Positions 1 to 64,000 of a stretch of DNA of 64,000 nt are shown here, piece after piece. A model generated the notes under the pieces. That model ran no database searches and had not been told where the DNA came from. It saw only the letters and a list, made by a program, of their open reading frames with translations. Within the stretch, counting starts at the first letter, position 1. The number at the start of each line of letters is the position of its first letter. Source of the DNA: Modestobacter altitudinis. Its GTDB lineage: Bacteria; Actinomycetota; Actinomycetes; Mycobacteriales; Geodermatophilaceae. The stretch is from NCBI RefSeq assembly GCF_005930475.1, contig NZ_SJEW01000006.1, forward strand, positions 48,639 through 112,638, written 5' to 3'. A program made the translations under genes and the position numbers.

Positions 1-5
1 AAACG

Positions 6-713
6 TCACGTCACGTTTCCCATCCAAAGGCGCGACCCCTTACGGGCGAGCTGGCTCTTTAGCTCCTCGTACTCCGGCATGGCCCGAGCGAGCAGCTGCC
101 AGAACGCCGGCCCGTGGTGCGATTCCCGGAGATGGGCCAGCTCGTGGACGAGCACGTAGTCCACCAGCGCCGGCGGCAGTTGGAAGGTGGCCCAGTGCAG
201 CCGCACACGCCCGTGCGCAGAGGCGCTCCCCCACTTGTGTCCGAGATTGGCCACCGAGATGGCCTGCGGCTCGACGCGGAGCCGTTCGGCCCACGACCGG
301 GTGCGCGGCCTGAGCCAGGCCTCCCCTCGCCGGCGGTACCACTCGATGATCGCCTCGGGGCCCGCGTCGGCTTTCACGCGCGGAAGCAGGAGGCGCCCGC
401 GCTCGAGCCGCACGTCGGTCGCGTCGTCAGAGAGCTGCAGGCGATAGCTGCGGCCGAGGTAGGAAAAGCCCTCGCCGTCCACCATCTCCTTGGTGACCGG
501 CTGGTGCTGGAGGGCCTCCTTCTCGGAGAGCTTGCGGTAGACCCATGCCCGCTTGGAGATCAGGAACTGTTCGAGCTCGTCCGCGGCCACGTCGCTGTCA
601 GCCCGCAGACGGAGCGAGCCGTCTGCCTCGATCGTGAGCCGGGCCTTGCGGCCGCTCCCGGCCCTCTCGACAGAGACCCGGATGCCATCGAGGTGGAGGA
701 CCAGCGCGTTCAC
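6..713 (-). CDS. YgjP-type zinc metallohydrolase (M48/SprT-like) of the R-M operon
   Basis: 235-residue protein with a zinc-metallopeptidase signature near the C-terminus: HELAH followed about five residues later by a second His (HELAHLRESHH, residues about 190-200). This arrangement belongs to the YgjP/WLM family, which is often found in or beside type I restriction operons. Its GTG start overlaps the hsdR stop by 4 bp, so it is the last gene of the hsdM-hsdS-hsdR transcript. What it does for restriction is not established. A role in removing or processing restriction subunits is only an idea. The gene ends 5 bp from the window edge and is complete. Confidence 0.85.
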   Translation of the reverse strand: MNALVLHLDGIRVSVERAGSGRKARLTIEADGSLRLRADSDVAADELEQFLISKRAWVYRKLSEKEALQHQPVTKEMVDGEGFSYLGRSYRLQLSDDATDVRLERGRLLLPRVKADAGPEAIIEWYRRRGEAWLRPRTRSWAERLRVEPQAISVANLGHKWGSASAHGRVRLHWATFQLPPALVDYVLVHELAHLRESHHGPAFWQLLARAMPEYEELKSQLARKGSRLWMGNVT

Positions 714-3700
714 GAGGCCCTCCCGCCACCGAGCCGCTCGGCGATCAGCGGCTGATTGGCCTTGGCCAGCTCCATGAGGCGGTCCGCGATGGCGGCCTGC
801 TCCTCGAATGGGAACAGGTCGCGGTCATCGAGGGTGTGGACGAGCTCCTTACGCAGGTCGTCCTGCGCATGGGGGTTGTGCCAGAAGCGCACGATGCCGG
901 CGTGGTCCACGACCTCCATCACGATCCGCTCGGACAGGTACACGAGGTCGATGCGGACTTTACCGGGGAGGTCGGCGCCGGTCGCGAACTCGGCCTCCAG
1001 CAGGCCGTAGAAGCGAGCCACCAGCGGGTCGTGGTGTACGGCGTCCTTGTCGACCTCGTCGGTGGCGCCTTTGAGTAGCTCTTCTAGCGCGAGCGTGAGC
1101 TCATCCCACTTGCCCGTGAGCCCCTTGAGGATCTCGTCCAGCCGCTCGGAGAGCTTCGTGTAGCGAGCCGGATCCTCGTCGAAGTTCTTCCTGATGTGGA
1201 ACCGCAGGGCGTGTTCCATCTCCGACGCCTTGGCCTTGGCCGACGGGAGGCCTTTGACCTTGGCGAGGAAGTCCGGATCGGTCACCGACACCGGAGGGAT
1301 CTTGGTGGCGATGTCCAGCGCGGTGACGTGCTCATCGATGAGCGCGCGCACCTTCTCGCCGTAGAGGGACGGGTCAAAGTCGCCGAGCCCGTCGTCGCGG
1401 TAGCGGCGGCTAGCCACCTTCTGAATGACCCCGAACCGCTTGGCGTCGGGCACGAAGGGCAGCGCCTCCGGCCGCGGCAGGACGGTGTCGAGGGTGCTGA
1501 GGAACTGCTTGAGCAGCACGCCAAAGCGGGCGCGCAGCGCCTCATCGGCGAGCACCTCGACGCACGCTTCGATGTCCTCGTCCTCATCGAAAGTCTCGAT
1601 GCCGGCCTGGGCGAAGACGGCGACGACTCGGTGGTGCCGGTCCCGCAGCTTCGGCACTTCGTCCTTGATGGACGCCAGCGCGCCGACCGCGTCCTCGGCA
1701 TCCTCCGGCGCGTACGCCTGCAGGGCCCGCTGCAGGTGGGCACCAACTCCGAAGTAGTCGACGAGCAACCCGGCCTGCTTACCGGGGGCGGTCCGGTTGA
1801 CACGGGCGATGGCCTGCAGCAGTTCGGCGTCCTGGATGAAGCGGTCGAGATAGAGCGCCTGCTCGACCGGAGCGTCGAACCCGGTCAGCAGCATGGTGCG
1901 AACGATTAGGAAGGCGATCGGGCTGGTCTGGTCCCCCGCCGGCCCCAGCGGCTTCTTGAAGTCGGCGATGACGGCGTCCTGGCGTGCCTTGTCCGTCCAC
2001 TGGGCCCACGTCGGGTCGTCGTTGTGGCTGCCGGAGATCACCGGGATGAAGTCGAGGTCGCGGATGAGCGGGAGATGCGGCAGCGCCCGCACCAGCACCC
2101 GCGTGCGGCGGTCGAGCGCGTCGATATCCAGGCTGCCGTCGGACACGCCGGTCACGAGATGGTCGGATAGCGCGCTGATCTGACCGACGAGGTCGTCACG
2201 GGCCGCGAGTAGCGCGGTGCGGTACCGGACTGTCGCCCGGCGGCTGGTCGCGGCGAGCTGGGCCTTGAATCCGCCGGGCATGACGGTGGAGACGTAGTGC
2301 CACAGCATGGACTTCGCCTTGGCCGCGATCAGCTTCGGCGCTTCCAGGACCGCGCCCGTCGTGGCATACCGCGCCTTGAGCTTCTCCAGCTCGTCAGCCG
2401 GGTGCTCAACGAACATGTCCTCGAACAGCTCATCGAGGTCGCTGCCGCCGGCCACGGCTCCCTTCGCCGTGCGGCCTTCGTAGAAGATTGGCACGACGGC
2501 GCCGTCGCTCTCGGCCTGACGGATCGTGTACTTGTCGATGAAGTCGCCAAAGATCGCCGTGGTGCGCTTCTTGCCCTCGCGCATGATCGGTGTGCCGGTG
2601 AAGCCGATCTTGGCGGCGTTGGGCAGCGCGGCCATCAGGTTGGCGTGCAGGGTCGAGGTCTGGGAGCGGTGCGCTTCGTCGACCAGGATCACGACGGTCT
2701 CGTCGGTATTCAGGACGCCCAGCGACTCCTGCGACTCATCGTCGGCGAGCTGGATGTCCTTGCCTTCGGCCTGCTGCGCGTCGGTGTCGCGGTACTTCTG
2801 GATCATGGCGAACACCAGGGCCGGCCCCTTCTCGGCCAGCACCTTGCGGAGCTTGCTCGCCTTCCGGGCGCGCTCCACCCCCTCGCCCGAGAGCTTGGCG
2901 GTCTCGGCGAGCTGCTTTTCCAGGTCGGTGCGGTCGGTGACAACCACGACCTTGAAGGCCCGCAGCACCGAATCCGAGCGCATCGCCCGCACGAGAAAGA
3001 CCATGGTGAGCGACTTCCCGGAGCCCTGCGTGTGCCAGATAAGGCCACCGCGGCGGTCACTCTCGCCGTCCTGCTGCCGCGTCTTGCCCGTGCGCAGTCG
3101 CCGCAGCGCCCGGCCGACCGCGCGGTACTGCTGATACCGCGCCACGATCTTGACGCGCTTGCCACCAGCCTCCGTGAACAGCGTGAAGTGCCGAACGATG
3201 TCCAGGAGGTTCGCGGGGCTGAGCATGCCGGCGACGAGCAGCTCCTGACCCGACAGCTGCGATACGGGCTTGCCGAGCGACTGGGCGAGATCGTCACGCG
3301 ACATGGGGGCGCTGTCTCGCCACTCCAGGTAGTGCTCGGCCCCTGCCGTGAAAGTGCCGACGCGCGCCCTTTCCCCGTACGTGGAGACGACGAACTGGTT
3401 GGTCCAGAAGAGCTGCTCGTTGCCCTCAGGTGCTCCCAGATCGCGCTGGTTGGCGTAGCGGCGGAGCTGGTTGATTCCCTCGGCCATCGGGTCGGTGACG
3501 TAGGGGCTCTTGCACTCGATCACGACCAGCGGGATGCCATTGACGAAGAGCACGACGTCGGGGACGACGAACTTCTTCGCCTGGCCACCAGGCTCGTCCA
3601 CCCGGAACTGGTTGATGGCCAGGAAGTCGTTGTTGGACGGCTTGTCGAAGTCGATGAACCTGATCCGCTGCGTTCGCCCCTGATCCCAGTCCGGAAGCCC

Positions 3701-4015
3701 CGCGACAGACACGCCCTCAAGAAGGCGCTCAGTCATCCGCTCGTTGAGCTCGATGAGCTTGCCTACTTCAGACCGGGTCAGTGATGAGACCGCCTCGGAG
3801 AGCCGGGATTCGTCGAGCCATGGCGAGCCGTCAGGGCCCGGGTTGATCTTGAAGAGAGCTGCGCGGAGCCGCCCCTCCAAGAGCGAGCCACGGAAGGAGT
3901 CCCGCCCGGTCACCGACGGATCCGACTTTGAACCCTCGATGAGCTCCCAGCCAAGCCCCTCCAGCTGATCCAGCAGTGGCTTTTCGGCTTCTGTGTACTC
4001 GGGGCCCGAGGTCAT
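710..4015 (-). CDS. hsdR: Type I restriction enzyme, R (motor/nuclease) subunit
   Basis: 1101-residue HsdR, normal length for the family. The N-terminus carries the nuclease core (ECKSP near residue 166). The superfamily 2 helicase follows, with Walker A (QGSGKS, about 330), DEAH box (VDEAHRS, about 444) and motif III (FTGTPI). HsdR joins HsdM2-HsdS, translocates DNA using ATP and cuts at a distance from unmodified sites. The ATG overlaps the hsdS stop by 4 bp, so translation is probably coupled. The frame is open throughout, so the restriction arm appears intact. Confidence 0.95.
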   Translation of the reverse strand: MTSGPEYTEAEKPLLDQLEGLGWELIEGSKSDPSVTGRDSFRGSLLEGRLRAALFKINPGPDGSPWLDESRLSEAVSSLTRSEVGKLIELNERMTERLLEGVSVAGLPDWDQGRTQRIRFIDFDKPSNNDFLAINQFRVDEPGGQAKKFVVPDVVLFVNGIPLVVIECKSPYVTDPMAEGINQLRRYANQRDLGAPEGNEQLFWTNQFVVSTYGERARVGTFTAGAEHYLEWRDSAPMSRDDLAQSLGKPVSQLSGQELLVAGMLSPANLLDIVRHFTLFTEAGGKRVKIVARYQQYRAVGRALRRLRTGKTRQQDGESDRRGGLIWHTQGSGKSLTMVFLVRAMRSDSVLRAFKVVVVTDRTDLEKQLAETAKLSGEGVERARKASKLRKVLAEKGPALVFAMIQKYRDTDAQQAEGKDIQLADDESQESLGVLNTDETVVILVDEAHRSQTSTLHANLMAALPNAAKIGFTGTPIMREGKKRTTAIFGDFIDKYTIRQAESDGAVVPIFYEGRTAKGAVAGGSDLDELFEDMFVEHPADELEKLKARYATTGAVLEAPKLIAAKAKSMLWHYVSTVMPGGFKAQLAATSRRATVRYRTALLAARDDLVGQISALSDHLVTGVSDGSLDIDALDRRTRVLVRALPHLPLIRDLDFIPVISGSHNDDPTWAQWTDKARQDAVIADFKKPLGPAGDQTSPIAFLIVRTMLLTGFDAPVEQALYLDRFIQDAELLQAIARVNRTAPGKQAGLLVDYFGVGAHLQRALQAYAPEDAEDAVGALASIKDEVPKLRDRHHRVVAVFAQAGIETFDEDEDIEACVEVLADEALRARFGVLLKQFLSTLDTVLPRPEALPFVPDAKRFGVIQKVASRRYRDDGLGDFDPSLYGEKVRALIDEHVTALDIATKIPPVSVTDPDFLAKVKGLPSAKAKASEMEHALRFHIRKNFDEDPARYTKLSERLDEILKGLTGKWDELTLALEELLKGATDEVDKDAVHHDPLVARFYGLLEAEFATGADLPGKVRIDLVYLSERIVMEVVDHAGIVRFWHNPHAQDDLRKELVHTLDDRDLFPFEEQAAIADRLMELAKANQPLIAERLGGGRAS

Positions 4016-5286
4016 GACTGGCCCCCAGTCCCCACCCGAACGCGTCCGGATAGGAGGTCTGCAGCCAAGCCCTGCTTAAGCGATTTGAGCGCGGCCAGCT
4101 CATCACGCGTGCGATCTAGATCGACATCGACGAGGCGCAGGCGATGCGCGATCTCCTCCTGCTCCCCAAGGGGCGGGACGGTGACGCGAAGCTTGCGGAA
4201 ATAGGGTAGGCCGATTGTCTGGATAGTACTTCCGAGAGCGATTCCTTCGAATGACCGCTTCATAGACTGCAGCCAGTAGTACAGATAGACGTTGTTCAGT
4301 TCGCGCCCCACCTGCCAAGCCATGAAGTGCTGACTAACGGCCATGTCTTCGGCGAGAATCGCACTCTTCCCCACCCCGGCGTCTCGGCTCAAGATAACGG
4401 TTCCGGCAGGGTGTAGGACCGCCGATGAGTTTGCGATACCCGCTTGGCTTATCTGCTTATCTGTGTCTTCTATAGAGAACCGGTCCAGCTTGGAAGAGTC
4501 GGCGAGCGAGACCCACTTTATGCCACCGTTCCAATACGACGGAACATTTCTGTTGGGCGTGTGACCGCTACCCCTCCTGGCAAAGGTATCAAGCAAGCCA
4601 ACACGCCACGCCTTGGGCCGCAATCCGTAGACGCCGTCGGCATAAAGCGCCACGCTTTGCTTCGGTGACGGGCGCAGCCGTCCTGAAGGCGCAATTCCAC
4701 GCGTCATCAGGTCGGACAGGAGGCCCGACCTGATGACAGACAGTTTCTCGGCGATGCTCTGCGTTACAGAGATCTGAGCGTCGACTGTGTCTAGAACGGC
4801 CGCGATTCGGCACTGTTCGCCGAGCGGCGGTACGGGCACTTCGATCTGCCCGAATTGATTGCCGGAAATCTCGAGGAAGGTTGTACCCGATGCGCGACGC
4901 ACGATCTCACGATTCAGTGTCGCAAGAAGGTGGTAGTAGAAGTCGGGCTGGGCGCGACCAGAGAAGACAATGGCTTTGAAGCCTTGGTTTGTAGTCACCG
5001 GGCCCTTGGTGAGAGCGACCAGACCAAGGGTTGCACGGGTAGTCACAAGAAGGGAGTTCGAAGGAATTAGTCGAGCGCCTGAACTTGCGAGCCCTGCATT
5101 GGTAATCGTGTCTGCGGTCTCACTTAGGTACTTGTCCTGAAGTCCGGTCAGTTCGCCCGGCGTGACCCAAGGAATGCCTCCTCCCCAATACTGGGGAGCT
5201 TCCCGAGAGGGGGTGCCGCCTCCAACAATCATTTCTGCGATTCCGTTGATGGTTGTGCGGTCCCACTCCTTCGCCACGTCACTCAT
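4012..5286 (-). CDS. hsdS: Type I restriction-modification, S (specificity) subunit
   Basis: 424-residue HsdS with the usual two-fold design: two target-recognition domains, each followed by a conserved helical region. The shared motif PPLGEQ appears at the end of both halves ([16 protein letters not shown] and [15 protein letters not shown]). Each half recognises one part of a bipartite DNA site; the site cannot be read from the sequence. The start overlaps the hsdM end by 8 bp. GC content here is visibly lower than in flanking genes (AT-rich stretches at about 4200-4560 and 4900-5250), which fits horizontal exchange of specificity genes. Confidence 0.93.
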
Positions 5287-7687
5287 ATCCGAGCTCCCTC
5301 AGGAAGCCGGCAAGCGCCGTGGCGGCAGCGTCACGCTCGGCTTCAAGCGCTGAGAGCGGCGTCTGGTACTTGCCCCACCAGGTTTCAAAGGCCGAGATCA
5401 CCGCCCGACGGTGCCGGGTGATGCGTTCCTGGGCCTCGGCCAGCAAGTCATTTTCCATGCCGTCAAGCACAATCTGACGCGCAGTCGTGTCATCGACGGC
5501 CACACTGGCTACTGCGAGGCGATCAGCGAAGGCCGCCTTCCCCGTCCTGAGCTGCTTCTTGGTAGCTGTTAGTGTGCTCTTCAGCTTCTTAAGTCCCGCG
5601 GGCGACAGAGCGTCTTCGGCTGACTCTCCGACGCCATCATCCTCATCATCGAGGGCAGAGGCCGCCTTGATCGTGCTGTCCAGTTCGGCCACCTCCGCCT
5701 CCAGAGCGGCCAATCGGTCGAGGTACTCAGGAAGGAGTGCCTTAGCCACCTTGTGGTCAAGTGGGTCGACCTTGGCCTTTTCCTCTTCCAGAGCATCGAG
5801 CACCGTCGCGACCCATGCCTCGACGAGGCCCTTGTAGCCGAGGGTCGCGAGCGCCTTGAGGTCCGGCAGGCTCTTCCCCCACCAGGAGGCGAGAACGCCA
5901 CTCACGGCAAAGCGATCGAGCAGGGGTGTCGCTTGCAGGGCCGACCGGAACGTTCCGATCAGGTCCTTACGGAGCTCAACAAGATCCGCAACGGTCTCCA
6001 GCTTGTCGAAGCGGGGCTCCTCGTCCTTCCACCACCGCTCGATGGCCGCCTGCACCGACGCCTCAGCGGCGACGACGCCGGGGTCGCCTTCGACGAGGCG
6101 ACGCAAGTCTCTCCGCTCGGCCACCGAGTCGGCGTACTTCAGGTATCCCTCTGTCTTGGGGACGAACAGGTGCTGCGGCTTCATGCCGTGCGCGGCGAAC
6201 AGTTCGGCCTTGGCCTCGACCTCCCCGATCGGGATGCCGCCGTGCAAGTGGGCCCGGACGTCCTGCGGCTCAGGCTCGGGCGTGGTGTCGACGTAGCGGC
6301 GGATGTTGAGGTTGTCGTCGTTCTCAGCCAGCTCCTGGCGACTGACCACGCGAGCGAACCCGGAAACGTCCTCGAAGGCGCGGAAGGCGGAGAGGATCTT
6401 CTCGACGTGCTCCGGCTCCAGATAGTTCTGCGCTCTGCCTTCGCGGAAGTCGCGGTCGGCGTTAATGAAGAGCACCTTGTCCTTGCGCTCCGCCTGCTTG
6501 GACCCGAGGGGCCGCAGCACCAGGATGCAGGCCGGGATGCCCGTGCCGTAGAAGAGCTGCGGGCCAAGGCCGATCACCGCCTCGACCATGTCATCGTTGA
6601 GGAAGCCGGTGCGGATCCTGCCCTCGTCGCCGCCGCGAAAGAGCACCCCGTGCGGCATGATGGTCGTGACCATGCCGCCCGGCCGCGTGACCGCCAGCAT
6701 GTGCTGGACGAACATCAGGTCGGCCTTCTTGCCCTTCTCGGGCGTGTAGCCGTAGCGGAACCGCTCCGGGAACGGGATCCCGTCGGCGGCGTAGTTCATG
6801 GAGAACGGCGGGTTGGTGATCACCCGGTCGAACCGCTGGAGCTCTCCCCCGCTGATGTGCGCCGGGTCCTCCAGGGTGCCGTCGTCGTTGTTGCGGAGGT
6901 CGGCGTCCGGGATGCCGTGCAGGAGCATGTTCATCTTGGAGATGGCCCACACGCTGCCGTCGCGCTCCTGGCCGGCGAGGGCCAGATTGCGCCCGTCACC
7001 GCCGCTCTCCTCGACGTACTCCTTGGAAAGGATCAGCATGCCGCCCGAGCCCGTGCACGGGTCGTAGACGCTCATGCCCTCATGGGGATCGGCGATCTGA
7101 ACCATGAGCCGGACGACGTCGCGGGGCGTGTAGAACTCACCCCCCTTCTTGCCGGCCGAGTCAGCGAAGTCGCGGATCAGGTACTCGTAGGCGGCGCCGA
7201 GCAGGTCAGGAAACTCGAAGTCATTCTGGCGCAGCGGAACCTTGTTGAAGTGCATGATCAGTTCACGCAGCTTCTTGTCCGACATCGACGACTGCCCGAC
7301 CTTGCGAGTGAAGTCGATGTGCTGCAGGACGCCGTCCAGCGACCGGTTCTCGTGCTCCAGCGCTTGCAGCGCCTTGTTGAGCTCGCTGCCGACCCCGTGG
7401 TGTGCGTGATCGCGGATCTGCGCCCACCGCGCGCGTGTAGGGACGTAGAAGGTCTTGTAGAAGGATGGCGATTCGGCGCGCTGCTCAGCCTCGGCCTGTG
7501 AGCGCCCGCGGGCCAGCTGCACGGCGACTACTTGCTGCCGCTCGTCCTCGAACTGATCCGAGGCGTACTTCAGGAACAGCATGCCGAAGATGTATTCCTT
7601 GTACGCGGAGGCCTCCATCGAGCCCCGCAGTACGTCGGCCGCGGCGAAGAGGTGCCGCTCCAGCTGGGGCAGCGTCAGCCGCGCCAT
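5279..7687 (-). CDS. hsdM: Type I restriction-modification, M (adenine-N6 methyltransferase) subunit
   Basis: 802-residue HsdM. It has an N-terminal HsdM_N helical domain (about 1-135), then the N6-adenine methylase with the SAM-binding motif DPCTGSGG (about 210) and catalytic motif NPPF ([10 protein letters not shown], about 292). It methylates the HsdS-specified site and is required for cutting. It is longer than the classic 520-residue enzymes: residues from about 500 on form a charged, coiled-coil-rich extension with a Leu/Ala/Glu-rich segment. First gene of the operon; the ATG is preceded by GGGAG. The promoter should lie in 7688-7800, but no clear -10/-35 pair could be assigned. Confidence 0.95.
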
Positions 7688-8241
7688 CAGCGATCGCTCC
7701 CGTCAGTGAGTTGCTCAGCCTCGATCGCCCAGCACCAGGCGTCTACGCCCCTCGTCATCAGAACGGACCGCACCGACATCAGACTGCTCGCCCTCCCAGG
7801 TAGCCGACGGAGGCGCGGCGGGATCCACGGACGGTCCCGGCGGGGCTACACGCAGCGACCCTAGGCGCCCAGACCGACAGATGCGGAACGCCACACGCCT
7901 GCATCCCGCCACTCGCGGTGGCCATCGCTCACTCTTGCCGCTTCCAGACTGCCAGCCGGCTCCACTGACTGGCGCGTAGGTGCCCGGGTTGCGGCACCGC
8001 CTATGGGCGTGGCTGAAGGGCAGTTGGAACAGCACCTCCGTGACGTTGGAAACCGCGGTGCATCGTCCTTCGGCGCACCGGACCTGTCCTCGGCGCAGCA
8101 GCCAGGGATGCCAGCAACGACTCCGCCACCTCCACCAGGCCGCCTAGGCTCGCGAACCGCACGATCCAGGAACAGGCCAAGATCGAACCATCCGACACAC
8201 CTCCTGCACCCAGGCCTGTCGTTGCGTCGTGACGGTTCGGG
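7688..8241. other. 554-bp gap upstream of hsdM with no convincing gene
   Basis: Both strands hold only Arg/Pro-rich open frames with no family resemblance or ribosome-binding site. The hsdM promoter should be at the left end. One copy of the GGGGTGACGT motif seen again at 8791-8843 sits at 8239-8248. Confidence 0.5.
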
Positions 8242-8781
8242 GTGACGTTGGCTAGGACGTTCGTCCGGACCGTCGACGACGTGAGCAGACGCCGGAATGC
8301 ATCCATGCGAATCGAGGCGCAGCGCCGAGCGACGAGGCTGCAGGCGCGGCGGCCCAACGCTTCACAGGCCGGTGCTCCGGGAGCAGACCCAACGAACGCG
8401 GTCGAGTCTGCTGCCCATGCCCGGAGGCGCGCTGCATCGACGTGCGGTTGGTGCGGGGGCCCGATCACCGTCAAGGCGACGGGGCGGCTCCCGAAGTGGT
8501 GCTCTGCGTCGTGCCGACAGCGCGCCTGGGAGCAGGCTCGCGCTGCTGCATCGGGACGCTCGGCAGTCCAGGTCGTCGAACGACGCGTGGACACCCCAGT
8601 GCCCATCTCACCGACCCGCCACGACTGGGCCCGCCTGCTCGCTGAGCTCATCACCCAGCTCGACACCGGCCGCATCTACAACCGGGACCTGGACGAGCTG
8701 TCCGTCGCACTGACCGCGGTCGGCGTCTCGATGACCCGCCGGCTCTACATCCGCAGCCTTACATCTCTCCGCCCGCGCTGA
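8242..8781 (+). CDS. Small zinc-ribbon-like protein of unknown function
   Basis: Up to 179 residues. The middle holds a CGWCGG...CSASCRQRAWEQ arrangement (CxxC, about 18 residues, CxxxC), the pattern of a short zinc-binding domain seen in many small actinobacterial accessory proteins. The C-terminus is helical and acidic (LLAELITQLDTGR...LDELSVAL). No enzyme motif is visible. The start is uncertain: GTG 8242 lies inside a repeated GGGGTGACGT motif and has no clear ribosome-binding site, while ATG 8305 is preceded by GGAA and would give 158 residues. It reads towards the excisionase-like gene and may be cargo of the integrated element. Confidence 0.6.
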   Translation: MTLARTFVRTVDDVSRRRNASMRIEAQRRATRLQARRPNASQAGAPGADPTNAVESAAHARRRAASTCGWCGGPITVKATGRLPKWCSASCRQRAWEQARAAASGRSAVQVVERRVDTPVPISPTRHDWARLLAELITQLDTGRIYNRDLDELSVALTAVGVSMTRRLYIRSLTSLRPR

Positions 8782-8790
8782 CCCGACGCC

Positions 8791-8843
8791 GGGGTGACGT
8801 GCCAGTCAGCCCGGGGTGACGTCGACCAGCTGGATGTCACCCC
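8791..8843. promoter_or_regulatory. Cluster of GGGGTGACRT motifs upstream of the excisionase-like gene
   Basis: GGGGTGACGT occurs at 8791-8800 and 8813-8822. The inverted form ATGTCACCCC is at 8834-8843. A further copy is at 8239-8248. Spacing within the cluster is 22 and 21 bp, about two helical turns, so a protein could bind one DNA face. The position, 80 bp ahead of the excisionase-like ORF, suggests an operator or recombination-accessory site; this is inference. Confidence 0.4.
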
Positions 8844-8924
8844 AACGCTGTTGGCAGCAACCGCACAACGCCAGCGCCTCCTCGGAGTGACCAGCTCTAG
8901 CCGTCGTCCTCCTGAGGAGATGTC

Positions 8925-9119
8925 ATGGCCATCCGCCTGCTGACCACCGAGGAGGTGGCCGCGCGGTTCCGCACCAGCCCGGCGACCGTGCGCTACTGGC
9001 GCCACGTTGGCATCGGCCCGACCGGGGTCAAAGCCGGCCGCCGGGTGCTCTACGACGAGGCAGAGTGCGACCGGTGGTGGGAGGCCAAGGTTGCCGCGGC
9101 GTTGGACGGCAACCGCTGA
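8925..9119 (+). CDS. Excisionase-like / MerR-type helix-turn-helix protein
   Basis: 64 residues, almost all one winged helix-turn-helix of the excisionase/AlpA (HTH_17) type: LTTEEVAARFRTSPATVRYWRHVGIGP, then the wing with KAGRRVLYDEAECDRWW. Such proteins direct excision by tyrosine integrases or regulate element genes. The ATG follows a good GAGGAG ribosome-binding site 5 bp upstream. A tyrosine integrase sits 4 kb away at the tRNA-Asn end of the same region, so this may be its directionality factor. That partnership is inferred. Confidence 0.75.
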   Translation: MAIRLLTTEEVAARFRTSPATVRYWRHVGIGPTGVKAGRRVLYDEAECDRWWEAKVAAALDGNR

Positions 9120-9182
9120 GCCAACCGAGTCGTCACCGGCCCATCACCGCCTGCAGCGGCCACTGTCAGCTGGGCTGCCATA

Positions 9183-9213
9183 GGTCACCCAGCTGCCCTC
9201 CGGATGGGTGACC
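9183..9213. terminator. Inverted repeat, 9-bp perfect stem
   Basis: GGTCACCCA and TGGGTGACC flank a 13-nt loop, 64 bp after the excisionase-like gene. No T-tract follows. It could end that transcript or be an operator; its core again contains GGGTGAC, related to the motif cluster at 8791-8843. Confidence 0.4.
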
Positions 9214-9639
9214 CGTGGACCGCTACCCGCCAGGTCCTGCGTCCCTCGGCCGCCTTCGCGTCGCGCACGATGCCCGTCCTTGAAGGCCGAGGCGTTGATA
9301 GCCGTCGCGCAGAAGTTGGTCGACACCGGCCAGGTCGACCGGGCCGGACAGCTTGCCGCCGCGGCTGAGCACGTGGCCCGGGCCGTTCAAAACACCTCAG
9401 GGCAAGCCCCGGAGCTGACGGCCGTCGCTCAGGCGCTGGCTGACGCCGGCCAGGCCAATGCCGCCGAACAAGTCGCCTGCACCATCACCGAGCCCTACCA
9501 CCGAGCCCAGGCGCTGGCCACAGTGTTGGCCGGTGCAGCTCCGGCCGAAGCTCTCACGCCTCGACCCGCTGCGGCATCTAGGCAGGGGGCGGAGAGACCT
9601 CTGAGAAAATGCTGGCTCCCTCCCTCAGTCCACGGATGA
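9208..9639 (+). pseudogene. Remnant of a TPR-like alanine-rich helical repeat protein
   Basis: From about 9279 the frame encodes two and a half helical repeats of the pattern A-L-x-x-V-A-x-x-L-x-x-x-G-x-x-x-x-A (for example LIAVAQKLVDTGQVDRA, LTAVAQALADAGQANAA, then EPYHRAQALATVL). Large actinobacterial proteins carry long arrays of such repeats. Here the array begins without a plausible start domain and decays after about 9545, and its tail overlaps the convergent XRE gene. It is best read as a fragment of a once larger gene. If translated, no function can be assigned. Confidence 0.5.
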
Positions 9640-10384
9640 ATCCGGCGACCGCTGCTCGTTCGCGGGCAGACATCGCCTCGACCGACAAAAGGATCCATGC
9701 GACGTCGGGAGACATGATGTCGGTGTTGGGCCTCTCCGTCGGCTCGGGAGGGACAGGTCGGGCCACGGGTTCCGGGCAGGCGAACCTGGCCATCACCTCG
9801 TGGTACGCGTTCGCGCCGTCCTCCCCCGGAGCTCCTGCCCGCAGTTCGATGATGACCTCCGCAGGGCGCCCGTCGACCGGGTCCCGGAGGCCAATCTCGC
9901 GTTCGCGCCCCACCTTCCAAGAGGCGCCCAGCAGGCGCACCAAGATCGCACAGATCGCCTCGGCGAACGCGAACAACTCCAGCGGAGGCGCGTACCAGTC
10001 GGCGTTTGGAGTCCACTCCGTCGCGGCTGCGGCAACGGCTCGCTGATACTCGATTTCCGCCTGCGGACTTGCGGCTGACTCGCGCCACCATTGCGGGACC
10101 GGGAGCTTCTCGCCCCACCAGTCGATCGCGATCATCCCCTGCATCGCCCACCAGAACTCGAGCAGCGCATCCTCGTCGACTTCCAGGGCGACCGCGTAGC
10201 CGCGGACCATCACCTCGCTCTTGGGCGGACGGTTGCCGCTCTCGGCCATCGAGACAGCGGCCACGGAGAGCTTCGGGTCGAAGGAGTTGGCGACATCGGC
10301 TTGGTTCTTCGCCGAGCGCTTGCGGACTGCCTGCAGCACTCGGCCGAAGGCCACCGCCGAGCCGGATCCAGATTTCACTTGCAC
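9578..10384 (-). CDS. XRE-family helix-turn-helix regulator with a unique C-terminal domain
   Basis: 268 residues. Residues about 10-65 form an XRE-type DNA-binding fold (LQAVRKRSAKNQADVANSF...VSMAESGNRPP). The rest, about 200 residues, is Trp/Ala-rich with no recognised domain. A GTG start follows AAGGGG at a suitable distance. It is divergent from the gene at 10505 across a 120-bp region with a symmetric operator candidate, the usual layout of a regulator controlling itself and its neighbour. It ends in TAG, as do the next two minus-strand genes of this region. Confidence 0.75.
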   Translation of the reverse strand: MQVKSGSGSAVAFGRVLQAVRKRSAKNQADVANSFDPKLSVAAVSMAESGNRPPKSEVMVRGYAVALEVDEDALLEFWWAMQGMIAIDWWGEKLPVPQWWRESAASPQAEIEYQRAVAAAATEWTPNADWYAPPLELFAFAEAICAILVRLLGASWKVGREREIGLRDPVDGRPAEVIIELRAGAPGEDGANAYHEVMARFACPEPVARPVPPEPTERPNTDIMSPDVAWILLSVEAMSARERAAVAGFIRGLREGASIFSEVSPPPA

Positions 10385-10504
10385 AGGCCCCTTGTGATGT
10401 GTGTAGTCTTCGTTTCACAACACGGAGACCATGTTAAACATACCACGACGCGTCTTCGCGACAGCACGAGTTCGTCGCGCTCACGCTCTAAGAGGGAGCC
10501 TCAC
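10385..10504. promoter_or_regulatory. Divergent promoter/operator region of the XRE-unknown gene pair
   Basis: A 120-bp intergenic stretch, more AT-rich than its surroundings. It contains the symmetric site ATGTT-A-AACAT at about 10430-10440 and a TTTCACAACAC stretch just before it. The site lies between the two divergent starts and is a good candidate operator for the XRE protein. Promoter hexamers could not be assigned with confidence. Confidence 0.45.
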
Positions 10505-10852
10505 ATGAAGCGCCAGTTCATGACCGACCGCCTCGAGAACGTCCGTGTCTTCGCCGACACCGCCGAGCAGATGGCGCCCGAGTTCGGTCGGACGGTGGCA
10601 GCGGTTCAGGAGTTCAGCGATCACGCCAAGGTCTTGATCGAGGTCGTGTCTCCATTCGCCCACTGGATCAAGGTGAGACTGTCCCGCCCTACCAACGGCC
10701 AAGTTCTGGTCAGGACGAACACGGCGGACCCCATCGTTGTGGAGTCGGCGCGGCGCCCGGGCCACATTGACGGCATCCCGCCGCACCCCCTCGGCACGAC
10801 AGGGACACTCCCCGTCAGCTCTCCTCGACGGAGCAGTCGGGGTTCCTTGTGA
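10505..10852 (+). CDS. Unknown 115-residue protein divergent from the XRE regulator
   Basis: The ATG is preceded by GAGGGAG, a good ribosome-binding site. The first 85 residues (MKRQFMTDRLENVRVFADTA onward) look like ordinary soluble protein. The last about 25 are Ser/Arg/Gly-rich and read like out-of-frame sequence. Immediately downstream another frame (about 10820-11095) has coding-like composition, so the gene may originally have been longer and suffered a one-base frameshift near 10800-10830. Not recognised. Confidence 0.55.
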   Translation: MKRQFMTDRLENVRVFADTAEQMAPEFGRTVAAVQEFSDHAKVLIEVVSPFAHWIKVRLSRPTNGQVLVRTNTADPIVVESARRPGHIDGIPPHPLGTTGTLPVSSPRRSSRGSL

Positions 10853-11095
10853 CCCCGAAGGCCTCGAAGGGGGCATCGACTACGGCGTCCTCGGCGGTAG
10901 CCGCCTCCACCGCGCAGACAGCGGGCAGTGGGAGGCGGCGGACGTCGCAGCGGCAACGGCTCCTGCGCTGCGCCCGGCCGCTCTTGACCGGCCAATCGCT
11001 GACGTCGACGAGCAATGGAATCCCATCTCAGCCGAGGAGATCGACGCGGCCACAGCGGCTCCGAGCGGCTGCTTCCATGGCGATCTCGGCCACCG
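10820..11095 (+). pseudogene. Possible frameshifted C-terminal half of the gene at 10505
   Basis: In the frame one base off from the preceding gene, codons have high third-position GC and translate to a balanced acidic sequence (LDGAVGVPCDPEGLEGG, then ADVDEQWNPISAEEIDAA) with no own start codon or ribosome-binding site. It runs into the 3' end of the convergent GIY-YIG gene. Either a frameshift split one gene or this is an unrelated remnant. No function can be given. Confidence 0.3.
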
Positions 11096-11100
11096 CCACC

Positions 11101-12054
11101 CTAGGGGGCGAGTCGGCGGGTCAGCTGCGGCAGCCAGCCGTTGTCGGGCCAGCGGTCGTACCCGAAGGCGCGGGGGTCCACCCGCGTCTTGACGAGGTGC
11201 GTCAGCGCTGCGTCAGGCACGGGGGTGAAGCGCCAGAACCGCGGCTCGACCTCCTCCCAGTCAATGGCCCGCACTGCGGCCCGAACGATGTTCCCCGCCA
11301 CCGCCAGGATCTTGAGGTTCGGATTGGCCCGAGCCGTCGCCCCAGCCATCCAAATGCCCGACAAGGCGTCCATGAGCTCGGCGTCGCTCATGCGCGGGTC
11401 GAACTTCTTGTTGATGACGACCACAGCGAAGTCGTCATCGAGCTGGCCGATAGCCGGTGCCGCCAGGGCCAGGACGAGGTCGTCGAGGTCCACCATCTGA
11501 CTGTGTGCCCCTCGGACGAGGTTCGTCAGGCCCGCGTCGGCGAGGGAGGCATACGGGTCAGCGGTCGCAGCGAGGATCCGGACGTTGATCGCGATGCTTT
11601 CGGTGTGTGCGCTGACGGACTCAATGTCGAGTTGTTCCTCGACGTCGGCGCCGAGCCAGCCCAGCAGGACATGCCGCACCCGGAAGCCTGCGTCGTGGAT
11701 GGCGCGGATGCGTTCGAGCTTGTCTAGTTCGACATCGCCTTCGGCTGCCTCGACCTCCTCCCGCACGACTTCGGCGTCCATCACCCCGGGGAACGCGTAG
11801 GCCGCCGTCAGGTCGTCTTGGAGCATCTGTGCGGTCCAGACGTGCGCGAGCACGCGCTGACGGCGCCCCCGGCCGATGTAGAACAGCGGGTCTCGGACGC
11901 CGGGGCGCGGATCGACCAGGCCGTAGTTGTACGGGCCGAGGGCCTCGTAGACCTCCGCCGGTAGCGGGCGGTACGTCGGGCGCGACCCAGGTGCGGTCGA
12001 ATCCTTACTGGCGGCCGGTTGCGGACCATGCTCACCGGTGTCGTGCGTCTGCAT
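11101..12054 (-). CDS. GIY-YIG nuclease-domain protein (LEM-3-like type)
   Basis: 317 residues. Residues about 42-72 hold YNYGLVDPRPG...LFYIGRGRRQRVLAH, which fits the LEM-3-like GIY-YIG nuclease pattern: Y-x-Y-x-LVDP, then FYIGRG in place of YIG, then Arg. The remaining 240 residues are acidic and unrecognised, with a hydrophobic core (MVDLDDLVLALAAPAIGQLDDDFAVVVIN). The ATG has a strong AAGGAGG site 5 bp upstream. The gene at 12137 lies 82 bp upstream on the same strand and may be co-transcribed. A role in defence or mobile-element biology is inferred only from its location. Stop codon TAG. Confidence 0.7.
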   Translation of the reverse strand: MQTHDTGEHGPQPAASKDSTAPGSRPTYRPLPAEVYEALGPYNYGLVDPRPGVRDPLFYIGRGRRQRVLAHVWTAQMLQDDLTAAYAFPGVMDAEVVREEVEAAEGDVELDKLERIRAIHDAGFRVRHVLLGWLGADVEEQLDIESVSAHTESIAINVRILAATADPYASLADAGLTNLVRGAHSQMVDLDDLVLALAAPAIGQLDDDFAVVVINKKFDPRMSDAELMDALSGIWMAGATARANPNLKILAVAGNIVRAAVRAIDWEEVEPRFWRFTPVPDAALTHLVKTRVDPRAFGYDRWPDNGWLPQLTRRLAP

Positions 12055-12136
12055 GCGGCCTCCTTCGATCGTGTCGGATGCTGGCTGGAACCGATCTCGG
12101 CTCGCTGTGGTGGTGCCTGGCGCTGGGCAGGGGCAA

Positions 12137-12697
12137 CTAGGTGCTTGCGCCGGGCCGCCCGTAGGTGCTGTCGAACCACTCGATGAACGCCAACGCGCCT
12201 CCCCATCGGGAGGCGATCCGGGAGTGGACAGCCCGTTGGTCGTGGCCTGCGAGGAACTGGCTGCGCCCGCTCACCGAGGCGCCGCAGCCGCACGCGCACG
12301 TCAGGGAGGCGCCCGGGTCCGGCGGATAGGTCACCGGGTTCCGGAAGTTGTCGGGCGCCTGCTTGCCGATGAGCGCGTCGTGGACGGGGTGACCGGGAGC
12401 CAGGACGTCACCCACGATGGCCCGCTTCGCGCCGGCGTTCTCGATGTCGGTGATCTCGACGACGCAGCGAATGAGCCCCTTTGTCGTGTCGCTGAAGATC
12501 GCGTACCGCTCGCGGTCCGCCCGCGCCCCGAGCACCCAGATCCCCCGGTTCTGCTCGTACACCGCCTGCGGGTCCATGCCAGGCTCCCAGCCCACCCACG
12601 CGCGGTTCAGAGGGTCCCCAGCGCTGGGCGGCACGGCCCGCTTGGGCCCGAGCTTCAGATGAAGCATGTCTCGGCCATCTGTATACCCATTCTCCAT
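12137..12697 (-). CDS. Unknown protein with a C-terminal cysteine/His motif, partner of the GIY-YIG gene
   Basis: 186 residues. The N-terminal half contains NRGIWVLGARADRERYAIFS and GLIRCVVEITDIEN, resembling beta-strands of small nucleotide- or substrate-binding folds. The C-terminal half carries CACGCG followed by FLAGHDQRAVHSRI, a pattern seen in other actinobacterial proteins and probably metal-binding. No family name could be assigned. The start is uncertain: GGAAGG sits too close to ATG 12697, and ATG 12667 is an alternative. Stop codon TAG. It lies 82 bp upstream of the GIY-YIG gene, so they probably form one unit. Confidence 0.6.
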   Translation of the reverse strand: MENGYTDGRDMLHLKLGPKRAVPPSAGDPLNRAWVGWEPGMDPQAVYEQNRGIWVLGARADRERYAIFSDTTKGLIRCVVEITDIENAGAKRAIVGDVLAPGHPVHDALIGKQAPDNFRNPVTYPPDPGASLTCACGCGASVSGRSQFLAGHDQRAVHSRIASRWGGALAFIEWFDSTYGRPGAST

Positions 12698-12944
12698 GCC
12701 TTCCGGTCATCGACCATAGTTGGCCGTGGGGATACCCGCAATCCCTGGATCTCGGTCCTGGGCAGGCAGAGGGATGGAGCGGGCGGCGCCCCGTGACATC
12801 ACTGCCGGACGGCGCTTGGCACCGCTAATGGGCTGCTCTGGGACACCCGAGGCCCTGCCGGATCCTGCAGCTGCGGAGCAAACGTTGCGGTCGCGCACCA
12901 GTTGGGTCGACCGGGTCCCCTGCCCGCCTAGGGAGGCGACTCAG

Positions 12945-14180
12945 TCACCGCCCAAGTACCCGGGCGGCTTCGGCGCTGACCACCTGGCGGCCGAAGTAGA
13001 CGTCCAGGGTCATCGAGGGATTGGCATGGCCGAGCTGGTCGGCGACCTGCCGCGGGGTGAAGCCGGCTTCGTCCAGCCGGGTGGCGACGGTCTTGCGGAA
13101 GGTGTGCGAGGTGACCCAGGACCACGGTCCCTCGCCGCAGCGAACCGGCCGGCCGGTCGCCGACGTGGGCGTCGCCGGTTGGAAGCCCGTTCCGCCGCAG
13201 ACCTCGCACTCGAAGCCGTCCAGCAGCTGGCGCAGGTCGCCGGAGACGCTGTTGGGGTCGCGCAGCGTGCCGGCTACCGGCGCCGGGAACACCAGTTCGG
13301 TGTCCGGCCGGTGGGGTGACGCAAGCCGGCGGCGCACCATCTCGACCGCGAACTCCGGCAGCGCGATGATCCGCCAGCCCGCGGCGGTCTTGGTCCGCGG
13401 CTGCACGACCATCCCCCGCTTGGGCACCCGCACCGCGGTCGCGTTGACCTCCCAGGTGCCGGCGTCCAGATCCAGCAGCGGCCGGCCGGCGGTCTCCCCC
13501 GTCCGCAGCGCCACCGCTTCACCGATCCGGGCGCCGGTGGCGAGCATCCAGTCGACGATGTCGACGAGATCCAGCTCGGCCGCGCGCGGGCTGGCGTGCA
13601 ACAGCTCGACTAGCCGGGTGGTCTGCTCGGCGGTCAGCGCCCGTGGTGCCTTCTTGGCGGTGGTGTCGATCCGGACGGTCGCGTCGCGAACGGGGTTGGC
13701 GGTGATGGCGCCGTCGTCGATCGCCTGGGAGAACATCCCGGACAGGCAGGCGCGGGCGGTCTTGGCCGCACCGGGCCCGCTGGCCTTCGCGATTGCGGTG
13801 AGCGCTCGGCCGACCCGGCCGGGGGTGACCTCTTGCAGGGTCAGTTGGCCGAAGGCGGGCAGCACCGAGGTTCGGATGACCGAGCGGTAGGTGCGTTCGG
13901 TGCCGGTGGACCAGCCGTGGTCGGTGCCCAGCCATGCCTCGATGAGCGCGGACACCCGGGAGCTGGCGGTGATGATCCCGGCGCCACCAGGGCCGCGGCG
14001 TGCGGCCAGCTCGGTCTTCAGCGCCCGCTCGGCGGCGGCGCGACTGACGCCGGTCTTGGAGACCAGCCGGGTGCGGCCGTCGAAGTCCCGGAAGCGGGCG
14101 CGGGCCTGGATCTCACCGCTGGGCAGCAGCAGGAAGCCGATCTTGCCGAACGTGCCCACCGGCAGCGGTGGTCGTCCCAT
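12945..14180 (-). CDS. Tyrosine site-specific recombinase (integrase)
   Basis: 411-residue phage-type integrase. The N-terminal arm and SAM-like domain (about 60-160) precede the catalytic domain. Catalytic residues visible: Arg in TGARIGEAVALR, His/Arg in SHTFRK, His in QLGHANP and the nucleophile Tyr in MTLDVYFG. Between the two Arg motifs is an insertion with a CEVCGG...RCGEG arrangement that could bind zinc. The gene ends against the island interior and starts 80 bp from the 3' end of tRNA-Asn, the standard layout for an element integrated in a tRNA gene. It catalyses integration and, with an excisionase, excision. Confidence 0.93.
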   Translation of the reverse strand: MGRPPLPVGTFGKIGFLLLPSGEIQARARFRDFDGRTRLVSKTGVSRAAAERALKTELAARRGPGGAGIITASSRVSALIEAWLGTDHGWSTGTERTYRSVIRTSVLPAFGQLTLQEVTPGRVGRALTAIAKASGPGAAKTARACLSGMFSQAIDDGAITANPVRDATVRIDTTAKKAPRALTAEQTTRLVELLHASPRAAELDLVDIVDWMLATGARIGEAVALRTGETAGRPLLDLDAGTWEVNATAVRVPKRGMVVQPRTKTAAGWRIIALPEFAVEMVRRRLASPHRPDTELVFPAPVAGTLRDPNSVSGDLRQLLDGFECEVCGGTGFQPATPTSATGRPVRCGEGPWSWVTSHTFRKTVATRLDEAGFTPRQVADQLGHANPSMTLDVYFGRQVVSAEAARVLGR

Positions 14181-14259
14181 GCGGCACCTGCCCTCATCGG
14201 TTTCCGATGAGTAGATGATGCCTGGATTTTTGCTCCAGAGCTATAAGCCCTGGTCAGAG

Positions 14260-14332
14260 CTCCCTCGATAGGACTTGAACCTATAACCCTGCGATTAACA
14301 GTCGCATGCTCTGCCAATTGAGCTACGAGGGA
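14260..14332 (-). tRNA. tRNA-Asn (GTT)
   Basis: Cloverleaf by eye: 7-bp acceptor stem (TCCCTCG/CGAGGGA), D arm GCTC/GAGC, anticodon stem TGCGA/TCGCA with loop CTGTTAA (anticodon GTT), and T arm ATAGG/CCTAT with loop TTCAAGT. The discriminator is G and no CCA is encoded. An integrase lies directly beyond its 3' end, so the 3' half is the probable attachment site; the tRNA remains intact. Confidence 0.95.
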
Positions 14333-14465
14333 ACGACGGGTGGTGGCCCGTGCGCTCGTCCAGATTACCTCACCTGGCGCGGGCGGTGGCGGGTGGGGCG
14401 CTCGGCGGGTCGGATGCGGGACCGGCCGGTACCGTGATCATTCCCCCGAACCCAGGAGGTCCCTC

Positions 14466-14678
14466 GTGGCCAAGCTGTCCTTCATCGCCGGCTTCGGCGC
14501 CGGCTACGTCCTCGGCGCCCGGGCGGGCCGCGAGCGGTACGAGCAGATCCGCCGCGCCTACCAGCACGCCAAGGACGACCCGCGCCTGCAGAGCGCCGCG
14601 GGCATGGCCCAGGCTCGGGCCGACGCCGCCGTCAGCTCCGTGAAGAACCGCATCGGGAACGAGACCGCCGGCCGCTGA
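14466..14678 (+). CDS. Small YtxH-like protein
   Basis: 70 residues from GTG with an ideal AGGAGGT site 5 bp upstream. The N-terminus is a short hydrophobic glycine-zipper helix (FIAGFGAGYVLGARAGRERYEQI) followed by a charged helix. This is the pattern of YtxH/GvpP-like membrane-associated small proteins common in actinobacteria. Function unknown. It stands alone between the tRNA-Asn end of the accessory region and the dnaG operon, and is probably the first core gene. Confidence 0.75.
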   Translation: MAKLSFIAGFGAGYVLGARAGRERYEQIRRAYQHAKDDPRLQSAAGMAQARADAAVSSVKNRIGNETAGR

Positions 14679-14695
14679 CCCTCGACCCCACCCGC

Positions 14696-15268
14696 TCAGC
14701 GGGTGGGGTCGTCGGCGGCCACCGCCGCGGCCAGCCGTTCCCGGGCGATCTCGCGGGCGACCGGGTCGTCCCGGTCCGCGTCATCGTCGAACACGACGGT
14801 CCACTCCCGAGCCGCCTGACCAGGCACCCGGCGCGCCACCAGCAGCACCGCACCCCCGGTGGGCAGCGGGTGCCGCTGACTGGTGACCACCGTCAGGTCC
14901 ACCCGCTTCTTCAGCACCCCCGGGAGCTCCCCGGCCTCGCGCAGCACGTGCCGCTGCGGCGCCAGCCGCGCCTGGACGCCCGGCTCGACCTCCGTCAGCG
15001 GTGTCACGAGGAACGTGCCTCCACCGCCGGCCGCCGTCCACCGCGCCGTGCCGATCTCGTGCCACGGCAGCACCGGCACCTCGGCGACCGCGGTGAGGTC
15101 CAGTTCGGCCGGGACGACGCGCAGCCCGCGCGACGTCGCCACCGTCCAGCCGCCGTCGACCCGCTCACCCCAGGCGAGCACCCGCTCGTCGGCGTCGGCC
15201 GCCACCACCGCCCGGACCGCCTCGGGCGGTCGGGTGAACCGGGCGCGGACCCGCTCGACGAGGCTCAC
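14696..15268 (-). CDS. Conserved hypothetical protein translated after dnaG
   Basis: 190 residues from a GTG that overlaps the dnaG stop codon (GTGA). It begins SLVERVRARFTRPPEAVRAVV and continues as alternating beta-strands (ERVLAWGERVDGGWTVATS, LRVVPAEL), ending in a charged helix. No catalytic motif. The pattern resembles small beta-sandwich or PH-like actinobacterial hypotheticals. Translation is coupled to dnaG, but no role in replication can be claimed. Confidence 0.7.
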   Translation of the reverse strand: MSLVERVRARFTRPPEAVRAVVAADADERVLAWGERVDGGWTVATSRGLRVVPAELDLTAVAEVPVLPWHEIGTARWTAAGGGGTFLVTPLTEVEPGVQARLAPQRHVLREAGELPGVLKKRVDLTVVTSQRHPLPTGGAVLLVARRVPGQAAREWTVVFDDDADRDDPVAREIARERLAAAVAADDPTR

Positions 15269-18090
15269 AGCCCGCCGGCCGCCCGCGCCCGCAGCGACCT
15301 GGCCAGCTGCTCCAGGTCGATGAGCTTTTTGAAGGCCTTCATGTACTCGTCCTGGGCCTCGACCGGGTTGGTCCGCTGCAGCTTGCCCTTCACCGCCACC
15401 ACCTCGCGGTCGGTCGCCATCAGCTGGAGCCGGGCCATCAGCGCGTTGACGTAGCCGGGGTCGTTCTCCCCGACGCTGTGCATCGGCTCTACCGCCAGGG
15501 CGGTCAGCATCGCCTTCGCCGAGTCCCGGTCGACATGCGCCGACACCTCCTCGAGCCAGGCGGGCCCGGACGTCGTCGCGCCGGCCGCTCCCCCGGCCCC
15601 GGCGACCGCGGCAGCCACCGCCGCGTAGTCCGGGTCGGTGTACGACCCCGGTGCGACGGCGTCGAAGTCCGGTCCGGCGATCTCCGGGCACTGCAGCGCC
15701 GCCTTGACCGCCTCGCGTTCGACCTCGAGCGCGGCGTCCTCCGGCGAGCGCTGCGGCGTCCGGGGCCGGGAGCGGGGCCGTTCCTGCCCGCTCTCGCCGG
15801 AGAGCTGTCGGACCTTGGCGACGACGTCGGCCTCGTCGGGCAGGCCGAGCAGGCCGGCCAGCCGGCGGGCGTACGCGGGGCGGAGCGCGTGGTCCTTGAT
15901 CTGGGCCAGCAGCGGGGCGGTCTTGTCCAGGGCGGCGACCCGGCCCTCGACGGTGTCCAGGTCGTAGCCGTCGAGCGTCGTCCGCAGGACGAACTCGATC
16001 AGCGGGGTGCGCCGGGCGATCAGGTCCCGCACGGCGGCGTCCCCGTGCGCCTGGCGGAGCTCGCAGGGGTCGCGACCTTCCTGCTCGACGGCGACGAAGG
16101 TCTGCGCGACGAAGCGCTGGTCCTCCTTGAACGACTTCATCGCCGCCGCCTGGCCGGCCGCGTCGCCGTCGAAGGTGTAGATCACCTCACCGCGGAACTC
16201 GTCCTGGTCCATCAGCAACCGGCGCAGCACGTTGATGTGCTCGGCGCCGAACGCGGTGCCGCAGGAGGCGACCGCGGTGGTCACGCCGGCCACGTGGCAG
16301 GCCATCACGTCGGTGTAGCCCTCGACGACGACCGCCTGGTGGCTGCGGGCGATGTCCCGCTTGGCCCGCTCGACGCCGTAGAGGACGGTGCTCTTCTTGT
16401 ACAGCGGCGTCTCGGGGGTGTTCAGGTACTTGGGGCCCTGGTCGTCGTCCATCAGCTTGCGGGCGCCGAAGCCGATGACGTCGCCGGTGAGGTCGCGGAT
16501 GGGCCACAGCAGCCGGCGGTGGAACCGGTCGATGAGGGTGCCCCGGGAGGACTCCTTCGCCAGCCCGCCGGTGACCAGCTCCTCCTGGGTGTAGCCGAGG
16601 CCGCGCAGGTGCCGGGTCAGGGTGTCCCAGCCGCCGGGGGCGTATCCGCAGCTGAAGTCCAGCGCCACCTGGCGGTCGAAGCCGCGCTCGGCGAGGAACG
16701 AGCGCGCCGGGGCGGCATCCGGGGTCATCAGCTGCGCGGCGTAGAACTCCGCGGCCGCGGAGTTAGCCGCGACCAGCCGGGCGCGCTGGCCGGCCTGCGC
16801 GCGGTTCGGCCCGGCGGTGGCGCGGCCGCCGTCGTCCTCGTACTGCAGCTGGACGCCGGTCCGGCCGGCGAGCAGCTCGACCGCCTCGGAGAAGGACAGG
16901 TGGTCGATCTTCTGGATGAAGGCGATGACGTCGCCGCCTTCCCCACAACCGAAGCAGTTGCCGGTCAGCAGGTTGTCCTCGAGCGTGAAGGCATGGGTCC
17001 CGGGGACCTCCGCGCAGAAGACCTCCTCGACCCGATCGCTCCACTCCACGGACTGGACGACCCAGTTCTTGCGCTCGTACTTCTTGTCGTTGGCGAGGTA
17101 CCGCTCACGGTGCCGGTCGATCAGGAAGAACGACTCCGGCAGTCCCTTGGTCATGAAGCGCACGTTGTAGATGTCGCTCGGTACGCCGTCGATGCCCACA
17201 CGGTTCTGCTTGGCGATCCCGAAGGTGCCGATCCCCAGCCGGGTGCAGAGCCGGCGCACGTACTCCAGGTTCTCGATGTCCGCGGAGTTGAGGATCGCGT
17301 CGCCGTCCTCGGCGACACAGCCGTCCGCCGCGAAGTACCCGGCGAGCCAGCCGAGCAGGTACGAGGTGTCCTCGTCGAGCGACGGGCGCTCGTCCTTGAA
17401 GTAGGCGGGGAGGCCGTAGTAGCGCGTGCCGCGCTCCTCCGTCCAGCTGCGGCAGCCCTCGAAGTAGCGCGCCAGCTGGGCGTCCTTCTCGCCGTACAGG
17501 ACGGCGATCGAGCCGGCACCGGCCCGCGTCCCGTCGCCGTAGACGAGCCCACGGGCGATGCCGAACGGCGACGGCCGGGTCGCCGGGTTGAGCACTCGGG
17601 TCGCGGGAAACGAGTGCGAGAGCCGGTCGCCGGGCTGGAGGTCCTTGGTCAGTTTCTCGCGGCGGTGCTGCCGGAGCCCCCCGGACGGGACGAACCAGCG
17701 GTGCTCATCCGTCGCGTGGACGACCTTGGTCCGCCCGTTGCGGGTGAGCGTCATGCGCATCAGCCGCTGCACGCCGTAGCTCCTGAACGGGGCCTCGACC
17801 CAGCCGCCGTCCCCGTTGAGGACACGCACCGTCTTGCCGGCGAGCTCACGGATCGGGATGGTCCCGTCCTCGGTGAGCACCCCGGTCTCGCCCGCGAGGC
17901 AGTGGAACAGGTTTCGCGAGGGGGTGACGTTGAACGACGGCGACTTCTCGTCGTGGAACGGGCACAGGCCCTTGAGGCTGCCGCCGCCGGCCCGCTTGAG
18001 CTGCAGGTGCTCACCGATGATCTCGTCGATCTTGGACCGCTCGCGGACCAGCGCGATGTCCGCGGCGCGGATCCGCCCCCGGCCGGCCAT
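15265..18090 (-). CDS. dnaG: DNA primase, interrupted by an intein
   Basis: 941 codons; without the 315-residue intein the primase is 626 residues, normal for actinobacteria. The order is CHC2 zinc finger (CPFH at 43-46, then CFGC after splicing), TOPRIM core with ARSHQAVVVEGYTDVMAC (EGYTD), and a C-terminal DnaB-binding helical domain. It makes RNA primers at the replication fork. The intein sits directly before the third zinc ligand, so unspliced protein should lack a working zinc finger. The ATG touches the preceding gene (TGATG) and the stop overlaps the next (GTGA), so this is a three-gene operon. Confidence 0.96.
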   Translation of the reverse strand: MAGRGRIRAADIALVRERSKIDEIIGEHLQLKRAGGGSLKGLCPFHDEKSPSFNVTPSRNLFHCLAGETGVLTEDGTIPIRELAGKTVRVLNGDGGWVEAPFRSYGVQRLMRMTLTRNGRTKVVHATDEHRWFVPSGGLRQHRREKLTKDLQPGDRLSHSFPATRVLNPATRPSPFGIARGLVYGDGTRAGAGSIAVLYGEKDAQLARYFEGCRSWTEERGTRYYGLPAYFKDERPSLDEDTSYLLGWLAGYFAADGCVAEDGDAILNSADIENLEYVRRLCTRLGIGTFGIAKQNRVGIDGVPSDIYNVRFMTKGLPESFFLIDRHRERYLANDKKYERKNWVVQSVEWSDRVEEVFCAEVPGTHAFTLEDNLLTGNCFGCGEGGDVIAFIQKIDHLSFSEAVELLAGRTGVQLQYEDDGGRATAGPNRAQAGQRARLVAANSAAAEFYAAQLMTPDAAPARSFLAERGFDRQVALDFSCGYAPGGWDTLTRHLRGLGYTQEELVTGGLAKESSRGTLIDRFHRRLLWPIRDLTGDVIGFGARKLMDDDQGPKYLNTPETPLYKKSTVLYGVERAKRDIARSHQAVVVEGYTDVMACHVAGVTTAVASCGTAFGAEHINVLRRLLMDQDEFRGEVIYTFDGDAAGQAAAMKSFKEDQRFVAQTFVAVEQEGRDPCELRQAHGDAAVRDLIARRTPLIEFVLRTTLDGYDLDTVEGRVAALDKTAPLLAQIKDHALRPAYARRLAGLLGLPDEADVVAKVRQLSGESGQERPRSRPRTPQRSPEDAALEVEREAVKAALQCPEIAGPDFDAVAPGSYTDPDYAAVAAAVAGAGGAAGATTSGPAWLEEVSAHVDRDSAKAMLTALAVEPMHSVGENDPGYVNALMARLQLMATDREVVAVKGKLQRTNPVEAQDEYMKAFKKLIDLEQLARSLRARAAGGL
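16957..17901 (-). mobile_element. Intein in DnaG zinc finger with LAGLIDADG homing endonuclease domain
   Basis: 315 residues in frame, from Cys64 (CLAGETGVLTEDG, splicing block A) to TGN before the extein Cys (block G, LLTGN|CFGC). Block B is HATDEHRW (T-x-x-H). Block F is FCAEVPGTHAF. Two endonuclease motifs are present: IARGLVYGDGT and LGWLAGYFAADG, both with the acidic residue. The usual penultimate His is Gly here, a variation known in some inteins. Both splicing and homing functions look intact. The insertion point H|CFGC is a catalytically essential site. Confidence 0.93.
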
Positions 18091-18569
18091 CAGACGGCCG
18101 CCGCAGCCGCGGCCCAGCGTCGGCCGAGGACGAGCTCGACCCACAGCAGGAACACCGCGTGGTCCAGCGACAGGTCCGGGGCCGCGGTCAGCGTGGGCCG
18201 TGGGTTCCAGGAACCGGTCGTGCCGCTCTCTGCCACCTGCCGGCCCTCGACGGTGTACCGGTGGGTGCCCTTCCAGCGGGAGGCCGACGTGACGGTGACC
18301 GCGACGCCGTCCAGCTCCATGGTCCAGGTGCCGTTCCAGTAGGACGTCTGCCGCGCCCGCAGCCGGGCGGCGTCCTCGGGGTCGACGGCCCACCGGCCGG
18401 TCAGCTCACGGCCGACCTTGCCGAACACCCACGACCGCTCCCCCACCTCCGCCCTCGCTGACTCCTTCCAGTTCAAGGCGTGCACCGTGGCCACCACGGC
18501 ACCGTCGGACAGCACCGGGACGCTGCCCTTCCCGGTGCCGTGCGACCCGCTCTTGCCCAGCTCCAGCAC
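18090..18569 (-). CDS. Conserved hypothetical protein upstream of dnaG
   Basis: 159 residues, overlapping the dnaG start by one base (TGATG). Beta-rich and basic (VVATVHALNWKESARAEVG, YWNGTWTMELDGVAVTVTS) with an Ala-rich tail (RRWAAAAAAV). It reads like a small cytoplasmic beta-barrel protein with no active-site motif. Not recognised. Its constant position in front of dnaG suggests co-expression with primase. Confidence 0.65.
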   Translation of the reverse strand: MLELGKSGSHGTGKGSVPVLSDGAVVATVHALNWKESARAEVGERSWVFGKVGRELTGRWAVDPEDAARLRARQTSYWNGTWTMELDGVAVTVTSASRWKGTHRYTVEGRQVAESGTTGSWNPRPTLTAAPDLSLDHAVFLLWVELVLGRRWAAAAAAV

Positions 18570-18586
18570 GATGTCCTTCCTCAGCC

Positions 18587-19216
18587 TCAGCCGATGCCCG
18601 GGGCGCCGGCGACGCTCTCGCCGGTCACGCGGTAGAGCAGGTAGGCAGCCGTCTCCCGGAGGATGTACCTGAACTGCGTGGTGCGCGTCTGCACCGCGGG
18701 GCCCTGCCGGGTCGGCGAGCTGCTGGCGTCCATGCCGGCGTCCTCGGCCATCCGCTCCGCGCGCATCGCGTGCCAGGGGTCGGTGACCAGGACGGCGGTG
18801 TCCCAGCCCCGGTCGTCGAACTGCGTGGCCACCGCGCGCATGCTCTCCAGGGTGTCTGCGCCCTCCTGCACCGCCAGCAGCGCGTCGTCGGGCACCCCGG
18901 CCTCGGCCAGGTACTCCCGGCCCGCCTCGGCCTCGGAGAACTGGTCACCGGTCGCCTTGCCGCCCACGGTGACGACCATCGGCGCGACGCCGTCCTGGTA
19001 GAGCTCCAGCGCGTGCTCGAGCCGCGCCTCGAAGATCGACGACGGGACGCCGTTGTACTGCGCGGACCCCAGCACCACGATCGCGTCGGCGCTCGGCCGG
19101 GAGTCCTGCCGCGCCGTCCACCAGATGCCCAGTGCCGTGGCGACGACCATGAGCAGCACCGCGGCCACCGCTGCCCCGATCACCCGGACGACCAGCCGCC
19201 CCGCCCCCACTGCCAC
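18587..19216 (-). CDS. YdcF/SanA-type DUF218 membrane protein
   Basis: 209 residues. An N-terminal transmembrane helix (about 8-33) precedes the DUF218 domain, whose signatures are present: ADAIVVLGSAQYNG, LELYQDGVAPMVVTVGG, EGADTLESM and VLVTDPWHAMRA. The family is linked to cell-envelope maintenance (SanA vancomycin tolerance, ElyC); the biochemical activity is not settled. Transcribed with the same polarity as the dnaG cluster, 17 bp upstream of the gene at 18090. Confidence 0.85.
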   Translation of the reverse strand: MAVGAGRLVVRVIGAAVAAVLLMVVATALGIWWTARQDSRPSADAIVVLGSAQYNGVPSSIFEARLEHALELYQDGVAPMVVTVGGKATGDQFSEAEAGREYLAEAGVPDDALLAVQEGADTLESMRAVATQFDDRGWDTAVLVTDPWHAMRAERMAEDAGMDASSSPTRQGPAVQTRTTQFRYILRETAAYLLYRVTGESVAGAPGIG

Positions 19217-19273
19217 GCGTCATGGGTACCACGCGGCACCGACGCCGGTGCGACGCCTGGGGACGGCGAGCCG

Positions 19274-19732
19274 TCAGCCCCCGGTGCTGGTGCCACAGAC
19301 CTTGGTGCCGCCCTCGGGGACGACGGTGAGCTCGGTCGTCGTGGTGCTCCCGCCGTCGTCCCAGCGGACCTGGACGTAGCGCACCGGCTCGTCGTCGATG
19401 CGCTCACCGCGGGAGCCGGTGATGGTCGGGGTGCCGGGCTGCAGGTAGTCGCCGGCGAGCTGGTCGGGGGTGATCCGGCCGCGCTCGGAGTCGCAGATCA
19501 GCCCGTAGGCGGTCTCGGTGTCCCCCGCGGCCAGCGCCTTGGTGAACACCCCGGCCACCTCCTCGGCCTGGTCGCTGGCGGTGCCCTTGAACAGCACCAT
19601 GCCGCCCACCATCAGCACCGCGATGAGCACCGTGGCACTGATCAGTGCGATGAGCGTGCCGTTGCGGTTGCGCGGGGTGCCGGTGTGCAGCGGCATCGGG
19701 TCGTCGTCGTACAGGAACGGGCCCTGCGTCAT
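19274..19732 (-). CDS. Membrane-anchored secreted protein, DUF4878-like
   Basis: 152 residues: a short cytoplasmic tail, one transmembrane segment (LIALISATVLIAVLMVGGMVLF, about 26-47) and an extracellular NTF2-like domain (AEEVAGVFTKALAAGDTETAYGLICDSERG) with two Cys that could form a disulfide. This fits small actinobacterial lumazine/DUF4878-like proteins. Function unknown. The start overlaps the dusB stop by 4 bp, so it is translated after dusB. Confidence 0.6.
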   Translation of the reverse strand: MTQGPFLYDDDPMPLHTGTPRNRNGTLIALISATVLIAVLMVGGMVLFKGTASDQAEEVAGVFTKALAAGDTETAYGLICDSERGRITPDQLAGDYLQPGTPTITGSRGERIDDEPVRYVQVRWDDGGSTTTTELTVVPEGGTKVCGTSTGG

Positions 19733-20886
19733 CCGCCACCCACCAGCAGCTCCGCACCGGCCGGCGGGCGCGGGTCGTCGCGGTCGGCCAGCCAGCCCTC
19801 GGGCAGGGACACCGGCCGCGGCGGGGTGGTGCGCCCGCGCGGCTCGCCGAGCACCGCCGTGGGGTACGGCTGGTCGGGGATCCGGCCCAGCAGCTCGGCG
19901 AGCTCGTCGAGGCCGGACACCATCGCCAGGGCACGCCGCACATCGGAACCGACCGAGAAGCCCTTGAGGTACCAGGCGACGTGCTTGCGGAAGTCCGAGC
20001 AGCCGTGCTGCTCACCGTGGTCGGCGGCCAGCAAGGTGGCGTGCCGGTGCATGATCGCGGCCACCTCGCGGAAACCGGGCAACGTGCGGCGCGGGGACCC
20101 GGCGAAGGCGGCGGCGAGGTCGCCGAACAGCCACGGCTGGCCCAGGCAGCCCCGGCCGACGACGACGCCCGCGCAGCCGGTCTGGGCCACCATCCGCAGC
20201 GCGTCGTCGGCCTCCCACAGGTCACCGTTGCCGAGGACCGGGATGTCGACGTGCTCGACCAGCCGGGCGATCGGCGTCCAGTCGGCGGTTCCGCTGTAGA
20301 GCTGGTCGGCGGTGCGGCCGTGCAGGGTGATCGCGGCGGCGCCCTCGTCCTGGGCGATCCGGCCGGCGTCGAGGTAGGTGACGTGCTCGGGGTCGATGCC
20401 GATCCGGGTCTTCACCGTCACCGGGACGTCGCCGGCGGCCCGGACCGCAGACCGCACGATGTTGCCGAACAGGACCCGGCGCCACGGCAGCGCCGACCCG
20501 CCGCCCTTGCGGGTCACCTTGGGCACCGGGCAGCCGAAGTTCAGGTCGATGTGCGCCGGGCGGGTGCCGGCCACGTCCTCGTCGACCAGCATCTGCACCG
20601 CGCGACCGACGGTGGCCGGGTCGACGCCGTAGAGCTGCACGCTGAACGCGTCGGCCTCGCCGGGGGCGGCCTGCACCATCTGCAGCGTCTTGGCGTTGCG
20701 CTCGACCAGCGCCCGGGTGGTGATCATCTCGCAGACGTAGAGGCCGGCGCCGAACTCCCGGCACAGCGTGCGGAACGCCGGGTTGGTGATGCCGGCCATC
20801 GGCGCGAGGACGACGGCCGGGTCGACGGTCAGCCCGCCGAGCTGCAGCGGCGGCAGCGCCGTCGCGCGCTCGAGGGTGCTGGTCAC
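19729..20886 (-). CDS. dusB: tRNA-dihydrouridine synthase
   Basis: 385 residues, GTG start. The FMN-dependent TIM-barrel signatures are visible: VVLAPMAGITNPAFR at the N-terminus, the active-site loop NFGCPVPKVTRKGGGSAL with the catalytic Cys, ITLHGRTADQLYSG, and VLGNGDLWEADDALRMVAQTG. It reduces specific uridines in the D-loop of tRNAs using NADPH. Co-directional with the gene at 19274 (4-bp overlap). The opposite-strand kinase gene begins 187 bp away. Confidence 0.95.
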   Translation of the reverse strand: MTSTLERATALPPLQLGGLTVDPAVVLAPMAGITNPAFRTLCREFGAGLYVCEMITTRALVERNAKTLQMVQAAPGEADAFSVQLYGVDPATVGRAVQMLVDEDVAGTRPAHIDLNFGCPVPKVTRKGGGSALPWRRVLFGNIVRSAVRAAGDVPVTVKTRIGIDPEHVTYLDAGRIAQDEGAAAITLHGRTADQLYSGTADWTPIARLVEHVDIPVLGNGDLWEADDALRMVAQTGCAGVVVGRGCLGQPWLFGDLAAAFAGSPRRTLPGFREVAAIMHRHATLLAADHGEQHGCSDFRKHVAWYLKGFSVGSDVRRALAMVSGLDELAELLGRIPDQPYPTAVLGEPRGRTTPPRPVSLPEGWLADRDDPRPPAGAELLVGGG

Positions 20887-21073
20887 AGGTCCAGAGTAGG
20901 TGGCCCGGCTGTGCGACCGGGCTCACGTCGGCCGGCCCGCCCCGTCCCGGTCCGGTGACGCCGGAGAGCCGGGTGACTGCGGTCTGCGGTGGCGCTCCCC
21001 GCGCACGAGTGCGGGGCTGGTCGCCACCGGCGGCCCCGCCCTACGCTCGCCCGGCCGACGACGGGGAGGCGGC

Positions 21074-23209
21074 ATGACGCCGCGCATGTTCGGGCCCTAC
21101 GAGCTGCTGGACCTGCTGGGCCGCGGCGGCATGGGCGACGTCTACCGCGCCCGCGACACCCGACGCGGACGGCTGGTGGCGCTCAAGCTGCTGCCCGACC
21201 TGTACACCGACGACGCGGAGTACCTGTCCCGGTTCCGGCGGGAGCAGCTGGTGGCCGCCCGGCTGCGCGAGCCGCACGTCATCCCGATCCACGACTTCGG
21301 GGAGATCGACGGCCGGCTGTTCATCGACATGCGGCTGGTCGACGGCGAGCACGTCGGCCGGCTGCTGGAGCGCACCGGCCCACTCCCCCCGGCACGGGCG
21401 GTCCACCTGGTCGGCCAGGTCGCCGAGGCGCTCGCCGCCGCCCACGCCGACGGCCTGGTGCACCGGGACGTCAAGCCGACCAACGTCCTGGTCACCCCGA
21501 GTGACTTCGTCTACGTCGTCGACTTCGGCATCGCGCGCAAGATCGGCACGACCAGCACGGCGCTGACGGTCAGCGGGGCGACCGTCGGGACGCTGGACTA
21601 CATGGCCCCGGAGCGGTTCACCAACCTGCCGGTCGACGCGCGGGCCGACGTCTACTCACTCGCCTGCCTGCTGCACGAGTGCCTGACCGACACCCGGCCC
21701 TTTCGCGGCGACGACCTGCCCGCCCTGATGCACGCCCACCTGTACGGGACGCCGGCGCGGGTGAGCTCGCTGGTCCCCGGGATCCCGCCGGCGCTGGACG
21801 CCGTGGTCGCCCGCGGGCTGGCCAAGGACCGGGAGGACCGGTACCCCGGACCGCTCGAGCTGGCCGCAGCGGCCCGCGAGGCGCTGCGGACCACCGAGCC
21901 CCTGCCGCAGGCACCGCCCGTCCTGCCGGCCGGCCGGGTCGTCCCGACCGACCCGCGTCCCGCGGAGCGGACCGAGGAGCGGACCGAGGAGCGGACCGGG
22001 GAGCGGACGACCGCCGTGGCGAGCGCCGGCCTCCCCACGCCGGGGCCGGACGACCACCGCGACGGCGGCGGTCCCGGCGGCGCCGGCGCGTCGGGCGGAC
22101 GACCTGCGCGCCGGCGGGCGCTCGCAGTCGCCGGCGCGGTCGCCGCGGTGCTGGCCGTCGTCCTCGCGGTCACCTGGGCGCTGACCACCCGGGGCGACGA
22201 CCCGCAGGACGGTGCGGCGGCCGGGACGAGCACGTCGGCCACCTCGCCGTCCGCCCCGGCCAGTCCGACGCCGACGGCCCCGGTCGTCTCACCGAGCGTG
22301 CCGATCCCGGCGGCCGGCGCGGCCATCGACGTGGGGCCCACCCCGGGGTACGCGCAGGTCGCCCCCAACGGGCGGTACGCCTACATCGCCAGCCGGGACG
22401 AGCGGGTCGTCACGGTCCTGGACACCACCCTGGACCGGGTGACCGGGAAGATCCCGATCGACGCCGCCCCACCGCGGTTCATCACCTTCTCCCCCGACGG
22501 GCGCACCGCGTACGTGACCGTCTACACCGACGACAAGACCGTCAACGCGGTCGTCTTCCTCGACACCGCGACCAACCGGGTCAGCACCACCGTGCCGGTC
22601 GGGAAGCGACCGTTCGCCCCCGCCACCACGCTGGACGGCCGGTTCCTCTACGTGCCGATCCACGACGAGGGCCGGGTCGAGGTCATCGACACCACCACCG
22701 GCGAGATCGTCGACCGGCTCACCACCCCACCCAACCCGCACTGGGTGGTCTTCAGCCGGGACGGCGGCACGTTCTACACCGCCGACCACGAGTCCGGGGT
22801 GGTCACGGCGTTCGACACCGCCAGCCACGCCCTGCTGGCGACGATCGAGGTCGGGGTGTCGCCGCACAGCCTGGCGCTGTCACCGGACGGCGGGCAGCTC
22901 TCCGTCGTCAACTACGACAGCAACACCCTGTCCATGATCGACACCGCGACGCACACCGTCGTCCGGACGGTCGACCTCGGGAACAACCCGCAGGACGTGA
23001 CCTACGCCCCCGACGGCGTGCACCTCTACACCGCCGACGTCGAGGCAGGTCTGGTGGAGGTCGTCGAGACCGCCACCGGCCGGGTGACGGCCCGGATCCC
23101 GACCGGCGACAGCCCGTCCAGCGTCTCGGTCACCCCCGACGGCCGGCGGGCCTACGTCACCAACCTCGGCGACGGCACCGTCCGGGTGCTGGACACCGCC
23201 GCGCTCTGA
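21074..23209 (+). CDS. Membrane Ser/Thr protein kinase with extracellular YVTN beta-propeller
   Basis: 711 residues from ATG after GGGAGG. The Hanks-type kinase (about 7-265) has GRGGMGDVY, ALKLL, HRDVKPTN, DFGIA and MAPERF. A linker with a 12-nt tandem repeat (ERTEERTEERTGER) leads to one transmembrane helix (about 347-372). The outside part has a Ser/Thr/Pro-rich stalk and then six or seven YVTN-type propeller blades (GPTPGYAQVAPNGRYAYIAS, FSPDGRTAYVTVYT, VTPDGRRAYVTNLG). The layout is that of PknD, in which the propeller is the sensor. The ligand is unknown. Stands alone as a transcription unit. Confidence 0.92.
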   Translation: MTPRMFGPYELLDLLGRGGMGDVYRARDTRRGRLVALKLLPDLYTDDAEYLSRFRREQLVAARLREPHVIPIHDFGEIDGRLFIDMRLVDGEHVGRLLERTGPLPPARAVHLVGQVAEALAAAHADGLVHRDVKPTNVLVTPSDFVYVVDFGIARKIGTTSTALTVSGATVGTLDYMAPERFTNLPVDARADVYSLACLLHECLTDTRPFRGDDLPALMHAHLYGTPARVSSLVPGIPPALDAVVARGLAKDREDRYPGPLELAAAAREALRTTEPLPQAPPVLPAGRVVPTDPRPAERTEERTEERTGERTTAVASAGLPTPGPDDHRDGGGPGGAGASGGRPARRRALAVAGAVAAVLAVVLAVTWALTTRGDDPQDGAAAGTSTSATSPSAPASPTPTAPVVSPSVPIPAAGAAIDVGPTPGYAQVAPNGRYAYIASRDERVVTVLDTTLDRVTGKIPIDAAPPRFITFSPDGRTAYVTVYTDDKTVNAVVFLDTATNRVSTTVPVGKRPFAPATTLDGRFLYVPIHDEGRVEVIDTTTGEIVDRLTTPPNPHWVVFSRDGGTFYTADHESGVVTAFDTASHALLATIEVGVSPHSLALSPDGGQLSVVNYDSNTLSMIDTATHTVVRTVDLGNNPQDVTYAPDGVHLYTADVEAGLVEVVETATGRVTARIPTGDSPSSVSVTPDGRRAYVTNLGDGTVRVLDTAAL

Positions 23210-23220
23210 GGGGCGTCCAG

Positions 23221-23264
23221 GACGCTCGTGCTCTGCTCACCATGGTGAGCAGAGCACGAGCGTC
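23221..23264. repeat. Perfect 44-bp palindrome between convergent genes
   Basis: Two 22-nt arms are exactly complementary with no loop; the left arm starts GACGCTCGTGCTCTGC. It lies between the 3' ends of the kinase gene and glyS, so it can serve as a two-way terminator. A diverged copy is at 52892-52935. Confidence 0.8.
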
Positions 23265-23279
23265 GGAGGGACGACGCGC

Positions 23280-24695
<1,416 letters not shown>

Positions 24696-24738
24696 GGAGG
24701 CTCCATCCGGCTGGCGGTCGGCGGCTGACCACTCGACG

Positions 24739-25029
24739 TTAGTCGCCGAGGCGGCCGGGCTCGGCAGCGCCGTCGTCCCGGCCCGGCCCGTCGAGGGCCT
24801 CGTCCGCGCCCGGCCCGCGGTCGGCGGCGAGCCGACGGCCGGCCGCGACGACCGCCAGTGCCAGCAGCGGGACGGCGAACACGGCGAGGAAGCCGCGGCT
24901 GGACTCGTGCCCGGACACCAGCAGGGCCAGCATGGTGACGGCGGCGAGGGCGCCGGCGCCCACGGTGCCCCAGACGAGCACGTCGACGTCGGAGGTGCCC
25001 GCCCGGTCGTCCCGGTCCACGTCCGGCAT
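24739..25029 (-). CDS. Small membrane protein with two transmembrane helices
   Basis: 96 residues from ATG 25029. Two hydrophobic helices ([22 protein letters not shown] and [18 protein letters not shown]) are flanked by Asp/Arg-rich tails. No family signature. The only TAA stop noted in the window. It ends 43 bp upstream of glyS on the same strand, so it may be co-transcribed. Function unknown. Confidence 0.6.
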
Positions 25030-25082
25030 CCGGCCTCCCCGGCTCGGTCCCCCGTCTGCAGTACAGGATGGCCCCCGGGGCG

Positions 25083-25838
25083 TCATCCGACGAGGGCGGT
25101 GACCACGGTGGCCAGCCCGGTCAGCACGACCAGGCCCAGGGTGAGCAGCCGGAACGGGCCCTGCGGCACCCGGGCGGCCCAGCTGTTGCCCAGCGCGTTG
25201 CCCAGCAGGCCACCGGGCAGCCAGCAGGCCAGCAGCACCCCGATCCGGCCGACCTCGACGTCACCGGCCAGCCCGATCAGCGCGAGCGCCAGCCCGTTGC
25301 AGACGATGAAGTACACCGCCAGGTCGGCCACGAACTGCCGGGGCGCCACCTGCTGCCGGGCGAGCAGGACGACCGGCGGCGGGCCGTTGAGCGAGGTGGT
25401 GATGCCCAGGAAGCCCCCGAGGAGGCCGGCCGTGCCCGCAGCCAGCCGCGGCGCCCGGGCGCTGCCCGCGGCCACGGGATCGGCGGGACGCAGCAGCAGG
25501 TAGCCGGCCACCACCACGGCGACGGCACCGGCGGTGACCTTGAGCGCGTCCCCGCCGACCACGTCCCGCACGAGGTAGCCGATCAGCAGCCCGGGCACCG
25601 ACCCGGCGACCAGGTCCGCGGCCCGGCGCCGGTGCACCGACCGGTGCAGCCGGGCGATGGTCGCCAGCCGGGTCAGCAGGCCGATCGCCAGGTTGACCAC
25701 GACGACGTCGGTCAGCTCCATGCCGAGCAGCAGCAGCACCGGCGTGCACACCAGCGAGAAGCCGAAGCCGGTCACGCCGCCGAGCAGGCTGGCGCCGAGG
25801 ACGACGACCCCGCCCGCGACCAGCAGCAGCGGGGTCAC
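25083..25838 (-). CDS. TauE/SafE-type membrane permease
   Basis: 251 residues, GTG start overlapping the upstream stop by 4 bp. About eight hydrophobic segments; the family's half-repeats are visible as GASLLGGVTGFGFSLVCTPVLLL and LLGGFLGITTSLNGPPPVVLL. TauE/SafE proteins move sulfite, sulfoacetate or related small anions; the substrate here is unknown. It forms a two-gene operon with the small gene at 25835. Confidence 0.85.
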   Translation of the reverse strand: MTPLLLVAGGVVVLGASLLGGVTGFGFSLVCTPVLLLLGMELTDVVVVNLAIGLLTRLATIARLHRSVHRRRAADLVAGSVPGLLIGYLVRDVVGGDALKVTAGAVAVVVAGYLLLRPADPVAAGSARAPRLAAGTAGLLGGFLGITTSLNGPPPVVLLARQQVAPRQFVADLAVYFIVCNGLALALIGLAGDVEVGRIGVLLACWLPGGLLGNALGNSWAARVPQGPFRLLTLGLVVLTGLATVVTALVG

Positions 25839-26110
25839 CCGGGCAGGTAGACGCCGGGCTCGTCGAGGGCGTGCTGCCACACCGGCGCGCCGGCGATCTT
25901 GACCTCGGCCGCCGACAGCGCCCGGCGGTAGGACCCGACGCCGTCCCAGGCGGTGTGCAGCGCGAACAGCTCGGGGTCCTCGGCGGCGCGACCCAGCTCG
26001 CCGTCCCGGAAGCCGGGCCGGGCGCGCAGCGCGGCCAGCAGGTCGGCGGCGGCGGCAACGACGGCCGGGACGTCGGCGGCCGGGACACGCAGGCGGGTGA
26101 CGGCGAACAC
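25835..26110 (-). CDS. Small ABM-fold (antibiotic biosynthesis monooxygenase-like) protein
   Basis: 91 residues from GTG with GGGGAG 7 bp upstream. Begins FAVTRLRVPAADVPAVVAAAADLLAALRARPGF and continues with GELGRAAEDPELFALHTAW, the ferredoxin-like dimeric barrel pattern of the ABM family. Catalysis cannot be judged. It shares a short intergenic region with the divergent smtB, so the Zur-like box there could affect this operon as well. Confidence 0.7.
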   Translation of the reverse strand: MFAVTRLRVPAADVPAVVAAAADLLAALRARPGFRDGELGRAAEDPELFALHTAWDGVGSYRRALSAAEVKIAGAPVWQHALDEPGVYLPG

Positions 26111-26144
26111 CGGCAGGCTCCCCTCCGCCGGCGCCCGGCGAGGT

Positions 26145-26159
26145 TGACAATGGTTCTCA
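26145..26159. promoter_or_regulatory. Zur-like operator upstream of smtB-zur
   Basis: TGACAATGGTTCTCA fits the actinobacterial Zur/FurB pattern TGAnAATnnTTnTCA, with arms complementary except at one variable position. It lies 20 bp before the chosen smtB start and 35 bp from the divergent ABM-fold gene. Zur is encoded in the operon itself, so autoregulation is likely. Confidence 0.7.
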
Positions 26160-26179
26160 TGCGCTCGGACGATGGTGCC

Positions 26180-26527
26180 ATGCCGGCGTCCGTGACCTCC
26201 CCGTCGCGGACCGTCCCGAGCGACGTGCAGGCGGCCAGCGAGCTGTTGACCGCGCTCGCGTCGCCGTTGCGGTTGTCGATCGTGACGCTGCTCGACGAGC
26301 ACGGCTCGCGCTGCGTGCACCAGCTGGTCGACGCCCTGGGCGTGCCGCAGCCGCTGGTCTCCCAGCACCTGCGGGTGCTGCGGGCGGCCGGGTTGGTCAC
26401 CGGGGAGCGCCGGCACCGGCAGGTCGACTACCGGCTGGTCGACGCGCACGTGGCGCACATCGTGCGGGACGCGATCGACCACGCCGGCCACGGTCGGCCG
26501 GTCGAGGCGACCGGGGCGACCGCCTGA
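26180..26527 (+). CDS. smtB: ArsR/SmtB-family zinc-responsive repressor
   Basis: 115 residues. The winged helix (CVHQLVDALGVPQPLVSQHLRVLRAAGLVTG) is close to mycobacterial SmtB (Rv2358). The alpha-5 metal site is present as DAHVAHIVRDAIDH (Asp, His, His, His spacing), so it should sense zinc or a similar metal and release DNA when metal is bound. ATG 26180 is preferred because ATG 26159 would overlap the Zur-like box and lacks a ribosome-binding site. The stop overlaps the zur start (TGATG): one operon, as in M. tuberculosis. Confidence 0.9.
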   Translation: MPASVTSPSRTVPSDVQAASELLTALASPLRLSIVTLLDEHGSRCVHQLVDALGVPQPLVSQHLRVLRAAGLVTGERRHRQVDYRLVDAHVAHIVRDAIDHAGHGRPVEATGATA

Positions 26528-26937
26528 TGGCCCGCACCACGCGCCAGCGCGCCGCCGTCGCCGCGGTGTTCGACGACCTGGACGGCTTCCACAGCGCCCA
26601 GGAGGTGCACGCCCGGCTGCGCACGGCGGGCGACGGGGTGGGGCTGTCGACGGTCTACCGCGCCGTCCAGGCGCTGGCCGACGACGGCGAGCTGGACTCG
26701 ATCCGCACCGACTCCGGCGAGGCGCTCTACCGCCGGTGCAGCACCCAGCACCACCACCACCTGGTCTGCCGGGTGTGCGGTCGCACCGTCGAGGTGGCCG
26801 GGCCGACGGTCGAGGCGTGGGCCGACCGGGTCGCCGGCGAGCACGGCTTCGCCGACGTCAGCCACACCTTGGAGATCGTCGGCACCTGCTCGCAGTGCCG
26901 CGCCGTGTCCGCTCAGGCGCTGCCGAACCTGCGCTGA
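26527..26937 (+). CDS. zur: Zinc uptake regulator, Fur family
   Basis: 136 residues. Fur fold with winged helix ([40 protein letters not shown]), metal-binding segment [17 protein letters not shown] and a second Cys pair CSQCRAVS for structural zinc. As Zur/FurB it represses zinc-uptake genes when zinc is plentiful. Co-translated with smtB. Its last 25 bp overlap the 3' end of the convergent uppS gene. Confidence 0.93.
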
Positions 26938-27677
26938 CGCGAGGCGTACTCCTCGCAGGCCTGCCACAGGTGCCGGCGGTCGAAGTCCGGCCACAGCGTG
27001 TCCAGGAAGACCAGTTCGGCGTAGGCGGCCTGCCAGAGCAGGAAGTTGCTGGTCCGGTTCTCCCCCGAGCTGCGCACGAACAGGTCGACGTCGGGCATGT
27101 CCGGCTCGTCGAGGAACCGGGCGACGGTCTTCTCGTCGACCTTGTCCGGGTTGATCCGGCCGGCGGCCACCTCGCGCGCGATCGCTGCGGCCGCGTCGGC
27201 GATCTCGGCCCGGCCGCCGTAGTTCACGCACATGGTGAGGGTCAGGACGTCGTTGTCCTGGGTCAGCTCCTCGGCGACCTCGAGCTCCTTGATCACGCTG
27301 CGCCAGAGCCTGGGACGGCGACCGGCCCAGCGCACCCGCACCCCGAGCTCGTGCATCTCGTCCCGGCGCCGGCGGATGACGTCGCGGTTGAAGCCCATCA
27401 GGAAGCGGACCTCGTCGGGGCTGCGCCGCCAGTTCTCGGTCGAGAACGCGTAGGCGCTGATCGCCCCGATGCCCAGCTCGATGGCACCCTCGACGCAGTC
27501 GAACAGCGACGCCTCGCCCGCCTCGTGCCCGGCGGTGCGCGGCAGCCCGCGCTGCTTCGCCCAACGGCCGTTGCCGTCCATCACGATCGCGACGTGGTGC
27601 GGCACCTTGTCGGCCGGGATCGGCGGCGGGGTGGCCCCCGACGGGTGCGGGTTCGGCTGCTTCACCTCCCGCTTCAC
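26913..27677 (-). CDS. uppS: Isoprenyl (polyprenyl) diphosphate synthase, cis type
   Basis: 254 residues, GTG start inside the recO stop (GTGA). Family signatures: [17 protein letters not shown] with the catalytic Asp, [15 protein letters not shown], and [15 protein letters not shown]. It makes the C50/C55 lipid carrier for cell-wall synthesis from isopentenyl diphosphate. M. tuberculosis has the equivalent Rv2361c in the same place. It overlaps zur tail-to-tail by 25 bp. Confidence 0.95.
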
Positions 27678-28420
27678 GTGCGGTCCACCAGCGGGAGCGA
27701 GCGCAGCCCGCGCTCCAGGTGCCACTGCAGCAGGGCGGCGACCAGACCGCTGCCCTCCCGGCGGTTGATGGCGAGGCTGGCCTCGGCCTGCCCCCAGTCG
27801 CCGGACAACAGTGCCTCCAGGAGTTCGATGGTGACCGGGCTCGGCATCGCCGAGCCGGTGGGCCGGCAGGACGGGCACACGGTGCCCCCGGCCGGGACGG
27901 AGAAGTGCCGGTGCGGACCGGCCTCGCCGCAGCGCGCGCAGTCGCCGAGGGCCGGTTCCCAGCCGGCCACCGACATCGCCCGCAGCAGGAACGCGTCCAG
28001 CACCAGCGGCGCCGGCTTCTGCCCCTCGGCCAGCGTGCGGAGCGCCCCGATGACGAGCAGGAACATCCGCAGCGACGGCTCCTTCTCCTCCGCCGTCAGC
28101 CGGTCGGCGGTCTCCAGCACCGCGGTGCCGGCGGTGTAGGCGCGGTAGTCGCCGACCACGGCCGGCCCGTAGGCGCGGATCGACTCGGCCTGGCTGACGA
28201 TGTCGAGGTTGCGCCCGGTGTAGAGCTGCAGGTCGACGTGGCTGAACGGCTCCAGCCTCGCCCCGAACTTGCTCTTGGTCCGGCGCACGCCCTTGGCCAC
28301 CGCGCGCACCTTGCCGGTGCGCCGGGTCAGCACGGTGACGATCCGGTCGGCCTCGCCGAGCTTCTGGGTGCGCAGGACGATGCCCTCGTCCCGGTAGAGC
28401 GCCTGCGGGGTCGTGGACAA
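27674..28420 (-). CDS. recO: Recombination mediator RecO
   Basis: 248 residues from a TTG placed one base after the era stop. OB-fold N-terminus ([23 protein letters not shown]...[16 protein letters not shown]) and zinc motif CARCG...CPSC at about 180-205. RecO loads RecA onto SSB-coated DNA with RecR. The era-recO-uppS order is conserved in actinobacteria. Confidence 0.94.
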
Positions 28421-28421
28421 C

Positions 28422-29339
28422 TCAGTAGCCGAGCCTGTTGAGCTTCTTCGGGTCGTCCTGCCACTCGCCCAGCACCGTCACGTGCAGGTCCAGGTGCACC
28501 CGGCCGCCCAGCAGCGTCTCCATGCCCACCCGGGCCTCGCTGCCGATCGCCTTGATCGTCTGCCCGCCCTTGCCCAGCAGCATCGGCTTCTGGCTGGCGC
28601 GCTCGACGTGCAGCAGCGCGTGCACCTCGGTGAAGACGGCCTCGGGGTCGCGCGGGTCGGGCTTGCGGATGAGCTCCTCGATGCTGACGGCGAGGGAGTG
28701 CGGCACCTCCTGGCGGACCTTCTCCAGCGCGGCCTCGCGCACCAGCTCGGCGAGCTGCCGCTCGACGTCTTCGTCGGTGGTCTGCTCCTCGGGGTACAGC
28801 GGCGGCCCCTCGGGCAGCAGCCCGATCAGCAGGTCCTCCAGCAGGCCGACCTGGTCACCGGAGACGGCGCTGACCGGCACGACCTCCCGGGCGTCGACGA
28901 GCTGGCTGGCCGCCAGCAGCTGCTCGGTGATGGCCTTCTTGCTCGCCGTGTCGGTCTTGGTGACGACGACGACGATGGGCGTGGACACCGCCTTGAGCTG
29001 GCGGGCGATGAACGCGTCACCGGACCCGACCGGCTGGTCGGCGGGGATGCAGAACACGATGACGTCGACGTCGGCCAGGGTGTCCCGGACCACGTCGTTC
29101 AGCCGCTGCCCCAGCAGGCTCTTGGGCTTGTGCAGCCCGGGGGTGTCGACCAGCACCAGCTGGCCGGCCGGGCGGTGCACCACCCCGCGGATGGCGTGCC
29201 GGGTGGTCTGGGGGCGGTTGCTGACGATGCCGACCTTCTCCCCCACCAGGGCGTTCGTCAGCGTGGTCTTGCCGGCGTTGGGCCGGCCGACCAGGCAGGC
29301 GAAGCCGCTGCGGTACGGCGGCTGATCGGGGAGGGTCAC
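28422..29339 (-). CDS. era: Ribosome-assembly GTPase Era
   Basis: 305 residues, GTG start after GGGAG. G motifs: GRPNAGKTT (G1), DTPGLHKPK (G3), TKTD (G4), SAVSG (G5). C-terminal KH domain with LGKGGQTIKAIGSEAR that binds 16S rRNA near its 3' end. It assists maturation of the 30S subunit. First gene of era-recO-uppS. Confidence 0.96.
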   Translation of the reverse strand: MTLPDQPPYRSGFACLVGRPNAGKTTLTNALVGEKVGIVSNRPQTTRHAIRGVVHRPAGQLVLVDTPGLHKPKSLLGQRLNDVVRDTLADVDVIVFCIPADQPVGSGDAFIARQLKAVSTPIVVVVTKTDTASKKAITEQLLAASQLVDAREVVPVSAVSGDQVGLLEDLLIGLLPEGPPLYPEEQTTDEDVERQLAELVREAALEKVRQEVPHSLAVSIEELIRKPDPRDPEAVFTEVHALLHVERASQKPMLLGKGGQTIKAIGSEARVGMETLLGGRVHLDLHVTVLGEWQDDPKKLNRLGY

Positions 29340-29423
29340 GCCGTCCAGTCTCCCACCCGGTACCGACGACCCGAGCCGGCTCGTCAGCCTGGCCACAGCG
29401 CGGCCCCGGTGACACCCTTGTGC

Positions 29424-29714
29424 ATGACCACGACCCAGGACATGCCCTCGGTCCACGACTGCACCGTGGACAGCTGTTCCTACAACGCCGACCACGGCTG
29501 CCACGCCGGCGCGATCACCATCGGCGGAGACCACGCCCACTGTGGGACCTTCGTCGAGATCTCCTTCCGCGCGGGGCTGGAGCGCACCGGCGTCGTCGGC
29601 GCCTGCCACCGGTCCGAGTGCGTGCACAACGACGTCCTCGAGTGCACGGCGGCGTCGGTGCAGGTGGGTTCGGCCGCGGACGCGGCCGACTGCCTCACCT
29701 ACCGCCCCCGCTGA
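29424..29714 (+). CDS. DUF1540-domain small cysteine-rich protein
   Basis: 96 residues. Two DUF1540-type units, each with four Cys: CTVDSCSYNADHGCHAGAI and CHRSECVHNDVLECTAASVQVG. The domain probably binds a metal; its function is unknown. The ATG has no strong ribosome-binding site, and the gene is divergent from era, so the 84-bp gap should hold both promoters. Confidence 0.85.
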   Translation: MTTTQDMPSVHDCTVDSCSYNADHGCHAGAITIGGDHAHCGTFVEISFRAGLERTGVVGACHRSECVHNDVLECTAASVQVGSAADAADCLTYRPR

Positions 29715-29736
29715 CCCCGGGACGCCCGCGGGTCGC

Positions 29737-30165
29737 TCAGGACGCGAGCAGCTCGAGCCGGCGGGGGTCGGGCACCTGCTCCACCGCGAGGGTGGCCGTG
29801 CGGAGGGCGGCGTCGGCCACCCCCAGCACGGCGACCGGGTCGTCGTCGTCGACGAGCACTGCGCTGCCGGCCGCGGCGACCGGGCGCAGGGCGGCGAGCA
29901 CCCGCCGCCGCTCCGGCGCGGGCAGCCCGGCGGTGAGCCGGTCGACCAGGACCACCGGTGCGGCCTGGGCGAGCGCTGCCTCGACGGCGCCGAGCCGGGC
30001 CGGCACGTCGTCGCCGGCCGCGGCCGACAGCCGCAGCACGGGCAGCGCGCCGTGGCCCTCCCCGCAGCGGGCACTGCCCGGGTCGAGGGCGGCGAGCACG
30101 GCGGCACGTTCCGCCGACGGTCCCAGCAGCACGGTCACACCGCCGACCGGCAGTCGCAGTCCCAT
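29737..30165 (-). CDS. IdeR-box-controlled protein resembling a degenerate ABC ATPase
   Basis: 142 residues. The layout mimics a shortened ABC ATPase: GVTVLLGPSAERAAVLAAL where a P-loop would be (the GKS/T is lost), APVVLVDRLTAGLPAPERRR at the Walker B/D-loop position, and GSAVLVDDDDPVAVLGVADAAL at the H-loop position, with no signature motif. It probably cannot hydrolyse ATP. The ATG has an ideal GAGGAGG site. A DtxR/IdeR-type box lies just upstream, so expression should rise when iron is low. Function unknown. Confidence 0.7.
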   Translation of the reverse strand: MGLRLPVGGVTVLLGPSAERAAVLAALDPGSARCGEGHGALPVLRLSAAAGDDVPARLGAVEAALAQAAPVVLVDRLTAGLPAPERRRVLAALRPVAAAGSAVLVDDDDPVAVLGVADAALRTATLAVEQVPDPRRLELLAS

Positions 30166-30182
30166 GAACTCCTCCTCGTTCC

Positions 30183-30201
30183 TGAGGAAAGGCTAACCTT
30201 C
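30183..30201. promoter_or_regulatory. DtxR/IdeR-type iron box
   Basis: On the minus strand GAAGGTTAGCCTTTCCTCA agrees with the 19-bp IdeR consensus TTAGGTTAGSCTAACCTAA at 14 positions, including the whole left half core AGGTTAGC. It lies 18 bp before the start of the gene at 29737-30165, where a bound repressor would block transcription. Confidence 0.7.
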
Positions 30202-30254
30202 CTGCCGCGGTGCCGCCGACCGGCCGGGTCCGCCACCTCTGGGACGATGGCCGC

Positions 30255-30854
30255 ATGCCCGCCCGGTCCCGACGTGAGAACGGTGAGCCCCTGGTGGTCC
30301 GGGCGGCGCTCGACCGGGAGCGGCACGTCAGCCAGGTGACCAGTTACGGCTACCTCGCCCGGCGCGGCCCCAAGCGGCACGTCACGGTGACCCCGCGCCC
30401 GCTGCGGTACTGGCAGTACGACCCGGCACGCCCGTGGGTGGTGGCGGTGACCGTGCTCGCCGTCGTGGTCTGGCTGGCGTTCCTGGGCTGGCGGGACGGT
30501 GGGACCGCCGCCGCCGACGAGGCGCCCCTGGCGATCGGGCTGGCGGTCGTCGTGCTGCTCGGGGCGACCGGCCGGTTCACCATCGGCGACCACGCCGTCT
30601 CCACCGACATCGCCGGTCTGCGGCAGGTGTCCTCCTTCGGCGTCGTCCCGCTCGTGCTGGTGTCCGATGTGGTCGAGGGCCGCGCCCCGCAGGGCTGGCC
30701 GACGCCGAAGGGGCGCGGCGGCTGGTGGCCCGGGCGGCGCCGCATCAGCGTGCGGCACCTGGACGCCGACGGGCTCACCGAGAAGGCCTTCACCGTCTGG
30801 GTGCGCGACCCGGCCGCCGTGGCCGACGCCCTCGGCCGACCGCTGCCCCGCTAG
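30255..30854 (+). CDS. Membrane protein with two transmembrane helices
   Basis: 199 residues. A basic N-terminus is followed by two adjacent hydrophobic helices (WVVAVTVLAVVVWLAFLGW and APLAIGLAVVVLLGATGRF), then a beta-rich C-terminal domain (TIGDHAVSTDIAGL...VPLVLVSDVVEG) like the PH-like DUF3093/bPH groups. Function unknown. Ends in TAG, overlapping tail-to-tail by 4 bp with the response-regulator gene. The upstream 53 bp contain the IdeR box, which could also affect this gene. Confidence 0.65.
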   Translation: MPARSRRENGEPLVVRAALDRERHVSQVTSYGYLARRGPKRHVTVTPRPLRYWQYDPARPWVVAVTVLAVVVWLAFLGWRDGGTAAADEAPLAIGLAVVVLLGATGRFTIGDHAVSTDIAGLRQVSSFGVVPLVLVSDVVEGRAPQGWPTPKGRGGWWPGRRRISVRHLDADGLTEKAFTVWVRDPAAVADALGRPLPR

Positions 30855-31510
30855 TCCTCCTCCAGTCCCGGGGTCAGCAGCCGGGCGCGGGTGGCCCGGC
30901 GGACGGCGTCCAGCCGGGACGTCGACCCCAGCTTGTTGTTGATGTTGGACAGGTGCCGCTTCACGGTGCCCTCGCTGATCTGCAGCTCACCGGCGATCGC
31001 CTGGTTGGACCGGGCGCGGGAGACCAGGGTGAGCACCTCGAGCTCGCGGGCCGACAGCACCGAGGCACCCGGGGCCGCCAGCCCGGCCAGCCCGCCGCGG
31101 GAGACCGACAAGGTCACCATGTCCGGCGCTCCCCCGGTGCTGGCCCGGATGGCCGAGACCAGCTCGTGGTGCCCGATCGTCTTGATCAGGTAGGCGGAGG
31201 CGCCGCGCAGCAGCAGCTGGCGGGCCAGCGTCGTGTTCTCGTGCATGGTCAGCACGACGATCCGGGTGGACGGCGAGGCGCTGCGGATCTCCACCAGCGA
31301 GGTCAGCACCGACTGCCCGGGCATCTCGACGTCGAGCAGGACGACGTCCGGGCGGTGCTCGCGGGTCAGCCGGACGGCGTCCTCCCCGTTGGCGCCCTCG
31401 GCGACCACCTCGATGCCCTCATGGACCGCGAGCAGGGCGCCGAGGCTCTCCCGGAAGAGCCGGTGGTCGTCGACGAGGAGCACCCGCAGGGCCTGCGGCG
31501 CGCCGGTCAT
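30851..31510 (-). CDS. NarL/LuxR-family response regulator
   Basis: 219 residues. Receiver domain with VLLVDDHRLF, phosphoacceptor Asp in VVLLDVEMPG, Thr in VVLTMHENT and Lys in YLIKTI; LuxR helix-turn-helix at the C-terminus (LSARELEVLTLVSRARSNQAIAGELQISEGTVKRHLSNINNKL). It is the DNA-binding partner of the kinase at 31507, whose stop it overlaps by 4 bp. The target genes are unknown. Confidence 0.93.
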   Translation of the reverse strand: MTGAPQALRVLLVDDHRLFRESLGALLAVHEGIEVVAEGANGEDAVRLTREHRPDVVLLDVEMPGQSVLTSLVEIRSASPSTRIVVLTMHENTTLARQLLLRGASAYLIKTIGHHELVSAIRASTGGAPDMVTLSVSRGGLAGLAAPGASVLSARELEVLTLVSRARSNQAIAGELQISEGTVKRHLSNINNKLGSTSRLDAVRRATRARLLTPGLEED

Positions 31511-32538
31511 GCCGCCCTCGGCAGCGGCACGGTCAGCGCCAACCGGACCCCGCCGGGTCCGGCCTGCAGCAGCACGTCCCCGCCCAACCCCTCCGCGCGT
31601 TCCTGCATCGACGCCAGGCCGACGGTGCGGCTGCCGTCGACCGCGGACGGGTCGAAGCCCGACCCGTCGTCGGCCACCGTCGCCCGCAGCCGTCCCTCGG
31701 CCACCTCGACGTCCACGTCGAGCCGGGTGGCACCGGCGGCGTGCAGCAGCGAGTTGCGGACCGCCTCCCGGATGATCAGGTAGCTCTCCTCCTTCACGTG
31801 GGCGGGCAGCGGGTGCGCGTGCTCGCCGGCGTCGGTGAACGTCACCTCCCGGCCGGCCGGGACGGCGAAGTCCAGGTACTCCTGCAGCGCCTGGCCCAGG
31901 CTCCGCGGCCCGACGACGTCGCGCAGCCGGGTGGCCATGCCGCGCACCTCGTTGAGGGTGTCCAGCAGCACCTGGCGGGTGTTGCGCAGCCGGCCGACGT
32001 CGGGGGTCTGGCCGCTGGCGAGCAGGTGCAGGGCCAGGTCGACGCCCTGCATCGCGGCGCCGATGCCGTGGCTGGTGGAGTCGTGCAGGTCACGGGCGAC
32101 CCGTCGGCGCTCGTCCCGGTTGGCGTCGCTGAGCCGGGCCAGCAGGACGTCGACGTAGGCCACCGCGGCCGGCAGCACCAGGGCGTCGATGACCTCGTGC
32201 AGCACCACGGCGACCCGCTCGGCGGGCAGCTCCGGGTGGGCAGCGGCCAGCGGCGGCAGCGCCGCGCGGAACAGCAGGCCGGCCGCGCGCAGTGACTCGG
32301 CCGGGTGCACGCCGGTGCGGGCCCGGGCCGCACCGACGTCCGGGCCGACCGGGGCGACCGGCATCGGCATCCCCCGCAGCCGGGCGTGCGCGACCCGGAG
32401 GACGGCGGCCGCCCGCGCGCCGAGCTCGGCGCGGGTGTCGTCGTCACCGGCCAGCCGCGGGGCGACCTCGGCCACCCGGGCGACGAAGGCCGCGACCACG
32501 GCGGCGTCGCCCTCGCCGTCCCGGTCATCGGCCGTCAT
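31507..32538 (-). CDS. Soluble HisKA_3 sensor histidine kinase
   Basis: 343 residues, no transmembrane segment. An unrecognised N-terminal helical region (about 1-150) precedes the HisKA_3 dimerisation motif RVARDLHDSTSHGIGAAMQ with the phosphorylated His, and the HATPase with DDGSGFDPS and GLASMQERAEGLGG. It should detect a cytoplasmic signal. Paired by overlap with the response regulator. The pair separates era from its usual neighbours (cytidine-deaminase-like, CNNM), an insertion relative to the mycobacterial order. Confidence 0.92.
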   Translation of the reverse strand: MTADDRDGEGDAAVVAAFVARVAEVAPRLAGDDDTRAELGARAAAVLRVAHARLRGMPMPVAPVGPDVGAARARTGVHPAESLRAAGLLFRAALPPLAAAHPELPAERVAVVLHEVIDALVLPAAVAYVDVLLARLSDANRDERRRVARDLHDSTSHGIGAAMQGVDLALHLLASGQTPDVGRLRNTRQVLLDTLNEVRGMATRLRDVVGPRSLGQALQEYLDFAVPAGREVTFTDAGEHAHPLPAHVKEESYLIIREAVRNSLLHAAGATRLDVDVEVAEGRLRATVADDGSGFDPSAVDGSRTVGLASMQERAEGLGGDVLLQAGPGGVRLALTVPLPRAA

Positions 32539-32562
32539 CCCGGCACGCCCGGCAGCACCGCC

Positions 32563-32616
32563 GGCCCCCTCCCGGCACCCGCCGCGAGCCTGCGAGTGGT
32601 GGGCAGGAGGGGGTCC
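32563..32616 (-). repeat. Dispersed double-stem repeat, copy A
   Basis: Outer stem GGCCCCCTCC / GGAGGGGGTCC around a conserved centre (CGCCGCGAGCCTGCGAGTGGTGGG) that itself pairs. It lies 62 bp after the stop of the gene at 32679. Copies B and C are at 33047 and 50753. Read on the minus strand all begin AGGACCC. Confidence 0.75.
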
Positions 32617-32678
32617 TTGTGCATGCGCGCACGATAGGGGAACGACCCCGTCCTGTTGCCTGGACGGTGTCGGGTGGG

Positions 32679-33020
32679 TCACACGGCGGTGCTGTGGACC
32701 GCGCCGTCCGGGCCGGCCAGCAGCACCGGTGCCGACGGCGTCAGGTCGTGCACGGCGGCCAGCCCGGCCGGCTCCACCGACTCCGCGCTGCTCACCACGG
32801 CGGCGGCCTCCAGGCCCTGCACCCCGCTGGACACTGCGGCCGCGACCGCCGCCTGCAGCGCCGACAGCTGCAGCGACGCCAGGGAGACCGTCGCCGCCAG
32901 GTAGGTGCGGCCGTCGGTGTCCCGCACCGCGGCCCCCTCGGCCGCACCGGTCCGGCCACGGGCCGACCGGGCCAGGGTGATCAGCTTGGCGTCCTCGGGG
33001 TCCAGCTCTGCGGCGGTCAC
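32679..33020 (-). CDS. Cytidine-deaminase-like small protein
   Basis: 113 residues, related to M. tuberculosis Rv2365c, which sits in the same place between era and the CNNM gene. The fold of cytidine deaminase is suggested by GAAVRDTDGRTYLAATVSLASLQLSALQAAVAAAVSSG, but the catalytic HAE and PCxxC zinc ligands of true deaminases are absent. It is probably not an active zinc deaminase. Role unknown. Confidence 0.8.
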   Translation of the reverse strand: MTAAELDPEDAKLITLARSARGRTGAAEGAAVRDTDGRTYLAATVSLASLQLSALQAAVAAAVSSGVQGLEAAAVVSSAESVEPAGLAAVHDLTPSAPVLLAGPDGAVHSTAV

Positions 33021-33046
33021 CAGAGGAGTCTCCCGTCCGTCGGTCC

Positions 33047-33102
33047 GGCCCTCCCGCAGGGGCCCGCCGCGAGCGTGCGAGCGGTGGGGGGCGGGAGGGT
33101 CC
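33047..33102 (-). repeat. Dispersed double-stem repeat, copy B
   Basis: Outer stem GGCCCTCCCGC / GCGGGAGGGTCC around the same centre (CCGCCGCGAGCGTGCGAGCGGTGGG). It begins 4 bp after the stop of the CNNM gene. The outer stem differs from copies A and C on both arms at once. Confidence 0.78.
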
Positions 33103-33106
33103 TTCC

Positions 33107-34453
33107 TCAGCCTTCCACGGCGGCGTGCTCACGCTCCCGGGCGGGCTGCTCGGCAGCGGCCTCGTCGTCGGCGCCCACCTCGGGCACCCGGCAGACCAGG
33201 ATCGTGTCGATCTGGTTGCGCCGGCCGCCGGTGCTCTCGGCGACCAGCCGGAGCCCGCCGACCACGGCCTCGGACCCCTCGATCGGCACCACGCCCAGCT
33301 CGCGGGCGAGCAGCCCACCGACGGTCTCGACGCCGTCGTCCTCGGGCAGCTCGACCTTGAACAGGTCAGCGAGGTCCTCGACGGGGAGCCGCGCGGTGAT
33401 CCGCACCGACCCGTCGGGCAGCTCCTCGACCGGGGGGCGCTGCACGGCGTCGTGCTCGTCGGCGATCTCGCCGACGATCTCCTCGAGGATGTCCTCGATC
33501 GTGACCAGCCCGGCGAAGCCGCCGTACTCGTCGACGACGACCGCCATGTGGGTGCGCGAGGCCTGCATCGCCCGGAGCAGCTCGTCGACCGGCTTGGACT
33601 CGGGCACGAACGTGGCCGGGCGCATCAGGTCCTCGACCCGCGGCTCGCTGGCCCGGGAGTCCGAGGAGCCCTGCGAGCGCCGCACCAGGTCCTTCATGAA
33701 GACCACGCCGACGATGTCGTCGACGTTCTCGCCGATCACCGGCAGCCGGCTGAAGCCGCTGCGCAGGCAGAGCGCCAGGGCCTGGCGCAGGGTCTTGCCG
33801 CGCTCGATCCACACCACGTCGGGCCGGGGCACCATCACCTCGCGGGCGATGGTGTCACCGAGCTCGAAGACGCCGTGGATCATGTTGCGCTCGCCGGCCT
33901 CGACGACGCCGCGCTCCTCGGCCATGTCGACCAGCTCGCGCAGCTCGACCTCGCTGCTGAACGGGCCGTCCCGGTAGCCGCGCCCCGGGGTGATCGCGTT
34001 GCCGACCAGGATCAGCAGCGTCGCGATCGGCCCGAGCACCCGGCCCAGCAACCGGATCAGCGGCGCCGCCGCCATCGCCACCGAGTAGGCGTGCTGCCGA
34101 CCGATCGTGCGGGGGCCGACGCCGATGAGCACGTAGCTGACCACCGTCATCACCGCGATCGCGGTGAGCGAGGCGACGGCCAGCCCGTCGACGAGCCGGT
34201 ACACGACCAGCGCGACCAGCACGGTCGCCGCGCTCTCGCAGGCGATCCGGAGCAGCAGCAGCAGCGCGACGTGCCGCGCCCGCTCCTCCATGACCACGCC
34301 CAGCGCGCCGGCACGCTTGGCCCCGTCGCGGCGGAGCTCGTCGACGCGGGCCTTGCTCAGCCGCTGCAGCGCGGCGTCGAGCGCGGCGAAGACGCCGGCG
34401 ACCAGCACCAGGGCGACGGCGATCACCAGCAGGACGATCGCGGTCGCGCTCAT
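33107..34453 (-). CDS. CNNM/CorC-type membrane protein with CBS domains
   Basis: 448 residues. An N-terminal DUF21/CNNM membrane domain with about four hydrophobic helices (about 1-140), two CBS repeats ([20 protein letters not shown]..., [21 protein letters not shown]...), then a CorC/HlyC C-terminal domain ([23 protein letters not shown]). The family is linked to magnesium/cobalt transport or sensing. Corresponds to Rv2366c. The ATG overlaps the ybeY stop by 4 bp. Confidence 0.92.
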
Positions 34454-34977
34454 CGCGCGCCCGGCTCCACCGGTTCGCCGGTGACCGGCCCGCTCGTCAC
34501 CGGCTCGCCGGTGACCGCCTCCCGCGGGATGGAGCGGAAGCCCTCGAGCAGCGAGGACTGCAGGCCGAACATCTCCTTCTCCTCCTCGGGCTCCATGTGG
34601 TCGTACCCGAGGAGGTGGAGCACGCCGTGGGTGGCGAGCAGGAGCAGTTCGTCGGCCATCGAGTGGCCGGCGGCGCGGGCCTGGCGGACCGCGACGGCCG
34701 GGCAGAGCACCACGTCGCCGAGCAGCGCCGGACCGGGGTCCGGGTCGTCGGGGCGGGCGGTGTCCAGCTCGTCCATCGGGAAGGCCAGCACGTCGGTCGG
34801 GCCCTTCTCGCCCATCCACCGCTCGTGCAGGCTGGCCATGTAGTCGACGTCCACGCACAGCACGGAGAGCTCGGCCAGCGGGCTGACGTCCAGGGAGTCC
34901 AGCACGTACCGGCAGACACCGGCCAGCGCGTGGGTGTCGACGGCGATCTCGGACTCGTTGGCGACCTCGACGGGCAC
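34450..34977 (-). CDS. ybeY: Endoribonuclease YbeY
   Basis: 175 residues. Zinc motif [11 protein letters not shown] (H-x3-H-x5-H) and the preceding [11 protein letters not shown] signature. It takes part in 16S rRNA 3'-end maturation and 70S quality control. phoH-ybeY-CNNM is a widely conserved order, and era, which acts on the same rRNA end, lies further along the same strand. Confidence 0.95.
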
Positions 34978-34982
34978 GCCGC

Positions 34983-36116
34983 TCAGCTCCCCTGCTGCCG
35001 GGTGGGCCGAGCGGGCCGGGTGGCCCGGGCCGGGCCTGTGGCGGAGGGCTGCCGGGTGGCGTCGAAGCGCTCGTAGGCGTCGACGATGTCCCCGACCAGC
35101 CGGTGCCGGACGACGTCGGTGCTGGTCAGCGTGCTGAAGTGGACGTCGTCGATGCCGTCGAGGATCTCCCGCACGATCCGCAGCCCGCTCTGCGCGCCAC
35201 CGGGCAGGTCGACCTGGGTGACGTCGCCGGTGACGACCATCTTCGAGCCGAAGCCGAGCCGGGTGAGGAACATCTTCATCTGCTCGGCGGTGGTGTTCTG
35301 CGCCTCGTCGAGGATGACGAACGCGTCGTTGAGCGTCCGGCCGCGCATGTAGGCCAGCGGGGCGACCTCGATCGTCCCGGCCTGCATGAGCCGCGGGATG
35401 GACTCGGGGTCGACCATGTCGTGCAGCGCGTCGTACAGCGGCCGCAGGTACGGGTCGATCTTGTCCGACAGCGAGCCGGGCAGGAAGCCCAGCCGCTCGC
35501 CGGCCTCGACCGCCGGCCGGGTGAGGATGATCCGGTTGACCTGCTTGGTCTGCAGCGCCTGCACGGCCTTGGCCATCGCCAGGTAGGTCTTGCCCGTACC
35601 GGCCGGGCCGATGCCGAAGACGACGCTGTTGGTGTCGATCGCGTCGACGTAGCGCTTCTGGTTCAGCGTCTTGGGCCGGATGGTGCGGCCGCGCCGGCTG
35701 ATGATGTCCAGGCTGAGGACGTCGGCCGGGCGCTCGGAGCCACCGGCCCTGAGCATGGCGACCACGCGGCGCACCGAGTCCGGGCGCAGCGTCTGACCGG
35801 TGGCCAGCAGGGCGATCAGCTCGTCGAAGACCCGGACGGCGAAGGCGTTGTCCGCCGGCTGCCCGGTGATCGAGATCTCGTTGCCGCGGACGTGGACGTC
35901 GGCGCTGAGCTCGCTCTCGACCAGGCGGAGCAGCTCGTCCCCGGAGCCCAGGAGGGCGACCATGGAGACGCTGTCGGGGACGGTGATGGAGGTGCGGACG
36001 GCGGCCGGCGCGGCCTGCGCGTCCGGGACGCCGGCTCCCGCGGCGCGCGCGGAGAGCTCACGTTGGCTGGCCGCGCCGGGGGCGGCGGGGACGGCGTCTG
36101 GTGCGGTGTCGGGCAA
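34983..36116 (-). CDS. phoH: PhoH-family ATPase
   Basis: 377 residues, probable TTG start. After an Ala/Pro-rich N-terminus and a KH-like region comes the ATPase: [17 protein letters not shown] (Walker A), [22 protein letters not shown] (Walker B), [14 protein letters not shown] (sensor I). The family is related to superfamily 1 helicases and is placed in RNA metabolism with ybeY. Separated from ybeY by 5 bp. Confidence 0.93.
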
Positions 36117-36208
36117 GTACGCTCGACCCTGCCTTCCTGCGACGGGGCTGTGACCCGATCGAGTCTACTCGCGCCGGGCCGCTGTCGGCCTGCCTCGCGG
36201 GAACCGGG

Positions 36209-37648
36209 TCAGCGCACCCCGGAGCGCCGCTCCCGCTTGACCCGGTACATGGCCTCGTCGGCCCGGGCCAGCACCGCGCCGGCGACGTCCGCCCCGGTGG
36301 CCAGCGTGACGCCGACGCTCACCCCCACCCGCACCTCGACGGGTCCTGTGGGTCCCCGGCCGACGACCACCGGGGCGCCCACCGCCGCGACGATGCGGGC
36401 CGCCAGCGCGGCCGCCGCGGCCTCCCCGGGCACCCCCGGGCAGACGGCCACGAACTCGTCCCCGCCCAGCCGCCCCACGGTGTCGCCGGGACGCAGGACC
36501 GTCTGCAGCCGGCGGGCGGTCTCCTGCAGCACGACGTCCCCGGCGGGGTGCCCGTGCTCGTCGTTGACCGCCTTGAACCCGTCGAGGTCGCAGAAGAGCA
36601 CGGCCAGCGGCAGCCCGGTGCGGGCCGTCGTCGTCAGCCCGTGCTCGACCCGGTCGACCAGCAGCCCGCGGTTGGGCAGCCCGGTCAGCGGGTCGTGCAG
36701 CGCCTCGGCGCGCAGCCGGTCCTCCAGCTCCCGCTGCCTGGTCACGTCGGCCAGCGCGACGACGGCGCCCAGCAGCCCGCCGTCGGAGTCCCGGATCGCC
36801 GAGCCGGTCACCGACAGCCGGCGTGCCGGGCCGGACGGCGGCGCGGCGACGATCTCCAGGTCCTGCACCCGCCCCTCGCCGAGCGCGCGGGCCGAGGGCA
36901 TGTCCTCCGGCCGCAGCGGCGTCCGGCCGTCCGCGGCGAAGAGACTGCCGAAGGTCTGGCCGACCGGCGCGAGCCGCTCACCGAGCCGGACGGGACCGTG
37001 CCAGTCGCGGCAGACCTGGTTGAACTGCTGCACCCGTCCCTGCTCGTCGACGGCGAGCACCCCGACCGGCAGCGCGTCCAGCAGTGCCCGGTCGAAGGCG
37101 TGCGCGCGAGCCAGCTCGGCGGTCAGCGCCTCGGCCCGTTGCGCCTGCCGGTCCCGCTCCAGCAGCGCGACCACGACGTCGGCGAGGTCGGCCAGCCGCT
37201 GGAGGTCCAGCGGGGTGAAGGCGTGCGGCTCCGGGTCGAAGACGCACAGCGTGCCGATGACGACCTGCTCGACCCGCAACGGCGCGCTGACGTAGCCGCG
37301 GACCCGGCCGTACCGGCCGTCGACCCAGGGGTTGGCGCGGAACCGCTCGTCGACGAGCAGGTCCGTGCTGGCGAAAACGTCCTCGGTGAGCCGCCGGGTC
37401 TGCTCGCAGAGCGACTCCTCGCGGGGCGAGGGGCCGCCGACGAAACCGTGCGTGGCCAGCTGGCACTGCTCTGCGGTGTCCAGCACGTTCACCGTCGCGC
37501 ACGGCGCCCCCAGCAGCGCCGCGGCGAGCCGGACGATCGTGCCGAGCTCCGCCTCCGCGGCGAGGTCGGACAGCCTGAGGCCGGCCACGACCTGCGCCTG
37601 CCGGGCGCGCAGGGTCGTGGCGGCACGGTGCGGCGAGGGACGGGTCAC
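36209..37648 (-). CDS. Diguanylate cyclase with GAF and PAS domains
   Basis: 479 residues, GTG start. GAF domain (about 25-165), PAS domain (about 180-300) and GGDEF domain (about 310-475) with an intact RLGGDEFVAVC active site. RPGD stands five residues before it, the inhibitory I-site. It should make c-di-GMP from GTP under control of the sensory domains and be inhibited by product. No EAL domain. No transmembrane helix, so it is cytoplasmic. Confidence 0.93.
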   Translation of the reverse strand: MTRPSPHRAATTLRARQAQVVAGLRLSDLAAEAELGTIVRLAAALLGAPCATVNVLDTAEQCQLATHGFVGGPSPREESLCEQTRRLTEDVFASTDLLVDERFRANPWVDGRYGRVRGYVSAPLRVEQVVIGTLCVFDPEPHAFTPLDLQRLADLADVVVALLERDRQAQRAEALTAELARAHAFDRALLDALPVGVLAVDEQGRVQQFNQVCRDWHGPVRLGERLAPVGQTFGSLFAADGRTPLRPEDMPSARALGEGRVQDLEIVAAPPSGPARRLSVTGSAIRDSDGGLLGAVVALADVTRQRELEDRLRAEALHDPLTGLPNRGLLVDRVEHGLTTTARTGLPLAVLFCDLDGFKAVNDEHGHPAGDVVLQETARRLQTVLRPGDTVGRLGGDEFVAVCPGVPGEAAAAALAARIVAAVGAPVVVGRGPTGPVEVRVGVSVGVTLATGADVAGAVLARADEAMYRVKRERRSGVR

Positions 37649-37710
37649 CTCGGGGGCATCGGCGCGCGGCGACGTCCGGACCAGCCCGTCTCCCCCGGAG
37701 GGAGGGGCGC

Positions 37711-38082
37711 TCAGCCGGGCGGCCAGCCCAGCCCGCGGCCGCCGAGCACGTGCAGGTGGACGTGGTGCACCGTCTGCCCGGCCTGCGGGCCGGTGTTCGC
37801 CACCAGCCGGTAGCCCGGCTCCGCGCCGTCGGCGGTCACCAGCCCCTCCTGCAGCGCGACGGCGTGCGCGGCGGCGGCCAGCTCGCCGGTGAGCCCCGGG
37901 TCCGCCGTGGCCAGCGCGCCGAGGGTGGCGTGGTGCTCCTTCGGGACCACCAGCACGTGCGTGGGCGCCTGCGGGTTGATGTCCCGGAAGGCCAGCGTTC
38001 GGTCGGTCTCCCGGACGACGTCCGGCGGGATCTCCCCGGCGACCATGCGGCAGAACAGGCAGTCGCTCGGCGGCTCGCTCAT
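37711..38082 (-). CDS. HIT-family hydrolase
   Basis: 123 residues. N-terminal CLFCRMVAGEIP (possible zinc site), HVLVVPKEHHATL, and the catalytic triad HVHLHVLGG. HIT proteins hydrolyse nucleoside phosphoramidates and similar compounds. Its neighbourhood beside phoH and rsmE/hrcA matches other actinobacteria. Confidence 0.93.
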   Translation of the reverse strand: MSEPPSDCLFCRMVAGEIPPDVVRETDRTLAFRDINPQAPTHVLVVPKEHHATLGALATADPGLTGELAAAAHAVALQEGLVTADGAEPGYRLVANTGPQAGQTVHHVHLHVLGGRGLGWPPG

Positions 38083-38181
38083 GCCGCCGACTCTAGAACG
38101 CGCAGGTCAACGAAACGAGACAGTTCGTTGGGCGGTACACGATCCGCTTTCTCGGCTGCAACCCGACCTCGGTCCGGCCGA

Positions 38182-38283
38182 CCACGGGACATCGTGGAGC
38201 GGATCAACGAGACCCAGCACATGATCGGCGGCGTGCTCACCGAGCAGGCCGCGGTCACCCGCAGCATCGTCGAGCTGAGCTGA
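38182..38283 (+). pseudogene. C-terminal remnant of a methyl-accepting chemotaxis protein
   Basis: The frame reads DIVERINETQHMIGGVLTEQ, then AAVTRSIVELS and a stop. This is the typical end of a chemoreceptor signalling helix (compare xIxxIxxIQxxIxxAVxEQxxTT). Nothing upstream in this frame matches the rest of such a receptor; the HIT gene lies there on the other strand. Only the last about 30 codons of a deleted gene survive. Confidence 0.6.
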
Positions 38284-38304
38284 CCACGCAGGCTCCGGCG
38301 GGGT

Positions 38305-38337
38305 GGGCGACGATGAGCGCCGTCCCCGTCGTCGCCC
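38305..38337. terminator. Stem-loop upstream of the putative selenate transporter
   Basis: GGGCGACGA pairs with TCGTCGCCC (9 bp, 15-nt loop), 45 bp before the start of the binding-protein gene. It could terminate the lost upstream receptor gene or act as a leader element of the ABC operon. No T-tract follows. Confidence 0.4.
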
Positions 38338-38382
38338 CCGGAGGTGTCCCGTGCCCGTCCCCAGCCCCCATCCGAGGACGTA

Positions 38383-39354
38383 GTGAGCCGCCGTCGCGCC
38401 GTCCGGTCGGGTGGCCCCCTCGAACTCCCCAGCACCACCAGGCGCGGCTTCCTCGGTGGCGGCGCCGCCGTGCTGGCCGCCGCGCTCGCCGCCTGCGGCC
38501 GCACCTCCCCCGTGTCGTCGTCCGTGTCGTCGTCGGGGGGGACGGCGAGCTCCCCCGGTGCCCGCGGGTCGCTGAGCATCGGGGCGATCCCCGACCAGGA
38601 CCCGCAGGTCCTCCAGCGGCTCTACGGCACGGTCGCCGACTCGATGTCGACCGCGCTGGACCTGGACGTGGCCTACCAGCCGGTCACCGACTACGGCGCC
38701 GCGGTCTCCCTGTTCCGGACCGGTGACCTGGACCTGGTCTGGTTCGGCGGCCTCACCGGCGTGCAGGCCCGGTTGCAGACCCCCGGCGCCGAGCCGATCG
38801 CCCAGCGCGACATCGACGCCGACTTCCACTCGGTCTTCGTGGTCAACACCGCGACCGGGCTGGCGCCGTCGGACGACCTGACCCCGTTGGCGCCGCTGCG
38901 GTTCAGCTACGGCAGCGAGACCTCCACCTCCGGCCGGCTGATGCCGGCGTGGTTCCTGCAGCAGCAGGGCGTCGACCCGCAGGGGTTCCCCGGCGGGCCC
39001 GGCTTCTCCGGCTCGCACGACGCGACGCTGGCGCTGGTCGCCGCCGGCACCTACCAGGCCGGGGTGCTCAACGAGCAGGTGTGGACCTCGCGGGCCGCGG
39101 ACGGGTCGGTCGACCCCGCGGTCGTGCGGTACGCCCGGACCCCGGGCTACCACGACTACCACTGGCTGCTCGGCCCCGGCGCGACCGACCGGCTGGGCGA
39201 GGACCTCGGCGACCGGCTGACGGGGTACTTCACCGGGCTGCCCGCCGGGAACGACGTCCTGGAGCTCTTCGGCGCCGCGTCGTTCGTGGCGACGGAGGCC
39301 GGGAACTACGACCAGATCGAGGAGATCGGCCGGCAGCTGGGACTGGTCAGCTGA
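38383..39354 (+). CDS. ABC transporter substrate-binding lipoprotein, putative selenate type
   Basis: 323 residues, GTG after GAGGACGTA. Tat-like signal (TTRRGFLGGG) joined to a lipobox (LAAC). The mature protein is PhnD-like, and motifs I associate with the family annotated as putative selenate ABC binding proteins are clear: IGAIPDQDPQVLQRLYG, FRTGDLDLVWFGGLTGVQAR, SGSHDATLALVAAGTY, YHDYHWLLGP. First gene of a three-gene importer operon. Presence of selA, selB, selD and tRNA-Sec in the same window supports selenium as substrate; direct evidence is lacking, and a phosphonate-like anion remains possible. Confidence 0.8.
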   Translation: MSRRRAVRSGGPLELPSTTRRGFLGGGAAVLAAALAACGRTSPVSSSVSSSGGTASSPGARGSLSIGAIPDQDPQVLQRLYGTVADSMSTALDLDVAYQPVTDYGAAVSLFRTGDLDLVWFGGLTGVQARLQTPGAEPIAQRDIDADFHSVFVVNTATGLAPSDDLTPLAPLRFSYGSETSTSGRLMPAWFLQQQGVDPQGFPGGPGFSGSHDATLALVAAGTYQAGVLNEQVWTSRAADGSVDPAVVRYARTPGYHDYHWLLGPGATDRLGEDLGDRLTGYFTGLPAGNDVLELFGAASFVATEAGNYDQIEEIGRQLGLVS

Positions 39355-40097
39355 GCGCCGTCCTGCGACTGGACGGTGTGGAGGTCCGCTTCGGCGGTGC
39401 GGCGGCGCTCACCGGCATCGACCTCACCGTCGCCGCCGGCGAGCGGGTGGCGGTGATCGGCCCGTCGGGCGCCGGGAAGTCGACGCTGCTCGCGCTGGCC
39501 AACGGCTCGGTGGCCCCGACCGCCGGCACGGTGCAGGTGCTCGGCGCCGTCCCCGCGGCCCTGCGCGGCCGGGCGCTGCGGCAGCTGCGGTCCCGGGTCG
39601 GCACGGTGCACCAGCACCTGGAGCTGGTCGGCCAGCTGCGGGTGGTGCACAACGTCAACGCAGGCCGGCTGTCGAGCTGGTCGGCCGGGCGGGCCGCCTG
39701 GTCGCTGCTGCGCCCGCAGGGCGTGCCTGAGGTGCTCGACGCACTGGGCGCGGTCGGGCTCGCCGACCGGGTCTTCGAGCGCACCGACCGGCTCTCCGGT
39801 GGGCAGCGCCAGCGGGTGGCGGTCGCCCGGCTGCTGGTGCAGCGCCCGGAGCTGGTGCTCGCCGACGAGCCGGCGTCGGCGCTCGACCCGGTGCTCACCG
39901 ACCGGGTGCTCGAGCTGCTCGCCGGCCTGGTCACCGAGGGCGGCGGCGGGATGGTCGCCTCGCTCCACGACCCGGCGCTGGCGTTGCGGCACTGCACCCG
40001 GGTCGTCGGGCTGGTCGCCGGCCGGGTGGTGCTGGACGCCCCGGCCTCGGCGCTGACCCTGGCCGACCTGGCCGGCGTCTACGGCGCCCGGCGGTGA
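39351..40097 (+). CDS. ABC transporter ATP-binding protein of the putative selenate importer
   Basis: 248 residues if it starts at CTG 39351, which overlaps the upstream stop in the same way as ATGA/GTGA junctions elsewhere. Downstream starts would remove the first beta-strand (LRLDGVEVRF). Walker A GPSGAGKST, signature [15 protein letters not shown], Walker B LVLADEPASALDP, H-loop SLHDP. PhnC-like. Powers import by the fused permease that follows with a 4-bp overlap. Confidence 0.88.
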   Translation: MSAVLRLDGVEVRFGGAAALTGIDLTVAAGERVAVIGPSGAGKSTLLALANGSVAPTAGTVQVLGAVPAALRGRALRQLRSRVGTVHQHLELVGQLRVVHNVNAGRLSSWSAGRAAWSLLRPQGVPEVLDALGAVGLADRVFERTDRLSGGQRQRVAVARLLVQRPELVLADEPASALDPVLTDRVLELLAGLVTEGGGGMVASLHDPALALRHCTRVVGLVAGRVVLDAPASALTLADLAGVYGARR

Positions 40098-41710
40098 CGA
40101 CGGTCCTGCCGGCGCCGGTCGCCGTCCCGGCCCTGCAGCGGGTGCGCGCCCGGTGGGCGTGGGGGCTGGGCGCGGTCGCCGTCCTCGCCTGGTCGCTGGT
40201 CGGGGCCAAGCTCCTCTCCGGGAACGTGGTCAACCCCGCGGGCTCGGCGCAGTTCGGCCGGTTCGCCTCCGCCGCGCTCTCCCCCGCGCTGGACCGGCCC
40301 TTCCTCGGGGTGCTCGCCTCCTCGGTGCTGATCACCGTCGCCTACGCCGCCCTGGGCGCGGCACTGGCGGTCGCGCTCGGCGCCCTCGGCGCGGTGGCGG
40401 TCGCCCGCACCACGTGGGGACGGCGGCGGCTGGGCTGGGCGCTGTCCCGCGGCGTGCTCGCCGTCCCGCGCGGGCTGCACGAGGCGGTGTGGGGGCTGCT
40501 GCTGGTCAACCTGCTCGGGCTGGACCCGTGGGTCGGCGTCCTGGCGATCGGCATCCCCTACGGCGCGGTCACCGCGAAGGTGTTCGCCGACCTGGTCGAC
40601 GAGGTGCCGCGCGGCGGGCAGGAGGCGCTGCTGGCCACCGGGGTGGGGCGGCTGCCGGCCGCGCTGTACGGGCTGCTGCCGCCGGCGTCGGGCGGGCTGC
40701 TCGCCTACTCTTTCTACCGGCTGGAGTGCGCGATCCGCTCGGCCGTCGTCCTGGGGCTGATCGGCGCCGGCGGGCTGGGCTACCAGTTGTCGCTGTCGTT
40801 CAGCGCGCTGCGCTGGGACGAGGTCTGGTCAGCGGTGTACGCGCTGTCCGCGCTCTGCGTGCTGGCCGTGGTCGCCGGCCGGGCGGTGCGCCGCCGGCTC
40901 GCTGCGCCGCGCTCGTCGGCCGACCGGCTGCGCCGCGACCCGGCGCTGACCGCGGCCGTGCTGGTCACCCTGGCCGGGGTGGCGTGGTCGTGGTGGTACC
41001 TGGCCGTGTCGCCGGCCACCCTGGTCTCCGACCGGACCGGGCAGCAGCTGGCCTACGTGCTGCGGGCCGCCTGGCCGCCGGACACCGACGGCCCGTTCCT
41101 GCGCGAGGTCGGCACCGCAGCGGTGGACACCGTGCAGATGTCGGTGATCGCCATCGCGCTGGCCACCGTCGGGGCGGTGCTCCTGGCCGGGGTGGCGGCC
41201 TCCCCCGCGGGCCGGGTGTCGCTGCCGCGGCGGCTGGCCGGCATCGCCGTCCGGCTGGCGCTGCTGGTCCTGCGCGCGGTGCCGCCGCCGGTCTGGGCGC
41301 TGGTCCTGCTGTTCGTGCTGCTGCCGGGCGTGCTGCCCGGCGCGCTGGCGCTCGGCGTCTACACCCTGGGCGTGCTCGGCCGGCTGGCCGCGGAGGCGAC
41401 CGAGGAGCTGGACCCCCGGCCCCGGGACGCCCTGGCGGCGCTCGGTGCCCGGCCGGTGGCGGGGTGGCTGTACGGGGTGCTGCCGGCGGCGACCGGGCCG
41501 GTGCTGGCGTTCGCGCTGTACCGCTGGGAGGTGGCCATCCGGGACACGGTGTTGGTCGGCCTGCTCGGCGCCGGCGGGCTGGGTGCGCTGCTGGCCTCGC
41601 GGCTGGCGCGGTTCGACTGGGGCGCGGTGACCACGGTGCTCGTCGCCCTGGTGCTGCTGACCGTCGCCGTCGACCTGGTCAGCGCCCGCGCCCGCGCCGC
41701 CCTGAGGTGA
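40094..41710 (+). CDS. ABC transporter permease, two PhnE-like halves fused
   Basis: 538 residues with about 12 hydrophobic helices. Each half contains an EAA-type loop: GGQEALLATGVGRLPAALYGLLPPA (about 175-200) and PRDALAALGARPVAGWLYGVLPAA (about 438-462). The halves resemble each other and the single PhnE permease, so one polypeptide supplies both membrane domains. Completes the three-gene importer. The operon ends at an inverted repeat. Confidence 0.88.
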   Translation: MTTVLPAPVAVPALQRVRARWAWGLGAVAVLAWSLVGAKLLSGNVVNPAGSAQFGRFASAALSPALDRPFLGVLASSVLITVAYAALGAALAVALGALGAVAVARTTWGRRRLGWALSRGVLAVPRGLHEAVWGLLLVNLLGLDPWVGVLAIGIPYGAVTAKVFADLVDEVPRGGQEALLATGVGRLPAALYGLLPPASGGLLAYSFYRLECAIRSAVVLGLIGAGGLGYQLSLSFSALRWDEVWSAVYALSALCVLAVVAGRAVRRRLAAPRSSADRLRRDPALTAAVLVTLAGVAWSWWYLAVSPATLVSDRTGQQLAYVLRAAWPPDTDGPFLREVGTAAVDTVQMSVIAIALATVGAVLLAGVAASPAGRVSLPRRLAGIAVRLALLVLRAVPPPVWALVLLFVLLPGVLPGALALGVYTLGVLGRLAAEATEELDPRPRDALAALGARPVAGWLYGVLPAATGPVLAFALYRWEVAIRDTVLVGLLGAGGLGALLASRLARFDWGAVTTVLVALVLLTVAVDLVSARARAALR

Positions 41711-41717
41711 TCCCTGC

Positions 41718-41789
41718 GTTGATCATGGGCGTCGTGTTCGTCGCCGCGCCGCTGTCCGGCCTGTCGCCGGCAAGAGCCCCATGATCAAC
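41718..41789. repeat. Inverted repeat with 12-bp perfect arms
   Basis: GTTGATCATGGG (41718-41729) and CCCATGATCAAC (41778-41789) enclose 48 bp of GC-rich sequence that can itself fold. It lies between the convergent permease gene and rsmE, where it may act as a terminator. The arms are AT-richer than the surroundings, which suggests a mobile or dispersed element. Confidence 0.6.
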
Positions 41790-41795
41790 CGCGGA

Positions 41796-42557
41796 CTACC
41801 GCCAGCGGGTGCGGGCGCTCAGCGCGGCCAGCGCGGCGGCGCCGGCGGTCGAGGTGCGGAGCACCTCGGCGCCCAGCCGGACCGACTGCGCGCCGGCGGC
41901 GCGGAAGGCCACCACCTCGCCGTCGGTGAGCCCGCCCTCGGGCCCGACGATGACGGCGATCGTGCCGGCCGTCGGGACGTCGATCGCAGCGAAGGGCTGG
42001 CGCGCCTGCTCGTGCAGGACCAGCGCCAGGTCGACGTCGGCGAGCATCCCGCACACCTGACGGGTGCTCATCGGCTCGGTCACCTCGGGCACCCGCGGAC
42101 GACGTGCCTGCTTGCTGGCCGCCCGGGCGGCGGAGCGCCACTTGGCCAGCCCCTTGTCGACCCGGTCCTCCCGCCAGCGGGTCACGCAGCGGGCCGCGGT
42201 CCACGGGACGACCCGGTCGACACCGAGCTCGGTGGCGAGGTCCACCGCGAGCGGTCCGCGGTCGCCCTTGGGCAGCGCCTGGACCAGCACGAACGTCGGG
42301 GACGGCGCCGGGACGTCGTGCCGGGCCAGCACCTGGACCTGCAGCGTCGCCGACCCGGCGCCGAGCACCGAGCCCTCGACGACCAGGCCGCGGCCGTCGG
42401 CGACCCGCACCCGCTCACCGACGGTCAGCCGCAGCACGTCCACGGCGTGCCGGCCCTCGGCGCCGCCCACGGTGAGCACGTCGCCGGCCGGCAGCTCGTC
42501 GAGCAGGAACAGCGGCGCACCGTCGGCCTGCAGGGTGCCGGCCGGGGTCTCGCTCAT
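41796..42557 (-). CDS. rsmE: 16S rRNA m3U1498 methyltransferase
   Basis: 253 residues. N-terminal PUA-like domain ([21 protein letters not shown]) and a SPOUT knot with [16 protein letters not shown] and [17 protein letters not shown], the SAM-binding signature. It methylates N3 of U1498 in 16S rRNA. Starts with a 4-bp overlap of the dnaJ stop; hrcA-dnaJ-rsmE is one operon. Confidence 0.95.
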
Positions 42558-43693
42558 CGGCCGTTGAACGCGTCGCGGACCCGGGAGAACAGCCCTCCGG
42601 TGTTGGCGCCGGTGCCGTCGGTGAGGTCCTCCCCGCGCAGCCCGGCGAGCTCGCGGAGCAGCTCGGACTGGCGGTCGTCGAGCCGGGTCGGGGTGGTGAC
42701 GTCGAGGTGGACGAGCAGGTTGCCGCGGCCGGTGCCGCGCAGCCGCGGCGCACCGTGCGCGCGGAGGGTGAGCACGTTGCCCGACTGGGTGCCCGGCTTG
42801 ATGGTGAGGTCCTCGTGGCCCTCGAGCGTCTCCAGCTTGAGCGTGGTGCCCAGCGCGGCGGCGGTCATCGGCAGGGTGACCCGGCAGTGCAGGTCCTCGC
42901 CGTCCCGGGTGAAGACGTCGTGCGGCCGCTCGTGCACCTCGACGTACAGGTCACCGGCGGGGCCACCGCCGGGGCCGACCTCGCCGTAGCCGGCCAGCCG
43001 GATCCGCATGCCGTCCTCGACCCCGGCCGGGATCTTGACCGGGATGGTGCGGCGGGACCGGACCCGGCCGTCGCCGGCGCACTGCGGGCAGGGGTTGGGG
43101 ATCACCTGGCCGGTGGCCTGGCAGGTCGGGCACGGCCGGCTGGCGATGACCTGGCCGAGGAAGGACCGCTGCACGCTCTGCACCTCGCCGCGGCCGTTGC
43201 AGGTCGCGCAGGTGGTCGGGTGGGTGCCGGGCGCGGTGCCGGCCCCGGTGCAGACGTCGCAGAGCACCGCGGTGTCCACGGTGATCTCGGTCGTCGTCCC
43301 GAAGACCGTCTCGTCGAGGTCGAGGTCGACCCTGATGAGCGCGTCCTCGCCCTCCCGGGTGCGGCTGCGCGGCCCGCGGGCACCGGCCGCGCCGCCGAAG
43401 AAGGCGTCCATGATGTCGCCGAGACCACCAAAGCCGGCGCCGGCGCCGAAGGGGCTGCCCGCACCGCCGCGACCGGTCTCGTACGGGTCGCCGCCGAGGT
43501 CGATGATCCGGCGCTTCTCCGGGTCGGTCAGCGCCTCGTAGGCGCGGCTGACCTGCTGGAACTGCTCCTTCGCCCCCTCGTCGGGGTTGACGTCGGGGTG
43601 CAGGTCGCGCGCCATCTTGCGATAGGCGCGCTTGATGTCGGCGTCACTGGCTCCGGGCTTCAGGCCCAGCGCGCCGTAGTAGTCGGTTGCCAT
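42554..43693 (-). CDS. dnaJ: Chaperone DnaJ, type I
   Basis: 379 residues. J domain with HPD ([10 protein letters not shown]), Gly-rich linker, zinc domain with four CxxCxG-type repeats ([32 protein letters not shown]) and the C-terminal substrate domains. Co-chaperone of DnaK. It corresponds to dnaJ2 of mycobacteria, placed after hrcA under the CIRCE operator. Confidence 0.96.
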
Positions 43694-43708
43694 CGGGCGT
43701 TCTCGTCC

Positions 43709-44731
43709 TCAGCTCTCGGCCAGCAACTGGCCGACGTAGCGCGCCACGGCTCGTACCGCGGCGATGTTGCCTGCGTAGTCCATCCGGGTGGGGCCGACGA
43801 CACCGAGGCCGCCGAGGGCCTGGTCCCCCGACCCGTACCCCACGGAGACGAACGAGGCACCGGTGAGCGCCTCGTGCTCGTTCTCCTCGCCGATGCTCAC
43901 CGTCACGGTGCTCGGTCCCACCTCGGCCATCAACCGCAGGACCACGACCTGTTCTTCCAACGCCTCCAACAACGGCCGGACGGTGTGCGGGAAGTCCAGC
44001 GCGCTGCCGCGGGCGAGGTTCGCCGTCCCGCCGATCACCAGCCGGTCCTCCGACGGCTCGACGAGGGTCTCCAGCAGTGTGGCGCTGACCCCGGCGACCA
44101 GCGCGCGCAGGTGCGGTGGCGCGCTGTCGACCAGGTCGCCGACCTTGTCGCTGGCCTCGGCGAGCTTCGCGCCGGCGAAGGCGGCGTTGAGCAGCGAGCG
44201 CAGCTCGGCCACGGTCTCGGCCTCGGTCTCGACCGGGACCTCGACGACCCGCTGCTCGACCCGGCCGGTGTCGGTGATCAGCACCATCAGCAGCCGGTGC
44301 GCGGCCAGCGGCACCAGTTCCAGGTGCCGGACGGCGCTGCGGGACAGCGTCGGGTACTGGACGACGGCGACCTGGCGGGTGAGCTGGGCGAGCAGCCGGA
44401 CGCTGCGGCCCAGCACGTCGTGCAGGTCGACCGCGCCGTCGAGGAAGCGCTCGATCGCCTTGCGCTCGGCGACCGACAGCGGCTTGACCGCCGACAGCCG
44501 GTCGACGAAGAAGCGGTAGCCCTTGTCGGTGGGCACCCGGCCGGCGCTGGTGTGCGGCTGGGTGATGTACCCCTCCTCCTCCAGCACCGCCATGTCGTTG
44601 CGGATGGTCGCCGGGGAGACACCCAGGTCGTAGCGGGCGGCCAGCGCCTTGCTCCCCACCGGGTCGTTGGTGGAGACGTAGTCCTGGACGATCGCCCGCA
44701 GCACCCGCAGGCGCCGGTCGTCGTGCGCCAC
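43709..44731 (-). CDS. hrcA: Heat-shock repressor HrcA
   Basis: 340 residues from GTG 44731, preceded by GGGAGG. Winged helix [47 protein letters not shown]; the C-terminus contains the HrcA dimer/GAF-like domain. It represses by binding CIRCE and is itself controlled by the CIRCE site upstream. Confidence 0.95.
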
Positions 44732-44781
44732 GGCTGACACCTCCCGTACCGGTTCGACGAGCCCGTTCTGGCAGTCGTGCT

Positions 44782-44808
44782 CTGGCACTCAGCTGGACCG
44801 AGTGCCAG
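44782..44808. promoter_or_regulatory. CIRCE operator (HrcA-binding)
   Basis: CTGGCACTC-N9-GAGTGCCAG, arms exactly complementary, 50 bp upstream of hrcA. The consensus is TTAGCACTC-N9-GAGTGCTAA; the core GCACTC/GAGTGC and the 9-bp spacer are kept while both outer ends changed together. Confidence 0.92.
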
Positions 44809-44984
44809 CATACGACCGGCGGCCCGTGCCGTCCTCCGGCTCGCTGGACCGGGGTCGCCGCTCGGCTCGCCGATGGGATCGATACCAGCCCGGCAGCCGT
44901 CGCAGGCCGCCGGGGAATGACACTAGGGTGGTTCGAGTCGAGCGACCTCGGGCAGCCGGGGCCGGTGAACCGGGAGGACCAGCC

Positions 44985-45365
44985 CTGATCTTCAAGGCGG
45001 TGCGGGACGGTCGGCCCTATCCCGACCACGGTTTCGCCACCCGTGACTGGGCGATGATCCCGCCCCGGCAGATCCGGCTGGACACCCTCACGACCACCAA
45101 GCGCGAGCTGGCCCTGGACGCGCTGCTGGCCGACGACTCGACGTTCTACGGTGACCTCTTCCCGCACGCGGTGCAGTGGCACGGCGAGCTGTACCTGGAG
45201 GACGGTCTGCACCGGGCGCTGCGCGCGGCCCTGCAGCAGCGCAACGTCATCCACGTGCGTGTGCTGGACCTCGACGCACTGATGCCGGCCGACAGCGACA
45301 CCGCCGAGGACGCCGGGGACCACGCCGACGCCGGGGACCACGCCGACGCCGGCCGGTCGCGTTAG
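44985..45365 (+). CDS. Conserved hypothetical protein (Rv2375-like), divergent from hrcA
   Basis: 126 residues, probably from CTG 44985, which has GGGAGGA exactly 6 bp upstream; no ATG/GTG/TTG fits. The body IFKAVRDGRPYPDHGF...WAMIPPRQIRLDTLTTTKREL...YLEDGLHRALRAALQQRNVIHVRVLDL resembles ParB-like nuclease-fold proteins without an obvious catalytic set. The C-terminus contains two copies of an 18-bp direct repeat (AGDHAD). Same position as in mycobacteria. Function unknown. Stop TAG. Confidence 0.75.
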   Translation: MIFKAVRDGRPYPDHGFATRDWAMIPPRQIRLDTLTTTKRELALDALLADDSTFYGDLFPHAVQWHGELYLEDGLHRALRAALQQRNVIHVRVLDLDALMPADSDTAEDAGDHADAGDHADAGRSR

Positions 45366-45970
45366 CTACAGCCAGCCCTTGTCCTGGGCCACCCGCGCCG
45401 CCTCGACCCGGGTGCGCGCCCCGGTCTTGCCGATCGCCGAGGACAGGTAGTTCCGCACCGTCCCCTCCGACAGGAACAGCCGGCCGGCGATGTCGGCGAC
45501 GGTCGCCCCGTCCGCCGCCGCCCGCAGCACGTCGGCCTCCCGTGCCGACAGCGGCGTCGCGCCCAGCGCCAGGGCCGCGGCGGCCAGGTCCCGGTCGATC
45601 ACCCGCTCCCCCGCCACCACCGCCCGGATGGCCCGGGCCAGTTCGGCCACCGGTGAGTCCTTGACCAGGAAGCCGGCCGCGCCCACCTCCATCGCTCGGC
45701 GGAGGAACCCCGGCCGGCCGAAGGTGGTCAGCACGACGGCCCGGACGCCGGGCAGCTCGGCGGCGAGCTCGCGGGCCGCCTCCAGCCCGTCCCTGCCGGG
45801 CATCTCGATGTCCAGCAGCGCGACGTCGGGCCGGTGCTCTCGGGCGGCGGCCAGCACCAGGTCACCCCGGCCCACTTCGGCCACCACCTCGATGTCCTCC
45901 TCGAGGTCCAGCAGCGCCCGCAGCGCACCGCGGACCAGGGTCTGGTCCTCGGCCAGCAGCACCCGGATCG

Positions 45971-45974
<4 letters not shown>
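45366..45974 (-). CDS. DesR-like LuxR-family response regulator
   Basis: 202 residues, GTG start. Receiver with LLAEDQTLVRGAL, Asp in VALLDIEMPGRDG, Thr in VVLTTFG and Lys in FLVKDSP; LuxR helix-turn-helix LSAREADVLRAAADGATVADIAGRLFLSEGTVRNYLS. Paired with the kinase at 45971 (4-bp overlap). With the ABC-2 exporter genes immediately upstream, this has the layout of a DesKR-type system controlling its transporter. Stop TAG. Confidence 0.93.
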
Positions 45975-47101
<1,127 letters not shown>

Positions 47102-47113
47102 GGCGTCCGCGGC

Positions 47114-47860
47114 TCAGCCGGCGACCGCGTGCAGCGGGCGCCGCCGGGACACCACCAGGGCGGCGGCCGAGAAGACGGCAGCGAAGGCGAGGAGCACCAG
47201 CACCGTCGGGGCGGAGGGGGCGTGGCCGGCGACGACGTCCCGGCCCAGAGACGCGTACCAGTAGGAGGGTGTCGCGTGCGCCACCGTGACCAGCGCGCTC
47301 GGCAGGATCTCGACCGGCCACCACAGCCCGCCGAGGGCCGCGAGGGCCGTGCCGAGGATGCCCGTGGCCGCGCCCGCCGCCTGGGAGTCCAGCGCCACGC
47401 CCAGCGCGATGCCGAGCGCGACGAAGACGACCGAGCCGGCCCACAGCACCGCGATCAGCCCCAGCCAGCTGCCCAGGCCCAGTTCCACGCCGTTGACGAA
47501 CCGGCCGACCAGCGCGACCACGACCAGGCTGGGCAGCACGAGCAGCGCGCCGACCGCCACGTCGACGGCGAGCGCCGTGCCCGGCGGTACCGGGACCACC
47601 CGCAGCTGGCGCAGCCAGCCGGTGGAGCGGTCGAAGGCCAGCCGGATGGTGGCGCCCAGGGCCGCGCCGATGGCGCCGTAGGCCATCATCGAGACCATGT
47701 ACAGCCGGCCGTAGTCCTGCTGCCCACCGTCCGCGGTGGCCTGCGCCCCGAACACCTGGGTGAACAGGATGGTGAACAGCGCCGGCAGCACGATGGTGAA
47801 GAAGACGTACTGCCGGTTGCGGCCCACCCGGCGGAGCTGGAAGAGCAACAGGTCGGTCAT
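47114..47860 (-). CDS. ABC-2 type transporter permease
   Basis: 248 residues, six hydrophobic helices, starting [30 protein letters not shown], with the ABC-2 pattern [25 protein letters not shown]. Exporter subunit; the ATG overlaps the ATPase stop by 4 bp. The substrate is not readable. Together with the DesKR-like pair it forms a four-gene unit. Confidence 0.9.
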
Positions 47861-48765
47861 CGGGCACTCCGCTCGTCGGTGGGCCGGGTGGTCAGGTGCA
47901 GGAACGCCTGCTCGAGGGTGGCGCCGCGCACCTCCAGGCCGGGGAGCTCGGCCCGTTCGGCCAGCAGGGCCCGCAGCGTGCCCTCGGCGTCGGAGGTGGC
48001 CAGCTCGACCAGCTCGCCCACCCCGCCCACCGCCGTCACCCCGGGCAGGGCGGCGAGCCCCGCGCGCGGCCCGGGGCAGCGGAACCGGACGGTGCGGCCG
48101 GCGACGCGCGACTTGATCGCGGCGGCAGAGCCGTCGGCCACCACCCGCCCGGCGTCGACGACCACGACCCGGTCGGCGACCGCGTCGGCCTCGTCGAGGT
48201 GGTGGGTGGCGAAGACGACGGTGTGCCCGCGGTCGGCCAGGCCGCGCATCGTCGTCCAGAACGCCTGCCGCCCCTCGACGTCCATCGCCGAGGTGGGCTC
48301 GTCCAGGACGAGCAGCGGCGGGGCCCCGGCCAGCGCGAGCGCCAGCAGCACCCGCTGCCGCTGTCCGCCGGACAGGGCGTCGACCTGCCGCCCGAGCAGC
48401 CCCTCGATGCCGGCGGTGGCGAGCAGGTCCTCGACCGGCCACGGATCGGCGTAGCGCCGGCGGACCAGGGTCAGCACCTCACCGACCCGGGTCTCACCGG
48501 GCAGGCCGCCGTGCTGCAGCATCGCGCCCACGCCGCCGGCCCGGATCGCCTCGCCCGGCTCCCGGCCGAGCAGCCGCACCGTCCCCGCGGCCGGCCGGAA
48601 CAGGCCGAGGGCGGCGTTGAGGGTGGAGGACTTGCCGGCGCCGTTGGCGCCGAGCAGGGCGACGGTCGCACCGCGCGGGATGCGCAGGTCGAGCGCGTCG
48701 ACGGCCACGGTGCCGCCGTAGCGGACGGTCAGCCCCTGGACGTCGAGGGCGGGGGTGTCGGGCAT
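47857..48765 (-). CDS. ABC-2 type transporter ATP-binding protein
   Basis: 302 residues. Walker [10 protein letters not shown], signature [15 protein letters not shown], Walker [14 protein letters not shown]-loop FATHHLDEA; a C-terminal accessory region of about 90 residues is typical of drug/lipid exporters. First gene of the ATPase-permease-kinase-regulator unit. Confidence 0.93.
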
Positions 48766-48870
48766 GTGGCCAGCCTGTCGCCGGGCCGGGGACGGCGGGA
48801 GTGCCGGACGTCCTCCACAAGGTCTGACGGATGTCAGACGACGACACCCCGGCCCGCCTACGCTCGCGCT

Positions 48871-50745
<1,875 letters not shown>

Positions 50746-50752
50746 GCCCTTT

Positions 50753-50809
50753 GGCCCCGCTGCAGGGTCCCGCCACGAGCCTGCGAGTGGTGGGGGGGCA
50801 GCGGGGTCC
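50753..50809 (-). repeat. Dispersed double-stem repeat, copy C
   Basis: Outer stem GGCCCCGCTGC / GCAGCGGGGTCC around the conserved centre (CCGCCACGAGCCTGCGAGTGGTGGG). It fills the gap between the convergent recQ and hemW genes and begins directly at the hemW stop. Confidence 0.8.
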
Positions 50810-52054
50810 TCAATCGGTGAGGTCCCGGACGACGGCGTCGGCGAGCAACCGGCCGCGGTCGGTGAGGACGGCGAGCCCGGCGGTGTGCGGCCCGGCCTCC
50901 AGCAGCCCGCGGACGCATGCCTCCGCGGCCCGCGCCCGGCCTCCCGCGCTCAGCGCCGTCAGCGGCAGCCCGTCGCGCAGCCGGAGCCCGAGCATCACCC
51001 GTTCCAGTGCCTGGTCCGCAGGGCTCAGCAGCTCGGTGTCCGCGGCCGGGTGCAGACCGGCGGTGATCCGGTCGGCGTAGGCGGCCGGGTGCTTGACGTT
51101 CCACCAGCGCAGCCCGCCGACGTGCGAGTGCGCGCCCGGTCCGATGCCCCACCAGTTCGCGTTGGCCCAGTACAGCTCGTTGTGCCGGCAGCGGGCTGCC
51201 CGGTCGCGCGCCCAGTTCGACACCTCGTACCAGCCGAGCCCGGCACTCGCGAACGCGCGGTCGGCCTGCTCGTACCGGTCGGCCAGCACGTCGTCGTCCG
51301 GCATCGGCAGCTCGCCGCGGGCCACCCGGCGAGCCAGCCGGGTGCCCTGCTCCACGATCAGCGCGTAGGCGCTGACGTGGTCGACGGGAGCGGCCAGGAC
51401 GGCGTCCAGCGAGGTCTGCCAGTCGGCGTCGCTCTCCCCCGGGGCGCCGTAGATCAGGTCCAGGTTGACGTGCTCGAAGCCGGCCGCCCGCGCCTCGTGG
51501 GCGGCCTGCACCGCGCGGCCGGGGGTGTGCCGGCGGTCCAGCACGGCCAGGACGTGCTCGGCGGCGGACTGCATGCCCAGGCTGATCCGGGTGAACCCGC
51601 CGGCCCGCAGCACGGCGAGCGACTCCGGGGTCACCGACTCGGGGTTGGCCTCGGTGGTCACCTCCACGTCGGGCGCGACCGGGAACAGCTCCCGGACGGC
51701 GTCCATCACCGCGACCAGGTCGTGCGCCGGCAGCAGGGTGGGGGTGCCGCCGCCGACGAACACCGTCTGCACGGCGGGGCGGTCCGGGCCGAGCACGTCG
51801 GCGGCCAGCCGCAGCTCGGCGATCGCGGTACCGGCGTACTCGCTGCGGTTGGCGCCCGGGCCCAGCTCGTCGGAGGTGTAGGTGTTGAAGTCGCAGTAGC
51901 CGCACCGGGTGGCGCAGAACGGCACGTGCACGTACAGGCCGAAGGGCGTCGTCCGCAGGCTGTCCCGCGCGGCCGCCGGCAGCATCGAGGGGTCGGCCGG
52001 GAGCGGCGGGGTCTGGCCGAGGAGAGGCAGGGTCTGGGGCGTCGTGGTCGTCAT
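50810..52054 (-). CDS. hemW: Radical-SAM heme chaperone HemW
   Basis: 414 residues from ATG 52054 after GGGAGC. Radical-SAM cluster motif HVPFCATRCGYCDF (CxxxCxxC), VFVGGGTPTLL, NLDLIYGAPGES and the HemN C-terminal domain. The sequence CATRCGYCDF groups it with HemW rather than oxygen-independent coproporphyrinogen dehydrogenase; HemW delivers heme to proteins. Corresponds to Rv2388c. Confidence 0.9.
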   Translation of the reverse strand: MTTTTPQTLPLLGQTPPLPADPSMLPAAARDSLRTTPFGLYVHVPFCATRCGYCDFNTYTSDELGPGANRSEYAGTAIAELRLAADVLGPDRPAVQTVFVGGGTPTLLPAHDLVAVMDAVRELFPVAPDVEVTTEANPESVTPESLAVLRAGGFTRISLGMQSAAEHVLAVLDRRHTPGRAVQAAHEARAAGFEHVNLDLIYGAPGESDADWQTSLDAVLAAPVDHVSAYALIVEQGTRLARRVARGELPMPDDDVLADRYEQADRAFASAGLGWYEVSNWARDRAARCRHNELYWANANWWGIGPGAHSHVGGLRWWNVKHPAAYADRITAGLHPAADTELLSPADQALERVMLGLRLRDGLPLTALSAGGRARAAEACVRGLLEAGPHTAGLAVLTDRGRLLADAVVRDLTD

Positions 52055-52104
52055 CGCTGCTCCCAGTGTGACCGCCCCCGGCAACCGACCGGCACCATGT
52101 CGGC

Positions 52105-52890
52105 GTGACCTCCGCGACCACCGGTGACCGCGTCCTGCACGTCGAGGTGTCCTCGGGCGTGGCCCGGCTGACCCTGGACTCCCCCGCGAACCGCAACGCG
52201 CTGTCCCGGGCGATGCGCGCGCAGCTCCGGCAGGCGCTGACCGAGGCGTTCGCCGACGACGCCGTCCGGGTGGTGGTGCTCGACCACACCGGCCGGGTCT
52301 TCTGCTCCGGCATGGACCTCTCCGAGGCCACCGGCGGTGGCGCTGCCGACCAGGGGGTGAACGAGCTCCCCGAGCTGCTGCAGCTGGTGTGGTCCGCGCC
52401 GAAGCCGGTGCTCGCCGCGGTGCGCGGGCCGGCCCGCGCGGGCGGTGTCGGCCTGGCCGCCGCGTGCGACGTCGTGGTGGCCGGCGCGAGCGCGACCTTC
52501 GCCTTCACCGAGGTCCGGATCGGCGTCGTCCCGGCCGTCATCTCCGCGGTGTGCCGGCCGCGGATGCTGCCGCACGTCGCGCACCGGCTGATGCTCACCG
52601 GCGAGGTCTTCGACGCCGGAACCGCGGCGGCCGGCGGGTTGGTCGACCTGGCCGTCGCCGACGACGAGGTCGACGTCACCGTCGCCGCGCAGGTGACCGC
52701 ACTCGCGGCCGGGGCGCCGGCCGCCCTCGCCGAGACCAAGCGGCTGCTGCGCGCGGACACCGACCTGGACGGTCAGTTCCCCGCGCTGCTGGAGCTGTCG
52801 GCCCGGTTCTTCGCCGGCGACGAGGGCCAGGAGGGCATCGCGGCGTTCCACGAGAAGCGTCCGGCCCGCTGGGTCCCGACCACCTCCTGA
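52105..52890 (+). CDS. Enoyl-CoA hydratase/isomerase family protein
   Basis: 261 residues. Crotonase fold with SPANRNALSRAMRAQL, oxyanion-hole region GRVFCSGMDLSEA, and VRGPARAGGVGLAAACDVVVAG. In the catalytic region EVRIGVVPAVIS keeps the first Glu position, but the second typical Glu is not evident, so the exact reaction (hydratase or isomerase) is uncertain. Divergent from hemW. Confidence 0.88.
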   Translation: MTSATTGDRVLHVEVSSGVARLTLDSPANRNALSRAMRAQLRQALTEAFADDAVRVVVLDHTGRVFCSGMDLSEATGGGAADQGVNELPELLQLVWSAPKPVLAAVRGPARAGGVGLAAACDVVVAGASATFAFTEVRIGVVPAVISAVCRPRMLPHVAHRLMLTGEVFDAGTAAAGGLVDLAVADDEVDVTVAAQVTALAAGAPAALAETKRLLRADTDLDGQFPALLELSARFFAGDEGQEGIAAFHEKRPARWVPTTS

Positions 52891-52891
52891 G

Positions 52892-52935
52892 CACGCTCGT
52901 GCTCTGCTCACCACGGTGAGCCGAGCACAAGCGTC
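52892..52935. repeat. Diverged second copy of the 44-bp palindrome
   Basis: It differs from the perfect palindrome at 23221-23264 at four of 44 positions and can still fold into a long hairpin. It starts one base after the enoyl-CoA hydratase stop and may terminate that gene. Confidence 0.75.
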
Positions 52936-52980
52936 GCGGGAGCACTTGCCCCGCGACTGCGCCGCGCTCATCCTCGGCCC

Positions 52981-53145
52981 ATGACCGAGTCCGAGCGGGA
53001 CCCCCGCGCCCGCTTCCGCGAGCTGCCGGAGCGGGTGCTGCCGGAGGACGTCGTGGAGACCTCGGACGTGAGCCCGCCGATGCCGGCCGAGACGCCGCTG
53101 CAGGAGGTCTGGCGGGTCGCCCTGTTCGGCCCCGGGACCCCCTGA
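52981..53145 (+). CDS. Small acidic hypothetical protein
   Basis: 54 residues from ATG: TESERDPRARFRELPERVLPED and VSPPMPAETPLQEVWRVALF, with high third-position GC and ending 7 bp from the convergent selB stop. No ribosome-binding site is obvious. It looks genuinely coding (Pro/Glu-rich with a short terminal helix) but is unrecognised. Confidence 0.5.
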   Translation: MTESERDPRARFRELPERVLPEDVVETSDVSPPMPAETPLQEVWRVALFGPGTP

Positions 53146-53152
53146 CCCGCGG

Positions 53153-54898
53153 TCAGCGCAGCCGGCGGGTGTTGTCCGGCAGCCGGACGGTGATGCCGCG
53201 GGCGTCCAGCCACTCGGCCAGCGGGACGGCGACCCGGCGGCTGGTCCCCCACGCCTGCCGCGCCTGGCTGAGCGTGAACGGCTGCGGCAGCGTCGTCAGC
53301 CGGGCGCGCGCCACCTCGGCCACGCCGGGAGCCAGGTAGACGCCGTCGGTGATCCGCACCAGCTGCTCGGCGCGCACCGCGGCGGCCAGCTCGCGCGTCC
53401 CCAGCCCGGCGGCGACGAGGTCACCCGCCTCCGGCGCGGCGAACGGCTGCTCGGCCAGCCGGGCGCGGATCCCGTCCACCGCCCGCTGCACCTCCGGCGG
53501 CAGCCCGGGGTCCGCGGCGACCACCCGCCCCTCGCGCAGCTCCAGCGGCGCCCGGACGACGGCGGGCACCAGCTCGACGTCGGGCAGCTCGAGCGCCGAC
53601 CGCAGCACCGCCACCGGCGGCCCGGGCTCCAGCGGGCGCAGCTGCCGGTACCGGGCCACCACCTGCGGCACGCGGGCCGCGAGCTCGTCGGCGAGGCCCG
53701 GCGCGATGAGCCAGGGCCCGACCGTCGTCGCCCCGGCCGGCACCGGCCACCCCATGGCGACGAAGTCGGCACGCCGGACCCAGCGGCGCCGGGCCAGGTC
53801 GGCTGCCGCGCCCTCGGCACCGGGCGGCTGCTCGGCGAGCTCGGCGGCACGTGACCGGGCCGCCCCCCGCCGACGCAGCTCCGGCGGGTCGACGTCCCGC
53901 ACGTCCGCGCCCAGCACCCGACGCGCCCCGGGATCACGCAGCAGGAGCCGGTCACCGACCCGCAGCGGCAGCTCGTGCGCGAGCCGGAGCCGCACCGCCG
54001 TCCCGTCCAGCGGCCGCACCCGCGCGCCCACCGTCGCCGAGCCGATGTGGACGACGGCCTCGGCCGGCAGCGTCCCCTCGACCGGTGCGACCAGGGTGAC
54101 GTCGAGGTCGGCGGTGCGGCGGAACGCGTCCGGGGTCAGCAGCGCGTCGCCGCGGGAGATCTCCTCCACCGCGACGCCGCGCAGGTTCAGCGCCACCCGG
54201 GCGGTGGCCGCCGCCGTCTCCACCGGCGCACCCAGCGACTGCAGCCCGCGGACGGTCACCAGCCGGCCGCCCAGGTCCAGCCGGTCCCCCGCCGTCACGG
54301 TGCCGGCCGCCAGCGTGCCGGTGACGACCGTCCCGGCGCCGCGGATGGTGAAGGCCCGGTCGACCCACAGCCGCACCGGCGCGGCCGGGTCGGGTGCGGG
54401 CAGCCCCGCCAGCACCTGCTCCAACGCGGCCGACAGCTCGGGCAGCCCGGCGCCGGTGCGGGCACTGACCGCCACGGCGGGGACCTGACCCAGCGAGGTG
54501 CCGGCCAGCCGCTCCCGCGCGTCGGCGAGCACCGGACCGGCGTCGGCGAGGTCGGCCTTGGTGACCGCGAGCAGCCCGGCCCGGACGCCCAGGGCGTCCA
54601 GCACCGCGACGTGCTCGGCGGTCTGCGCCGACCACCCGTCGTCGGCCGCGACGACCACCAGCGCGGTCGGCACCGAGCCGACGCCGGCCAGCATGTTGCC
54701 GATGAAGCGCTCGTGGCCGGGGACGTCGACGACGGCCACCCGCCGGCCCGAGGGCAGCGTCGTCCAGGCGAACCCCAGGTCGATGGTGAGGCCGCGGCGG
54801 CGCTCCTCCTCCCACCGGTCGGGTTCCATCCCGGTCAACGCCGTCACCAGCGTGGACTTGCCGTGGTCGACGTGGCCGGCGGTGGCGATCACGTCCAC
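53153..54898 (-). CDS. selB: Selenocysteine-specific elongation factor
   Basis: 581 residues, GTG start. GTPase motifs GHVDHGKST, DVPGHERFIGN and TKADLADAG; EF-Tu-like domains 2 and 3; then winged-helix domains (about 390-581) that in other SelB proteins bind the SECIS hairpin. It brings Sec-tRNA to the ribosome at the recoded codon. Overlaps the selA 3' end by 10 bp. In this genome its tRNA has a CUA anticodon, so it should act at UAG codons. Confidence 0.94.
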   Translation of the reverse strand: MDVIATAGHVDHGKSTLVTALTGMEPDRWEEERRRGLTIDLGFAWTTLPSGRRVAVVDVPGHERFIGNMLAGVGSVPTALVVVAADDGWSAQTAEHVAVLDALGVRAGLLAVTKADLADAGPVLADARERLAGTSLGQVPAVAVSARTGAGLPELSAALEQVLAGLPAPDPAAPVRLWVDRAFTIRGAGTVVTGTLAAGTVTAGDRLDLGGRLVTVRGLQSLGAPVETAAATARVALNLRGVAVEEISRGDALLTPDAFRRTADLDVTLVAPVEGTLPAEAVVHIGSATVGARVRPLDGTAVRLRLAHELPLRVGDRLLLRDPGARRVLGADVRDVDPPELRRRGAARSRAAELAEQPPGAEGAAADLARRRWVRRADFVAMGWPVPAGATTVGPWLIAPGLADELAARVPQVVARYRQLRPLEPGPPVAVLRSALELPDVELVPAVVRAPLELREGRVVAADPGLPPEVQRAVDGIRARLAEQPFAAPEAGDLVAAGLGTRELAAAVRAEQLVRITDGVYLAPGVAEVARARLTTLPQPFTLSQARQAWGTSRRVAVPLAEWLDARGITVRLPDNTRRLR

Positions 54899-56205
54899 CG
54901 GCGGGCCACCTCCTCGACCGCGGCGACCAGCGCCTCGTCGTCGGCCGGTGCCAGGCTGCGCAGGTCCAGCAGCGTGCGGTCCCCGTCGACGTACCCGACC
55001 ACCGGCCGGGCCCCGAGCCGCAGCGGCTCGGCGAAGCGGACGTCGAGCGCCACCGCGGCGCTGGGCAGCTGGAACTCCGGCGCCCCGCCGCCACCGACCC
55101 GCGCGGTCGAGTCGACCGCCACGGCGGGCACCCCGGCCGCCTGGAGTGCGGCGGCGACCGATGCGGCCCGGGCACGCAGCCCCGCCGGGTCGGCGTCGAG
55201 CATCTGCCGGACCGGGGGCAGCGGCCCCCGCAACGTCGCCTCCAGCGCGGCCAGGGTCGTCTTGTCCACCCGCAGCGCGCGGTACAGCGGATGCCGGCGG
55301 AGACGCTGGACGAGGTCGGCCCGGCCCAGCACGATGCCGGCCTGCGGTCCGCCGAGCAGCTTGTCCCCGCTGCACAGCGCGAGGTCGGCGCCGGCGGCCA
55401 GGGTGGTCTGCAGGTCCGGCTCGTCGGGCAGCAGCGGGTGCGGGCGCAGCAGGCCGCTGCCCACGTCGGCGACCAGCGGCACCCCGGTCCCGGCCAGCGC
55501 CGGGGCGAGCTCGGCGACCTCGACGGCCCGGGTGAAGCCGCGGACGACGAAGTTCGACGGGTGCACCTTGAGCACCGCGCCGGTGTCCGGACCGAGGGCG
55601 GCGGTGTAGTCGGCGACGGAGACCCGGTTCGTCGTCCCCACCTCGCGCAGCCGCGCGCCGGTGCTGGCCAGCAGGTCGGGGATCCGGAACCCGTCGCCGA
55701 TCTCGACCAGCTCGCCGCGGGCCAGCACGAGCTCGCGGCCCTGGCCGAGCGCGGTGGCGACCAACGCCAGCGCGGCGGCGCAGTTGTTGACCACCAGGGC
55801 GGCCTCGGCCGCCGGGACCGCGGCCAGCAGCGCGGTCAGCGCGCCCTCCCCGCGCGGGCCACGCCGTCCGGTGCCCAGGTCCAGCTCCACGTCGGTGGTG
55901 CCGGCGGCGGCGACCACGGCCTCGACCGCGGCGACTGACAGCGGCGCCCGGCCCAGGTTGGTGTGCACCAGCACGCCGGTGGCGTTGAGCACCGGGCGCA
56001 GGCTGCTCGCGGTGCCCGGCAGGGCGGCCAGCACCGCCGGGACGACGTCGCCGGCGGGCAGCTCGCCGTCCCGGACCCGCTGCTGGGCGGCCTGCACGGC
56101 GGTCCTCACCAGGTCGCGGCCCAGCCGGTCGACCGCGGCCGCCACCAGCGGCTCGGCCAGCACGGCATCGGTGCGCGGAACCGAGCGGCGGGGGTCTCCG
56201 GTCAT
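54889..56205 (-). CDS. selA: L-seryl-tRNA(Sec) selenium transferase
   Basis: 438 residues, ATG start. PLP enzyme with Lys in LCSGDKLLGGPQAG, plus NATGVLVHTNLGRAPLS, GTTNRVSVADY and KVHPSNFVVRGF, all strong SelA signatures. It converts Ser-tRNA(Sec) to Sec-tRNA(Sec) using selenophosphate from SelD. Located 62 bp after the tRNA-Sec gene on the same strand, with a 15-bp hairpin between them. Confidence 0.95.
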   Translation of the reverse strand: MTGDPRRSVPRTDAVLAEPLVAAAVDRLGRDLVRTAVQAAQQRVRDGELPAGDVVPAVLAALPGTASSLRPVLNATGVLVHTNLGRAPLSVAAVEAVVAAAGTTDVELDLGTGRRGPRGEGALTALLAAVPAAEAALVVNNCAAALALVATALGQGRELVLARGELVEIGDGFRIPDLLASTGARLREVGTTNRVSVADYTAALGPDTGAVLKVHPSNFVVRGFTRAVEVAELAPALAGTGVPLVADVGSGLLRPHPLLPDEPDLQTTLAAGADLALCSGDKLLGGPQAGIVLGRADLVQRLRRHPLYRALRVDKTTLAALEATLRGPLPPVRQMLDADPAGLRARAASVAAALQAAGVPAVAVDSTARVGGGGAPEFQLPSAAVALDVRFAEPLRLGARPVVGYVDGDRTLLDLRSLAPADDEALVAAVEEVARRWT

Positions 56206-56228
56206 GACCGGGCCAGCGTAGGTGGCCG

Positions 56229-56260
56229 GTGCGGGGCCGGCCCGGGGGCCGGCCCCGCAC
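56229..56260. terminator. Strong hairpin between tRNA-Sec and selA
   Basis: A perfect 15-bp GC stem (GTGCGGGGCCGGCCC and its complement) with a GG loop, 6 bp from the tRNA-Sec 3' end and 24 bp before selA. It may define the tRNA 3' side, or attenuate read-through into selA-selB. No T-tract. Confidence 0.65.
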
Positions 56261-56266
56261 GGGCCG

Positions 56267-56362
56267 TGGCGGAGGCGGACGGGAATCGAACCCGCCTGAC
56301 CGAGCTGCTCGGTCACGTCGGCTTTAGAGGCCGCGGGGGCCACCAGACACCCTGACGCCTCC
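56267..56362 (-). tRNA. selC: tRNA-Sec with CUA anticodon (reads UAG)
   Basis: 96 nt including encoded CCA. Acceptor GGAGGCG/CGCCTCC followed by G-CCA; a long variable arm with an 8-bp stem (TGACCGAG/CTCGGTCA); T arm GCGGG-TTCGATT-CCCGT. The anticodon stem CGGC/GCCG carries loop CTCTAAA, giving anticodon CTA (complement of 56325-56327). Size, long arm, G73 and the place between selA and selD identify tRNA-Sec; the normal bacterial anticodon is UCA. UAG-reading tRNA-Sec has, to my knowledge, been reported in Geodermatophilaceae, which supports both reading and host family. Confidence 0.92.
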
Positions 56363-56422
56363 GCCGCCGAGCCTAGGGCCGGTGCCCGGCGGCTGCCGCG
56401 CGGGCGGGCCTAGATTCACTGC

Positions 56423-57430
56423 GTGACCGCTCTCGCCCCGCCCGTCCGGCTCACCCAGTTCGCCCACGGCGGCGGCTGCGCCTGCAAGATCCCACCGGGT
56501 GAGCTGGAGGCGGTCGTCGCCGGCCTGACCCACTCCGGCCCGGTCGACCCGGCGGCCGAGCTGGTCGTCGGGCTGGACGACGGTGACGACGCCGCGGTGG
56601 TGCGCCTCGCCGGCGGTCAGGGCCTGGTGCTCACCACCGACTTCTTCACCCCGGTCGTCGACGACGCGTTCACCTTCGGCCGGATCGCCGCGGCCAACGC
56701 CCTGTCCGACGTCTACGCCATGGGCGGCACCCCGGTCGTGGCGGTGAACCTGCTCGGCTGGCCGCGCGACGTGCTGCCGATGGAGCTGGCCGCCGAGGTG
56801 CTCCGCGGCGGGCTCGAGGTGGCCCAGGCCGCCGGCTGCCACGTCGGTGGCGGGCACTCGATCGACTCCCCGGAGCCCACCTACGGGATGGCCGTCACCG
56901 GGCTGGTCGACCCCGAGCGGCTGATCCGCAACGACGCGGCGACCGCCGGCACCCCGATCTCGCTGACCAAGGCGCTCGGCGTCGGGACGCTGAACAACCG
57001 GATGAAGGCCACCGGCGAGGTGTCGGCTGAGGCGGTGGACTCGATGAGCCGGCTGAACGCGGCGGCGTCGGTGGCCGCCGTCGCCGCGGGCGTGCGGGCC
57101 GGGACCGACGTCACCGGCTTCGGCCTGCTCGGGCACCTCTACAAGATGGCCCGTGCCAGCGGGGTGACCGCGGTCGTGGAGGCCGCCGCGGTGCCCTACC
57201 TGGCCGGCGCACGGCAGTCCGCCGCCGACGGCTACGTCTCCGGCGGCACCCGCCGCAACCTGGCCTGGGTCACGCCGTTCACCGACCTGTCCGCCGTCGA
57301 CGAGGTGGAGGCGCTGCTGCTGGCCGACGCGCAGACCTCCGGTGGGCTGCTGCTCGGTGGCGAGGTCCCCGGCGCCCCGGTGATCGGGGAGTTCGTCGCC
57401 GAGCAGGAGTTCGCCGTCGTCGTCCGCTGA
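56423..57430 (+). CDS. selD: Selenophosphate synthetase
   Basis: 335 residues, GTG start. Active-site segment AHGGGCACKIP has Cys (not Sec) with the essential Lys, then LTTDFFTPVVDDAFTFGRIAAANALSDVYAMGG and GGGHSIDSPEPTYGMAVTG. It makes selenophosphate from selenide and ATP. Divergent from tRNA-Sec with only 60 bp between, so promoters are probably shared or back to back. Confidence 0.96.
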   Translation: MTALAPPVRLTQFAHGGGCACKIPPGELEAVVAGLTHSGPVDPAAELVVGLDDGDDAAVVRLAGGQGLVLTTDFFTPVVDDAFTFGRIAAANALSDVYAMGGTPVVAVNLLGWPRDVLPMELAAEVLRGGLEVAQAAGCHVGGGHSIDSPEPTYGMAVTGLVDPERLIRNDAATAGTPISLTKALGVGTLNNRMKATGEVSAEAVDSMSRLNAAASVAAVAAGVRAGTDVTGFGLLGHLYKMARASGVTAVVEAAAVPYLAGARQSAADGYVSGGTRRNLAWVTPFTDLSAVDEVEALLLADAQTSGGLLLGGEVPGAPVIGEFVAEQEFAVVVR

Positions 57431-57477
57431 GGGTGACCGGCGTCGCACCGTGCCGCCGGCTCCGTTAGCTTGCAGGG

Positions 57478-58443
57478 GTGCTTGCTGCCTTCGTCTCCGC
57501 GCCCGCCCCGAAGGACCCGCTCTCCGTGCTGGAGGTGGGGAACCGGCCCGCACCCGAGGTGCCCGAGGGTTGGACGACGGTGCAGGTCAAGGCGACCTCG
57601 TTGAACCACCACGACCTGTTCAGCCTGCAGGGCATCGGGCTGCCGGCGGAGCGGATGCCGATGGTGCTGGGCACCGACGCGGCCGGGCTGGACGAGGACG
57701 GCAACGAGGTCGTGGTGCACGGCGTCGTGTCCACCCCGGGGTGGACCGGTGACGAGACGCTGGACCCGAAGCGGTCGCTGTTCTCCGAGCTGCACCAGGG
57801 CACGATGGCCGAGCAGGTCGCCGTCCCGCGCCGGAACCTGGTGCCCAAGCCGGCCGAGCTCTCCTTCGCCGAGGCCGCCTGCCTGCCGACCGCGTGGCTG
57901 ACCGCCTACCGGATGCTCTTCGTCCGGTCCGGGCTGCGGCCCGGGTCGACGATCCTGGTGCAGGGCGCCAGCGGCGGGGTGGCGACCGCGCTCATCCGGT
58001 TGGGCAGCGCCGCCGGCTACCGGGTCTGGGTGACCGGGCGCAGCGAGGAGAAGCGGACCGCGGCGCTCGCGCTCGGCGCCGACCAGGCCTTCGAGACCGG
58101 CGCGCGGCTGCCCGAGCGGGTGGACGGCGTCATGGAGACCGTCGGTGAGGCCACCTGGAGCCACAGCATCAAGTCGCTGAGGCCCGGCGGGGTGGTCGTC
58201 ACCTGCGGCGCGACGACCGGCTTCAACCCCGGCGCGGAGCTCAACCGGGTCTTCTTCACCCAGCTGTCGGTGATCGGCTCGACGATGGGCACCCGCGAGG
58301 AGCTCGACGACCTGATCCAGATGTGCCGGATCACCGGCGTCCGCCCGCAGATCGACGTCGAGCTCCCGCTGGCGCAGGCACATGAGGGCTTCCAGCGGAT
58401 GCTGGAGGGCCGCACCGCCGGGAAGATCGTGTTCACGCTCTGA
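57478..58443 (+). CDS. Zinc-type alcohol dehydrogenase-like / quinone oxidoreductase
   Basis: 321 residues, GTG start. Medium-chain dehydrogenase fold: SLNHHDLFSLQG, VLGTDAAG, and NADP-binding ILVQGASGGVATALI. Catalytic zinc ligands of true alcohol dehydrogenases are absent, which fits the zinc-independent quinone-oxidoreductase branch. Substrate unknown. Follows selD by 47 bp. Confidence 0.9.
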   Translation: MLAAFVSAPAPKDPLSVLEVGNRPAPEVPEGWTTVQVKATSLNHHDLFSLQGIGLPAERMPMVLGTDAAGLDEDGNEVVVHGVVSTPGWTGDETLDPKRSLFSELHQGTMAEQVAVPRRNLVPKPAELSFAEAACLPTAWLTAYRMLFVRSGLRPGSTILVQGASGGVATALIRLGSAAGYRVWVTGRSEEKRTAALALGADQAFETGARLPERVDGVMETVGEATWSHSIKSLRPGGVVVTCGATTGFNPGAELNRVFFTQLSVIGSTMGTREELDDLIQMCRITGVRPQIDVELPLAQAHEGFQRMLEGRTAGKIVFTL

Positions 58444-58459
58444 CGGAGGAGGTACCGAG

Positions 58460-58768
58460 GTGATCGCCAGGACCTGGCGGGGCTGGGTGCGCAGCGAGGA
58501 CCGGGCCGACTACGTCCGGTACGTCGAGGAGACGGGCATGGCGCACTACCGGCGCACGCCCGGGAACCTCGCCGCCCACCTGCTGACCCACGACCTGCCC
58601 GACGGCCGCACCGAGGTGCTCACGTTCAGCCTGTGGACCTCCGAGGACGCCGTGCGCGCCTTCGCCGGGGACGACGTCACAGCCGCCGTCCTCTACCCCG
58701 AGGACGACCGCTGGCTCGTCGACCGGGAGTCCACGGTCACCCACTACGACGTGCACGAGCCGACCTGA
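58460..58768 (+). CDS. ABM-fold (antibiotic biosynthesis monooxygenase) domain protein
   Basis: 102 residues from GTG, preceded by GGAGGAGG at good distance. IARTWRGWVRSEDRADYVRYVEETGMAHYRRTPGN and TEVLTFSLWTSEDAVRAFAG match small dimeric ABM proteins. It follows the oxidoreductase by 16 bp and is probably co-transcribed. Activity unknown. Confidence 0.8.
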   Translation: MIARTWRGWVRSEDRADYVRYVEETGMAHYRRTPGNLAAHLLTHDLPDGRTEVLTFSLWTSEDAVRAFAGDDVTAAVLYPEDDRWLVDRESTVTHYDVHEPT

Positions 58769-58815
58769 TCTGCGCCGCGGACAGCATCGCGGTCGGCCGC
58801 CGGGGCGAGGGCCCG

Positions 58816-59259
58816 TCAGCCAGGCGTGTCCGTGTCCACGCGCCAGGTCGGCCGGACCTCGATGCCGGCCAGCCGCCAGCCCTTGGGGCCGCGCCGGGCT
58901 CGAAAGCGGTACACGGCTCCGAGCTGACGCGCCGGACGTGAACCGCCCCGGACGAAGGTGCCGACGACGTTGGCCCGCGCCGTGGCAGCATCGCCGGCGA
59001 GGTCGACCAGGACGTTGGTGATGACGTGCTGCAGGCCGGTGAAGTCGGCGTGGTTGCGCACCGCCTGGGCGACGACGGCGGGCCGACCGGTCGCCTCGCC
59101 GCCGGGGGTCGCCGCGGTGACGTCCTCGGTCAGCACGTCGTCGAGCGCGTCGAAGCGGTGCTCGTCCAGGCAGACCCCGAGGCGGTGCACCAGATCGGTC
59201 ACCGCCAGTCGGTCGGACAGCTCGTCGAGCAACGGTGTGGCATCGGACGATGACCTCAT
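58816..59259 (-). CDS. SnoaL/NTF2-like protein
   Basis: 147 residues from ATG 59259 (AGGGG upstream). LAVTDLVHRLGVCLDEHRFDALDDVLTEDVTAATPGGEATGR is the typical start of SnoaL-like domains, followed by HVITNVLVDLAGDAATARANVVGTF. Such proteins are often small hydrolases, isomerases or binding proteins. Divergent from the MarR gene, which probably regulates it. Confidence 0.82.
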   Translation of the reverse strand: MRSSSDATPLLDELSDRLAVTDLVHRLGVCLDEHRFDALDDVLTEDVTAATPGGEATGRPAVVAQAVRNHADFTGLQHVITNVLVDLAGDAATARANVVGTFVRGGSRPARQLGAVYRFRARRGPKGWRLAGIEVRPTWRVDTDTPG

Positions 59260-59290
59260 CAAGGACCCCTGACTCGTTGGCGAGACCAAT

Positions 59291-59305
59291 GTTGGCAGCG
59301 CCAAC
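59291..59305. promoter_or_regulatory. MarR operator candidate
   Basis: GTTGGC-AGC-GCCAAC, a perfect inverted repeat between the divergent SnoaL-like and MarR genes, 32 and 46 bp from their starts. Confidence 0.6.
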
Positions 59306-59350
59306 GGTAACCTCGTCGGGCATCGCCGTCCAGCCCCTAGAGTTGCCGGC

Positions 59351-59800
59351 ATGGACAGTCGCTCGGCGCCGAGGGCACTGCGCGGCCTGCCGAGCTGGCT
59401 GGTCAGCCAAGCATCGCTGACCGCCGCCGGACTGGTGTCCGGGCAGCTGTCACGGACGGGCGCGCACCGCTGGCACTACTCGGTGCTCGCCGCGCTGCAC
59501 GAGTCCGGCCCGGCCAGCCAGGCCGAGCTCGGACGCCGGGTCGGACTGGACCGGAGCGACGTCACCGCCGCCGTAGGTGCGCTGGCGTCCGCCGGGCAGG
59601 TGGTCCGGGAGACGGACCCAGCGGATCGACGGCGCAACACGGTGCGGATCAGCGACCGCGGCACCGAGCGGCTGCAGGACCTCGATCGGCTCGTCCACTC
59701 GGCGCAGGACCAGCTGCTCGCCCCCCTGTCTCCTGCCGAACGCGAGGAGCTGGTCCGGCTGCTCACGGTGGTGGTCGACCACCACGGCGCCGTGGGCTGA
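59351..59800 (+). CDS. MarR-family regulator
   Basis: 149 residues. Winged helix HWHYSVLAALHESGPASQAELGRRVGLDRSDVTAAVGALASAGQVVRETDPADRRRNTVRISDRG, a textbook MarR core with helices at both ends for dimerisation (the leading residues here read RWHYSVLAAL). It should bind the nearby inverted repeat and control itself and the SnoaL-like gene, releasing on an aromatic or oxidative signal. Confidence 0.92.
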   Translation: MDSRSAPRALRGLPSWLVSQASLTAAGLVSGQLSRTGAHRWHYSVLAALHESGPASQAELGRRVGLDRSDVTAAVGALASAGQVVRETDPADRRRNTVRISDRGTERLQDLDRLVHSAQDQLLAPLSPAEREELVRLLTVVVDHHGAVG

Positions 59801-59818
59801 GGCAATGAGACAGCCCGG

Positions 59819-60472
59819 TCAGGCCCGGACGGCGAGCCGCTCGATCTTCGCGGCGAGCTTCGGCTGGTCCTTGACCGGCAGGTACCGCAGCACCGGGACG
59901 AGCTCGGGCAGCCGGGACCGCTCGGTCATGGCGATCCGGAACGCCGTCTCGACGGTGATGCCGTGGTCAGGGCGGGAGAGGACGTCGACGTCGTCGCCGG
60001 CGCCGATGTCCCCGGTCTCGAGCACCCGCAGGTAGGCCCCGGTGGCGCCGTGCGCGGCGAACCGCTTGACCAGGTCGGGGACGCCCCAGAACCGGGCGAA
60101 GTTCGCGCACGGGGTGCGCCAGGAGGTGACCTGGAGCAGCGCCGAACCGACCAGCCAGCGCTCGCCGAGGACGGCGGTGCGCAGGTCCAGCCCGCTGGTG
60201 CGCAGGTTCTCCCCGAACCGGCCCGGCGGCAGGTCGCGGTCCAGCTCGGCGACCCACCAGTCGGCGTCCTCCTGGGCGTAGGCGTAGACCGCCTGGCCCT
60301 CACCGCCGTGGTGCTTCTTGTTGACCTGGACGTCGCCGTCCAGGCCGAGCGGCTCGACCGCGACGCGGTCGGGTACCGGCGACTTGCGGATGCCGGACCG
60401 GTTGGGCCGCTTGCCCGGCAGCGGGAGCAGGTCCGCCCCGGAGACGCAGACCGCCTCGAGCCGGCCCCTCAC
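59819..60472 (-). CDS. MOSC-domain protein (YiiM-like)
   Basis: 217 residues, GTG overlapping the lepA stop by 4 bp. MOSC fold with [52 protein letters not shown] and [15 protein letters not shown], holding the conserved Cys. YiiM-like proteins take part in molybdenum-cofactor-dependent reduction of N-hydroxylated compounds. The link to lepA is only one of position. Confidence 0.9.
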
Positions 60473-62313
60473 TTCTTGGCGGCAGTCGACTCGTTGGTGG
60501 AGAGGGCGGCGACGAACGCCTCCTGGGGGACCTCGACGCGGCCGACCATCTTCATCCGCTTCTTGCCCTCCTTCTGCTTCTCCAGCAACTTGCGCTTGCG
60601 GGTGATGTCACCGCCGTAGCACTTGGCCAGCACGTCCTTGCGGATGGCCCGCACCGTCTCGCGGGCGATGACCCGGGCGCCGACGGCGGCCTGGATGGGG
60701 ACCTCGAACTGCTGGCGCGGGATCAGCTCGCGGAGCTTGCCGGCCATCAGCACCCCGTAGCTGTACGCCTTGTCGGCGTGCACGATCGCGGAGAAGGCGT
60801 CGACGGCCTCGCCCTGCAGCAGGATGTCGACCTTGACCAGCTTCGCCTCCTGCTCGCCGGCCTCGGCGTAGTCCAGACTCGCGTAGCCGCGCGTTCGGGA
60901 CTTCAGCGCGTCGAAGAAGTCGAAGATGATCTCGCCGAGCGGCAGCGTGTAGCGCAGCTCGACCCGGGACTCCGACAGGTAGTCCATGCCCCCGAGCTGC
61001 CCGCGACGCCCCTGGCAGAGTTCCATGATCACGCCGGTGTAGTCGCTCGGCGCGATGATCGTGGCCTTGACGATCGGCTCGTAGATGGTGCCGAGCTTGC
61101 CGCCCGGCCAGTCGCTGGGGTTGGTCACCGTGATCTCGGAGCCGTCCTCCATGACCACGCGGTAGACGACGTTGGGCGCGGTGGAGATCAGGCTGATGCC
61201 CGCCTCGCGCTCCAGCCGCTCCCGGACGATCTCCAGGTGCAGCAGGCCCAGGAACCCGACCCGGAACCCGAAGCCCAGCGCGGCGGACGTCTCCGGCTCG
61301 TAGGTCAGGGCGGCGTCGTTGAGCAGCAGCTTGTCCAGCGCCTCGCGCAGCAGCGGGTAGTCGCTGCCGTCGATCGGGTAGAGCCCGGAGTAGACCATCG
61401 GCTTCGGGTCGCGGTAGCCGCCGATCGACTCGGTGGCCGGCTTGTGCTGGAGGGTGACGGTGTCACCGACGCGGGACTGCCGGACGTCCTTCACCCCGGT
61501 GATGAAGTAGCCGACCTCACCGATGCCCAGGCTGTCGACCTGCTTGGGCTCGGGGGAGATGACGCCGATCTCCAGCAGCTCATGCGTGGCGCCGGTCGAC
61601 ATCATCTTGATCTTGTCCCGGGCGGAGATCCGGCCGTCGACGACGCGGACGTAGGTGATCACACCGCGGTAGATGTCGTAGACCGAGTCGAAGATCATCG
61701 CGCGTGCCGGACCCTCGTCCCGGCCGGTCGGCGGGGGGATCTCCTGCACGATCCGGTCGAGCAGCGCGGGCACGCCCTCGCCGGTCTTGCCGCTGACCCG
61801 CAGCACGTCGTCGGGGTCGCAGCCGATGATGTGCGCGATCTCCGCGGCGTACTTCTCCGGCTGCGCCGCCGGCAGGTCGATCTTGTTGAGCACCGGGATG
61901 ATCGTGAGGTCGTTCTCCAGCGCCAGGTACAGGTTCGCCAGCGTCTGCGCCTCGATGCCCTGCGCGGCGTCGACCAGCAGCACGGCGCCCTCGCAGGCGG
62001 CGAGTGACCGGGAGACCTCGTAGGTGAAGTCGACGTGGCCCGGGGTGTCGATCATGTCGAGCACGAACTCGGTGCCGGTGTCGTCCCCGGTGCGCGGGGT
62101 CCACGGCAGCCGGACGTTCTGCGCCTTGATGGTGATGCCGCGCTCGCGCTCGATGTCCATCCGGTCGAGGTACTGGGCGCGCATGTTGCGGCCTTCGACC
62201 AGCCCGGTGACCTCGAGCATCCGGTCGGCCAGCGTCGACTTGCCGTGGTCGATGTGGGCGATGATGCAGAAGTTCCGGATCCGGGCGGGATCGGTGGAGG
62301 CAGGAGTCGTCAC
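60469..62313 (-). CDS. lepA: Elongation factor 4
   Basis: 614 residues, GTG start. [21 protein letters not shown] (G1), [22 protein letters not shown] (G3), NKIDLPAA (G4), then EF-G-like domains and the LepA-specific C-terminal domain ([26 protein letters not shown]). It acts on translating ribosomes under ionic stress. lepA and the divergent rpsT lie together as in most actinobacteria. Confidence 0.97.
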
Positions 62314-62517
62314 AGTGCCCCCATCGTCCCACGACCGTGCCGATCGTCCAGCGATCGCCCGCGACGGGTCGGGGCGGGCCTCGCTCGTCGGTCGCCCCAC
62401 CGGCGCGGGTTGGGGTGTCCTGACCGGGCTGGTATCTTGTGAGGCCGGTCCGCCGTGCGCTTCATCGCGCCGTGGACGCACTGTCAGACACCCCCTGCGA
62501 TCACCCGAGGCTCACGC

Positions 62518-62778
62518 GTGGCGAACATCAAGTCCCAGATCAAGCGGATCAAGACCAACGAGATCGCGCGCAAGCGCAACGTCGCGGTCAAGTCCGCCCT
62601 GAAGACGACGGTCCGGCGCTTCCGCACGGCCGCCGACGCCGGGGACAAGGAGGCGGCGGCCACCGCTCTCCAGGTCGCCAGCAAGGCGCTCGACAAGGCC
62701 GCCAGCAAGGGCGTCATCCACAAGAACCAGGCAGCGAACCGCAAGTCGGCGCTGGCCAAGAAGGTCGCCAGCCTCTGA
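62518..62778 (+). CDS. rpsT: 30S ribosomal protein S20
   Basis: 86 residues from GTG after GAGG. Starts [20 protein letters not shown], Lys/Arg/Ala-rich throughout, three-helix S20 family, normal length. Primary 16S rRNA-binding protein. The 204 bp between lepA and rpsT should hold both promoters. Confidence 0.97.
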
Positions 62779-62795
62779 GCTGAGCACCCGCTCGA

Positions 62796-62833
62796 CGACG
62801 AGCCCCTCTCCCGTCCGGGAGGGGGGCTCGTCG
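62796..62833. terminator. Terminator hairpin after rpsT
   Basis: CGACGAGCCCC...CGGG pairs with GGGGCTCGTCG through a stem of about 18 bp with one bulge and a tiny loop. It lies between the convergent rpsT and holA genes and can serve both directions. No T-tract. Confidence 0.75.
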
Positions 62834-62856
62834 CTGTCCCGGCTGCGCCCGCCTGC

Positions 62857-63876
62857 TCAGCGCCCGGCGCGCAGCCGTTCCCCGCGACCGGCCGCGCCGG
62901 CCGCGCGGATCGCCACGATCCGCCGGACGGCCCGCTCCAGCGCGTAGTCCGCGCTGGCGGCGGCGCCCTTGACGTCGGCGTTGAGCTCGGCGGCCACCCC
63001 GATCGCCTGCTGCAGGGCGTCGATCGTCCAGCCGCGCGCCTGGCTCTGCGCCTTCTTGACCTTCCACGGCGGCAGCTTCAGCTGCCGGGCGAGCTCGCCG
63101 GTGTTCGTGGTGTTCAGCGAGGCGACCCGGGCCGCGGTGCGGACCCCGTCGGCGAGGGCATCGGCGATGAGCACGTGGGCCACGCCGCGGTCCAACGCCC
63201 AGCGCAGCATCTCGATCGACCCGGCCGAGTCCCCGACCAGCACCCGCTCGGCGACGGTGAAGCCGGTGACCTCGGCCTGCCCGCGGTGGAACCGGGCGAC
63301 CGCGTCGGCGTCGACGACCCCGCCGAAGTCCGACACCAGCTGGCTGGCCGCAGCCGAGAGGTTGCGCAGGTCGTTGCCGACCGCCTCGAGCAGGGCGGTG
63401 GCCGCGTCGGGGGTGATCCTCCCGCCGGCGTGCCGGACCTCGTTGCGCAGGAAGGCGATCCGCTCACCCGCCGAGCTGATCTTCGGGCACTCGTCGACCG
63501 CCGCCCCGGCGGCCTTGAAGGTCTTGAGCAGCGCCTCGTTCCGCTTGCCGCCGTTGTGCACGACCACCAGCGTCAGCTCCGGGTCGGGGTCCTTGGTGTA
63601 GCTGACCAGCTGGTCGGCCAGGGCACCCGCGGCCTCGTGCACCCCGGTGACGACGACCAGCCGGTGACCACCGAACAGCGACGGCGCCAGCACCTCCGCC
63701 AGGTCACCGATCGGGAGGCCGGCCGCGGCCAGCTCGTGCTCCTCGCTGTCGGCGTGGCGCTCGCGCACCGCGGCCCGCACGGCGGAGACGGCGCGGGCCC
63801 GCAGCAGTTCCTCCTCGCCGACCACGACGCGCAGCCGCGACGTCGGTGCGGGCGGTGCTGCTGCGCTGGCTGCCAC
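62857..63876 (-). CDS. holA: DNA polymerase III delta subunit
   Basis: 339 residues. RLRVVVGEEELLRARAVSAV, the LVVVTGVHEA core, a middle AAA-lid region with DAATALLEAVGNDLRNLSAAASQL and the C-terminal helical domain (LKLPPWKVKKAQSQARGW). Clamp-loader subunit that opens the beta clamp. holA opposite rpsT is conserved in actinobacteria. Confidence 0.95.
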   Translation of the reverse strand: MAASAAAPPAPTSRLRVVVGEEELLRARAVSAVRAAVRERHADSEEHELAAAGLPIGDLAEVLAPSLFGGHRLVVVTGVHEAAGALADQLVSYTKDPDPELTLVVVHNGGKRNEALLKTFKAAGAAVDECPKISSAGERIAFLRNEVRHAGGRITPDAATALLEAVGNDLRNLSAAASQLVSDFGGVVDADAVARFHRGQAEVTGFTVAERVLVGDSAGSIEMLRWALDRGVAHVLIADALADGVRTAARVASLNTTNTGELARQLKLPPWKVKKAQSQARGWTIDALQQAIGVAAELNADVKGAAASADYALERAVRRIVAIRAAGAAGRGERLRAGR

Positions 63877-63928
63877 GCGGCCATGCTGCCACGCGGTGCC
63901 GACGGGACCGGGCCGCCGCGGGCCCGTC

Positions 63929-63950
63929 GGGCGTTCCCGCGGGAACGCCC
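63929..63950. terminator. Perfect 22-bp palindrome upstream of holA
   Basis: Two 11-nt complementary arms beginning GGGCGTTCCCG. It lies 53 bp beyond the holA start and probably ends the preceding minus-strand gene, which is outside the window. Confidence 0.6.
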
Positions 63951-64000
63951 GGCACCCCGCCCGCGGTCGCCCGCTGGACCTCGTCCGGCCCGCGCACGGC

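Follow-up and report, generated by a model that had tools for sequence, protein, structure and literature searches.

The window analysed here, a stretch of 64,000 nucleotides from Modestobacter altitudinis, carries a selenocysteine (Sec) tRNA gene with the anticodon CUA, accompanied by three other sel genes:

56267 to 56362, minus strand: selC, tRNA-Sec with anticodon CUA, G73 and encoded CCA (ARAGORN; Rfam RF01852; structure)
56325 to 56327, minus strand: anticodon CUA within the loop CUCUAAA (sequence, ARAGORN, Rfam alignment)
54889 to 56205, minus strand: selA, selenocysteine synthase (translation; Pfam PF03841 and PF12390)
53153 to 54898, minus strand: selB, Sec-specific elongation factor (translation; Pfam GTP_EFTU, Beta-barrel_SelB and SelB-wing_3)
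56423 to 57430, plus strand: selD, selenophosphate synthetase (translation; Pfam AIRS and AIRS_C)

ARAGORN located a tRNA at 56267-56362 on the minus strand, with the anticodon cta, and labelled it tRNA-Pyl. The Rfam tRNA-Sec model RF01852 matched positions 56271-56362 of the same strand with 66.9 bits (gathering score 47; E-value 1.8e-11), and the match covered the whole model (positions 1-91 of 91). The gene is 96 nt long, with a variable arm of five pairs and a tail reading GCCA (G73 then CCA). Of the 30 pairs in the Rfam structure, 5 are non-standard. Folded freely, the selC strand alone gave a stable structure (z -3.0) other than the cloverleaf. The anticodon UCA of the canonical bacterial tRNA-Sec was looked for in the loop CUCUAAA and was absent; CUA stands in its place and marks the variant off. 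Four other RF01852 matches in the genome were all identified as tRNA-Ser or tRNA-Leu by ARAGORN; one of them, a candidate second tRNA-Sec at C33:357-444 (48.7 bits, above the cut-off), turned out to be a tRNA-Ser with the anticodon TGA. selC is the only tRNA-Sec detected in the genome. The preliminary description of this DNA had given the tRNA the same limits, G73 and encoded CCA, had placed it between selA and selD and had read its anticodon as CUA rather than UCA. The first of these claims agrees with ARAGORN, Rfam and the sequence, the second with the Pfam domains of the neighbours, and the third with ARAGORN and the full-length RF01852 alignment.

The selA gene lies downstream of selC after a gap of 61 nt, and the start of selB overlaps the end of selA. 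selD is divergent from selC and lies on the side opposite to selA and selB; the active-site region of its product (GGCACK) carries a Cys.

Across the family Geodermatophilaceae, tRNA-Sec was present in 108 of 112 genomes, the four genomes devoid of it being 72-82% complete. The 110 loci in these 108 genomes comprised 103 with CUA and seven with UCA. The anticodon arm occurred in two forms only, CGGCCTCTAAAGCCG and CGGTCTTCAAAACCG, which differ also in one stem pair adjoining the loop, and all 103 CUA loci share one form. The seven UCA loci belong to genera g6, g7 and g8, whose membership in the family is taken from the genome set's own family code, and come from drafts comprising 190 to 550 contigs. 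Three of them (L044, L049 and L050, genus g6) showed no match to selA, selB or selD near the tRNA-Sec on its contig, in contrast to the remaining UCA loci. Of 80 named SelA loci, 54 had a tRNA with UCA and two had one with CUA, both from Geodermatophilaceae; the 24 loci with no visible tRNA-Sec were left out of the anticodon count. Wherever a tRNA-Sec was seen at the selA loci of actinobacteria outside the family, its anticodon was UCA.

A tree of SelA grouped the 12 CUA rows with L055, whose cut-off tRNA also has CUA, in one clade with a support of 100/100. The tree did not join the UCA genera to this clade, its deep forks are weak (74/35), and it does not establish these genera as sister groups of the CUA clade.

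A target for the CUA tRNA was found in the same genome on another contig, where a formate dehydrogenase (FDH) gene spans G000:C33:58325-61606. After 254 open codons, the frame reaches a TAG at G000:C33:58871-58873, and another 910 open codons follow. The Sec site of FDH, which we take from the E. coli enzyme to be NQARI-U-HSST, corresponds here to NQARI-TAG-HSST, and the alignment with TGA-containing copies puts the TAG at the Sec position. A SECIS-like hairpin, GGTCCCC-GGTCT-GGGGACC, begins 11 nt after the TAG (z -2.5 against shuffled sequences); its loop GGUCU resembles that of E. coli fdhF. Both features had been proposed as a check in the preliminary description, and the outcome is in line with its view of UAG as the Sec codon, as are the family copies of FDH presented below.

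Further targets were searched for in this genome with a covariance model of the hairpin, scoring 150 of 25780 first-look candidates. Among 16 matches, FDH had an E-value of 7.5e-7 and the others 0.26 or worse; since the model includes this FDH site, only the gap to the remaining matches is informative. Eight of the 16 start with TAG, FDH among them, and none of the other seven had coding-type composition on both sides. No UGSC gene was found in the genome, and its eight AhpC-TSA rows contained no internal stop. From these sequence searches, FDH is the only convincing candidate for a UAG-Sec gene found in this genome among the 150 candidates scored; others may be missed, including peroxiredoxin-like genes, whose sites do not fit the hairpin model.

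The Sec codon follows the anticodon across genomes. FDH was detected in 101 of the 112 family genomes, and 118 of 130 FDH rows, from 98 genomes, reach the Sec residue (the other 12 stop short of it); all 118 have TAG there. One row (G029) lists TGA beside TAG, and its residues 1-1084 show only TAG. No FDH was found in the nine genomes of genera g6 to g8 at an E-value of 1e-60. Among 22 named genomes, 19 possess FDH, 17 of them outside the family and two inside. The 17 outside, all actinobacterial, have TGA in each of their 19 Sec-spanning copies, and the two family members have TAG in all four of theirs. Both FDH copies of G080 (L109 and L110) lack about 23 residues including the Sec codon and the hairpin, a gap which may be a real loss or an assembly dropout at the GC-rich hairpin.

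Other protein families gave the same picture. Of 95 UGSC rows in 54 genomes, 72 contain one TAG, 23 no stop and none a TGA. In 20 genomes searched for AhpC-TSA, TAG occurred in three rows from two CUA genomes and TGA in one row of the UCA genome G071, which is a deiodinase-like gene. The deiodinase-like family PF00837 likewise comprised three TAG rows in two CUA genomes (loci L142, L143 and L145) and the TGA row of G071 (L144/L128). The L142 protein (TAG) shares 45% identity with the L144 protein (TGA) across 192 residues, and both genes have AGCGCC-GGTCC-GGCGCT at equal distance from the Sec codon, with the same hairpin in L143. The TGA deiodinase-like case is weaker than the FDH series, as the draft genome G071 is 4% contaminated. 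The frames P0003 and P0004, each with one TGA and located near the sel genes of UCA genomes, look like chance frames.

Several additional genes were observed in the course of these searches. In L135, L136 and L140 (from G062, G104 and G111), a UGSC domain with an in-frame TAG forms the C-terminal end of a thioredoxin-reductase-like flavoprotein; these fusions are about 470-490 residues long in a single frame, with Pfam applied to L140 only. Peroxiredoxin-like genes with an in-frame TAG (FGGY-TAG-RTE and GDW-TAG-PYCC) were seen in L129, L130 and L131 (from G111 and G022), with hairpins that depart from the register described below. A possible deiodinase-like TGA site, GSFT-TGA-PYC, lies at the selA locus of Haloechinothrix aidingensis (L186:7559-7594, minus strand) and was recognised by motif pattern only.

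Out of 42 sites, the sequence 3' of the TAG was compared at 15 from FDH, UGSC and deiodinase-like genes, omitting near copies, the TGA sites L128 and L186 and the misfits L129, L130 and L145. These sites align gap-free as TAG, 11 nt, a 7-bp stem and a 5-nt loop. Pairing was found in 94.3% of the 105 cells, against 36-47% in slid controls, and both sides changed in 7 of 7 pairs. FDH of the UGA-using actinobacteria forms 6 or 7 of the 7 pairs in the identical register at 19 of 19 sites. The misfits to this register are two peroxiredoxin-like sites (L129 and L130) and one deiodinase-like site (L145), and the TGA hairpin of L128 was as stable as its shuffles (z -0.39).

UAG still functions as a stop. 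A crude caller found 26 frames in the window, 23 ending in TGA, three in TAG and none in TAA, which fits the earlier remark that UGA is the commonest stop there. The adaptive motive given in the preliminary description, that Sec at UAG clashes less with this frequent stop, is a guess. The reading frames of L142, L143 and L130 continue past the Sec TAG and terminate at a second TAG. Since UAG also terminates some of the UAG-Sec genes, there is no global reassignment, and we infer that the meaning of UAG depends on its context, namely the hairpin.

Taken with the observed anticodon, the TAG in FDH, the covarying hairpin and the codon-anticodon match, selC is in all likelihood (probability about 0.95) a tRNA-Sec gene with the anticodon CUA which, together with the SelA, SelB and SelD encoded alongside, is predicted to insert Sec at UAG codons with a SECIS hairpin after them, in replacement of UGA. 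Charging of the CUA tRNA with Sec would fall to SerRS and SelA, the usual route for a bacterial tRNA-Sec. SelB would bind and deliver the Sec-tRNA to a ribosome positioned at UAG, followed by 11 nt and a 7-bp stem with a 5-nt loop of the GGUCU type. A UAG devoid of the hairpin would still end translation via RF1.

Three other explanations were weighed against this prediction. The label given by ARAGORN, which is based on the CTA anticodon, would make selC a pyrrolysine tRNA and UAG a pyrrolysine codon. The chance of this is negligible: selC matches the full-length tRNA-Sec model with 66.9 bits, selA, selB and selD adjoin it, the Sec site of FDH holds TAG, and ARAGORN itself calls near-identical UCA relatives tRNA-SeC. 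Moreover, selC with its five-pair arm and full tRNA-Sec match does not conform to the tRNA-Pyl fold, which has a short variable arm. Reading of UAG as selenocysteine everywhere in the organism, with no need for a hairpin, would agree with UAG being less frequent than UGA as a stop in the window (3 of 26 frames); it is very improbable in view of the second TAG that ends the frames of L142, L143 and L130, the covarying hairpins after TAG at FDH, UGSC and deiodinase-like sites, and the retention of selB. Equally hard to credit is the idea that the sel cassette is a functionless relic in this genome. A single convincing target gene was found here, as a relic would lead one to expect, but this gene, FDH, agrees with the anticodon, the sel frames are open, and the anticodon arm has one form across 103 CUA loci.

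The distribution of TAG among FDH genes was followed on a tree of 37 of the 57 rows. TAG copies stand at five places among TGA copies, so that five changes are needed (bootstrap range 5-5), and the starred branches force at least four; the 57-row tree likewise gave five, with four forced. Constraining the TAG copies to one clade was rejected (p 5.3e-46; 15 rows against 22). The odd TAG copies adjoin TGA copies of Pseudonocardia terrae in one case, those of Paractinoplanes and a Nocardioidaceae MAG in another, and a TGA group containing Streptomyces and Pseudonocardia in a further one. These five places indicate that separate FDH lineages were recoded, and TGA to TAG is the likely direction, as TGA is found in all 17 FDH-bearing genomes outside the family. 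Transfer into the CUA clade or the rewriting of each of several old paralogs would either suffice as an explanation, and the patchy occurrence appears to favour transfer.

The codon preceding the Sec codon differs as well. After omission of repeated sequences and of pieces with fewer than 200 codons after the site, 34 distinct TAG copies of FDH all have ATA at this place (34 of 34), a codon that accounts for 23 of the 1270 Ile codons at other positions of the same genes. In 27 TGA copies, the preceding codon is ATT in 24, GTT in two and TTT in one, ATT being used for 49 of 1000 Ile codons elsewhere. A pattern search retrieved the ATA-TAG word 118 times, as often as there are FDH copies reaching the Sec residue, from 98 of the 112 family genomes, and the reversed control pattern had no match in the 112 genomes. 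The word is extended identically to ATA-TAG-CAC at all 118 places. The 28 UGSC copies have an Asp codon ahead of TAG, GAT in 18 of them and GAC in 10, with GAT used for 11 of 317 Asp codons elsewhere. P-values on the excess of a preceding codon treat related copies as independent and should not be relied upon; the tree offers four independent pairs, which agree in direction but are too few for significance (p 0.125).

The AUA that precedes UAG in FDH probably belongs to the recoding context and would work from the ribosomal P site to counter the release factor. A broader proposal, whose odds we judge a little short of even, is that the Sec signal of FDH consists of a word of two codons, which reads AUU-UGA in bacteria with UCA and AUA-UAG in those with CUA. 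Both codons would be rewritten together whenever FDH enters or persists in the CUA clade, with the hairpin kept, as the P-site codon would help the Sec tRNA to outcompete the release factor, at present RF1 and formerly RF2. Instead, recombination over very short tracts, with a resident copy as donor, could have carried the word from one FDH gene to another, with no selection at the P site. The uniformity of ATA-TAG-CAC at 118 places, in copies spanning several FDH lineages, speaks for such a spread, which we nevertheless consider rather unlikely. The synonymous letters flanking the Sec site keep the state of each FDH lineage (CGT before ATA in L115, for example), so that the word does not stem from recombination over a long tract; one long gene-conversion tract was not seen in these letters, and recombination would demand a very short one. 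UGSC is likewise enriched in a rare codon before TAG, and FDH of the UGA bacteria has its own rare codon at that place. The two-codon proposal, if correct, would make the codon before Sec an overlooked part of the signal.

The family can be regarded as a natural experiment, in that it contains both UCA and CUA genera and its FDH lineages have been rewritten on no fewer than four occasions. It illustrates that the Sec codon can change while the hairpin and the enzymes persist. For annotation, ordinary gene finding halts at TAG and UAG-Sec genes would thus be cut short. ARAGORN labelled the CUA tRNA-Sec of the window as tRNA-Pyl and did so again at 12 of the 20 further loci of the family that were scanned; this label can seed false pyrrolysine annotations. 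According to the accessible part of PMC3639795, Geodermatophilus obscurus figures in a list of candidate users of pyrrolysine, where a footnote addresses its anticodon, perhaps by the same confusion.

UAG-Sec itself is already published for Geodermatophilaceae. The accessible text of PMC5330540 describes the CUA tRNA-Sec in three genomes of the family, credits Mukai et al. (2016) with the discovery and with FDH and UGSC as selenoproteins, and adds AhpC in Blastococcus saxobsidens; the report of a UAG-reading tRNA-Sec in this family, mentioned in the preliminary description, is therefore real. Excerpts of PMC8124441 mention UAG or Cys codons, with anticodon variants, as used by some bacteria, and those of PMC10778597 Cys and other sense codons; the portions available from PMC7609411 and PMC13188914 hold nothing further on UAG-Sec. 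In titles and the beginnings of abstracts, no repeated FDH recoding, no UCA genera in Geodermatophilaceae and no ATA context were found, and Mukai et al. (2016) may hold such content.

Three known systems can be compared with the one described here. The UAG-Sec system of Mukai et al. (2016), as far as its account is accessible, is alike in the CUA anticodon, in the family and in UAG at the Sec sites of FDH and UGSC. The UCA genera, the several FDH recodings, the ATA-TAG word, the deiodinase-like UAG genes and the UGSC-reductase fusion go beyond that accessible account. tRNA-Pyl has in common with selC a CUA tRNA at an amber codon and the name given by ARAGORN, and differs from it in tRNA family, partner proteins and target genes. 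The canonical system of Streptomyces and Mycobacterium, with a UCA tRNA-Sec reading UGA, shares the tRNA family, the sel genes and the register and spacing of the FDH hairpin, whereas here CUA replaces UCA, TAG replaces TGA, and ATA replaces ATT before the Sec codon of FDH.
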